Notes under the pieces: model-generated
Told to the model about the DNA's origin: nothing
What the model saw: only the letters and a program-made list of their open reading frames with translations
Databases searched by the model: none
Position numbers and translations under genes: made by a program
From: a virus
DNA: 33,498 nt
Strand: one strand, 5' to 3'
IMG/VR virus record: IMGVR_UViG_3300030117_007486
Location: 1 to 33,498 of that record
Shown: positions 1 to 33,498 of the stretch, one piece after another
How positions within the stretch are numbered: position 1 is the first letter of the stretch
How the letters are laid out: every line of letters starts with the position of its first letter

Positions 1-193
1 ACATTTCTAATTCACGACCATCTTGAAATTTTGGAAGTCTATCCTCACCAAACAATTCATCTTCATTTTGTAAACTCCGCAAAGCATAAACCATATCGAC
101 ACCGTGAATCTTAATTGATTCATCAACAATGTCTTGAACAAGTGTTTGCTCCGCTTTGTTTTTGAATTTGTTGAAATAAGGATTAGTTGCCAT
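1..193 (-). CDS. 14: Neck protein gp14, N-terminal part (runs off the left edge)
   Basis: The first 64 residues are visible, starting MATNPYFNKFKNKAEQTLVQ and reading without a stop to the window edge. This opening, followed by an IKIHGVDMVYALR segment, is characteristic of T4-type gp14, a neck protein that joins the DNA-filled head to the tail together with gp13. The ATG lies 2 bases after the gp13 stop codon, with a GGGG run just before it, so the two neck genes are co-transcribed and probably translationally coupled. The gene order 13-14 matches T4. Recognition is from family memory of marine T4-like phages. The C-terminal part is outside the window and was not assessed. Confidence 0.8.
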   Translation of the reverse strand, partial: MATNPYFNKFKNKAEQTLVQDIVDESIKIHGVDMVYALRSLQNEDELFGEDRLPKFQDGRELEM

Positions 194-195
194 AA

Positions 196-990
196 TTACC
201 CCGTGAAGAAATCTGGAGGAAGTTCATATTTATCTTGCAAAGTCTCCTCAATATTTGACATATCGTTTTCTGCTGAACTGAACAACTGGTCGGCGTTGAA
301 CTGAACACCACCGGGCAAATTAAAGTTTTGATATTTCATAAGATTCATTGCCCATTGCTTCTTAAATGATGCAGTGACATACTTCTTGAGTAAAATATCG
401 TTGTAAATTTCTGTGTATGTTTCAGGATTGAGTGCGACATAAGCATCAATCACTAAGAAGTCCCCAACCTCAACGGTTTCAGCCCAATCCATATCGAGGT
501 ACAATCGATTTGTCACCCTACTAAATCTAACTTGTTTTTCAGGATCTAAAAAATCTGCCAAAAGCGAAATATATGACTGAGTAATATAATAATTGGACAT
601 ATCACCTGCACTTCTAAGACCATAAATGTCTTGTAAAGCCATTTGATATCTCACACTGAACATATTTGATCCCGCACCACCTTCGTCGAATTGAAAAACC
701 TTTGTGACAGAAACGATTCTTTTTGAATCGTCTGGCTGAACGGCATCGTTGGGTCCAGTAAATCCAAAAGAATCGGTGTCTAAATATCCATTATTAATAT
801 CTGCTTGAGTAATTTTATGTTTGTATAATGCTCTTTCAGCACCATCAAAATGATACTCATTGAACATTTGCAAAGCATCATCTAGGGCATCCTCTAGTTG
901 AGCATCATCAACATTGATCTCGATGACTGGTGCGCCCAGTTTTCTTAGAGCATATTGTTTTAGTTCTTCTCTTGATGAAGGCGTGGACAT
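196..990 (-). CDS. 13: Neck protein gp13
   Basis: A 264-residue protein beginning MSTPSSREELKQYALRKLG. The N-terminal pattern (short helix ending YALRKLGAPVIEINV, then an acidic DDALDDALQMFNEYHFDG helix) is the hallmark of T4-type head-completion/neck protein gp13 in marine T4-like phages. With gp14 it closes the filled capsid and makes the tail-docking site. It is followed directly by gp14, as in T4. The start is supported by AAAAGGAG about 8 bases upstream of the ATG. A TACATA-type late-promoter candidate (1014-1019) lies 23 bases before the start. No odd features were seen. Confidence 0.85.
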   Translation of the reverse strand: MSTPSSREELKQYALRKLGAPVIEINVDDAQLEDALDDALQMFNEYHFDGAERALYKHKITQADINNGYLDTDSFGFTGPNDAVQPDDSKRIVSVTKVFQFDEGGAGSNMFSVRYQMALQDIYGLRSAGDMSNYYITQSYISLLADFLDPEKQVRFSRVTNRLYLDMDWAETVEVGDFLVIDAYVALNPETYTEIYNDILLKKYVTASFKKQWAMNLMKYQNFNLPGGVQFNADQLFSSAENDMSNIEETLQDKYELPPDFFTG

Positions 991-1081
991 CTATTGCGCT
1001 CCTTTTCCTTTTATATGTATTAGAGCGGGGCTTCCTGCGTCTTTTCAGACTAGAGAAAGGATGCCTTTTCATCTAAATGTG
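991..1081 (-). other. Intergenic leader of gp13 with a small hairpin
   Basis: This 91-base gap between the collagen-like fibre gene and gp13 is the longest gene-free stretch inside the leftward block. Read leftward it holds GTCT-GAAA-AGAC, a 4-bp stem with a GNRA loop, near 1046-1057, flanked by partly complementary CTTTC and GGAAG. No U-run follows, so it is not a convincing intrinsic terminator; it could be an mRNA-end or processing structure. Downstream of it are the TACATATAA motif and the gp13 ribosome binding site. Confidence 0.4.
1014..1019 (-). promoter_or_regulatory. Candidate late promoter (TACATA type) for gp13/gp14
   Basis: On the minus strand the sequence reads AATACATATAA, 23 bases upstream of the gp13 ATG and just ahead of its AAAAGGAG ribosome binding site. 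It matches six of seven bases of the ATAAATA core of T4-type late promoters. The same motif recurs ahead of several other genes in this window. Promoter function is inferred from recurrence and position only. Confidence 0.45.
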
Positions 1082-4000
1082 TCAGCCATTCGTGATCGTG
1101 CCGTCAATGAGATTTCTAGGAACCATTGTTTCAACTGATCTTGTCGCCTTGATAATCTTTGGTGGACTATCAGACATACCCTTCACACAGAGAATATATC
1201 TCTTATCAAGTGTTTGGGCATTGTCGTAAGCCTCAATACGAATCGCTTGATTTGGGAAGTTAGCAGCACCACTCTCGTTGTAATGGTATACACTTCTTAA
1301 ATCCGCTTCAAAGGAGTTCGGATTAGTGTCGGATGTTGATCCAAACCGAGCAACTTTAAACAAAAGGCACTGGTCATTACTTGCCACTGCACTACCACTC
1401 CCAACGATGATGTCATAAGTAAACTTAACCACATTACCAGCGTTTGCAGCACGAACAACCAGAGCATTGTTTGATGTTGCTCCTGCACCTGTATATCCGT
1501 CACCACTGATTGATGGGAGTGTGCATCCAGAGAATTGATTGTCTTTAACACTGATAGCCACAAAGCCGTCACTGTAATTTCCAGAAACTCTATTCGGGAA
1601 TGGAACATTGAAGAAGTGATCTGCATCTGTAATGTTTGGAGCAGAAGCACCAATGTAAGAACTTGCGGCAGAAATACCAAACGTTCTGATCGTGCTACCT
1701 GTCAGTGATGGGAAAGACATTTCGTCAACAAGGTAGCCGCGATCTGTCTGATTACTTGTTGTCGATCCATAGATGAGATATTTTGCTCTCTTATTAAGAG
1801 CATCATATGTAAGTTCAATGTCAATACCAGATCCGGTAATCTGCAATTCTTCAACTGTTGATCCAGCGGTAATTGAGTTGCTTGCATCTCTAAACGTGCT
1901 TACAGACCCAGTATTGCCTGTTGTTCCGACAGCACCTGTAGCACCTGTCGCACCAGTAGCACCAGTGGGTCCGGTTCCACCACTTGCTCCGACTGATCCA
2001 GCCGCACCCTGTTGACCTCTTCGTGCAAAGGTGACAAAAGCATCTGGTGTTGCACTTGCGATTGAACCACTTGATGCAATTGTATCGAAGGTAAGTTTGT
2101 AATATGAACCTCTATCATCAGGAGCCTCAGAAATTTCACCAGCGAAGAATACAGGAGTTGAAGCATCGGGAGAAGTAACAAGAATCGTATCCCCATCACC
2201 AATCACTCCACTTGTAAACAGCGATGTAATGGTTGTACCATCTTTATCGGTTTCACTAATTCTTAAGAATTTTCCGCTTGATGTGGTGCTTGGGCTGATG
2301 ACAATCTCACCGCTTGCTGGTGTGATATTTGTATTTGCAGTGAATTTCTTAAGAGTATATCTCAAGCCTGCGTTACCAGTTGCACCTGTCGCACCCACCG
2401 AACCAGTCGCACCAGTCGCTCCTGTGTTTCCTGTTGCTCCAGTTCCGCCAGCACCGGCGATATGATAAACATATACACCAGTCGTTCCGGCAGTTGTTCC
2501 AAAGGTCAATCCTGTTGATCTATTTGTGTTGCCGGTAAATGTAAATGTTTTGGTTGTATTTGTAATTCCCGTAACTTCTAGTGAAGAGTGACCAACACCA
2601 CTAATATCTTGGAGATACAGTCTGTCTTTTTGGTCAGCCTTGATTGCACTAAAGTAAGTATTGAGATTTTCACCATTATCGCTTGTCACACTAAGAACAA
2701 TTGTGTGAACAGTACCCGCACTCGTATCAGTTAGTCTACCTGCACTGTTTCCGGGATTGCCACCAACGACGTACTTGAATCCAGCATCACCACCAGTTCC
2801 TCCAGTTGCACCTGTCGCACCAGTGGACCCCCTTACACCAGCACCACCAGCAGATCCGGTAGCACCAGCGGGACCAGTTGCTCCTGTTGCACCCGCAGCA
2901 CCAGTGGCTCCTAACGCACCAGTGGCTCCAGTCGTTCCATCACCTGCACGAACAAAGTTAAAGAAAACATTGGAATTGTTTGCAAATGTTCCGCCCTCTG
3001 TTGTCGCACCACCACTGAACGTAAACACGTTTGCCGCCGATGTGACTCCTGTGACTTTGAGAGAGAAAAGACCTGTAGGACTCTGTAAGAAAACTAAATC
3101 CCCACCATTTGTGGTGCTGATAGAATTAAGGAAATTATTAATATTCACACCATACGAGTTTGTATTGTGAATTTTAATTTGTGTTCCTGTGTAAGAGAGT
3201 TGACCTGATGCTGGTGTTCCTGTGGTCTTATATCCGTAAAGAATACCACCCATACCAGTCGCACCAGTGGCTCCCGTTGCACCTGTAGCACCAGTGGCTC
3301 CTGTTGCACCCGTAGCACCAATGGCTCCCGTTGCACCAGTGGCTCCAGTTGCACCTGTAGCACCTGTGCCTCCAACAGCCCCGGTTGCTCCGGTTGATCC
3401 CGAACCCGTTCCTGTAACTTGGAAAGTTAAATTAAGGGTTGAACCCGATGAATCATAAGAACTACTAATTGTAATTCCAGAACCAGATGTTGCGAAATTG
3501 ATTGTTTCAAAGGATGCACCACTCGAAGCAATTCTTGAACCGTTAACATCAATATTTTTGATTACATCTTGGGTTGTTCCATATGAACCAGATCCAATGA
3601 TCTTAATTCTCTCAAGAATATTTCCATTGGAATCAGTTTCAGTTCCACCAGAAGCAACGGCTGTGCCTTGCTCGCCAATTATTACGAATCCATCAACATC
3701 GGCAGCAGAACCACTATAGTCACCAACCTTAACTTTCACCTTCGAGTCAATCGTAATTCCAGCAGTTCCGGCTGTGAATGAGGACTGTAAGGTGATGTTT
3801 TGTCCTGCATTAAATCTAAGTGAGGATGCCAAAGTGCTTCCATTGATTTGAACAGGTCCGGTTGTGCCAGAAACGATGACTTCTGACAGACCATTTACCA
3901 AATCTTTGTATCCAGCAGATGCACCAAAAGAGGTAAGAACTTGACCATTTTTGCCAAGTGTTCCACCCATCAAAAGATTTCCGCTTGCAACATTCAAAGA

Positions 4001-5152
4001 GCCAAAAGTATCTCCACTCGTTGATGTTTGTTCACCGCCAACGACAACACTACCTTGCTGATTAATAAAGAATGGAGTCTTTGTTCCAAAACTTGCACCA
4101 GATCGATTTCCTTTGACAACAAAATTTGCGTCATTGCCAGTCGCAGCAAGGAAAAGATTTACTTTCTTAATTTCATTTGGTCTAATTACTACTTGATTTG
4201 ATTCGATGTCAAAACCAAATGTTTGACCACCAACCTCTTCAAAAATGAAGTCAGCAGAAATACCCTTTGATGATCTTGATTTGTAGTGAACAGGACCGAT
4301 GGGATTTGTGACCCCAAACAAACCCAATTCTCTATCAGTTTGATCAATAATAATATACGGTGCAGAGGCATTCGAGTCAATCGTCCCGGCAGTGTTACCA
4401 CCCGCAAACTGCAAAACTGACTTGTTGCCAGAGGTTCTTAAGTATCGAATAAATGCACCAAGTTCACGGATATTTGATCCGGCGTAATTACCATCTCTCA
4501 AGTAAATTGAGGCAGTGGCTCCCGTAGTTCCAACGAGTTGAATATTTCCTCGACCAAGATTACCAGATCCGGCTGTGGTCGTACCAACAACCAGTCCGCC
4601 CGATGCACCCACGAAAAATCTATCACCCGTTTCTCCGATGAATAATCTTTGTGGTGCAAACGTGGATCCGGTCGTATTGAAAACAACAATATCACCTTTT
4701 TGTCCGGTGGTGGGAAGATTAACAACCGCCGAAACAGTCACATCTCCGGTCGATCCGTTTACTGTTCTTACAACATTTCCATAAAGTTTTGATCCAGTGA
4801 AATCAACTGTACCACCGGGAAATTTAGTATGACTTCCAGAGAATGTGACACCACCAAGGAAGGTTGAAGTGCCGCTAGTTGTGCCATTACCCGTTCCTCT
4901 TACAAATTTTGGTAATCTAAAAGATAATTTTGCAATACCTGTGTTTGTGAGATAGTCGAGGGAAAGACCAGCACCAGTGGAAGTATTCGTTCCGACTGTA
5001 ACACCATAAATTTCAAGTGGATTGATTGCATCAATCAAATCATTTGTGCGATTGAACCAAATTTTGAAAGTATCAGATGTTAAAAGTTTATCAAGAGTCA
5101 ATCCTGCGATTGATCCTCCTGAAAAGCCGGGTGGTGGTGGATAGTTAGACAT
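1082..5152 (-). CDS. Large collagen-repeat virion fibre
   Basis: A 1356-residue protein with four collagen-like Gly-X-Y blocks, mostly Gly-Ala-Thr triplets, at roughly residues 582-633, 736-790, 898-927 and 1042-1081. The blocks are separated by globular modules of about 100 residues that resemble one another (patterns such as SLKVTGVTSAANVFTFSG and SLEVTGITNTTKTFTFTG). The N-terminal 580 residues are Gly/Ser/Thr-rich beta-type sequence after an unusual MSNYPPPPGFSGGSIAGL start. Such repeats form trimeric triple helices in phage fibres. The gene sits between the DUF4815 fibre and gp13, where T4 has gp12 and wac (whiskers), so it may be a short tail fibre, a collar fibre or an adhesin. AGAGGT lies before the ATG. 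The family is not identified more precisely. Confidence 0.75.
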   Translation of the reverse strand: MSNYPPPPGFSGGSIAGLTLDKLLTSDTFKIWFNRTNDLIDAINPLEIYGVTVGTNTSTGAGLSLDYLTNTGIAKLSFRLPKFVRGTGNGTTSGTSTFLGGVTFSGSHTKFPGGTVDFTGSKLYGNVVRTVNGSTGDVTVSAVVNLPTTGQKGDIVVFNTTGSTFAPQRLFIGETGDRFFVGASGGLVVGTTTAGSGNLGRGNIQLVGTTGATASIYLRDGNYAGSNIRELGAFIRYLRTSGNKSVLQFAGGNTAGTIDSNASAPYIIIDQTDRELGLFGVTNPIGPVHYKSRSSKGISADFIFEEVGGQTFGFDIESNQVVIRPNEIKKVNLFLAATGNDANFVVKGNRSGASFGTKTPFFINQQGSVVVGGEQTSTSGDTFGSLNVASGNLLMGGTLGKNGQVLTSFGASAGYKDLVNGLSEVIVSGTTGPVQINGSTLASSLRFNAGQNITLQSSFTAGTAGITIDSKVKVKVGDYSGSAADVDGFVIIGEQGTAVASGGTETDSNGNILERIKIIGSGSYGTTQDVIKNIDVNGSRIASSGASFETINFATSGSGITISSSYDSSGSTLNLTFQVTGTGSGSTGATGAVGGTGATGATGATGATGAIGATGATGATGATGATGATGATGMGGILYGYKTTGTPASGQLSYTGTQIKIHNTNSYGVNINNFLNSISTTNGGDLVFLQSPTGLFSLKVTGVTSAANVFTFSGGATTEGGTFANNSNVFFNFVRAGDGTTGATGALGATGAAGATGATGPAGATGSAGGAGVRGSTGATGATGGTGGDAGFKYVVGGNPGNSAGRLTDTSAGTVHTIVLSVTSDNGENLNTYFSAIKADQKDRLYLQDISGVGHSSLEVTGITNTTKTFTFTGNTNRSTGLTFGTTAGTTGVYVYHIAGAGGTGATGNTGATGATGSVGATGATGNAGLRYTLKKFTANTNITPASGEIVISPSTTSSGKFLRISETDKDGTTITSLFTSGVIGDGDTILVTSPDASTPVFFAGEISEAPDDRGSYYKLTFDTIASSGSIASATPDAFVTFARRGQQGAAGSVGASGGTGPTGATGATGATGAVGTTGNTGSVSTFRDASNSITAGSTVEELQITGSGIDIELTYDALNKRAKYLIYGSTTSNQTDRGYLVDEMSFPSLTGSTIRTFGISAASSYIGASAPNITDADHFFNVPFPNRVSGNYSDGFVAISVKDNQFSGCTLPSISGDGYTGAGATSNNALVVRAANAGNVVKFTYDIIVGSGSAVASNDQCLLFKVARFGSTSDTNPNSFEADLRSVYHYNESGAANFPNQAIRIEAYDNAQTLDKRYILCVKGMSDSPPKIIKATRSVETMVPRNLIDGTITNG
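1909..2025. repeat. Collagen-like DNA repeat tract 4
   Basis: Degenerate 9-base repeats encoding Gly-X-Y triplets (GATGATGATGAVG type) near the C-terminal part of the collagen-repeat fibre gene. The repeats are similar enough at DNA level to recombine with the other three tracts. Confidence 0.7.
2371..2458. repeat. Collagen-like DNA repeat tract 3
   Basis: The shortest of the four Gly-X-Y tracts, about ten triplets (GATGNTGATGATGSVG type). It separates two beta-rich modules of the collagen-repeat fibre. Confidence 0.7.
2783..2945. repeat. Collagen-like DNA repeat tract 2
   Basis: A Gly-X-Y tract of about 18 triplets, less uniform than tract 1 and including GPAG and GVRG triplets. It lies between two related modules of the collagen-repeat fibre. 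Confidence 0.7.
3251..3405. repeat. Collagen-like DNA repeat tract 1
   Basis: The most uniform of the four tracts: about 16 triplets, mostly Gly-Ala-Thr, in near-identical 9-base units of the type ACCAGTGGC/TCCTGTTGC on the plus strand. Such a tract is expected to vary in copy number by slippage or recombination. Reverse-strand open frames here (Ala-Pro-Val repeats) are shadows of it. Confidence 0.75.
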
Positions 5153-5167
5153 TCATTGACCTCTGTA

Positions 5168-5173
5168 TATGTA
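5168..5173 (-). promoter_or_regulatory. Candidate late promoter (TACATA type) for the collagen-repeat fibre
   Basis: Minus-strand GATACATATAC, 15 bases upstream of the fibre ATG and immediately before its AGAGGT ribosome binding site, in the 21-base gap after the DUF4815 fibre gene. It is nearly identical to the motif before gp13. Function is inferred from recurrence. Confidence 0.45.
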
Positions 5174-8100
5174 TCACGTTTTGATAAGATAATTGATAGA
5201 AACGAATGGTGGCATTTGCTCGTTCATTTTTTCATCTAATAACGCCCCCGACAAATCAGTGCCGCTTGACTTAATAAGATCAGAGAGTTTGGATCTACCC
5301 GCATCAGAATCTCCGCTGCCAAAGTGATTACCTCTGGTGTTTTGATAACCCTTTTGACTGTCAGACCAAATTTCAAGTAGACCTGCATTAGCCACAGCCG
5401 AACCCTCATTCGTATCTCCATCAGGTACGGTTGGGTTTGGATTAAGATGATTATGCCCCATCAATGTGTAAGAACCACCCGTCGCACCAAGACTTCGAGT
5501 TTTAGCATCCGATGAGAAATTGACAGGGGTTCCGCCACCAGATGACTGATTCAAACCACCACCAGCGGCATTTGTATTTGAACCCAATGGGACTCTTCCT
5601 CTTAAGTCAGGAAGTCTAAATTCATTATTGGTATTAAGTTCTGTTGCTTCTTCAGCATTACGAGCGTATGATTGTCCGACTACACCAAACAGAGCCGGAT
5701 AACCACCACCATCAGAAGCAGAAACAATTCTACCATCACAGGGAAGATATGTTCGATTGCTTGATGGTCCGGCGATGCTGGCTGGAACTTCACCGGATTC
5801 CATAAGCCCTGCATATGGAACAAGAGTGCCAGTTGGAACTGCGGTATTTGTTAATCCAAAAGCACCAAAGGCACGACGAATAGGAACTGCCGCCAAGAAT
5901 TCAATGAACGGAATTCCACCAACGGTATCAGCGTCATCCGTAAATACAACTTTCACAACATATTTGTTGAATGCTTGATTTGCAAATGTATCGGGTGGAT
6001 TTGCATCTGCACCTTCTTTATAAGTTGAGTAAGTCAAACTTACGACAGCATCATCCTTGGGATCGGGGAGTGATGGATTACCTCCAAGATAAAGTTGATA
6101 ATATCTCGCTTCATCAATATTGTCTGAGTTTACTTCAATACCTTGTGGTTTTACAAAAACCAGTGGTGCGCGTCCGGGGAAGAAACCATCTATGAAAACT
6201 ACAATATCATCTGCTGGTGCAGCCTCATCCATTTCAACAATTTTAGTATAATATCGAGCCAATCCGGGTGCGGCGAGATCAGATCCACCATCAAGAGCGA
6301 GTTCATCAACCACTTGATTATTTTCTACAATTCCAGTGGTGGCATCATTTGAAATCATTTTTGATGCCAAAAGTGAAACCCTATCGGTGTCGATAGTAGT
6401 GGAGTGATTTGTTGTATTTTCTAAAGTAAATTTCAAAATACCATTGAGATAATTATTTCTACCACCAAATCCTCTTTCATAAGTTCCATTTTCCACCAGT
6501 CTGATTGGAAGATCACTACCAGAATCTCCATCAAGAAGAATGCTGTTATTAAAGTCAGAGTCTACATTTGGTGAATTGGAAACATAAAAAGTGTTTGCGG
6601 TGACATCTGTATCAGTAAGTCTAAGATTTGCTGTGGGTGTAGACCCAGAGGTAAAGACACATCCATAAATTCCTACGCACAATCTTTTGTCAAAGTATGC
6701 AGTGTTTGTTCCTCTGTTTGTTGGGAGATACAAAGGTCCGAAGTTTTCGGTGTCATTTGGAGTGTTTGTGGTTCTTACTGACACTGACGTATCGTTCGAT
6801 GAAATTGCTAAAGCGTAATCTCCATATGGTAGATAAACAGGAGAATCAAAAACAAAGTCAGTAAATGTATCACCCGCATCTTGCAGATTTCTTGGAGACT
6901 CCACTGATGGATCGGTGGCAACATTATCATCCACACAAGACTGGACAAGTTCTGAGAAGGGTAAAATAATTGAGGATGATGGAATACCATCAATCACAGG
7001 TCGGATCGAAATCTGAATAGGCGTGCCTGTATCAGAAGCCTCATCAAACCATAATCTTACTTTATTAATAAACGCACCATTTGGATAGCCAGACGGGTCT
7101 ACCGAGAAAATTTGATAAATTGGATTAATAGTATTTAAAGTTGCATCAGAAGTTGAATTAAATAACTCGTCGAAATTTTCGAGCCTTGTGCTGTTTGACG
7201 TTGATGAAACTCGTTTAACAACTGGCGGTCTGATGAATGTTTCGCCATTCAAATCAGTATTGATCGCACCCTGAGCATAGAAAATAGCATCGGCAGAGGT
7301 TGTTGCCTTTGTGACATCACCTGTTACATCATCTGTAATTAAAAATTGTTTTTTACCAACTGTGTAAGTGTCGGTTGGCAACTCATAAGTGATGGAGCAA
7401 GAGCCATCAGAGGAAACTGTATAACCATTTTCGGTATTACCAACAATAGAACCATCAAAGAAAAGATACACCGTAGAGTCTGGTCGCAAACCACTAGCGG
7501 TCAATGTGATTGTTCTTGCTGGAATATAAGGTCTAATTGAAAGATCAACAATTTTGTTGCCAAGACGTTCAATGATTCTCTTGGATAATGCCCTAGCGAC
7601 AAATGAAGTTTTTGAACTTTCGGTGTAAGTTCTGTCAAGTGGGTTGGTGTCTTGATCAAACGGATCAATGCTCATTGTAGAGAACCAATGGAATTCCCAG
7701 TCCCTCCAAGTGGTTCCAAATCCATTGTTTCGTCCGGCAATATTTCCATCACCATCTTTAACAACGACTGAAAACTCCCAGTTGTTAAGTTCACCATCAA
7801 AGTTTGATGCAATTTTAGGTCGCTTTGTTTCACTCCAGTAGTTTACACAATAAGGAGAAAGATCAAGTTTTCCATAGTAGTCGATACTACCGAATTCATT
7901 CAATCTTTCTTTTGCATCACATTCAAAATCAGATGAAATGATAGCCTCGGTGTAATCTGATAAGATAAGATCACCATTAATTGTTGCACCGCTTACATCT
8001 GAAACAACTGGTGTTTGAATGCCAACGCTTGAACTAACAAAAGGTGGTCTAAGTCTATTTCGCACAGGATCAATAGACGCATTATAATTTACTCTGGTTA

Positions 8101-10810
8101 AATCAGCGTTTCCGTGTCCAACAAACTCGTCAACAAAAATACCCGTCAATGATACTGGTGCGATATTTTCAAGACTTTTTGTTCTGTTGGAGGCATCATT
8201 GATGAGTTGCCGGGTGTAGTTAAATTCAGAGTCAAGTTGCTGAGTTCTTTCAATTTCACCAATTTCCCTCATAGTGAATCGTTGATTGTCAATATACTCA
8301 ATTCTAATATCTTCTGGTGTAGTCGCATATGCAGGAACAATCAATCTGTAAAGTTCCATATCATTTGGAGAAACATATGGAGGCTCGGGGAATGTAGCCA
8401 ACTCACCTTGAACAAGTTTAAATGTTCTATCTTGAGTTAATACTAAACTATCGATTCTTGCACCAAAGTTTACAGTGACAACTTCACCATTGCCGGGATC
8501 AATGATAGGATCACAGTTGCTTGGATTCAGAGGATCAATACTATAGTTGAATGAACCACCGACTCCTGAAACCGTGGAAATAACCTCATCGGCTCTAAAG
8601 TCAATAAACTCAGTAAGTTTGTGACCATTAAATTTTGGAATATCATTTGTTGCAACATTTGAATAACTATCTACGGTGAACGGACCATTTGAACCAGAGC
8701 GTTCATACTTTTTAAACACCACCGTCATTGTTGCACCATCAACAGGTGCAGTTGCATTTGCCTTTAGTGAAAGTGTTGACTCAAGATATGCCTCTTCCGT
8801 TTGACCATCATTCAAAACGAAATCATCAATCATATCAATGCCTGTGTCAGTATTTGTGACACTTAAAACTTCTTTCACATCAACAGAACCTAATCTTACT
8901 TCTTTAGTAGATGCTGTATAGGTTTGGTTTGAGGTAATACTACCACTTAGAGTTTTCTTTCTTACTGCCGACTTGTCTGTGATGTTGATTGGCATAAATG
9001 CAACAAAAGATGAGTTTGCAAATTGAGTTCCCACAAACATAGTGATTGTGTTATTTTTTGCATTCAGAGAAAATTGATCGGGTCTAACGATTGAAGTCGT
9101 GCCGGAGGCTCTAACTAAAACGGTTGGACCGATGGCAGAGCCATTCACCTCTCCTTTGAATCCCTCAAAAGTTCTTCTTCCGTCTAAAGAAGTAACAACT
9201 GCATTACCTTGAGGATTAACCGCTCCGGTAAATGTTCTGATACCCTCAAGATTGACGGGATTTGAAAGTTTATTTACACCGCTTCCAACTTTAAACAATC
9301 TTCGTTGTGAACCAGATTGCACCAAACCTTGCTGTGCCGTGAAGGTAATAAGATTGGAGGTTGACGATAGTGGATCGCTCGCTTTATCAGAAATATATGC
9401 AATATCATTTGGACCCTTGGTGGATTCAAAAGAAACATTTGCGACATACATTCTGACGGGCTGTTTACCAGTTCCAGATTTTCTCGCCATATGAAGCGGG
9501 TTAAATGTTCCAATTACACGAACATTACCACCACCAATATCCTCGTACATATACATTTTTGTTGAACGAAGGAAGATATTTTCTGTTGTTGTCAACAAAT
9601 CAATAATAGCGTCATCTGTAAATTCAAAGAAAGATCCAAGTTGTCTTGAATACTGATTGGGTGTTTCAATTGTTTCAAGATTTGTTGGGTAATTTGAAAT
9701 AAGTTTTATATTTGAAATCGTTTCAAATTCAAATCCTCTAACGTATGCTTTACCCGGTCCCAAAATAACACCAAATTTATTTGGGTCGCTTGAACCAAAC
9801 GTGTTAAGATGTGTGTCAGTCTCCGCAGGAAAAGGATTGACTGTGTAGTGACCCGATTCATCAAATGTTCTCCGGGCAAGTGTTTTTTCTAATTCAGCAT
9901 AGTTGGGATATTTAATTTTTTTGGTTGAATTGTTTTCAATAATACGAATCAACTCAACGTATGTACCGGCAGTATTTCCAATGACGCTGTAGCCATTTGC
10001 AGCAGATCCAGACAAACCTCGCTGTGACATCTTAAGATCAATTTTGTATCGATCCGCACCGGGGGAATTGAAATTATTAAATCCGAAGGATGGATCTCGT
10101 AGACTTGAATCATCGTCAACAGTAACAACACTACTATTTACATCAAATCCAACCGAGATAGTATTCTCTGAAAAATCTCTGTAGGATGCTGTCAAACCAT
10201 TAAGCACAGTATTGTAAGGTGCATATCCTTGTGCATCATTTTGTGCAAAGTATCCATTGACATAATAAACTCCTGAATTGACAGATACAAAGTTTGCAAC
10301 TGTACCAACCGCAGGAGCCGTCACACCAGACAAGGAGGTGATTGTGACACCAATATTGTTTGTCCCAACTGTTTCAATTCTTTGATTGTTTGTGTAAGAT
10401 CCGGGTGTTAAGTATTGACAAAATAAGACTTGATATGGGTCATCGTTAAAATTAGTTTTGTTTGCAAATCCAACGATTTTAGCATCAGTCGTAATTCCCG
10501 AATTGGAAGCACGGATTGTTTGTCCGACCATTGATTCAAGAACACTTTCAGAAAGTTCTGTTTCTGGTGAAATACGAACAAACGCTGCTTTTGATGTAGA
10601 AACCTCACCCCCAAGAACAACGGAACCATTTTTAAAAATATGATTACCGAATCTTTCAATTTGGTTTTGTAAGATTGATTGTGCTTGTGATAACTCTCTT
10701 GCCTGAACGGGGTATCCGGGCTTGAACATCACCTGTAGAAATTTTTTACCTTCTTCATAATCATTGAAGTAGGGGGTTCCACCCATAAGTCCTCGATTGT
10801 ATGCCGTCAT
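5174..10810 (-). CDS. Giant DUF4815 tail fibre/baseplate protein with C-terminal tail-collar domain
   Basis: A 1878-residue protein, the largest in the window. Residues 1 to about 250 carry the DUF4815 signature (FKPGYPVQARELSQAQSILQ, then QIERFGNHIFKNGSVVLGG) found in virion proteins of marine T4-like phages. Residues about 1660-1760 form a phage tail-collar domain (YLPCDGRIVS, YPALFGVVG, FRLPDLRGRVPLG). A GHNH motif follows, and the C-terminus MPPFVSINYLIKT is the usual end of T4 gp12-type collar proteins. The long middle is beta-rich, with Ig-like stretches such as ITLTASGLRPDSTVYLFFDG. Gene order (after gp8, before gp13) places it at the T4 gp9-gp12 position, so it probably replaces those fibre and attachment proteins and contacts the host. 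AAGGGG lies before the ATG. Confidence 0.8.
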   Translation of the reverse strand: MTAYNRGLMGGTPYFNDYEEGKKFLQVMFKPGYPVQARELSQAQSILQNQIERFGNHIFKNGSVVLGGEVSTSKAAFVRISPETELSESVLESMVGQTIRASNSGITTDAKIVGFANKTNFNDDPYQVLFCQYLTPGSYTNNQRIETVGTNNIGVTITSLSGVTAPAVGTVANFVSVNSGVYYVNGYFAQNDAQGYAPYNTVLNGLTASYRDFSENTISVGFDVNSSVVTVDDDSSLRDPSFGFNNFNSPGADRYKIDLKMSQRGLSGSAANGYSVIGNTAGTYVELIRIIENNSTKKIKYPNYAELEKTLARRTFDESGHYTVNPFPAETDTHLNTFGSSDPNKFGVILGPGKAYVRGFEFETISNIKLISNYPTNLETIETPNQYSRQLGSFFEFTDDAIIDLLTTTENIFLRSTKMYMYEDIGGGNVRVIGTFNPLHMARKSGTGKQPVRMYVANVSFESTKGPNDIAYISDKASDPLSSTSNLITFTAQQGLVQSGSQRRLFKVGSGVNKLSNPVNLEGIRTFTGAVNPQGNAVVTSLDGRRTFEGFKGEVNGSAIGPTVLVRASGTTSIVRPDQFSLNAKNNTITMFVGTQFANSSFVAFMPINITDKSAVRKKTLSGSITSNQTYTASTKEVRLGSVDVKEVLSVTNTDTGIDMIDDFVLNDGQTEEAYLESTLSLKANATAPVDGATMTVVFKKYERSGSNGPFTVDSYSNVATNDIPKFNGHKLTEFIDFRADEVISTVSGVGGSFNYSIDPLNPSNCDPIIDPGNGEVVTVNFGARIDSLVLTQDRTFKLVQGELATFPEPPYVSPNDMELYRLIVPAYATTPEDIRIEYIDNQRFTMREIGEIERTQQLDSEFNYTRQLINDASNRTKSLENIAPVSLTGIFVDEFVGHGNADLTRVNYNASIDPVRNRLRPPFVSSSVGIQTPVVSDVSGATINGDLILSDYTEAIISSDFECDAKERLNEFGSIDYYGKLDLSPYCVNYWSETKRPKIASNFDGELNNWEFSVVVKDGDGNIAGRNNGFGTTWRDWEFHWFSTMSIDPFDQDTNPLDRTYTESSKTSFVARALSKRIIERLGNKIVDLSIRPYIPARTITLTASGLRPDSTVYLFFDGSIVGNTENGYTVSSDGSCSITYELPTDTYTVGKKQFLITDDVTGDVTKATTSADAIFYAQGAINTDLNGETFIRPPVVKRVSSTSNSTRLENFDELFNSTSDATLNTINPIYQIFSVDPSGYPNGAFINKVRLWFDEASDTGTPIQISIRPVIDGIPSSSIILPFSELVQSCVDDNVATDPSVESPRNLQDAGDTFTDFVFDSPVYLPYGDYALAISSNDTSVSVRTTNTPNDTENFGPLYLPTNRGTNTAYFDKRLCVGIYGCVFTSGSTPTANLRLTDTDVTANTFYVSNSPNVDSDFNNSILLDGDSGSDLPIRLVENGTYERGFGGRNNYLNGILKFTLENTTNHSTTIDTDRVSLLASKMISNDATTGIVENNQVVDELALDGGSDLAAPGLARYYTKIVEMDEAAPADDIVVFIDGFFPGRAPLVFVKPQGIEVNSDNIDEARYYQLYLGGNPSLPDPKDDAVVSLTYSTYKEGADANPPDTFANQAFNKYVVKVVFTDDADTVGGIPFIEFLAAVPIRRAFGAFGLTNTAVPTGTLVPYAGLMESGEVPASIAGPSSNRTYLPCDGRIVSASDGGGYPALFGVVGQSYARNAEEATELNTNNEFRLPDLRGRVPLGSNTNAAGGGLNQSSGGGTPVNFSSDAKTRSLGATGGSYTLMGHNHLNPNPTVPDGDTNEGSAVANAGLLEIWSDSQKGYQNTRGNHFGSGDSDAGRSKLSDLIKSSGTDLSGALLDEKMNEQMPPFVSINYLIKT

Positions 10811-10822
10811 CTTTTCCCCTTA

Positions 10823-12790
10823 TTAGAAAGTAAAAATAATCTTGATAAATTCTGATTGTTCAGCAACCCTTTGAACCTTTTCAGCCATTCCTTGTATGTA
10901 TACCAATTCACCAGACATATTATTGATCTGAGGCTCACTAACACTTAAAACTTCACACACTGTATCAGTAGGGCTTGATGATGTAAGTGGTACAATAATG
11001 TTGTCACCCCGATTAAAACCATATGTGCTTCCACGGGCTTTTACATCAGTGAGAAAAATTTCAAATTCATCTTCAACTGGCAAGTCTGTCACAGATACAA
11101 TTTTTGCCTCAGAATCAGATGTGCGATTAAAAACTTTTTTGTCCAGAGCCACCAAGTTTGCTGCGTCACTGACTCCCTTAGCAACAACACCAACAGAGCC
11201 TCTAAAGGCACTTTTAGCGATGTTAAGTCTTGTGTCGGCAAATCTAGTTTCAAAAACTTTAAGTTTTTTGCTCAGTTGTGTAAATGTTCCATCTCGTTTA
11301 TCCGCTGAAAGAACCGTCAAAATTTCATCTTTAATAAATGGTTTTGCCATATTACGAACATCAATTTCGCCAGCGACCTCTGAGCCTACATCAAGACTAA
11401 GGGGACCGTTTAATTCACCTACCACTCCAGACGAATTTCCAACCACAATATATGATTTGCTTGAGTCATCTAAATCAAATCCAACGAGACTTCCTGTTTC
11501 TGAAACTTCTCTCACCAAAACTGTGGTTGTTCTAAAGTCGTCAAAGTTTAGAAGTTCACCGGCATTTGGTAGACCTTCAGCAACTTTAGGATTTTTAAGA
11601 ATGCCAATATTAATAAAATCGTTACCAATTCCCGACGCTTCATCGCTTGATAAATCTAAACTACCTTCAAATCTAACACCAATTGCGGATCTTTTCGCAG
11701 CAAGTTCAGAAACCGCATCCTTTCCAATCGGATCGTAAATGAGTGCATTTAAAGTATAATCAAAAACTTGATTCGTAACACTGAAACTTGGAGTGGCAAA
11801 AGAATAGTTTTGACCAGCAGATGTCATAATAATAGTATCAATCGTATTGTCACCCTTAAGTGTCGCAAATCCCTCCGCTCCATTACCATCCCCGCTAAAA
11901 TTGACAATCGGACCAATTTCATACAAGTCTGTTGGTTGGGGTGCTTGATTTGATGGGAAACTATTACCGACCTTTATCTCTCTGCCATTCACTTGTTTAA
12001 TTTTTCTAACCAACCCACTTGCAACACCACTCAAAATTCTCAACCCATATTCTTGTGTTCCGGAGGGTAGGTTTTGTGCTAACGTAAATGTCATTCTATC
12101 TGGACTTGCTGTTTGAATTTTATTGGAATTATTTCTGGGTTGTCCAAAATCAAAAACCAAATTTCCTGTTTTTCTAATTACACTTACACCAGAAATTGAT
12201 CCAATATTGTTGTCGAGGTTTGCTTCGTATTGAACTTCGTATTGATTTTGATCGGAGTTTTCATATGCGTTTGCAATTCTTTGATAAAACGGAAATTGCT
12301 TGACAGGAATATACTCTTTGTCAACAAAGTCCTCCAACCCGCTCGGGATTGTATACAAGAATTTCCACTCAAACCCATCTGTGAGTTGAATTGGGTCGGT
12401 GCTGGTTCCATTGGGTCGAATATTTGATCCGTTTTCATTGTCATTGTTATCAAGACAAATGTAAACGTTTCTTGAATTATCATCGTAAACGTAAAATGGT
12501 TTTGTAAGTGTGCTGGTATCCACATCAGAGGAAATTTTGTCCATTGAAATTCCCTCGGTCCAATCATAACGAGGGATTAAAATAGCAGAAGAATCGCTTT
12601 CAATTCTTTTAGCGACAATCAAGTTTTGTCTGAACGACGTTTCTGACTCGTCTGTTCTTTGGTCTGTTGTGCTTCCGGTGATACCAGAGAGACACATAAA
12701 AAATTTGTCCTCTGATAAAGAACCAAATTGACTCACAAAATTTTTTGCAAGTTGACCCTTGAATTGATAATCGTATGTTACTCCAGCCAT
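10823..12790 (-). CDS. 8: Baseplate wedge protein gp8
   Basis: A 655-residue protein whose N-terminal third matches T4 gp8 in pattern: a short leader, then AILIPRYDW (T4 has IPRRDW), NVYICLDNNDNENGS, and DGFEWKFLYTIPSGL followed by KEYIPVKQFP (T4 has DGYVWEYLFEIP and NEYIVVPWP). T4 gp8 is about 334 residues, so this version has roughly 320 extra C-terminal residues, presumably additional beta domains. gp8 is a wedge component that helps link the wedge to peripheral fibres. Its place between the gp7-position gene and the fibre genes matches T4. TGGAG precedes the ATG, and a TACATA motif overlaps the upstream stop codon. Confidence 0.75.
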   Translation of the reverse strand: MAGVTYDYQFKGQLAKNFVSQFGSLSEDKFFMCLSGITGSTTDQRTDESETSFRQNLIVAKRIESDSSAILIPRYDWTEGISMDKISSDVDTSTLTKPFYVYDDNSRNVYICLDNNDNENGSNIRPNGTSTDPIQLTDGFEWKFLYTIPSGLEDFVDKEYIPVKQFPFYQRIANAYENSDQNQYEVQYEANLDNNIGSISGVSVIRKTGNLVFDFGQPRNNSNKIQTASPDRMTFTLAQNLPSGTQEYGLRILSGVASGLVRKIKQVNGREIKVGNSFPSNQAPQPTDLYEIGPIVNFSGDGNGAEGFATLKGDNTIDTIIMTSAGQNYSFATPSFSVTNQVFDYTLNALIYDPIGKDAVSELAAKRSAIGVRFEGSLDLSSDEASGIGNDFINIGILKNPKVAEGLPNAGELLNFDDFRTTTVLVREVSETGSLVGFDLDDSSKSYIVVGNSSGVVGELNGPLSLDVGSEVAGEIDVRNMAKPFIKDEILTVLSADKRDGTFTQLSKKLKVFETRFADTRLNIAKSAFRGSVGVVAKGVSDAANLVALDKKVFNRTSDSEAKIVSVTDLPVEDEFEIFLTDVKARGSTYGFNRGDNIIVPLTSSSPTDTVCEVLSVSEPQINNMSGELVYIQGMAEKVQRVAEQSEFIKIIFTF

Positions 12791-12802
12791 ATGAACTCCA
12801 GT

Positions 12803-15043
12803 TTATGTATTTAGATTTGGCACACTCATTTTATCAAAGAAATCACTGATTCTAACATCGCCAAATTCCATATCCTGTTGTTGTGTCGAATCAATCGGAA
12901 GTGAGGTTGCATCTGTATTTCCCACAATATCAAAAGAATCTCCATCTTGAGCAAAAACTTTGATATTTTTTTGTGATGTAAAGTTTCCGCTTCTAACCAA
13001 CACGGTTAAAACCACTGATGAGAAGCCCGGATTCCCGGCTCCAACAGAATTTGTTGTTGCTAGTAGTGGATTCACGGTGGATTTGTTTTTGGATGGCTTT
13101 ATATTTGATATTTTTGCAGCGGGTGTCTGCGAAAAGTCTTTTGTCTCAATCGCCTCAACTGTTCCAAATGCGGTCATTTGACCGGGAACGGTTTGTGACA
13201 ATTCATCGTTTACTGATATTGATCCAGATATGCCACTGATTGTCATCAAAACTTTATCAAATCTAATTCTAACCTTATTTCTTGAAGTGGCAAACTCATA
13301 CTTATTATTAACTTTTGATAATTCGTCATTAGTTCTATTTTCTCTGAACAAAACTCTTGGGTGTCGATAAATGATGTATCCGCCACTAAACCCTTGACCA
13401 AATTTTTGAACATCTGATGTTGTCATAGGAATTTGTGTCTTGGGTGCAACAACATATCCAAATTTTCTTTGACTTTCCACAAGACCAGAATTGATGTATT
13501 CAGGACTTGTATTTTCATTTCCCCCATAAATGCCGTTGCCAACTGGAACAATTTGACTTGTGTTTGGAAAAATTAAGTTTGGTGCTACGTCGGGAGTGCT
13601 TCCGGTAAAAGTGAGAGTTGATGGTGTAATCCCACCCCATCCATCCGGATAAAAATCACCAAATGACACACCTAGAGTATCGCCCCTGAAATCAGCAGTG
13701 CCATCAATTGTGTAAGGAAGATAATTACCAATCAGTGCAGTAACTCTTTTTGCAGAATTTATGTTTTCAATTGTCGTAACATTGGAGGTAATACCTGTTG
13801 CTTTAATATTCTGGGTGGTCACATAACGACCAAGCATCATACTTCCTGCCGGATGGAAAAGTTTTTTAATAATTGCCGCGTAATCACGCAAAGATTTTTC
13901 AGCACTAATCGTGTACGAAAACTGTTGATAATTAAAATTATTCTGAATCACGGAGTTAGATGATAATTGTGATCGAGAACTTTTGAAAATAACTTCATCA
14001 ACTACTTCCGCACGATTGCCTAAAATATCAAGAGAAGCACCAGTGCCACCGGAGGTTAGAATATCAACACTTAAATTTTCGCTCGTGGTAAAAATACGAA
14101 CAGGTTTACCCAAAGGTTTCGTGATTGAGACAATTTCTCCAATGTTTGAAACCTTTTTAACTTTAAGTTTAGAAACAATTTTGTTGTTTTCTTTTAACAA
14201 AACAATATCATTGATTGCATAACCTCTACCATCTTGAGTCACACCATCTACCACAGCCGGTTTAACCTCTGATACTAAACTAAAGACCGTTTCTTTGATT
14301 GATTTTTTCCCACTTGATGTGTCTTCAAAAATGATAGTTTTGTTTGGTAAAAATTCACCAACCCTGTCCTTTAAGATTAGTTCGGCATAATCAACTTTTG
14401 TAGCACCATCAACTCTAAAGATAATATCATCAATATTTGCCGAGGCGTATACCTGACTGCTTCCATCAAATTCGTTTTGCCTTTGAAAAACTTTTTTTCC
14501 GATATAATCATAGACCGTGCTTTTTTGATTTGATACGCTACAAAGGATTGACAGTGAGTTTGAATAATCAGAATCAGATAACTTCAAAATTCTGTCCCGC
14601 AAATACTCTATAGATGCTTCTTTATCAAAAAGAAGTCTGAACAAAAATTGAATAGCCTCTGAGTTGCCTTTATTTTTGTAATAGTCTTTGATTCTTTTTA
14701 ATGCTAAATCTTCATTTGAGGCACTTAAGAAATCTTTGGGAAAGTTTTGTAAATAGGTGTTTTTGAAATGTTCTTTGAATGACTCAAGTGTTTGATCGAG
14801 ATCAGTGTATGTGTTGAGTCGAACCGCCTCTGCACGGACGTTACCATTTTGCTCAGTATACTCTAAAAATGCTTTAATGAATGACACAAATGTGGGGTGG
14901 TCATCAACTACAAAGTCTGGAAGAAACTGATTTGCTAAAATTGAAAATCTGTCATCAACCGATAGCGGACCAGTCGCTCCAAAGGTTGGCTCCGAAAATG
15001 CTTGTAGCGGTAATAGTAATGATCCACCATACGCGAAAGACAT
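12803..15043 (-). CDS. Baseplate wedge protein in the gp7 position
   Basis: A 746-residue virion protein. The N-terminal 170 residues contain FVVDDHPTFVSFIKAFLEYT, DLDQTLESFKEHFKNTYLQN and an LFRLLFDKEAS helix. Near residues 380-400 lies FSYTISAEKSLRDYAAIIKK followed by LFHPAGSMMLGRY. These motifs are shared by baseplate/structural proteins of marine T4-like phages. It lies between gp6 and gp8, exactly where T4 has gp7, but T4 gp7 is longer (about 1030 residues) and I cannot show direct similarity. The gp7 role is therefore inferred from order. The start codon overlaps the gp6 stop by one base (TAATG), which implies coupled translation. Confidence 0.6.
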   Translation of the reverse strand: MSFAYGGSLLLPLQAFSEPTFGATGPLSVDDRFSILANQFLPDFVVDDHPTFVSFIKAFLEYTEQNGNVRAEAVRLNTYTDLDQTLESFKEHFKNTYLQNFPKDFLSASNEDLALKRIKDYYKNKGNSEAIQFLFRLLFDKEASIEYLRDRILKLSDSDYSNSLSILCSVSNQKSTVYDYIGKKVFQRQNEFDGSSQVYASANIDDIIFRVDGATKVDYAELILKDRVGEFLPNKTIIFEDTSSGKKSIKETVFSLVSEVKPAVVDGVTQDGRGYAINDIVLLKENNKIVSKLKVKKVSNIGEIVSITKPLGKPVRIFTTSENLSVDILTSGGTGASLDILGNRAEVVDEVIFKSSRSQLSSNSVIQNNFNYQQFSYTISAEKSLRDYAAIIKKLFHPAGSMMLGRYVTTQNIKATGITSNVTTIENINSAKRVTALIGNYLPYTIDGTADFRGDTLGVSFGDFYPDGWGGITPSTLTFTGSTPDVAPNLIFPNTSQIVPVGNGIYGGNENTSPEYINSGLVESQRKFGYVVAPKTQIPMTTSDVQKFGQGFSGGYIIYRHPRVLFRENRTNDELSKVNNKYEFATSRNKVRIRFDKVLMTISGISGSISVNDELSQTVPGQMTAFGTVEAIETKDFSQTPAAKISNIKPSKNKSTVNPLLATTNSVGAGNPGFSSVVLTVLVRSGNFTSQKNIKVFAQDGDSFDIVGNTDATSLPIDSTQQQDMEFGDVRISDFFDKMSVPNLNT
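12804..12809 (-). promoter_or_regulatory. Candidate late promoter (TACATA type) for gp8
   Basis: Minus-strand AATACATAAAC, 13 bases before the gp8 ATG. The motif contains the stop codon of the upstream gene (ACA-TAA), the same arrangement as in front of gp25. Function is inferred. Confidence 0.4.
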
Positions 15044-16986
15044 TAGTAACCACCCCCACCATTACTTGGTGTCGATGGTGATGTAGTGCTTCTTGATGCT
15101 GTGAACGCACTTGAGATAGATGAAGTTCCGACATAAGAGACACCAGATGACGATGTTGTGATTGCTCTATCTGGTCTATCGTCAGGGAACATATTTACAA
15201 CATTTCTTTCACTGTCATTGAAATCTTGTGCTAAAATAAAACTCTTACTTGCAATTAAACGATTATCTGCAACTTCGACGCGAATACGAACATCATCTGT
15301 AACTTTATCAATTGTATAATTGTTGATTGTCACAACTCCATTTTGGTAATCAACAGTTCCAAAGTCTTCTTCTAAAATATTTTTGGCGGTGTTCACAATA
15401 TTATAAATTCTCAATTTTCCATATCCGTCGTCTTCACAAAAGACTTGAATAGCATCGCCATTTGAATCAAAGTATGTGAACTCATTGGATGAGACAACAG
15501 AAGTATGACCGTCGTGGGGATGGAAAATTGGGTTTACAAATTTAAGTTGATAGTTGGAGGGTGTATTTGGTGTTGGAATAAACCTTGACTCAAGAGATGG
15601 AGTAAATGACAATGACTCAATTTCAACCAAAGAATCTAAAACGCTTTTGATCATCCTACTCAGTGAAACGACAGAGAAGAAGTTTTGAGAGTTATCTTCA
15701 AAGTAGTCTGAAATATTTTGCTTGATAACTTCAATCAAACTTGTTTCATTCAAAATTGTTTTTGTCGGATCATATACAGCATCAACATTATACCTAAAGA
15801 AAAGTTGTGTAGAGTCAACAACTTCTGGACTTACGCCAACAGAACATTTTGTTTGTAAAAAACTTTTGATGGAATTTTTCAAACTATCAGTGATGATTGT
15901 TCCTGAATTCGGTTTGAGGGTGACAAATACTTTACCAAACTCTGGTGGATCAGCATCCTCACCTCCGTAGCAATACACTGATCTAAATCCTGAAAAATTA
16001 TTACTAACAAGGGCTTCAAAATCAGATGTTGTCACCGCTCTGTTTTGAGCAGAAAAAGATTTAGGTGAGTTGAACCTGACACTAGAGATCGACTCTCTTT
16101 CAGACCCTCCAGAGGCAGCACTCACAACTTCGACTGTCGTGTTACTATCGTAAAACAATGCTCTAGCAGTGTCGGAATCATTTTTACCAACTCCATTTGC
16201 CTTAGATCCATTCGTTTGTAAGTATGAAACATTGATAAGATTACCAGCATTTAATTTTCTACCAATCACACCATCACCAAAACGAATTGAGTAGACTCCA
16301 TCAAAATCTTCCTCAACAAAAAAGGCATTCGTGGTTGACTTAATTTCTGTGTAACTGTTTGCTTCGTTCCACACATCATCCACACCAGAATTATCTGTAA
16401 CAGAATTGTAAACCTGAATACGGATGGTTTTTGTGTCAATGTTTTCATCATCTATTCTATATTTTTGATTAGAATTCGACGATGGAACTACAAACGAAAA
16501 TGATTTGATTTCACCCTCTTGTAATTCAACATTTGTTGCTGATCGTCCAAAACCATTTTCGGTATTAATAACTGAAAGTGTCACTGGATCGACGTTGGTG
16601 AAGTTGTAAGATCGATTACCAATCCTAGCCAAAAATCTTGAACCTCTTGGGAGTGTGTTAGTTGTCAAGGCATCAAAGGTAAGATTCGCAGTAAGTTTTG
16701 GTGCAGTTTTAGAATGAGGAACATATCCTAAACTTTTTGCGTGTGAAATCACCGACGATCTTTTCTGGGCGGTATCTAAAAATAATTCACTTGCGGTAAA
16801 GTTGTTGTAGATTCCTTGATAGTGAGTGTAGTATGAAAGCAAGTCAAGAATAACGCTCAACCCAGAACCTTCAAAGTCGTAGTCGGCAAATTCATTTTGA
16901 TTCTTAAGAAAATTGATTAAATTTGATTTGATTGTATCAAAATCTAGTTCGTTGACTGAGAGTGATTGTCTTTCGTTGTCCATCAT
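15043..16986 (-). CDS. 6: Baseplate wedge protein gp6
   Basis: A 647-residue protein, close to the 660 residues of T4 gp6. The N-terminus reads LDFDTIKSNLINFLKNQNEF then YDFEGSGLSVILDLLSYYTH and SELFLDTAQKRSSVISHAKS, the conserved opening of gp6/baseplate-J-like proteins. The middle (RAVTTSDFEALV followed by YGGEDADPPEFGKVFVTLKP) is also typical. gp6 forms the inner ring of the baseplate and makes wedges dimerise. It directly follows gp25, overlapping it by 4 bases, and is in turn coupled to the gp7-position gene. The C-terminal Ser/Gly tail is low complexity. Confidence 0.88.
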   Translation of the reverse strand: MMDNERQSLSVNELDFDTIKSNLINFLKNQNEFADYDFEGSGLSVILDLLSYYTHYQGIYNNFTASELFLDTAQKRSSVISHAKSLGYVPHSKTAPKLTANLTFDALTTNTLPRGSRFLARIGNRSYNFTNVDPVTLSVINTENGFGRSATNVELQEGEIKSFSFVVPSSNSNQKYRIDDENIDTKTIRIQVYNSVTDNSGVDDVWNEANSYTEIKSTTNAFFVEEDFDGVYSIRFGDGVIGRKLNAGNLINVSYLQTNGSKANGVGKNDSDTARALFYDSNTTVEVVSAASGGSERESISSVRFNSPKSFSAQNRAVTTSDFEALVSNNFSGFRSVYCYGGEDADPPEFGKVFVTLKPNSGTIITDSLKNSIKSFLQTKCSVGVSPEVVDSTQLFFRYNVDAVYDPTKTILNETSLIEVIKQNISDYFEDNSQNFFSVVSLSRMIKSVLDSLVEIESLSFTPSLESRFIPTPNTPSNYQLKFVNPIFHPHDGHTSVVSSNEFTYFDSNGDAIQVFCEDDGYGKLRIYNIVNTAKNILEEDFGTVDYQNGVVTINNYTIDKVTDDVRIRVEVADNRLIASKSFILAQDFNDSERNVVNMFPDDRPDRAITTSSSGVSYVGTSSISSAFTASRSTTSPSTPSNGGGGY

Positions 16987-17363
16987 CGAATCCTTTCAAG
17001 ACTGATTTCGACTTTTACCGGAGCGGGGCTATTAGTGGGTGTAAAAATAATTGTCACATCAAAAGCATTTCTATCAAGATTGGGTGATACCCTAACTCTA
17101 TTTAATAAAGCACGCGGTTCATTATCAACAATCGCCTTTTCAATCTCACCTTTAATCCTAAGTGCAGAGATTGGATTGATATTTTCAAATAATTTTGAGC
17201 GAACATTCCCACCGAACGAAGGTGAAAATGGTTTCTCTAAAAAATTGTATAAAACAATATTTCTAACTGATCTACGCACAGCCTCATCATCACGCAAAAT
17301 GTTTACATCGTTGGTGATTGGGTTTTTTGTGAAGTTTAAATCAATATCTGAGAATCTGCTCAT
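16983..17363 (-). CDS. 25: Baseplate wedge protein gp25
   Basis: A 126-residue protein (T4 gp25 is 132). It shows the gp25-like family pattern: VRRSVRNIVLYNFLEKPFSP then FGGNVRSKLFE, and the conserved Glu-Pro-Arg triplet at residues 82-84 (NEPRALL). gp25 sits in the inner baseplate, templates the first sheath ring and is homologous to the TssE proteins of type VI secretion. It overlaps gp6 by 4 bases. No Shine-Dalgarno sequence is visible before the ATG, which is preceded by TACATAAATAAAAAT. The transcript could start so close that the message is leaderless or nearly so. Confidence 0.9.
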   Translation of the reverse strand: MSRFSDIDLNFTKNPITNDVNILRDDEAVRRSVRNIVLYNFLEKPFSPSFGGNVRSKLFENINPISALRIKGEIEKAIVDNEPRALLNRVRVSPNLDRNAFDVTIIFTPTNSPAPVKVEISLERIR

Positions 17364-17371
17364 ATTTTTAT

Positions 17372-19402
17372 TTATGTAATGTTGAGCAAACCTTTTAGGT
17401 CAGGTTTTGCTATTTGGGATAATAATTTTTGACTGAAGCAGGGGTCTTCCAACATAGACAAAACGGAGAAGCCAAGACTTGATTTCGAGAGATAATCCAA
17501 TGCTGCAAAGTAAGTGGCATTGTCGGAGTCAATCAGATTTCGCACACTTGACACCAGATCCAGTGTGGAATTACCCAAACTTATAATCTGCTCTAATTGA
17601 CTTACAGAAGCATCCGATAAATCTAGCCTATCGTCCGTAAGTGGAAATTCAGATAAAAATGCTCTGATGTTACCATTAAGCAAAGAATCAATAGAGTCGT
17701 AAAGGGCTTGTCCCGGTCCTAAAATACTACCAAAAAACGGTGAATAGTGATCGACAACCGCTTGACCAATGTTGCCACTGTCAATTGCATTTTTTACATT
17801 ATTATAACTTTGTGCAAGAGACTGTAATCCCACAAGACCGGGTAAGTCACCAATGCCCCCTCCCGGTTCAAAACCATCTTTGTAATTACTAGCACCACTC
17901 AATCTGTAGGCGTGATCTTGAAACTCATTTGAGATTGTTGTGAGTTGGCTTACTCTTTCATTCAAAAATTGTGTCGCTGTGTAAACTCTAACAACACCTT
18001 GACCATCAATATAAGTAGACAGTGGATTACCTGATGTATCACTGAGTTCAATATCCACGGCATTCGCCAAACTTTCTAAAATTTTTCCACCACCACTAAG
18101 AGCAGAATTTACGACATCTTCCACGGGACTCCTAAAAGCCTCTCCGGTAATGACATCTTGAATTGCCTGTAATTGTTCACTTGATAATGGGAGAGGTGGC
18201 AGATCACATCCAGATGTGTTGAACAAATCTAAGTTGAATAATTGCCCTTGTGCGATGTAGGCATCGGTCTGGTTGATTTGTGTTGTTTCTTCAACTGTCG
18301 TGGGAAAGGATAGTATTTCTGAAATTGGAAAAAATACAGAAGTCTGCGACCTTGCTGCTCTCAAATACAGTCGATCAATCTTATTTGAAAAACTTGGAGA
18401 ATCGTTTAATTCATTGATGTCATCTATAAGTTGATTGAAGAATGAATTTGTAATATAATTTTCTCCACTAGGGGGAATATCCAGATCATTGAATGTTACA
18501 GTGTGATTGTATGAAAAATCAATTTTTTCAGCGATGGGTCCAACATTTGTTGATCCACCTGTTGGAACATCAGCACTATAACTTCGATTTAAAAAAGTGA
18601 TTCCCGATTCAAGTTGTGCCTTTACAATTTCATTTTGTGGGGGAGGCGATTCAGGTGGTTCTCTTGGTGGAATGTCAGAACCTAGAGGAGACACCAAAGC
18701 AATTGTGCCACCAATAAGATTATCAAGCACACGTTTTGCAATATCAGGATATCGATTTTCGGGATCAACAAAAAGAGGATCGAACTCATTACCATATGGT
18801 CCGAGGCGTTCAGCATATGTAAAGTAATTTCTCAGACCCGTATCATAAAACGCATCATAATTATCAACACGAGTTGGGTTATAAATTGGCAAAACAGTTA
18901 AATTAGCAGCAGGAAAAATAATTCTTAATGCACTCAAACGTTTTGTTAGTCCATCCAAGAAATTAGGAGTTACACTAGAAATCTCATAGGTGCTTATTGG
19001 CGTAGAATCTCTATATGATCCAAAAAATGATAGAAACAAATGATCAAAAGAAATAGATGTTTCATTTAAAAATACTAAATTTGGATCAACAAGGTTGTCA
19101 ATTTTGATTGTAAAATCGATTGACACATCGCGGATATCTCTAAGTGTGTCTAAATCGACTCCTGTGGTATTGATTATATTATTGATACCGTTCTGTGCTA
19201 ATGTTTCTGTATCACTGTTTCCAAACGCAATAATATCGGAAATGCTTTCACTGGGATCTTCCTCAAGCAAAGATATGTCAAGATAGAGTGAGTCTTTGTT
19301 TAATTCACCACCCGCATCAGTAATTTTAGGACATACAATTGACCCTTTTTCATCTGGGTCAATTAAGCCGTTTGTAAGAACAGTAAATAAATTTGTTGGC
19401 AT
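17372..19402 (-). CDS. Virion protein of unknown family between hub and wedge genes
   Basis: A 676-residue protein I do not recognise. It is acidic and rich in Ser, Asp and Ile, with no signal peptide or clear membrane segment. It contains a proline-rich linker (SDIPPREPPESPPP) near residue 250 and a helical C-terminal part (LDLSDASVSQLEQIISLGNS onward), ending CFSQKLLSQIAKPDLKGLLN. Its place between the 203-residue gene and gp25, in an operon made only of baseplate genes, suggests a baseplate or hub-associated structural protein. TGGAG lies upstream of the ATG. T4 has no obvious counterpart here. Confidence 0.5.
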   Translation of the reverse strand: MPTNLFTVLTNGLIDPDEKGSIVCPKITDAGGELNKDSLYLDISLLEEDPSESISDIIAFGNSDTETLAQNGINNIINTTGVDLDTLRDIRDVSIDFTIKIDNLVDPNLVFLNETSISFDHLFLSFFGSYRDSTPISTYEISSVTPNFLDGLTKRLSALRIIFPAANLTVLPIYNPTRVDNYDAFYDTGLRNYFTYAERLGPYGNEFDPLFVDPENRYPDIAKRVLDNLIGGTIALVSPLGSDIPPREPPESPPPQNEIVKAQLESGITFLNRSYSADVPTGGSTNVGPIAEKIDFSYNHTVTFNDLDIPPSGENYITNSFFNQLIDDINELNDSPSFSNKIDRLYLRAARSQTSVFFPISEILSFPTTVEETTQINQTDAYIAQGQLFNLDLFNTSGCDLPPLPLSSEQLQAIQDVITGEAFRSPVEDVVNSALSGGGKILESLANAVDIELSDTSGNPLSTYIDGQGVVRVYTATQFLNERVSQLTTISNEFQDHAYRLSGASNYKDGFEPGGGIGDLPGLVGLQSLAQSYNNVKNAIDSGNIGQAVVDHYSPFFGSILGPGQALYDSIDSLLNGNIRAFLSEFPLTDDRLDLSDASVSQLEQIISLGNSTLDLVSSVRNLIDSDNATYFAALDYLSKSSLGFSVLSMLEDPCFSQKLLSQIAKPDLKGLLNIT
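17373..17378 (-). promoter_or_regulatory. Candidate late promoter (TACATA/ATAAATA type) for gp25
   Basis: Minus-strand ATTACATAAATAAA, only 9 bases before the gp25 ATG. It contains both the TACATA motif and a perfect ATAAATA, the core of T4-type late promoters, and overlaps the upstream stop codon. The very short distance to the ATG argues for caution. Confidence 0.35.
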
Positions 19403-19405
19403 AAT

Positions 19406-20017
19406 TTATAACTCCACCCAGTAGCCTTTACTACCTTCCGCAATAAAAACATAGTTTCTACCAGTACCAGTATTTATCCAAATATCACCAGAGGTTGCCG
19501 ATGTGGGTTGATTGGGAGAGACATTTGTATTGACTGGTGTGCTACTTGAAACCGGAAACTTTCGAGACAATCCGGGTCTAATATATTTTGAAGTTTCATA
19601 GTTTACTAAAGGTTTATTTTGTAAAAGATAAGAGTAAACTAATTGCTTCTCCTTTGTCACAAGATCAATGGACTGTTGAGATCCACCCTTTATCTGGATT
19701 GGAAATTCAAGAGGTCTAATGTTTTTATTTTGCTCGTACAATGATCTCATATTGTTTATTTTTTGGTCAGTCAACTCCGGATGTGCTTGTTTAATTTGTG
19801 CATTCGTAAGTGGTGTTTTTTCTCCGTGGGCAAAATTGCCCTCCACAATCATACTCACGAAATGATACCTCGCTGTTTGACCAGCAGGATAAGTTCCCCG
19901 TTCACCGTCTGCGAAAGTAAAATTTTTCGTATAACCATCCTCCTCTGCAAAAATAGTTAGTTGCACTCCCTTTGCCTCAAGATAACTTATTAGGTTGTTA
20001 ATACTTTCTACTGTCAT
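19406..20017 (-). CDS. Unknown baseplate-cluster protein with a fibre-like C-terminal motif
   Basis: A 203-residue protein. I place the start at 20017 because this ATG overlaps the PAAR gene's stop codon by 4 bases (ATGA) and opens with MTVESINNLISYLEAKG; an upstream in-frame start would run deep into the PAAR gene. The N-terminal half is not recognised. The C-terminal 30 residues (TSATSGDIWINTGTGRNYVF then GYWVEL) match a short module often seen at the ends of phage tail and fibre proteins. Downstream of the spike tip and before the 676-residue gene, it is probably a virion or spike-associated component. It shows no recognisable lysozyme motif. Confidence 0.5.
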   Translation of the reverse strand: MTVESINNLISYLEAKGVQLTIFAEEDGYTKNFTFADGERGTYPAGQTARYHFVSMIVEGNFAHGEKTPLTNAQIKQAHPELTDQKINNMRSLYEQNKNIRPLEFPIQIKGGSQQSIDLVTKEKQLVYSYLLQNKPLVNYETSKYIRPGLSRKFPVSSSTPVNTNVSPNQPTSATSGDIWINTGTGRNYVFIAEGSKGYWVEL

Positions 20018-20280
20018 CCGATATTCACATTTCCAGAACCAGTTGTTATTGAGTGTGAGCAAGTTGCTGAATCAGTCACCCTAGCCAAACCAATTCCTCC
20101 ACTCTTTACAGTGTTACTTGCAGTCAATACTCTTGACGCACTATGGGGTGAGTCGCCGTGTGGTGAAATTGAGGATCCCTCTGTTGCCGGTGGTAAACCA
20201 TTTACAAAAACATTGTTTGCATTACTTGTCACAATGCTTCCTCCTGCCTTGTCACCAATTTTTGCTGCTGGTAATCCCAT
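20014..20280 (-). CDS. 5.4: PAAR-repeat spike tip protein (gp5.4-like)
   Basis: An 88-residue protein starting MGLPAAKIGDKAGG with VNGLPPATEGSSISPHGD, then STVKSG-type strands (here NTVKSGGIGLARVTDSATCS) and an SITTGSGNVNIG end. This is the PAAR-domain pattern: a small cone that caps the tip of the central spike in T4 (gp5.4) and type VI secretion systems and binds a metal through His/Cys residues. Candidate ligands are the two histidines in SPHGDSPHS and the CSH near the C-terminus. It lies directly after the gp5-like spike gene, as expected for its partner. No strong ribosome binding site is visible; coupling to the upstream gene is likely. Confidence 0.88.
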   Translation of the reverse strand: MGLPAAKIGDKAGGSIVTSNANNVFVNGLPPATEGSSISPHGDSPHSASRVLTASNTVKSGGIGLARVTDSATCSHSITTGSGNVNIG

Positions 20281-20281
20281 A

Positions 20282-21169
20282 TTAGTTTAAATTGATTGGC
20301 TTTCCGGTTATATTAACAGTTTTGCCGGAAAGATTCAAATTCCCATTTGTCGAAATATCTATGTTGCCATCTGCAACAAAGTCAACACTACCATTAACTT
20401 TTAAATTTGCATCACCATTGATAAGAATGTTCGCTTCCTTATCAACATCAATATTTAAATTACCTTTAACGTGTAAATTCTCGTCATCAATAATGACCTC
20501 ATATTTTTTGCCAACGACTTTAAGCACTGTTGATCCATCCGGATGAATTTCTTCAAATGTTCCAGACCGATGATACCAATGTATTCTTTCAGCACCGGGA
20601 GTGTCATCAAACTCTTGAATGTGACCACCCTCTGTTTCCTTTACTTTATTGAATGGATACTGACTCGCATAGGGTGTCTCTGGTTCATTGATTGTATTTG
20701 ATGATCCACCTCCTGCGGGAACCTGCATCTCGTCAATATCATTTCTTTTTTTCTCAACGATTGTTTGATCAATTTTTTCATTTCTCGCCAAACGGTTTGT
20801 GTCTGACTCCTCGATGAAATCTTCTTTGGGGTAAACACCACTTGGATCATTAAACCCTACGTTTGGATTTGGCAATAGACTTGATATGGCGGGAATGGTT
20901 CCAAAGTAAACAGGATTTTGTGCCTCTTGACCATCTCTGAAAAAACCAACGACCCAAGTGCCAGTCACGGGTCCAATGGGTGTTTCACCAATTCCATTGA
21001 CTGAGGCAGAGGTTACGGGTGTAATTGGATTTGCCCAAGGCAAATCTTCGGTTGGAAGTTCTTGTTTGTTTTCTGTATGATAACCATAACACCGAATCTT
21101 TACACGACCAATTTTTAAGGGATCATTACGATCTTCAATAACACCTTGGAACCAAACAAATTGTTGCAT
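20282..21169 (-). CDS. 5: Central spike/hub protein gp5 without lysozyme domain
   Basis: A 295-residue protein. Residues 1-110 form the OB-fold of gp5/VgrG (WFQGVIEDRNDPLKIGRVKI, then PVTGTWVVGFFRDGQEAQNP and VYFGTIP). A linker follows, then GGHIQEFDDTPGAERIHWYH and GTFEEIHPDGSTVLKVVGKK, the usual entry to the spike. Residues about 225-295 are short repeats (NLHVKGNLNI, NANLKVNGSVD type) that build the triple-stranded beta-helix. T4 gp5 is 575 residues and has a lysozyme domain between these parts; none is present here. It trimerises with the gp27-like hub and carries the PAAR tip. AGGAGG lies 6 bases before the ATG. Confidence 0.85.
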   Translation of the reverse strand: MQQFVWFQGVIEDRNDPLKIGRVKIRCYGYHTENKQELPTEDLPWANPITPVTSASVNGIGETPIGPVTGTWVVGFFRDGQEAQNPVYFGTIPAISSLLPNPNVGFNDPSGVYPKEDFIEESDTNRLARNEKIDQTIVEKKRNDIDEMQVPAGGGSSNTINEPETPYASQYPFNKVKETEGGHIQEFDDTPGAERIHWYHRSGTFEEIHPDGSTVLKVVGKKYEVIIDDENLHVKGNLNIDVDKEANILINGDANLKVNGSVDFVADGNIDISTNGNLNLSGKTVNITGKPINLN

Positions 21170-21170
21170 A

Positions 21171-22469
21171 TCATCCTCCTATTGTTGTCGTGGTTGGGAC
21201 CGGAAGACCACGAAAATTTCTCACTGCTTCAATGGCTGTTGTGTATTCATCACCCTTTTCTGGACTAAAGAAAAAGCGATGTCCTACCTTTTTAATTAGA
21301 TAATTTGTGCTTAAATCCTCATCAGACTCACCCTCTTGTTTGATTTCTTCATCAACATCATTTTTTGTAATTTGAAGACTGATGGTTTGACCAACTTCAA
21401 TATTTGAATCACCACAAATATCAAACGTCACATCAGAGTCGTCGTGAGTTGCAACGTTTGAATTAAGGAATAAATCTGTCTCGGAGATATCATCATAGTC
21501 CACACCAAATCTGGAGGTGCTATCATTCGTATACAAAACCTTCGATCTAGTGAAATTTTCATTTTCAATCGCAGAAATGATTGGTTCACCACGTTCTTTA
21601 TTTTTTGTCAAAACCGAATCTGTGATATATGAAAACTCACGATCAAATATAAACTTTCTGGTAATGTCGAAAGATTTCAGACTTAGAGAAAAAGCACCAG
21701 AGTTGACTTGTCTTCCTCTATTGAACATCTTACCCAACTTAAAATTTCTCATCTTGTGGGTCGCAAGAGTAAAGTCATCTTGCAACTCCGAAGTTCTACG
21801 AACATTTGCATCGAAGTAAAAGTTTACAGGCTCGCTGGTATAGAGATTGATAAGATTCTTGAATGACAAACCAGACACACTTTCATAAAAAACATATCCG
21901 ACATTACTGATGTCATTCTCTACAAAACCTTTTTTACACATTTGAGATATCATTTGAGATGGACGTTGAAATGGAAATGCGTACTGAAAATTTCCGCTGG
22001 TATCGTCCACGGTGAGATCAGAAGTATAATACTCGCCTGCAATATCTTTTACAATTTGCGAAATGCTACCAGAGTATGATCGACTAATCTTAGTGTTCAA
22101 ATCAGAATATCCATCAATAGACATCAACTTTACAGATATGATATCTGACCTCGTTTGATCTGTTCTAAACCGATTGTTTTGTCCAATTATTCTAAATTTA
22201 ACGGTTCTGAAATCTTTATTTTGTGGGCTTCGGTAAGTCAACGTCACTATTTCTCTACCAATAATCGGTAGTTTTTTCATCAACCCCACAGAATCAACGA
22301 AGGTCATATCCCCAATCATAAACGATGTAAAAATACTTTCGTAGAAACCAATTGATGTCACATAGTCACGAATCGAAAATCCACCTCCTGCGAGGGAATC
22401 GATTCTTACATCATCAATTACCACATCATTTTCTTTTGTGATAAAATCCCTGTCTCTTGGTTGAGTCAT
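21171..22469 (-). CDS. 27: Baseplate hub protein, gp27-like
   Basis: A 432-residue protein (T4 gp27 is 391). Residues 1-110 are a beta-barrel-like region (VTSIGFYESIFTSFMIGDMT, then GREIVTLTYRSPQ). In the middle, FPFQRPSQMISQMCKKGF followed by GYVFYESVSGLSFKNL resembles the gp27/gpD arrangement of a helix and then FVFxxxxxGL strands. The C-terminal barrel ends YLIKKVGHRFFFSPEKGDEY, like the hub-to-spike barrels of the family. gp27 forms the hub trimer to which gp5 attaches, and the gp5-like gene follows directly. Its start overlaps the gp53 stop by one base. I assign gp27 from pattern and context, not from strong identity. Confidence 0.62.
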   Translation of the reverse strand: MTQPRDRDFITKENDVVIDDVRIDSLAGGGFSIRDYVTSIGFYESIFTSFMIGDMTFVDSVGLMKKLPIIGREIVTLTYRSPQNKDFRTVKFRIIGQNNRFRTDQTRSDIISVKLMSIDGYSDLNTKISRSYSGSISQIVKDIAGEYYTSDLTVDDTSGNFQYAFPFQRPSQMISQMCKKGFVENDISNVGYVFYESVSGLSFKNLINLYTSEPVNFYFDANVRRTSELQDDFTLATHKMRNFKLGKMFNRGRQVNSGAFSLSLKSFDITRKFIFDREFSYITDSVLTKNKERGEPIISAIENENFTRSKVLYTNDSTSRFGVDYDDISETDLFLNSNVATHDDSDVTFDICGDSNIEVGQTISLQITKNDVDEEIKQEGESDEDLSTNYLIKKVGHRFFFSPEKGDEYTTAIEAVRNFRGLPVPTTTTIGG

Positions 22470-23365
22470 TACTGATTACCTACGATATTAGAAAACTCTT
22501 TGTTGATGTCCTGAACCACAGAGGGTAGTGGAATGCGAATTCTTCTTTTTTTATCATTTTCTCTTCGTTCATACTCTTTATTTGTCACAACATAAGTTGT
22601 ATCACCATTCTCGATGTAATTGTGTAAAATAGTATCAGTATATTTTACATCGTTTGTATGAATGAAATCTTGTTCACCATCAGAGTTTGGTGGAGCCGCC
22701 AGTGGATTCAATATTTGTCCACCAGTGATTCCTTTGTTGAATTCAAAGTGATGTAGAGCATCTTCTCCAGAAATAACTTTACGCACTTTGGCACGAAACG
22801 GGTCCAACAGCCATTTTCTTCGAGCAATATTTTCTCCAACAGCAAATACTCCGGTTTGCTCTGTCAACTGAATTTTACAAATAGAGGCATCAAAATTTTT
22901 GACACGGGCAATTTTTTCTGTTGTGTTGAATTTTTCGACTCCACCACTAACAATTGTTTCAAAGTCTCTTCTCGTAGAGGTTAGTGAATCTCCCTCCTTT
23001 AAGAATGTCTCACTATCAAAAAATGGAGCGACAGAATCATCTTTATTACCAATAAACAAAACATCACCTTGATATTTTTTTGTAATAAAATTGTCTAAGG
23101 AAGTCTGCGATAGTGGAAATGAGTAGAAAGGATCGAGTGCTTCATTAAAAAGTAAAATAATCCAGTTATAAGTTGGATCGTCGTAAAACTTTTGCGAGAT
23201 CATATCTGGTGTTTCACCATCACGAATATTGTAAAGTTCATAATTTGATCTTTGCAACAAAGACTCATCAGTAAAAACAGCCCGACGAATAACGTCTTTG
23301 ACACCCGAACGTTCGCCATTTGCATTTTCGTATGAAGTTAAAGGAAATTTTTCAAAGTAAGACAT
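22469..23365 (-). CDS. 53: Baseplate wedge protein gp53
   Basis: A 298-residue protein (T4 gp53 is about 196, so the C-terminal part is longer). The opening MSYFEKFPLTSYENANG, then YELYNIRDGETPDMISQKFY and NWIILLFNEALDPFYSFPLS, matches gp53. The segment at residues 45-75 is a LysM-like module (ETPDMISQKFYDDPTYNWII). gp53 completes the wedge and helps wedges join around the hub. The start overlaps the gp48-like stop by one base (TAATG), and its own stop overlaps the gp27-like start the same way, so three genes are chained by coupled translation. Confidence 0.85.
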   Translation of the reverse strand: MSYFEKFPLTSYENANGERSGVKDVIRRAVFTDESLLQRSNYELYNIRDGETPDMISQKFYDDPTYNWIILLFNEALDPFYSFPLSQTSLDNFITKKYQGDVLFIGNKDDSVAPFFDSETFLKEGDSLTSTRRDFETIVSGGVEKFNTTEKIARVKNFDASICKIQLTEQTGVFAVGENIARRKWLLDPFRAKVRKVISGEDALHHFEFNKGITGGQILNPLAAPPNSDGEQDFIHTNDVKYTDTILHNYIENGDTTYVVTNKEYERRENDKKRRIRIPLPSVVQDINKEFSNIVGNQ

Positions 23366-24702
23366 TAGAACCCCGCTAAAATAAGTTGACGATTCAAAAT
23401 TACAGCCTGACTTAAGGTGAGATTCAGTGTCACCTCGGTAGGTACACCATCTCTAAAGAATGTTGATCTTTCGCTCGGTGCGTAATTCACTGAAAGGTCC
23501 GTGAGGAATGCTCGACCGATTCTGGGTAAGTTAATGTTTTCAACAAAGTCCCCACTTGTCAAATCTCTATAAAAGAAACTGATGTCGAATTCGTGTGGAG
23601 CGAGAAGCATCGTGGATGATACAGATAATTCTGGAAGCATATGAAAACGAAACGCTTCAATAATATTCAGCATCATAAGAGATTCTTTTTGATTTCTTGG
23701 TGCAAATTTAAATTCAAGGGAAAAAGACTTTCTTCCTACTCCCCTGAAAAGAGACTCATTTTTTGGGTTTTCTGCAAAACCAAGTCTCGCCCTAAAAAAG
23801 TTAGACAGATCACTATCACCGACAACATCACCCAAAGCCTGAGTTGTTCTGTTAATAGTTCCCGCACCTGCTTTGGATAATTTATCAAGACCAATCAACT
23901 TTAATTTGTCAATACCTGCTCCCACATTACCTGCGATTGCCTCGTTGATTGCATTAAAAACACCAGCGGATCCTTCTTCGTAGTCCACCTTGTCAGAAAA
24001 GTTTAGACCCGATGGGATATACATCAAAATTTGTTCTTCTAATTTTTCAGTTGCTTTTGACAATCTAATGTCAGACGCAACCCTATCAACAATTCCTCGG
24101 TTTACTGATGAACCAACAGCGGTGTTATTACCAAAACGATTTACTCTTGATAATTCACCCTTAAGTGGATCAAACCTCACACCACGACTTCCGATGGCTC
24201 CACCATAGTTTCCGTAATTGGTGTAGGAAGACTTTTCATCTTGAGAGATGAATGAATTTTGAAAGCCCTCTAAAGATTGAAACGTGTCTGCACTTAACTC
24301 AACACCCTCTTCGACATTGCCTTGTTTGTCAACGAGTCCTGTGTTAAGAGAAAATCCATCTTCGCTTACATCAAACCCAACTTTTGCTCTTTGACTTTTT
24401 CTTTTGAAAACTTGAAACCGAATGTAAGATGATTGTCGATTTGTTTCATTTTGCTCCGTGAGATCGATTGGATAAACCAAATCGCTTTCATATTGATAAA
24501 GTTTAGGTGATCTACCCTTTGATCGGTCACTGAAATATTCATTCTGTCCGATGCCAACATCATCAAAAACAGACTTTAAATCCTCAAGATTATTATCAAT
24601 AGCAAACTCCGATAAAGAGTCTCCCAAATCATCCAGTGCATTTCTATTCGTCGTGTCTGGTTGTGTGGACTGCGGTTGCATTCCTGATTCATCAACTCCC
24701 AT
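23365..24702 (-). CDS. 48: Baseplate tube cap protein, gp48-like
   Basis: A 445-residue protein. I place the start at 24702 because AGGAGG lies 5 bases upstream; an open frame extends 54 codons further, but that part covers the start of the divergent gp4 gene. The C-terminal 150 residues (NPKNESLFRGVGRKSFSLEF, then EAFRFHMLPEL, LTDLSVNYAPSE and GVPTEVTLNLTLSQAVILNR) fit the gp48/gp54 fold of T4 and its marine relatives. The N-terminal half is polar, acidic and probably extended. gp48 caps the hub and starts tube assembly. It is the first gene of the long leftward operon. An alternative is gp54. Confidence 0.6.
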   Translation of the reverse strand: MGVDESGMQPQSTQPDTTNRNALDDLGDSLSEFAIDNNLEDLKSVFDDVGIGQNEYFSDRSKGRSPKLYQYESDLVYPIDLTEQNETNRQSSYIRFQVFKRKSQRAKVGFDVSEDGFSLNTGLVDKQGNVEEGVELSADTFQSLEGFQNSFISQDEKSSYTNYGNYGGAIGSRGVRFDPLKGELSRVNRFGNNTAVGSSVNRGIVDRVASDIRLSKATEKLEEQILMYIPSGLNFSDKVDYEEGSAGVFNAINEAIAGNVGAGIDKLKLIGLDKLSKAGAGTINRTTQALGDVVGDSDLSNFFRARLGFAENPKNESLFRGVGRKSFSLEFKFAPRNQKESLMMLNIIEAFRFHMLPELSVSSTMLLAPHEFDISFFYRDLTSGDFVENINLPRIGRAFLTDLSVNYAPSERSTFFRDGVPTEVTLNLTLSQAVILNRQLILAGF

Positions 24703-24711
24703 ATTGCCTCC

Positions 24712-24726
24712 TACATATTCTATGTA
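24712..24726. promoter_or_regulatory. Palindromic TACATA-TTC-TATGTA element between divergent genes
   Basis: A perfect 6-bp inverted repeat with a 3-base spacer fills most of the 23-base gap between the gp48-like gene (leftward) and gp4 (rightward). Each strand therefore carries one TACATA motif, 18 bases before the leftward ATG and 8 bases before the rightward ATG. The last base of the palindrome is the first base of the gp4 start codon. It could be a back-to-back late promoter; operator function is an alternative. Confidence 0.5.
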
Positions 24727-25163
24727 TGGCGTACCGTGGAAAGTATCAACCAAAGAATCCTTCAAAATATCTTGGTGATCCGACAAAAATTGTTTACAGA
24801 TCACTTTGGGAAAGAAAATGTATGAGAATCTTTGATGAGAATCCAAATGTGATTCGTTGGGCATCCGAAGAGATGGCTATTCCATATTTTTCGCCTGTTG
24901 ACAAAAAGCGACACAAATACTTTCCAGATTTTATTATTGAGGTCAAAAACAAAAAGGGTGAGATTGAAACCCAAATGCTTGAAGTCAAACCCGCAAAATA
25001 CACTAAAACACCTAAAAAACCAAAACGTGTAACACAAAGGTTTCTCAATGAGGCGAACACATATCTTGTGAATCAGGCAAAGTGGGAAGCAGCAGAAAAC
25101 GTTTGTGAAAAAAAGGGCTGGAAGTTTAAGATTTTGACGGAGAAAGAAATCTATGGCAAGTGA
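24726..25163 (+). CDS. 4: Head-completion protein gp4 (PD-(D/E)XK nuclease fold)
   Basis: A 145-residue protein aligning along its length with T4 gp4: it opens MAYRGKYQPKNPSKYLGDP (T4: MAYSGKWVPKNISKYRGDP), followed by YRSLWER, IRWASEEMAIPYF, RFLNEANTYLVNQAKWEAAE and FKILTEKE. A nuclease-type core is visible: Glu30 in WER, Pro67-Asp68 in YFPDF and Glu86-Val87-Lys88 in LEVKP. T4 gp4 is a head-completion protein with reported nuclease activity, acting on the filled head before tail joining. The start is set by this alignment; no Shine-Dalgarno sequence is visible, and a TACATA motif lies 8 bases upstream. It overlaps the next gene by 11 bases. Confidence 0.9.
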   Translation: MAYRGKYQPKNPSKYLGDPTKIVYRSLWERKCMRIFDENPNVIRWASEEMAIPYFSPVDKKRHKYFPDFIIEVKNKKGEIETQMLEVKPAKYTKTPKKPKRVTQRFLNEANTYLVNQAKWEAAENVCEKKGWKFKILTEKEIYGK

Positions 25164-25737
25164 GTATGTTCGCACATCAGGAAAGATCAAAGGACTATTA
25201 TCCAAATCGGGTAGTCGCTTCTCCATTGATAATATTAGTATTGAATCTCCATCTTCTCTCAAAAAGGGCGATGAACTTTCCGGTACTGTTCAATTTTTTT
25301 CGTATCCGGTTCCCAAAACAATTGACACGATTCCCTACTACCACCTCTTTCCCGGAGTTTTGGTGATCGATGTAAATCGAGACTACCTTACTGGTATGAA
25401 TCTTTTTCACCTACCAAGAAAATTTAGAAGTTTTTTTCTTAAAAAAGTTCTCACATCAAAATCTGACGAAGGAGGGAAAATTGATTTTTCATATAATGAA
25501 ATGCTCAGTGAAAAATATCTCTCGGCTGTTGCCAAAAGTTGTGTCAGAAGATATATCATTCCGAGAATGGGGGCAGTATCTTTACAATTGCACCCAGATA
25601 TTTGGGAGGACTTCTTTCTTGGATCAACTTCAAGAATACTTGAGCGTACTTGGAGAAAAAAATCGGCTTCAACTGCGTATAAAAAATCATACGAAGAGAT
25701 TCTAAAAAATATCCTAGATACCTTTGAGAAAACATAA
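25153..25737 (+). CDS. Unrecognised virion/head-associated protein downstream of gp4
   Basis: A 194-residue basic protein. The segment IDTIPYYHLFPGVLVIDVNR, then YLTGMNLFHLPRKFRSFFLK, has the form PYYxxFPxVLxI...GxNLHxL that I recall from small structural proteins of marine T4-like phages, followed by a helical C-terminal part rich in Lys/Arg and aromatic residues. In T4 the DNA-end protector gp2 is next to gp4, so a gp2-like role is possible from position only. It overlaps gp4 by 11 bases, and its stop overlaps the next start (TAATG). No catalytic motif was seen. Confidence 0.5.
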   Translation: MASEYVRTSGKIKGLLSKSGSRFSIDNISIESPSSLKKGDELSGTVQFFSYPVPKTIDTIPYYHLFPGVLVIDVNRDYLTGMNLFHLPRKFRSFFLKKVLTSKSDEGGKIDFSYNEMLSEKYLSAVAKSCVRRYIIPRMGAVSLQLHPDIWEDFFLGSTSRILERTWRKKSASTAYKKSYEEILKNILDTFEKT

Positions 25738-26309
25738 TGGCAGAATTAGGACCGATTAATATTAAAAGATTTACAGGATCCTTGGGTAAGTTTGGAACCC
25801 AAAGGTCGGATCGCTATCGTTTCGAGTTTGTTAATCCCTCCCCAAACTTACAGGCTGCGTGCAGTGCAGCAGGATGGTCTGTGAGAGACTTTATTGAGGA
25901 GTTTGACAACCGTATCCAGTCAATTAATACACCGTCCCAGACGGTCGCTACGAACGCTATTAAAGTAAGCGGCATTGACTATGAGCATCCTTATCAGATG
26001 AATTATGAGGGTGATCTTACGGTCAACTTACTTTTAGATAAAGATTCCCTTCTTCGCAAAACAATGACAAATTGGTTAAATGGAATTTATCCAACGAGGA
26101 CAGGACTTTACACATATCGAACCGATTATGTCTGTGATGCGTATTTGGATATTTTAGACACAAAGGGAGAGATAAATGGACAAAACTCGTTTTTTATTCG
26201 AGAGATTTTTCCAAAGTCTGTTGGTTCTTTTAACTTTGAGGCTACCAACCCACCTTCCCTTGTTCAGTTGCCAGTTACGTTTTCCTTTAAGGAATTTTTC
26301 TTAAGATAA
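25737..26309 (+). CDS. Tail-tube-fold protein, probably baseplate tube initiator (gp54-like)
   Basis: A 190-residue protein with a tail-tube-type pattern: RYRFEFVNPSPNLQAACSAA near the start, a long strand pair around YEGDLTVNLLLDKDSLLRKT with MTNWLNGIYP, a domain repeat YLDILDTKGE, then IREIFPKSVGSFNFEATNPP and a final strand LPVTFSFKEFFLR. Tube proteins (T4 gp19) and the gp48/gp54 initiators share this fold. Because it sits with gp26 and the tape measure rather than with sheath gp18 and portal gp20, the initiator role is more likely than the main tube. T4 gp54 is longer (320 residues), so the exact assignment is uncertain. Confidence 0.55.
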   Translation: MAELGPINIKRFTGSLGKFGTQRSDRYRFEFVNPSPNLQAACSAAGWSVRDFIEEFDNRIQSINTPSQTVATNAIKVSGIDYEHPYQMNYEGDLTVNLLLDKDSLLRKTMTNWLNGIYPTRTGLYTYRTDYVCDAYLDILDTKGEINGQNSFFIREIFPKSVGSFNFEATNPPSLVQLPVTFSFKEFFLR

Positions 26310-26322
26310 TGAAAGGATTATT

Positions 26323-27015
26323 ATGAGCATTCCAATTATTGTGACACCAAAATATGAAACAAAAATCCCAAGTGGTAAGGTTGTTTCTTTTCGACCTTTT
26401 CTTGTGAAAGAAGAAAAAGTTATGTTGATGATGAAAGAGTCTGATTCACCAAGAGAAATTATTAGTTGTATTGAAAAAGTTGTTCAGTCTTGCGTGGAGG
26501 ATGACACAAAGGTTCAGGACTTGTCATACTTTGACCTTGAGCATTTGTTCATTCATATGAGAGCAAGGTCAGTGGGCGAAAGCATTGATATTAATTACAC
26601 CTGCGAAAAATGTGAAAAATCATTTCCGCTCGAAGTTCAAATTCAAAACCTGTCATTGAGTAAAGAGTATCCAGAGGAAACAATCGTTATGCTTCAAGAA
26701 AACGTGGGTGTTGAAGTGAAACCTCTAAATGCAGATTCAATCGGAGCCTACACGGGCGAGGAATCTGATGTTTTAACTTTGTCTGAGAGTGTGATTAAAA
26801 CAGTTTTCAATGATCAAAATGTTTATAATTTTAACGACTTCACTAAGCAAGAGAGAGTTGAATTCATTGAATCCTTGAGTATCAAACAGATTCAAAAGAT
26901 TGTCGAAAAAATGGAAGAGTTTCCGAGGTGTGTGATTAAACAATCTTGTAAATGCACACATTGTGATGAAAATCTGGACATTGAAGTGGAGGGCTTACAG
27001 AATTTTTTTACTTGA
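26323..27015 (+). CDS. 26: Tail/hub assembly chaperone gp26
   Basis: A 230-residue protein of the T4 gp26 baseplate family (PF12322 type): it opens IIVTPKYETKIPSGKVVSFR, then SYFDLEHLFIHMRARSVGES. Two cysteine pairs, Cys94-x-x-Cys97 (TCEKCEKSF) and Cys211-x-x-Cys214 (KCTHCDENL), with a further Cys209, suggest a zinc ribbon. In T4 gp26 acts in hub assembly; by order it is the counterpart of lambda G and P2 E, the chaperones made just before the tape measure. The ATG has AAAGGA upstream. The last codons run over a seven-T tract before the stop, and the next frame continues (see the frameshift signal). Confidence 0.85.
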   Translation: MSIPIIVTPKYETKIPSGKVVSFRPFLVKEEKVMLMMKESDSPREIISCIEKVVQSCVEDDTKVQDLSYFDLEHLFIHMRARSVGESIDINYTCEKCEKSFPLEVQIQNLSLSKEYPEETIVMLQENVGVEVKPLNADSIGAYTGEESDVLTLSESVIKTVFNDQNVYNFNDFTKQERVEFIESLSIKQIQKIVEKMEEFPRCVIKQSCKCTHCDENLDIEVEGLQNFFT

Positions 27016-27045
27016 TGATGGGTCACGACTCGATTGCGTCCCATC
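26988..27045 (+). promoter_or_regulatory. Programmed -1 frameshift signal
   Basis: Four elements lie in the right order on the message. GGAGGG (26988-26993) resembles the stimulatory internal Shine-Dalgarno of dnaX and ends 9 bases before the slippery run. T-TTT-TTT (27003-27009) is in the correct phase, with both Phe codons able to slip one base back. A 7-base spacer follows. Then a stem GATGGG (27017-27022) pairs with CCCATC (27040-27045), with an inner ACG/CGT extension. The zero-frame stop codon is at 27013-27015. Slippage would give a fusion of gp26 residues 1-229 with 61 residues of the next frame. Confidence 0.75.
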
Positions 27046-27194
27046 TTCAAATGAATTTTTACTTGATGTTGAAGGCTCAAATGAGTCTTGAAACAATCGG
27101 AAATATGATCCCGTGGGAGAGAATAATTTACGTTAATCTCTACATACAGGACATTGAGAAAGAAAGAAAGGAAATAGAGAAGGGAAGAGCATAA
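27009..27194 (+). CDS. Small chaperone extension/gp51-like ORF, reached by -1 frameshift or reinitiation
   Basis: This frame is -1 relative to gp26. As a frameshift extension it begins at the TAC codon at 27009 and adds 61 residues. As a free gene it would start at ATG 27015, which overlaps the gp26 stop (TGATG), giving 59 residues. The sequence is helical (SHLQMNFYLMLKAQMSLETI, then WERIIYVNLYIQDIEKERKE) and ends with charged helix. The pairing with gp26 and the tape measure directly downstream (TAATG overlap) match the T domain of lambda GT and the P2 E' extension, which bind tape measure protein. T4 gp51 is much larger and similarity to it was not seen. Confidence 0.65.
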   Translation, partial: YLMMGHDSIASHLQMNFYLMLKAQMSLETIGNMIPWERIIYVNLYIQDIEKERKEIEKGRA

Positions 27195-28834
27195 TGGCTG
27201 AATTTGAAGGACTAGACCCAAACTCCGAACGAGATGAAATCAGAGATATTATCTCGGCTTTGTCGCAGGGTAATGCGGGTGAAGATAAACTTGAAAAAGA
27301 TATCTCAGACATCAAAAGTAATGTTGATGTAATCGTATCTAAAACAATGACTGGTCCCTCAAAGGAAGAGCGAGAAGAGGATGTTCGGCAACAAAAGAGT
27401 AATGCTAACTATTTGGCTAATCTCTTAGCGGAAAAACTTTTTAATGTTTTTGGTTCGCAACTTGAAAAACTTAAAGAAATTGCCCAAAATACTAAACCAC
27501 TCACCGAAGAAGGATTTAAAGTTCCCCTTTTGCCTGCGGCATTAGCGAGTGGAGTCGCCGCCGCTGGTGTTGGTCGGCAAGTCGCAGCGGCACAGGCAAT
27601 TAAAGACAGTAGAATTATTCGTGGGTCTTTTATCAGAGGTGTCAGAAACCCGTTGACAAGATTATTTAGAGCGATTGGTAATATTTCTTTCGGCAGAAGC
27701 GGTGACTCAATTAGAGTCAGGCTCATTTCACTTCGTGTTCAATTCACAGAATTTTTCAAAAGACTTAATGCAAGATTTTTCGGATCTGGTGAAAACACAC
27801 TTTTTTCAAGAATACAAAGATTCTTTGGCAATATTCGTAAAGCGTTTGGACCAACAGGAAGAATTGGAAGGCTATTTGCACAGGGAGGTGCATTTGCAAG
27901 TGTGTCTAATTTATTCAAAAATGTCGGCGGTGTGCTAGTTAAAGTTAAACCATTCCTGAGAAGTCTGTTTAGATTTGTTCCTTTCCTCGGACAACTACTC
28001 ATCGCATTTGACGCTATCACCGGATTTATCAGAGGATTTACCGCAGAGGATGGTGGATTTTTGAAAGGCATCAGACAAGCCTTTGCCAGCGTAATCGAAG
28101 GTCTATCCTTTGGGCTTCTATCTGAAGAGGGTGTGATGGGCTTCTTTGACAAAGTTATTAAAGGTTTTACAGATTTCTTTGGAGCGATTGTTCACTTTGT
28201 TGAATTTAAGGCACTGCCTTTCTTTACAGAAACAATACCAGATGTTTTCAATAAGGTAAAATTATTCTTTGTGAAAACACTACCTGATTTTTTCTCAGTG
28301 ACACTCCCGGGATTAGTTAAACTAGCAGTTGCAAATGCAGCCTTTTTCTTTAAAGACACAATACCCACTGCCTTTACGAATCTGGTGGATCGTGTCAAGA
28401 TTATGGTGAACAATGTCGCAGCGACCTTGATGGAGGGTATTGCAGGCATCATTGACGATATTAATAGTAGACTTAGTTTCTTTGGAGTTGAAATTGGTGG
28501 CACAGAGGCTCTTCGTGGTGGTGCAGCAGCATCTCGAAATTTAAGTGCTGATCTTGAGAATCAAATTATTAATCGAGCGGCAGCATCACAGGGAAGACTT
28601 GAAAATATTCGTCGTGACATCACATCTGAAATGGAAAGAAAGATGGCTGCAAGAGATAGAGTTTTTGAGGCACGACAAAGAGCCGATAACGCTGGAGTAT
28701 CACCAACCGTGATTGTGCAAAATAGCACCACTCCAGTCAGTAATAATTTTGCTCTTGAGTCCTCTCCCTCTGCATCCACTTCAGATATGGAAGCCGCTGT
28801 TCACGCGATGCAAGGTATCGCCTTTGGTGGATAA
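27194..28834 (+). CDS. 29: Tail tape measure protein, gp29-like
   Basis: A 546-residue protein (T4 gp29 is 590). It has an acidic, coiled N-terminus (EKDISDIKSNVDVIVSK), a basic Arg/Phe-rich middle with repeating FF/FR pairs (TRLFRAIGNISFGRSGD, NARFFGSGENTLFSRIQRFF), hydrophobic helices (RFVPFLGQLLIAFDAITGFI near residue 270), a run of F/P-rich amphipathic repeats (ALPFFTETIPDVFNKVKLFF then KTLPDFFSVTLPGLVKL) and a charged coiled C-terminus. This is the usual make-up of a tape measure, which fixes tail length and occupies the tube. The chaperone pair immediately upstream supports the call. Its start overlaps the preceding stop by one base. A length near that of gp29 predicts a tail slightly shorter than T4's. 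Confidence 0.72.
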   Translation: MAEFEGLDPNSERDEIRDIISALSQGNAGEDKLEKDISDIKSNVDVIVSKTMTGPSKEEREEDVRQQKSNANYLANLLAEKLFNVFGSQLEKLKEIAQNTKPLTEEGFKVPLLPAALASGVAAAGVGRQVAAAQAIKDSRIIRGSFIRGVRNPLTRLFRAIGNISFGRSGDSIRVRLISLRVQFTEFFKRLNARFFGSGENTLFSRIQRFFGNIRKAFGPTGRIGRLFAQGGAFASVSNLFKNVGGVLVKVKPFLRSLFRFVPFLGQLLIAFDAITGFIRGFTAEDGGFLKGIRQAFASVIEGLSFGLLSEEGVMGFFDKVIKGFTDFFGAIVHFVEFKALPFFTETIPDVFNKVKLFFVKTLPDFFSVTLPGLVKLAVANAAFFFKDTIPTAFTNLVDRVKIMVNNVAATLMEGIAGIIDDINSRLSFFGVEIGGTEALRGGAAASRNLSADLENQIINRAAASQGRLENIRRDITSEMERKMAARDRVFEARQRADNAGVSPTVIVQNSTTPVSNNFALESSPSASTSDMEAAVHAMQGIAFGG

Positions 28835-28842
28835 TTAAAAAA

Positions 28843-28860
28843 CCCCCGCCGAAGCGGGGG
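28843..28860 (-). terminator. Intrinsic terminator of the gp33-gp32 unit (UUCG loop)
   Basis: A 7-bp GC stem (CCCCCGC with GCGGGGG) lies in the gap between the tape measure gene (rightward) and gp32 (leftward). Read leftward the loop is UUCG closed by C-G, an unusually stable tetraloop, and the stem is followed by TTTTTT, so it is a strong terminator for the gp32 message. Read rightward the same stem is followed by TCTTAG, so termination of the tape measure message would be weaker but is possible. Confidence 0.85.
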
Positions 28861-28867
28861 TCTTAGG

Positions 28868-28892
28868 GATTCCATCTCTGTCAAATGGAATC
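28868..28892 (-). other. Second inverted repeat over the gp32 stop codon
   Basis: GATTCCAT (28868-28875) and ATGGAATC (28885-28892) are perfectly complementary, with a 9-base loop. The repeat lies 7 bases from the terminator stem and includes two bases of the gp32 stop codon. Two tandem hairpins at the message end could protect it from 3' exonucleases. There is no U-run of its own. Confidence 0.5.
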
Positions 28893-29793
28893 AGTCCTCG
28901 GCTGCGAGCCGTTGGAAGTAGTCAAGTGCAGACTCTTCCGAATCAGGCTGGACTTCCTCACGATCCACCTGACCACCACCAGAAACCGTATCCTCAGTTT
29001 GGGAAACTGGTGCTTCATTGACAGACACGCTTTCGGCTGTCGTAGTCGGCTGCGAGCCGCCGAGAACACTCTCAAGACGAGTCTTCAACTCATCATAAGA
29101 TTTGTAGTTTGCCGGATCGACAAACTCGCTGAGAGCATACTGTTGCTCCCAGATTGCCTTCAACTTCTCTTCATCACCATCAAAGAGAGCGGAAGGGGAA
29201 TCAAACTCCGACTTGTCGTAGTTGGGATAACCAGCGACCTTGCGTTGACGCAAGCGGAAGTTTGCTCCTTGCCAGAAGTCGAATGGAACGATTGGTTCTT
29301 CATCGGCAAACTCTGGCTTCATAGCATCCATAATCTTCTGATGAATCTTCATCCCATAACGATACAGGAAAACCTTACCGTTGTTTTCGGGATTGCCAGA
29401 ATCATTGATGACAAGGATGTTGGACACAAAGTTCTTCTTTCTCTTATACTTCTGAGAAACAAGATCCTTGTTGGATTGCAAACCACTGTTCCAAAGTTTA
29501 CTGTTCATTTCCGAAACCGGATCTTTCTCACCAAAAGTGGTGCGAGAGTTTTCAATGAACCAGCCACCCGGACCTTGGAATGCGTGATTGAAATACAGAA
29601 CCCAAGCATCCTCTTCACCCGATGCTTCGGGCAAGAAACGAATCACTGCACTTGCGGTTCCTGCGTCATCAACGGTCGGTCGCCAAAAGCGATCATCCTT
29701 GTATGACTTCTTTTCTCCTTCATCCATTGACGTAAGTTTCTGGATGAGAGCATCTTTGTTTTCACTGCGACGTTTTAATTCTTCAAATGACAT
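28891..29793 (-). CDS. 32: Single-stranded DNA-binding protein gp32
   Basis: A 300-residue protein (T4 gp32 is 301). The start at 29793 is chosen because AGGAG lies 9 bases upstream and the protein then begins MSFEELKRRSENKDALIQKL, a basic N-terminal cooperativity domain. The core matches T4: SAVIRFLPEAS, NHAFQGPGGWFIEN, KNFVSNILVINDSGNPENNG, KVFLYRYGMKIHQKI, FWQGANFRLRQRKVAGYPNY. The C-terminus is acidic (VDREEVQPDSEESALDYFQ), the tail that recruits replication partners. The three zinc-binding cysteines of T4 gp32 are absent: T4 IENC...CPVC is here IENS...DPVS, although the histidine in NHAF remains. It lies downstream of gp33 and ends at a strong terminator. Confidence 0.93.
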   Translation of the reverse strand: MSFEELKRRSENKDALIQKLTSMDEGEKKSYKDDRFWRPTVDDAGTASAVIRFLPEASGEEDAWVLYFNHAFQGPGGWFIENSRTTFGEKDPVSEMNSKLWNSGLQSNKDLVSQKYKRKKNFVSNILVINDSGNPENNGKVFLYRYGMKIHQKIMDAMKPEFADEEPIVPFDFWQGANFRLRQRKVAGYPNYDKSEFDSPSALFDGDEEKLKAIWEQQYALSEFVDPANYKSYDELKTRLESVLGGSQPTTTAESVSVNEAPVSQTEDTVSGGGQVDREEVQPDSEESALDYFQRLAAED

Positions 29794-29840
29794 AACTGTT
29801 TTCTCCTGTTTTAGTTGTTGTTGTCTGTTGTCGGACAGTT
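29794..29840 (-). promoter_or_regulatory. A/C-rich gp32 leader, possible autogenous operator
   Basis: Between the predicted transcription start and the gp32 ATG the message reads through repeated ACAAC units (GACAACAGACAACAACAAC) and then ACAGGAG. It is nearly free of strong secondary structure apart from a weak CTGT/ACAG pairing at its 5' end. T4 gp32 represses its own translation by binding cooperatively to an unstructured leader that includes the ribosome binding site, nucleated at a pseudoknot. The composition here suits the first part of that mechanism; no clear pseudoknot was found. Confidence 0.4.
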
Positions 29841-29846
29841 GTAGTA

Positions 29847-29874
29847 ATTGTAATCGGGTCTGAACCCTTGTCAA
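29847..29874 (-). promoter_or_regulatory. sigma70-like promoter for gp32
   Basis: On the minus strand a perfect TTGACA (29874-29869) and TACAAT (29852-29847, five of six bases of the -10 consensus) are separated by 16 bases. Transcription would start near 29840, about 47 bases before the gp32 ATG. The -35 box overlaps the end of gp33, so gp32 can be made independently of gp33 with host polymerase, as expected for an early/middle replication gene. Confidence 0.65.
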
Positions 29875-30098
29875 GACCCATCTGAAAATAATTTTGGGGT
29901 GCGTGGAAGTAGATTTATATTTTCGGCTTCCACACGAATTTTTTCAATAATTGGCTTTGATAGATATTTTGCCGCGAGTTCTGGTTCAATGTCCATTTCT
30001 TCGCAAAGTAGATTAATTGTATCCATATACCCATCACCAGTTTTTAGAACCCTTTCTTCAACTTTTCGTGAGAAAGTTTTTTCTAAATCTTCAAACAT
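29871..30098 (-). CDS. 33: Late-transcription coactivator gp33
   Basis: A 75-residue acidic protein. I choose the ATG at 30098 (MFEDLEKTFSRKVEERV) because GAGGTG lies 5 bases upstream; a GTG two codons earlier overlaps that ribosome binding site. The C-terminal half reads CEEMDIEPELAAKYLSKPII, then EKIRVEAENINLLPR, which parallels T4 gp33 (IIEKIQSEAIDENLLRP). gp33 bridges RNA polymerase and the sliding clamp gp45 and, with the sigma-like gp55, activates late promoters. T4 gp33 is 112 residues, so this is a short form. It lies upstream of gp32 with a TACATA palindrome in front of it. Confidence 0.82.
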   Translation of the reverse strand: MFEDLEKTFSRKVEERVLKTGDGYMDTINLLCEEMDIEPELAAKYLSKPIIEKIRVEAENINLLPRTPKLFSDGS

Positions 30099-30110
30099 AT
30101 TCACCTCGCA

Positions 30111-30123
30111 TACATATTATGTA
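30111..30123. promoter_or_regulatory. Palindromic TACATA-T-TATGTA element between gp33 and the next rightward gene
   Basis: A perfect 6-bp inverted repeat with a 1-base spacer in the 42-base divergent gap. One TACATA points leftward, 19 bases before the gp33 ATG; the other points rightward, 24 bases before the ATG at 30141, with GGAG between. It is the same half-site as at the other divergent junction in this window. It could be a back-to-back late promoter or an operator. Confidence 0.5.
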
Positions 30124-30140
30124 GTACGGAGTATACACCT

Positions 30141-30851
30141 ATGTCACAGTTTCAGCAAGACAATGTTCGATTAAATCCCGGTCTTTCCGGAGCAAGCGTA
30201 GCGACCGATTATGTGTCCGCAAAAGACTCACATTACCAAATTGTAAAACTTGACTTTGGTGATGAGAACTCATTTTCTCAAGTATCAAACCAAAATCCAC
30301 TCCCTGTAAATATCCAAGGAATCAACAGCACTTTCAATACTTTGCCGGTTGCCGGTAACACGAACGGTGGGGCTGTTCTGGTATCTGGAACATTTGGATT
30401 TACAGGATCTATTTCTGGGGATCAATTTGGAGTGACCCTTACCGCTATCACTGGTGGTGTCACCTTCGGAATTGTTAACGCACCCGGAACCACGCTGAGT
30501 GTCACTGATTCACAAATTGTCGTAAAGAGTGTCGTGCTTCCAACGTCGCTCACTATGGGTTCGAGGGTCATCAGCGGTTCATCCCCATCAATTCTGACTC
30601 TCTCAGGATTCTCTTGTGAAACAGGAATTAAAGTTAAAAACTTCGCGGGCTTGACGAACAGTGGTGCTATTTTAACAGTAAGTAATTCAGATTATTCCGC
30701 GACAGGTAAAACTGCAAATGCTTATATGCTGCTTCCCGGCGAGGAAATTTTTATCGAAGTAAGTGATATTGATAAACTTAGATTCTCCGCCATTCTTGAT
30801 CCATTCAACCCCACAAGGCAACTGGTCACACTTTCTTATCAGGCTTCATAA
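30141..30851 (+). CDS. Putative virion protein of unknown function
   Basis: A 236-residue protein rich in Gly, Ser, Thr and Val, with predicted beta structure throughout. The N-terminal stretch DSHYQIVKLDFGDENSFSQV then SNQNPLPVNIQG resembles a short module (HxQxVKL...NPLPV) common at the start of phage structural and decoration proteins. The end (MLLPGEEIFIEVSDIDKLRF) looks like a beta-sandwich edge. I do not recognise the family beyond that. GGAG lies 9 bases before the ATG. It heads a coupled three-gene unit (TAATG, then TGATG overlaps), so the three products probably act together. Confidence 0.55.
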   Translation: MSQFQQDNVRLNPGLSGASVATDYVSAKDSHYQIVKLDFGDENSFSQVSNQNPLPVNIQGINSTFNTLPVAGNTNGGAVLVSGTFGFTGSISGDQFGVTLTAITGGVTFGIVNAPGTTLSVTDSQIVVKSVVLPTSLTMGSRVISGSSPSILTLSGFSCETGIKVKNFAGLTNSGAILTVSNSDYSATGKTANAYMLLPGEEIFIEVSDIDKLRFSAILDPFNPTRQLVTLSYQAS

Positions 30852-31909
30852 TGAGACAAAAGATTCGCAAGGCGGTTTCTGCCCTATCAAAAGGTCAATT
30901 ACTACGGCGAGATCAAGCAGTTGCTTTTGATGTAAACGAACCTCCATACTTTCCTGATCGATATGGTGCTTGCTGCACGACTGGCGGTGCGCAAGACGGA
31001 ACTTTTTGCCAATGCACAGACAACATTCTAGGTAGAGACTGCTGTATTCAAGGCGGCATTCACTACGCAGGATTTAGTTGTGGTCAGGTAAACTGTTGTG
31101 AGACAGGACCGGACTGCTTTGGTGCGTTTTGTAATGTGACACCAGACACACCTGCTGCTTGTATTGAAGGCACAAGAGCGAGTCCTCCAAAGGGCGATTG
31201 GGTTTTCCAAGGTTGTGGAACAACCTGTAGTGACACTCTTTGTCCAGATCCAGAAACCACAAATAGATGTTGTCTCAGATGCGGTGATGGTTATGAAAAT
31301 CCAGACGCACTGAATGGTGAGTGTATTGATGGGGTGGGATTGTCTAAATCATTTTGTGATAAAAAGGGTGGTCTTTTTACAGAAAGTGCGAGTTGTGGCG
31401 ATACCCCCGTTTGTAAGGATGAGTGTATTGTGACAACTACAGGCTCTTGTTGTTTCATAAATCCGGGTACTGGGGAACTAGAATGTTTCGATGGTGTTGA
31501 GGAATCTACTTGTGATGTATTAAATGGTGTTTTCAAAGAGGGTGTCGGCTGTGATTCAGATCCTTGCTCCGAGGTTTTCACACTTTGTTGTGACACACCA
31601 ACGACGGTGAGTTATGGTTCTTGTCCGGGATTCGATGGAACAATTTGTTTTATAAACTCTGACTGCACAAAAAGAGTGGTTGACATAGATGACTTTGGAA
31701 CAATTGATTGTTGTGCGCAAAATACTGGTGATGTTGGAGGGGAGACTTTTACCGACTGTAGTTGCAATTCGAGTGGATGCCAGAACGCAAAGAATCTTCC
31801 AGATTGCAATGCTCACTTATGTGATGATGGCATTGGTCAACCAAGCGAGGCTGATTGTTGCACTGAATCATTCGATGCAACTTTAAATTGTGGAGAGGAT
31901 TGTTCCTGA
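30851..31909 (+). CDS. Extremely cysteine-rich GACC-repeat protein
   Basis: A 352-residue protein with 45 cysteines by hand count (about 13%), many as Cys-Cys pairs. A basic N-terminus of about 35 residues (MRQKIRKAVSALSKGQLLRR) precedes repeats of the form GxCCxxxxG...C...C...GGxFxxGxxCxxxxC, for example GSCCFINPGTGELECFDG then STCDVLNGVFKEGVGCDSDP. Similar GACC-type repeats occur in secreted bacterial proteins, notably of planctomycetes. No signal peptide is seen. Such spacing suggests small disulfide- or metal-stabilised knots on an exposed structure. Its coupling to two virion-like genes suggests a surface or fibre component. Function is unknown. Confidence 0.6.
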   Translation: MRQKIRKAVSALSKGQLLRRDQAVAFDVNEPPYFPDRYGACCTTGGAQDGTFCQCTDNILGRDCCIQGGIHYAGFSCGQVNCCETGPDCFGAFCNVTPDTPAACIEGTRASPPKGDWVFQGCGTTCSDTLCPDPETTNRCCLRCGDGYENPDALNGECIDGVGLSKSFCDKKGGLFTESASCGDTPVCKDECIVTTTGSCCFINPGTGELECFDGVEESTCDVLNGVFKEGVGCDSDPCSEVFTLCCDTPTTVSYGSCPGFDGTICFINSDCTKRVVDIDDFGTIDCCAQNTGDVGGETFTDCSCNSSGCQNAKNLPDCNAHLCDDGIGQPSEADCCTESFDATLNCGEDCS

Positions 31910-33093
31910 TGAGTAAACTAAAATATTCCAGTGAAAATAATTTCCTGAACGCTCTTGGGTTTGACTTAAATAGCATCTCATTCAAAACCTTTAATTCAAT
32001 CGGAATTAGAAATACAAAATTCATTATGAACAACACCTTCAAATCTGTCACTACTCCAGAAATGACAAAAAAGTATGACACAAAAACAGTGAATGGTAAG
32101 ATAAACTTTGGTGAAACTAAATCAGGCTTTCCTTTGGATCTTAGTATTGAGTCGAGTGATCTTACTCAGAAAGAACTTAAAGACCCAAGCAGAATGTTAT
32201 CAATGTTGAAGAATGCAAATTTTACTGTTTTTTCTGCAATTCGAGAAAAAAACCAATACGGGGAAGTGATTCAAAGAATTATGGATCAATTTTTTAAGAT
32301 GGGTTCATCTGAAACACTCAAGACAAATCCAGACACATCTTTCTTAGATGGTCGTCTTTCTGCTGCCAGCGGAACAGAACTTTTTAGTCCATTTACGGGA
32401 TCAAATGAGTTGCAGCAAGCATTCTTTTACTTTCCTCTTAACGCTGGCGATGGGCAATTGATTAGTGGTGATCGTATCAACTCTGCATCAGTGAATTTAA
32501 AAATCTTAGCACACTACGGCGATAGAAAAAATAATTTGGATGTATTTCAAGGGGCATCTCCTTTGTTTGGTGATTTAAAAATTGAGCCTAGAGTCTTTGA
32601 AGTTGTGCGGGTCAAAAAAGATATTGGTTTCCCTCTTGTTCAGCGGGACATCGAAACACCAGAAGGTAAGTATGGAAACGGAACGGGGCAATTTTGGGAA
32701 ACTTATTATGGAACAGGATCACTCGACGTTGACACCAGCGTGCGAACAGAATTTACAATCAGTGATGTTTTGAAACCCGGAGAAATTCTTAGAATCGACA
32801 TTAGTAAGTTGGTACAAGACGCGGTTGACAACAGAAACTCAATTTTGAGATTTGTCATTCGACCCAAAATGGCGACGTATCGAAAAAATGGCTGCTCATC
32901 TGAATCCACTGGAAACAAAACCGTGGCAAATGGTGGTTTTGGTGCTGGCAATCATTACTTTGATTTTGAACGGGGTGGAGATGACGTTTTAACACAACCA
33001 TCACTCTCTTTAAGTATTACTCCATCGGCAACTTCGACTGGGAGCCGTAGGGCAACACTTTCAAGATTATATCGTGTTCAATTAACGTCTTAA
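31909..33093 (+). CDS. Putative virion/fibre protein with possible DNRLRE-like domain
   Basis: A 394-residue protein. I take the ATG at 31909, which overlaps the previous stop (TGATG) and gives MSKLKYSSENNFLNALGFDL; an upstream in-frame start lies inside the cysteine-rich gene. The C-terminal half (ASVNLKILAHYGDR, then LRIDISKLVQDAVDNRNSIL and RFVIRPKMATY) resembles the strands of DNRLRE-type beta-sandwich domains (ID-S/T-LVxxAV...), found in secreted and adhesive proteins. This is a pattern impression only. The N-terminal half is not recognised. It is the last gene of the three-gene rightward unit and overlaps the convergent exonuclease gene by 12 bases. Confidence 0.5.
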   Translation: MSKLKYSSENNFLNALGFDLNSISFKTFNSIGIRNTKFIMNNTFKSVTTPEMTKKYDTKTVNGKINFGETKSGFPLDLSIESSDLTQKELKDPSRMLSMLKNANFTVFSAIREKNQYGEVIQRIMDQFFKMGSSETLKTNPDTSFLDGRLSAASGTELFSPFTGSNELQQAFFYFPLNAGDGQLISGDRINSASVNLKILAHYGDRKNNLDVFQGASPLFGDLKIEPRVFEVVRVKKDIGFPLVQRDIETPEGKYGNGTGQFWETYYGTGSLDVDTSVRTEFTISDVLKPGEILRIDISKLVQDAVDNRNSILRFVIRPKMATYRKNGCSSESTGNKTVANGGFGAGNHYFDFERGGDDVLTQPSLSLSITPSATSTGSRRATLSRLYRVQLTS

Positions 33094-33498
33094 ATTGTAA
33101 AGTTCCAACGCTCGGTGCAGTTCACGCACATAATCAATCGGCTTCTTAACAAAGACTTGATTCGCTCCGTCCTCAGACGAGATAAGAATCACGATCTGGT
33201 CAATCTCTTCACCCATCATTTCATTCCACATAATTGAGTAGGCTGTGGCTTGGCAGAAATAGTTTGTGATATTTGATGGTGACTTGCGGCGAGTGGAACC
33301 CTTGAAGTCAATGATGCTCAACTTGCCATCAAACTCTGCAACACAATCCACACGACCAGCCAGTTTGAGAGTGTGACTCCAAAGCGGGACTTCCTGCGCC
33401 CGAACGTTGTCAATACGATGTAGGCTTCGCTTCATATTTGCAAACAACATCGCTTCGTTAGGAGCGAGTTCACCGACCTCTTCATTGTTGAGATAATT
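33082..33498 (-). CDS. PD-(D/E)XK exonuclease (MGME1/Cas4-like), C-terminal part
   Basis: A partial gene: the frame is open to the right edge, giving 138 residues that start before the window with NYLNNEEVGELAPNEAM. The core LAGRVDCVAEFDGKLSIIDF then KGSTRR carries the conserved Asp of GRVD and the Asp-x-Lys of IDFKGS, the metal-binding centre of PD-(D/E)XK exonucleases. NYFCQATAYSIMWNEMMGEE and IVILISSEDGANQVFVKKPI are the typical C-terminal helix and strand of the exonuclease widespread in marine T4-like phages. It probably acts in DNA recombination, repair or host DNA degradation. Its stop overlaps the convergent gene's end by 12 bases. Confidence 0.8.
   Translation of the reverse strand, partial: NYLNNEEVGELAPNEAMLFANMKRSLHRIDNVRAQEVPLWSHTLKLAGRVDCVAEFDGKLSIIDFKGSTRRKSPSNITNYFCQATAYSIMWNEMMGEEIDQIVILISSEDGANQVFVKKPIDYVRELHRALELYNLRR

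Follow-up and report, generated by a model that had tools for sequence, protein, structure and literature searches.

A probable programmed −1 ribosomal frameshift at the gp26/gp51 junction of an uncultivated T4-like phage and its relatives

Introduction

A 2010 paper (PMC3004832) counts T4 gp26 and gp51 among the chaperones of hub assembly and describes gp51 as an essential protein with an unknown function. In the viral DNA analyzed here (33,498 nt, IMG/VR record IMGVR_UViG_3300030117_007486, positions 1 to 33,498; hereinafter the window), the 3′ end of a gp26 gene runs into a short open reading frame in the −1 frame, directly before a presumed tape measure gene. This raises the question of how that second frame is translated: by ribosomes that slip at the end of gp26, by a fresh start, from a slipped transcript, or perhaps not as part of gp26 at all. 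Comparing the junction with those of a large set of relatives, we propose that it is very probably a programmed −1 ribosomal frameshift site, which would yield a short (TAC-N) and a long (TAC-NC) chaperone.

The gp26/gp51 junction in the window

The features that bear on this question are the following:

26323..27015, + strand: gp26 (230 aa), predicted short tail assembly chaperone, TAC-N (PF12322, phrog_150)
26988..26993, + strand: GGAGGG, candidate SD-like stimulator, separated from the heptamer by a 9-nt spacer (from sequence)
27003..27009, + strand: putative slippery heptamer T TTT TTT, in gp26 phase (from sequence and its conservation in relatives)
27009..27194, + strand: −1 frame extension (gp51 / TAC-C domain), 61 aa, starting at the re-read T 27009 and ending at the stop TAA 27192-27194 (phrog_634)
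27012..27050, + strand: predicted downstream hairpin, core GATGGG 27017-27022 / CCCATC 27040-27045, outer UUGA/UCAA
27013..27015, + strand: zero-frame stop TGA, one codon past the heptamer (from sequence)
27194..28834, + strand: 546-aa product, presumed to be the tape measure protein (from its position and, in relatives, its rapid divergence and differing lengths)

The gp26 product matches the Pfam family PF12322 (T4_baseplate) at 170.4 bits, the cut-off being 24.5, and its PHROG match is phrog_150 (baseplate hub). Its gene ends in the codons GTG GAG GGC TTA CAG AAT TTT TTT ACT TGA, and a one-base slip at the heptamer would read FF-YLMMGHDSIASHLQMNFYLM..., adding 61 residues to give a 290-aa fusion (229 + 61). 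A PHROG search places this extension in phrog_634 ('baseplate hub assembly catalyst', E-value 3e-17), with a further, weak match to the C-terminal end of phrog_150. The phrog_634 match identifies the small ORF as the C-terminal domain of gp51. Sequence searches of the PDB with gp26 and gp51 yielded no convincing relative. Downstream of the heptamer, the segment 27012-27050 has a minimum free energy of −15.4 kcal/mol (z −2.96), with 1 of 200 shuffles equally good. The E. coli dnaX signal consists of an upstream SD-like site, a slippery run and a downstream hairpin, and all three are present in the window.

The original prediction, made from this DNA alone, had noted the GGAGGG, the heptamer, a stop in the spacer and the stem, each of which is found where it was placed, and translation bears out the 61-codon open −1 frame, the 230-residue gp26 and the 290-residue fusion that it gave. 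The junction that it drew between gp26 and a small overlapping ORF likewise stands, with the correction that this ORF is not anonymous, being the C-terminal domain of gp51 (PHROG 634).

Elsewhere, the window codes for a probable tail fiber protein of 1356 aa with collagen-like GATGAT repeats (PF01391; 1082-5152, − strand) and a 352-aa cysteine-rich protein with no Pfam match, which is unusual for a phage structural region (30851-31909, + strand). The segment 19406-20280 (− strand) contains a PAAR-motif spike tip (20014-20280) after a gp5-like ORF. The ORF following the PAAR gene has its listed TTG start inside that gene; translation more likely begins at an ATG that overlaps the stop of the PAAR gene (ATGA).

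Conservation of the junction in relatives

We searched IMG/VR with several queries and collected 226 unique gp26 ends, leaving the frame unconstrained in the analysis. gp51 is detected at 224 of them, the two exceptions being T4-type loci, and its frame is −1 in 224/224. Of these 224 gp26/gp51 junctions, 209 carry T TTT TT[C/T/G] in phase, and the 15 that lack it are all from Ackermannviridae. This survey also covers the check that the original prediction had put forward against itself, namely homologues that keep the small ORF and lose the run or the frame relation: the frame is retained throughout, and the run is absent only from those 15 ackermannvirid junctions.

In 207 relatives the stop lies 0-3 codons past the heptamer, which takes the form TTTTTTC in 132, TTTTTTT in 72 and TTTTTTG in 3, with a stop exactly one codon later being the commonest spacing (158/207). 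In two further loci (L251 and L254), the heptamer is followed by a longer tail, which brings the count to 209. We viewed 15 junctions by eye, including those of Kyanoviridae, Straboviridae (ValKK3 and Aeromonas CC2), Pootjesviridae phiM9, pf16, ACP17, LG08 and two Ackermannviridae, and 13 show the arrangement of the window. In the closest relative (L001, with 82% protein identity in gp26), the junction arrangement is identical and the hairpin is intact. Its DNA agrees with that of the window at 63 of 65 nt across 26980-27044, as compared to 498/657 upstream and 118/147 downstream, and synonymous changes affect 1 of the last 12 gp26 codons versus 84 of 177 elsewhere (p 0.007).

Public annotations often omit or shorten the long form. 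At two of the surveyed loci (L003 4714-4890 and L016 3082-3174), gp51 is either absent from the annotation (S-H9-1) or begun at an internal ATG (P-HM2), and the long form is missing from the S-H9-1 and P-HM2 records that we saw.

Codon choice at the heptamer

Codon-level selection was assessed in a non-redundant set of 90 clusters at 70% protein identity, all of which were selected because they carry the heptamer (without this selection, the proportion is the above 209/224). The first Phe of the heptamer is encoded by TTT in 90/90 clusters, with log10 P ~ −21 given the Phe codon use of each gene, a value that is optimistic because the relatives share ancestry and are not independent observations. 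TTT is used here even in GC-rich genes with 0-3 TTT versus 7-13 TTC codons elsewhere. At other places in these 90 gp26 genes, only 7 of 21,337 codon positions show T TTT TTN in phase, and its presence at 209/224 junctions is hence far beyond chance.

The heptamer could in principle be a by-product of a conserved Phe-Phe motif. We reject this because T4-type gp26, in which gp51 is a separate gene, has a similar C-terminus (GLKEFF or a variant) and keeps Phe with other codons (GA[AG] TTC TTT, GAA TTC ATT, AAA TTA TTT or similar), never with the heptamer, and because other FF pairs in the 90 genes are written as T TTT TT[CT] in 5 of 77 cases.

Flanking elements

The stretch from 6 to 18 nt before the heptamer pairs with the anti-SD sequence at a median energy of −5.7 kcal/mol across the 90 clusters, as against −0.1 for in-frame segments elsewhere in these genes, and in 59% of the clusters this SD-like region is among the best 5% of its own gene. 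Glu codons within it are GAG in 34 and GAA in 20 cases, against a background of 547 to 1538. As for the downstream element, a set rich in marine cyanophages (median z −1.96, with z < −2 in 48%) gave the first impression of a universal hairpin. This was rejected, as such hairpins form a minority in the non-redundant set (median z −0.5, with z < −2 in 20%); the downstream hairpin thus looks lineage-specific.

Proposed mechanism and alternatives

Based on these patterns, we propose that most ribosomes would terminate at TGA 27013 and release gp26 as the short chaperone. When U UUU UUU occupies the P and A sites with its two Phe codons, some ribosomes would move back by one base, a step probably favored by pairing of GGAGGG with 16S rRNA behind the ribosome and by the hairpin ahead of it. 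The slipped ribosomes would then add 61 residues, giving the 290-aa long form with a C-terminal domain equivalent to the C-terminus of T4 gp51. We infer both the slip and its efficiency, that is, the ratio of the two forms. By analogy with lambda G/GT and P2 E/E′, both forms might serve the presumed tape measure protein, the product of the gene directly downstream, by coating and delivering it.

An alternative is termination at TGA 27013 with a fresh start at ATG 27015, which would yield a separate 59-aa gp51 and no fusion. Since this ATG overlaps the stop (TGATG), coupled reinitiation is possible in the window; L001 has the same overlap and some relatives have TAATG or a similar one, yet TGATG is a minority trait. 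ATG 27015 has no SD at the normal distance, with GGAGGG ending 21 nt before it, too far for a normal SD. Of the 90 non-redundant clusters, 54 offer no ATG, GTG or TTG in the −1 ORF as far as the sixth extension residue, and reinitiation therefore cannot make gp51 in these many relatives. Their extension is still conserved: across 58 clusters in which its first six residues have no start codon, L4, S5, H6, S8, L9, N11, N16 and F17 are strongly conserved. Reinitiation would also leave the heptamer and its codon choice without a purpose, and T4 retains the extension fused to a gp26-like domain. We accordingly reject gp51 as an independently started gene and regard termination-reinitiation as a very improbable account of the locus. 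It can add to the arrangement but not explain it, and is at most a side route. The suggestion in the original prediction that the TGATG overlap allows reinitiation thus survives as a possibility for the window but not as a general route, the overlap being peculiar to some lineages and many relatives having no start codon.

Still less probable is transcriptional slippage, by which the T run would be transcribed with extra or missing bases and ordinary translation of that mRNA would give the fusion. The seven T of the window might invite this reading, but runs of six or seven T are short for polymerase slippage, and we reject it because most relatives have six T only (TTTTTTC in 132/207). Moreover, the codon phase of the run is fixed, and SD-like and hairpin elements work on ribosomes. 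Finally, homopolymer runs are error-prone in sequencing, which could be counted in favor of two unrelated ORFs brought together by a sequencing error or by coincidence. However, the same arrangement recurs in independently sequenced isolates and at 209 unique junctions, and the survey excludes this explanation, to which we attach a negligible probability. Ribosomal frameshifting hence accounts, in our view, for the gp26/gp51 junction, and would make the two T4 baseplate hub assembly proteins the counterpart of one recoded chaperone gene in most of the relatives surveyed. The heptamer offers a simple, testable handle on tail assembly in marine T4-like phages.

The downstream gene and the fold of gp26

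The 546-aa ORF has no Pfam match and no convincing PDB sequence match. In relatives, the ORF after gp51 codes for 424-892 aa, is fast-evolving and lies within 60 nt (<=60 nt) in 169/183 cases. These properties fit a tape measure protein, which we presume it to be. An AlphaFold2 model of gp26 (pLDDT 88.8) was used in a Foldseek search, in which 3FGX has the highest probability among the 50 matches listed, though below significance (probability 0.57, 2.1 Å over 56 columns, E 2.6). The model also matched the HK97 chaperone 2OB9 (gp13), with E-values for 3FGX and 2OB9 of 2.2-2.6, which are not significant. A model of T4-type gp51 gave no useful fold match.

T4, Ackermannviridae and the evolution of the pair

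T4 gp26, with 208 aa, corresponds to the short form. T4 gp51 is a 249-aa paralogue of gp26 that combines a PF12322 domain of its own (177 bits) with the extension behind it; the two are related at E 2e-6 in BLASTP, and the gp51 C-terminus matches phrog_634, as does the window extension. In a tree of 44 sequences, T4-type gp26 and gp51 fall together across a 95/82 branch from all frameshifters, which include the KVP40-type and CC2 Straboviridae. This is suggestive of one gp26/gp51 duplication in the T4 lineage, and suggestive only because the branches are long and the tree is unrooted.

In the Ackermannviridae (L189-L206 and L008), gp51 likewise occupies the −1 frame, with a conserved GA[AG] ATT TTC AT in place of the heptamer, the junction sequence being GA[AG]ATTTTCATTTAA; Vibrio phage YC has GCT TTC AT instead. 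Their gp51 is often without an obvious start codon. Judging from these sequences, the junction might possibly support a non-canonical slip like that of T7 gene 10.

Taking these lineages together, we tentatively suggest, while leaning slightly against it, that a recoding signal of fixed geometry (an SD-like site, then T TTT TTY, then the stop after one further codon) may have been ancestral to the T4-like phages, abandoned once by duplication (T4 genes 26 and 51) and replaced in the Ackermannviridae by a non-canonical slip at [AG]ATTTTCAT. If true, the gp26/gp51 family would be a natural experiment in the loss or rewiring of a recoded gene.

Comparison with known systems

Vladimirov, Gautam & Davidson (Virology 566:9-15, 2022) reportedly found frameshifting to be conserved in several groups of T4-like phages, with T4 genes 26 and 51 being separate. 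In the phage Adele paper (PMC12846349), Vladimirov et al. 2022 is the reference given for poly-T slippery sites in the chaperone genes of T4-like phages. The T4-like chaperones gp26 (TAC-N) and gp51 (TAC-NC) share both their family and their C-terminal domain with the window products. The link from gp26 to the G/GT system drawn in the original prediction is therefore right but already known, the principle of frameshifting in T4-like phages having been published in 2022. What is added here beyond that idea is the scale of the survey, the codon-level tests, the SD-like element, the variable hairpins, the paralogue tree and the Ackermannviridae exception, with overlap with the 2022 paper being possible.

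Among more distant systems, lambda G/GT likewise comprises a short and a long chaperone, produced by −1 slippage immediately ahead of the tape measure gene H, whereas its slippery site is G GGA AAG rather than T TTT TTT. P2 E/E′ has T TTT TTG in phase and, like the window, a −1 extension that reaches the tape measure gene (T), but E is 91 aa and its stop lies several codons past the heptamer as against one codon in the window. For both, the likeness seen is one of arrangement and not of sequence. E. coli dnaX slips on A AAA AAG to give a truncated product, while that predicted for the window is extended. The loci of Vandenendeviridae and Andersonviridae (phage Adele, PMC12846349) resemble the window in a −1 shift at poly-T and an open −1 frame before the tape measure gene, with the difference that their motif is GTTTTT in place of T TTT TTN and that they belong to different phage families. 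The window phage is a new, uncultivated and well-supported example of such recoding and not a new kind of system.

Follow-up and report, generated by a model that had tools for sequence, protein, structure and literature searches.

The window, meaning the whole 33.5-kb virus record analysed here, belongs to a marine T4-type phage and carried recognisable genes for the baseplate, tail tube, neck and gp32. The ssDNA-binding protein gp32 (28891..29802, minus strand) was about 50% identical to the Melnitz, Mosig and cyanophage proteins. Next to it on the same strand lay a gene (29871..30104) with 51% identity to its equivalent in the viral contig L140, which we take to be gp33 from gene order rather than from a family match. 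Both served as landmarks of a conserved gene order. Three genes followed on the plus strand: p236 (30141..30851), a cysteine-rich gene (30851..31909) and p394 (31909..33093). The stop codon of p236 overlapped the ATG of the cysteine-rich gene (TAATG) and the stop codon of the latter overlapped the start of p394 (TGATG), so that the three genes look translationally coupled. Homologues of p236 were present in the viral contigs L003 (74%) and L140 (34%, with a longer middle). The similarity of p394 to the DNRLRE domain was sub-threshold (E 0.011, below the cut-off), and family searches placed neither p236 nor p394 in a recognised structural family. The T4 late promoter TATAAATA was not found in the window. 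The collagen-like fibre gene of the window (1082-5152) adjoined the neck gene, and a 676-aa protein without PHROG or Pfam match was encoded between gp25 and the gp5 region (17372-19402). A first-pass annotation had described a phage virion context. This applies to most of the window, which consists mainly of T4-type tail and baseplate genes, but not to the immediate neighbours of the cysteine-rich gene, which are gp33 and gp32, two unassigned genes and a nuclease.

The cysteine-rich gene starts with ATG and encodes 352 aa. A recount confirmed the 45 cysteines reported earlier (12.8%), including eight CC pairs. Other proteins of the window held 0-1.4% cysteine, the single exception being a gp26-like baseplate protein (26323-27015) with 8 cysteines (3.5%). 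Tail and fibre proteins synthesised in a reducing cytoplasm as a rule contain few cysteines, as did the remaining window proteins. Truncated homologues were detected in two viral contigs, L001 (98% over 97 aa) and L003 (82% over 67 aa), both with p236 upstream. Nei-Gojobori estimates were dN 0.009 and dS 0.116 against L001 and dN 0.127 with saturated dS against L003; the gene is under purifying selection. The first-pass annotation had left room for an ORF that is not translated, but the two homologues and the purifying selection speak for a real gene, and a spurious ORF was rejected based on conservation and dN/dS. The first 38 residues (30851..30964) comprised a basic, cysteine-free segment that was well conserved in L003 and in which no hydrophobic signal peptide was found.

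An idealised GACC sequence led to 195 bacterial stretches, from which 79 loci, mostly of planctomycetes, were kept, and a 37-position profile was built from 301 bacterial units of these loci. Signal-type hydrophobic N-termini were present in 41 of 68 bacterial GACC proteins, taking the best of three starts, which bore out the earlier remark that comparable repeats occur in secreted bacterial proteins. The maximum 12-residue hydropathy was 0.49 in the window protein versus a bacterial median of 2.1, too low for a secretory signal. The cysteine-rich region scored 62.2 bits against the 301-unit profile without bias correction. Once HMMER's composition correction was applied, the whole-sequence score was negative, and comparison with shuffled sequences was therefore the proper test here. 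None of 15,000 shuffles reached 62.2 bits; the maxima of 5,000 each were 46.0 (all residues), 50.8 (cysteines fixed) and 47.8 (CC kept). Similarity to GACC repeats accordingly exceeded amino-acid composition and cysteine spacing (62.2 versus at most 50.8 bits with cysteines fixed). For the best single unit alone, the observed value was reached by 1 to 4 of 5,000 shuffles.

Only four units matched the profile, at aa 39-82, 118-131 (partial), 155-188 and 198-239, and they stood consecutively within aa 39-245. The ordered six-cysteine unit (CC..C..C..C..C with a G-x-CC start) was thereby found in tandem. Unit 1 (aa 39-82; 30965..31096) was recovered by the profile as well as by the structural model and held extra cysteine. 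The divergent, GACC-like unit 2 (aa 83-131; 31097..31243) matched with its 3' half alone. Unit 3 (aa 140-188; 31268..31414), again with extra cysteine, carried a CC at 140-141 ahead of the matching part. Unit 4 (aa 198-239; 31442..31567) showed the canonical order with exactly six cysteines, C200, 201, 212, 221, 234 and 239. No GACC profile match was obtained for the C-terminal part (aa 246-352; 31586..31906), which comprised 107 residues with 16 cysteines and had no confident fold. The repeats of the window protein were diverged and not recent copies of a bacterial gene. The repeated GxCC-type units noted in the first-pass annotation were hence real, and their identity as GACC modules is well supported.

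Structure prediction, proposed earlier as a check, yielded a predicted compact fold for unit 4 when modelled with 97 phage and bacterial relatives (mean pLDDT 91.4). The full-length model (31 rows) contained four similar strand-rich units at 38-245, mostly with pLDDT 70-90, while long helices were absent and the C-terminal part showed no confident fold; because presumed relatives supplied its alignment, this model is not independent proof. In the PDB, the unit profile matched iRhom1 and iRhom2 with E 5e-8 to 8e-6, and a bacterial-only unit profile also matched iRhom (E 3.5e-4). A control profile with fixed cysteines and other residues shuffled gave no PDB match. VIA-align recovered the same iRhom segment with Z 4.0 and 3.9, aligning 43 residues at about 2.0 A, and no other match reached Z 2; as a fold match between a predicted model and iRhom, this is modest. 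Foldseek against the PDB returned no significant match for unit 4 or the full-length model. Eight disulfides hold the iRhom homology domain together in a structure called unprecedented by its authors (PMC11248996), in agreement with the prediction that all 16 of its cysteines pair (PMC10148629). By this analogy, the canonical cysteines of the window protein would be built to pair as disulfides (PMC11248996, PMC10148629).

The idealised unit retrieved 11 viral loci. A first DNA pattern yielded four loci, all spurious; another, encoding GACCxxDGxC(x7)C, yielded 77 viral stretches. The search for GACC units in other phages, also recommended in the first-pass annotation, resulted in 74 viral ORFs of at least 40 bits in 72 of the 77 pattern-found loci, with up to 241 Cys in 2,102 aa. 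Collagen-like runs were present in 32 of the 74 ORFs, and the collagen-GACC proteins matched tail-fibre PHROGs via their collagen part. None of 45 complete phage GACC N-termini contained a signal-type hydrophobic stretch. The GACC genes of L093, L094 and L100 adjoined the baseplate genes gp53/gp25/gp6, that of L169 was placed after gp5, and those of L097, L132 and L139 lay shortly before the neck gene. L140, which was retrieved by the GACC DNA pattern alone, showed the gene order of the window, with gp32, gp33, a p236 homologue and a GACC protein cut by the contig end; it also carried gp5, gp53, gp48 and gp26. Its p236 homologue of 319 aa (11641-12597) was lengthened mid-protein by repeated segments (SVGSIxSNVSVxLKSIDSST), suggesting an extendable fibre-like part.

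In several virus records the number of GACC ORFs was four or five. L100 comes from a 50-kb record (G010) with five separate ORFs of about 530 to 2,600 aa, and G008 and G012 contained four each. In L093 (1704-8985) and L100 (2375-8935), the giant GACC gene was flanked by two ORFs matching different parts of the tail-protein family phrog_350, roughly 166-326 upstream and 348-435 downstream, an arrangement that would fit insertion into, or splitting of, a phrog_350 gene. The domain C-terminal to the GACC units of L108 (7158-8408) resembled the Lcl C-terminal domain at sub-threshold level (E 0.014) and is a possible receptor-binding head. Curli-type genes (CsgF, CsgG, curlin repeats) were located near gp32 in Methylophilales phage Melnitz-3 (L008:9979-14057). 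psbA was searched as a cyanophage test in eight relatives and was not present.

Searches of Pfam, PHROGs and NCBIfam found no family for the GACC repeats or the cysteine-rich protein, including known tail-fibre or other virion families. Pfam gave no rhomboid match, and neither metallothionein nor any other match up to E 0.1; together with the length of 352 aa, this led to rejection of a metallothionein. The window protein searched directly against the genome contigs had no match. The window protein, p394 and five GACC queries or parts found nothing in 50,697 phage records with tblastn, even at E<=10. As tblastn masks low-complexity sequence and not even chance matches appeared at E<=10, absence from isolate phages is weak evidence. 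No earlier description of cysteine-rich phage virion proteins or GACC repeats was found in the titles and abstracts searched.

Gene order in L140, the occurrence of GACC modules in tail-type loci and the match to the disulfide-bonded iRhom domain together suggest that the cysteine-rich protein is probably a rod or spacer of disulfide-stapled modules on the virion surface, not exported and oxidised after lysis. It would form a short chain of GACC modules of about 40 aa and six cysteines each, synthesised in the host cytoplasm together with p236 and p394 and without secretion signal. We infer that its destination is most likely the virion surface, where it may serve the tail or the tail fibres as a spacer or adhesion element that is rigid and resists proteases. 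Oxidising conditions, met at or after lysis, would bring about pairing of the cysteines, and the oxidised modules would stiffen and staple; the fused collagen-GACC proteins point to such a role as rod or spacer. Among the structures envisaged in the first-pass annotation, a rigid rod of knots has the best support, given the predicted compact unit (pLDDT 91) and the corresponding iRhom segment. Several observations count against a virion rod. The gene is situated among replication and unassigned genes outside the tail operon, and its neighbours p236 and p394 match no recognised structural family. Its tail-operon relatives are of far greater size and resemble it in the units only, and the last 107 residues with their 16 cysteines fall outside the GACC units.

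The position outside the tail operon would also suit a non-virion protein that leaves the cell through lysis or along an unrecognised export route and works outside it, for example in a matrix or in adhesion, with its disulfides forming there. Its best-known relatives are secreted bacterial proteins, and p394 is weakly similar to the DNRLRE domain, which is known mainly from secreted proteins. However, a secretion signal is absent, and the relatives include fusions to collagen-like tail-fibre shafts and genes set within baseplate and neck clusters, which makes an extracellular factor unlikely. A cytoplasmic protein for metal binding or storage, acting in infection or carried in the virion, was considered on account of 45 cysteines in the product of a reducing compartment and of the CC pairs, which can bind soft metals. 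The metal-loaded structure considered in the first-pass annotation nevertheless lost ground, as the protein has just two His and matches no metallothionein or other family, and its cysteines are ordered as in a fold for which the solved relative carries disulfides (PMC10148629); a metal protein is very improbable. About as improbable is a protein that imitates a host surface protein, another of the earlier proposals, or serves as a decoy for it. GACC repeats are common in planctomycetes and in some other phyla, many with signal-type N-termini, but the modules are found at structural loci of diverse phage types and the window repeats are not recent bacterial copies. Since such repeats recur across more than 70 diverse viral loci, mimicry of one host is hardly to be expected.

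Beyond the virion rod or spacer proposed for the window protein, uncultured marine phages may, as a tentative generalisation, construct tails and fibres quite generally from a so far unnamed disulfide module that also occurs in secreted bacterial proteins and in the ectodomain of iRhom. Such proteins, several per phage, would consist of tandem arrays with up to 241 Cys that stay reduced inside the cell and are fixed by oxidation once lysis has occurred, and the window protein would be a short and diverged representative at a second conserved locus. The recurrence of similar modules in the tail regions of many uncultured phages, in planctomycete secreted proteins and in a domain of a human membrane protein suggests that these phages assemble rigid surface parts from disulfide-stapled beads. 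The module is not unique to phages; it is a secreted-type disulfide repeat found here in phage tail-type loci. Arrays of 25 to 241 Cys in such loci would be an uncommon construction material for virus particles, and the testable question arises when and by which route they are oxidised.

The secreted GACC proteins of planctomycetes (Phycisphaerae and others) share with the window protein the six-cysteine order, the G-x-CC start, the tandem arrangement and a G-x-[FYW] ahead of Cys5. They mostly possess a signal-type N-terminus and regular units, whereas the units of the window protein are diverged, contain extra cysteines and follow no signal. Collagen-like phage tail fibres (phrog_6320, phrog_30509 and others) are related through proteins such as those of L108, L110 and L175, which fuse shafts to GACC units, and the collagen-like fibre gene of the window occupies the position beside the neck gene where L097, L132 and L139 have GACC proteins. 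The cysteine-rich protein itself differs in having neither a collagen part nor a PHROG match. The giant proteins of the baseplate operons in L093, L094, L100 and L169 (1,100-2,100 aa, up to 241 Cys) likewise carry GACC units in T4-type phages, but they are larger and have another N-terminus and another genomic slot. To the iRhom homology domain (IRHD; PDB 8snl, 9q7y, 9xy4, 9o58), the likeness by profile and fold concerns one unit-sized segment. In iRhom this segment sits within a larger ectodomain flanked by membrane helices, while the window protein is a tandem array that, based on Pfam and the model, lacks the rhomboid-like membrane core of iRhom. The resemblance is limited to one module and implies no functional relation, but it points to candidate relatives of the iRhom homology domain outside animals and offers a solved template for the phage repeats.
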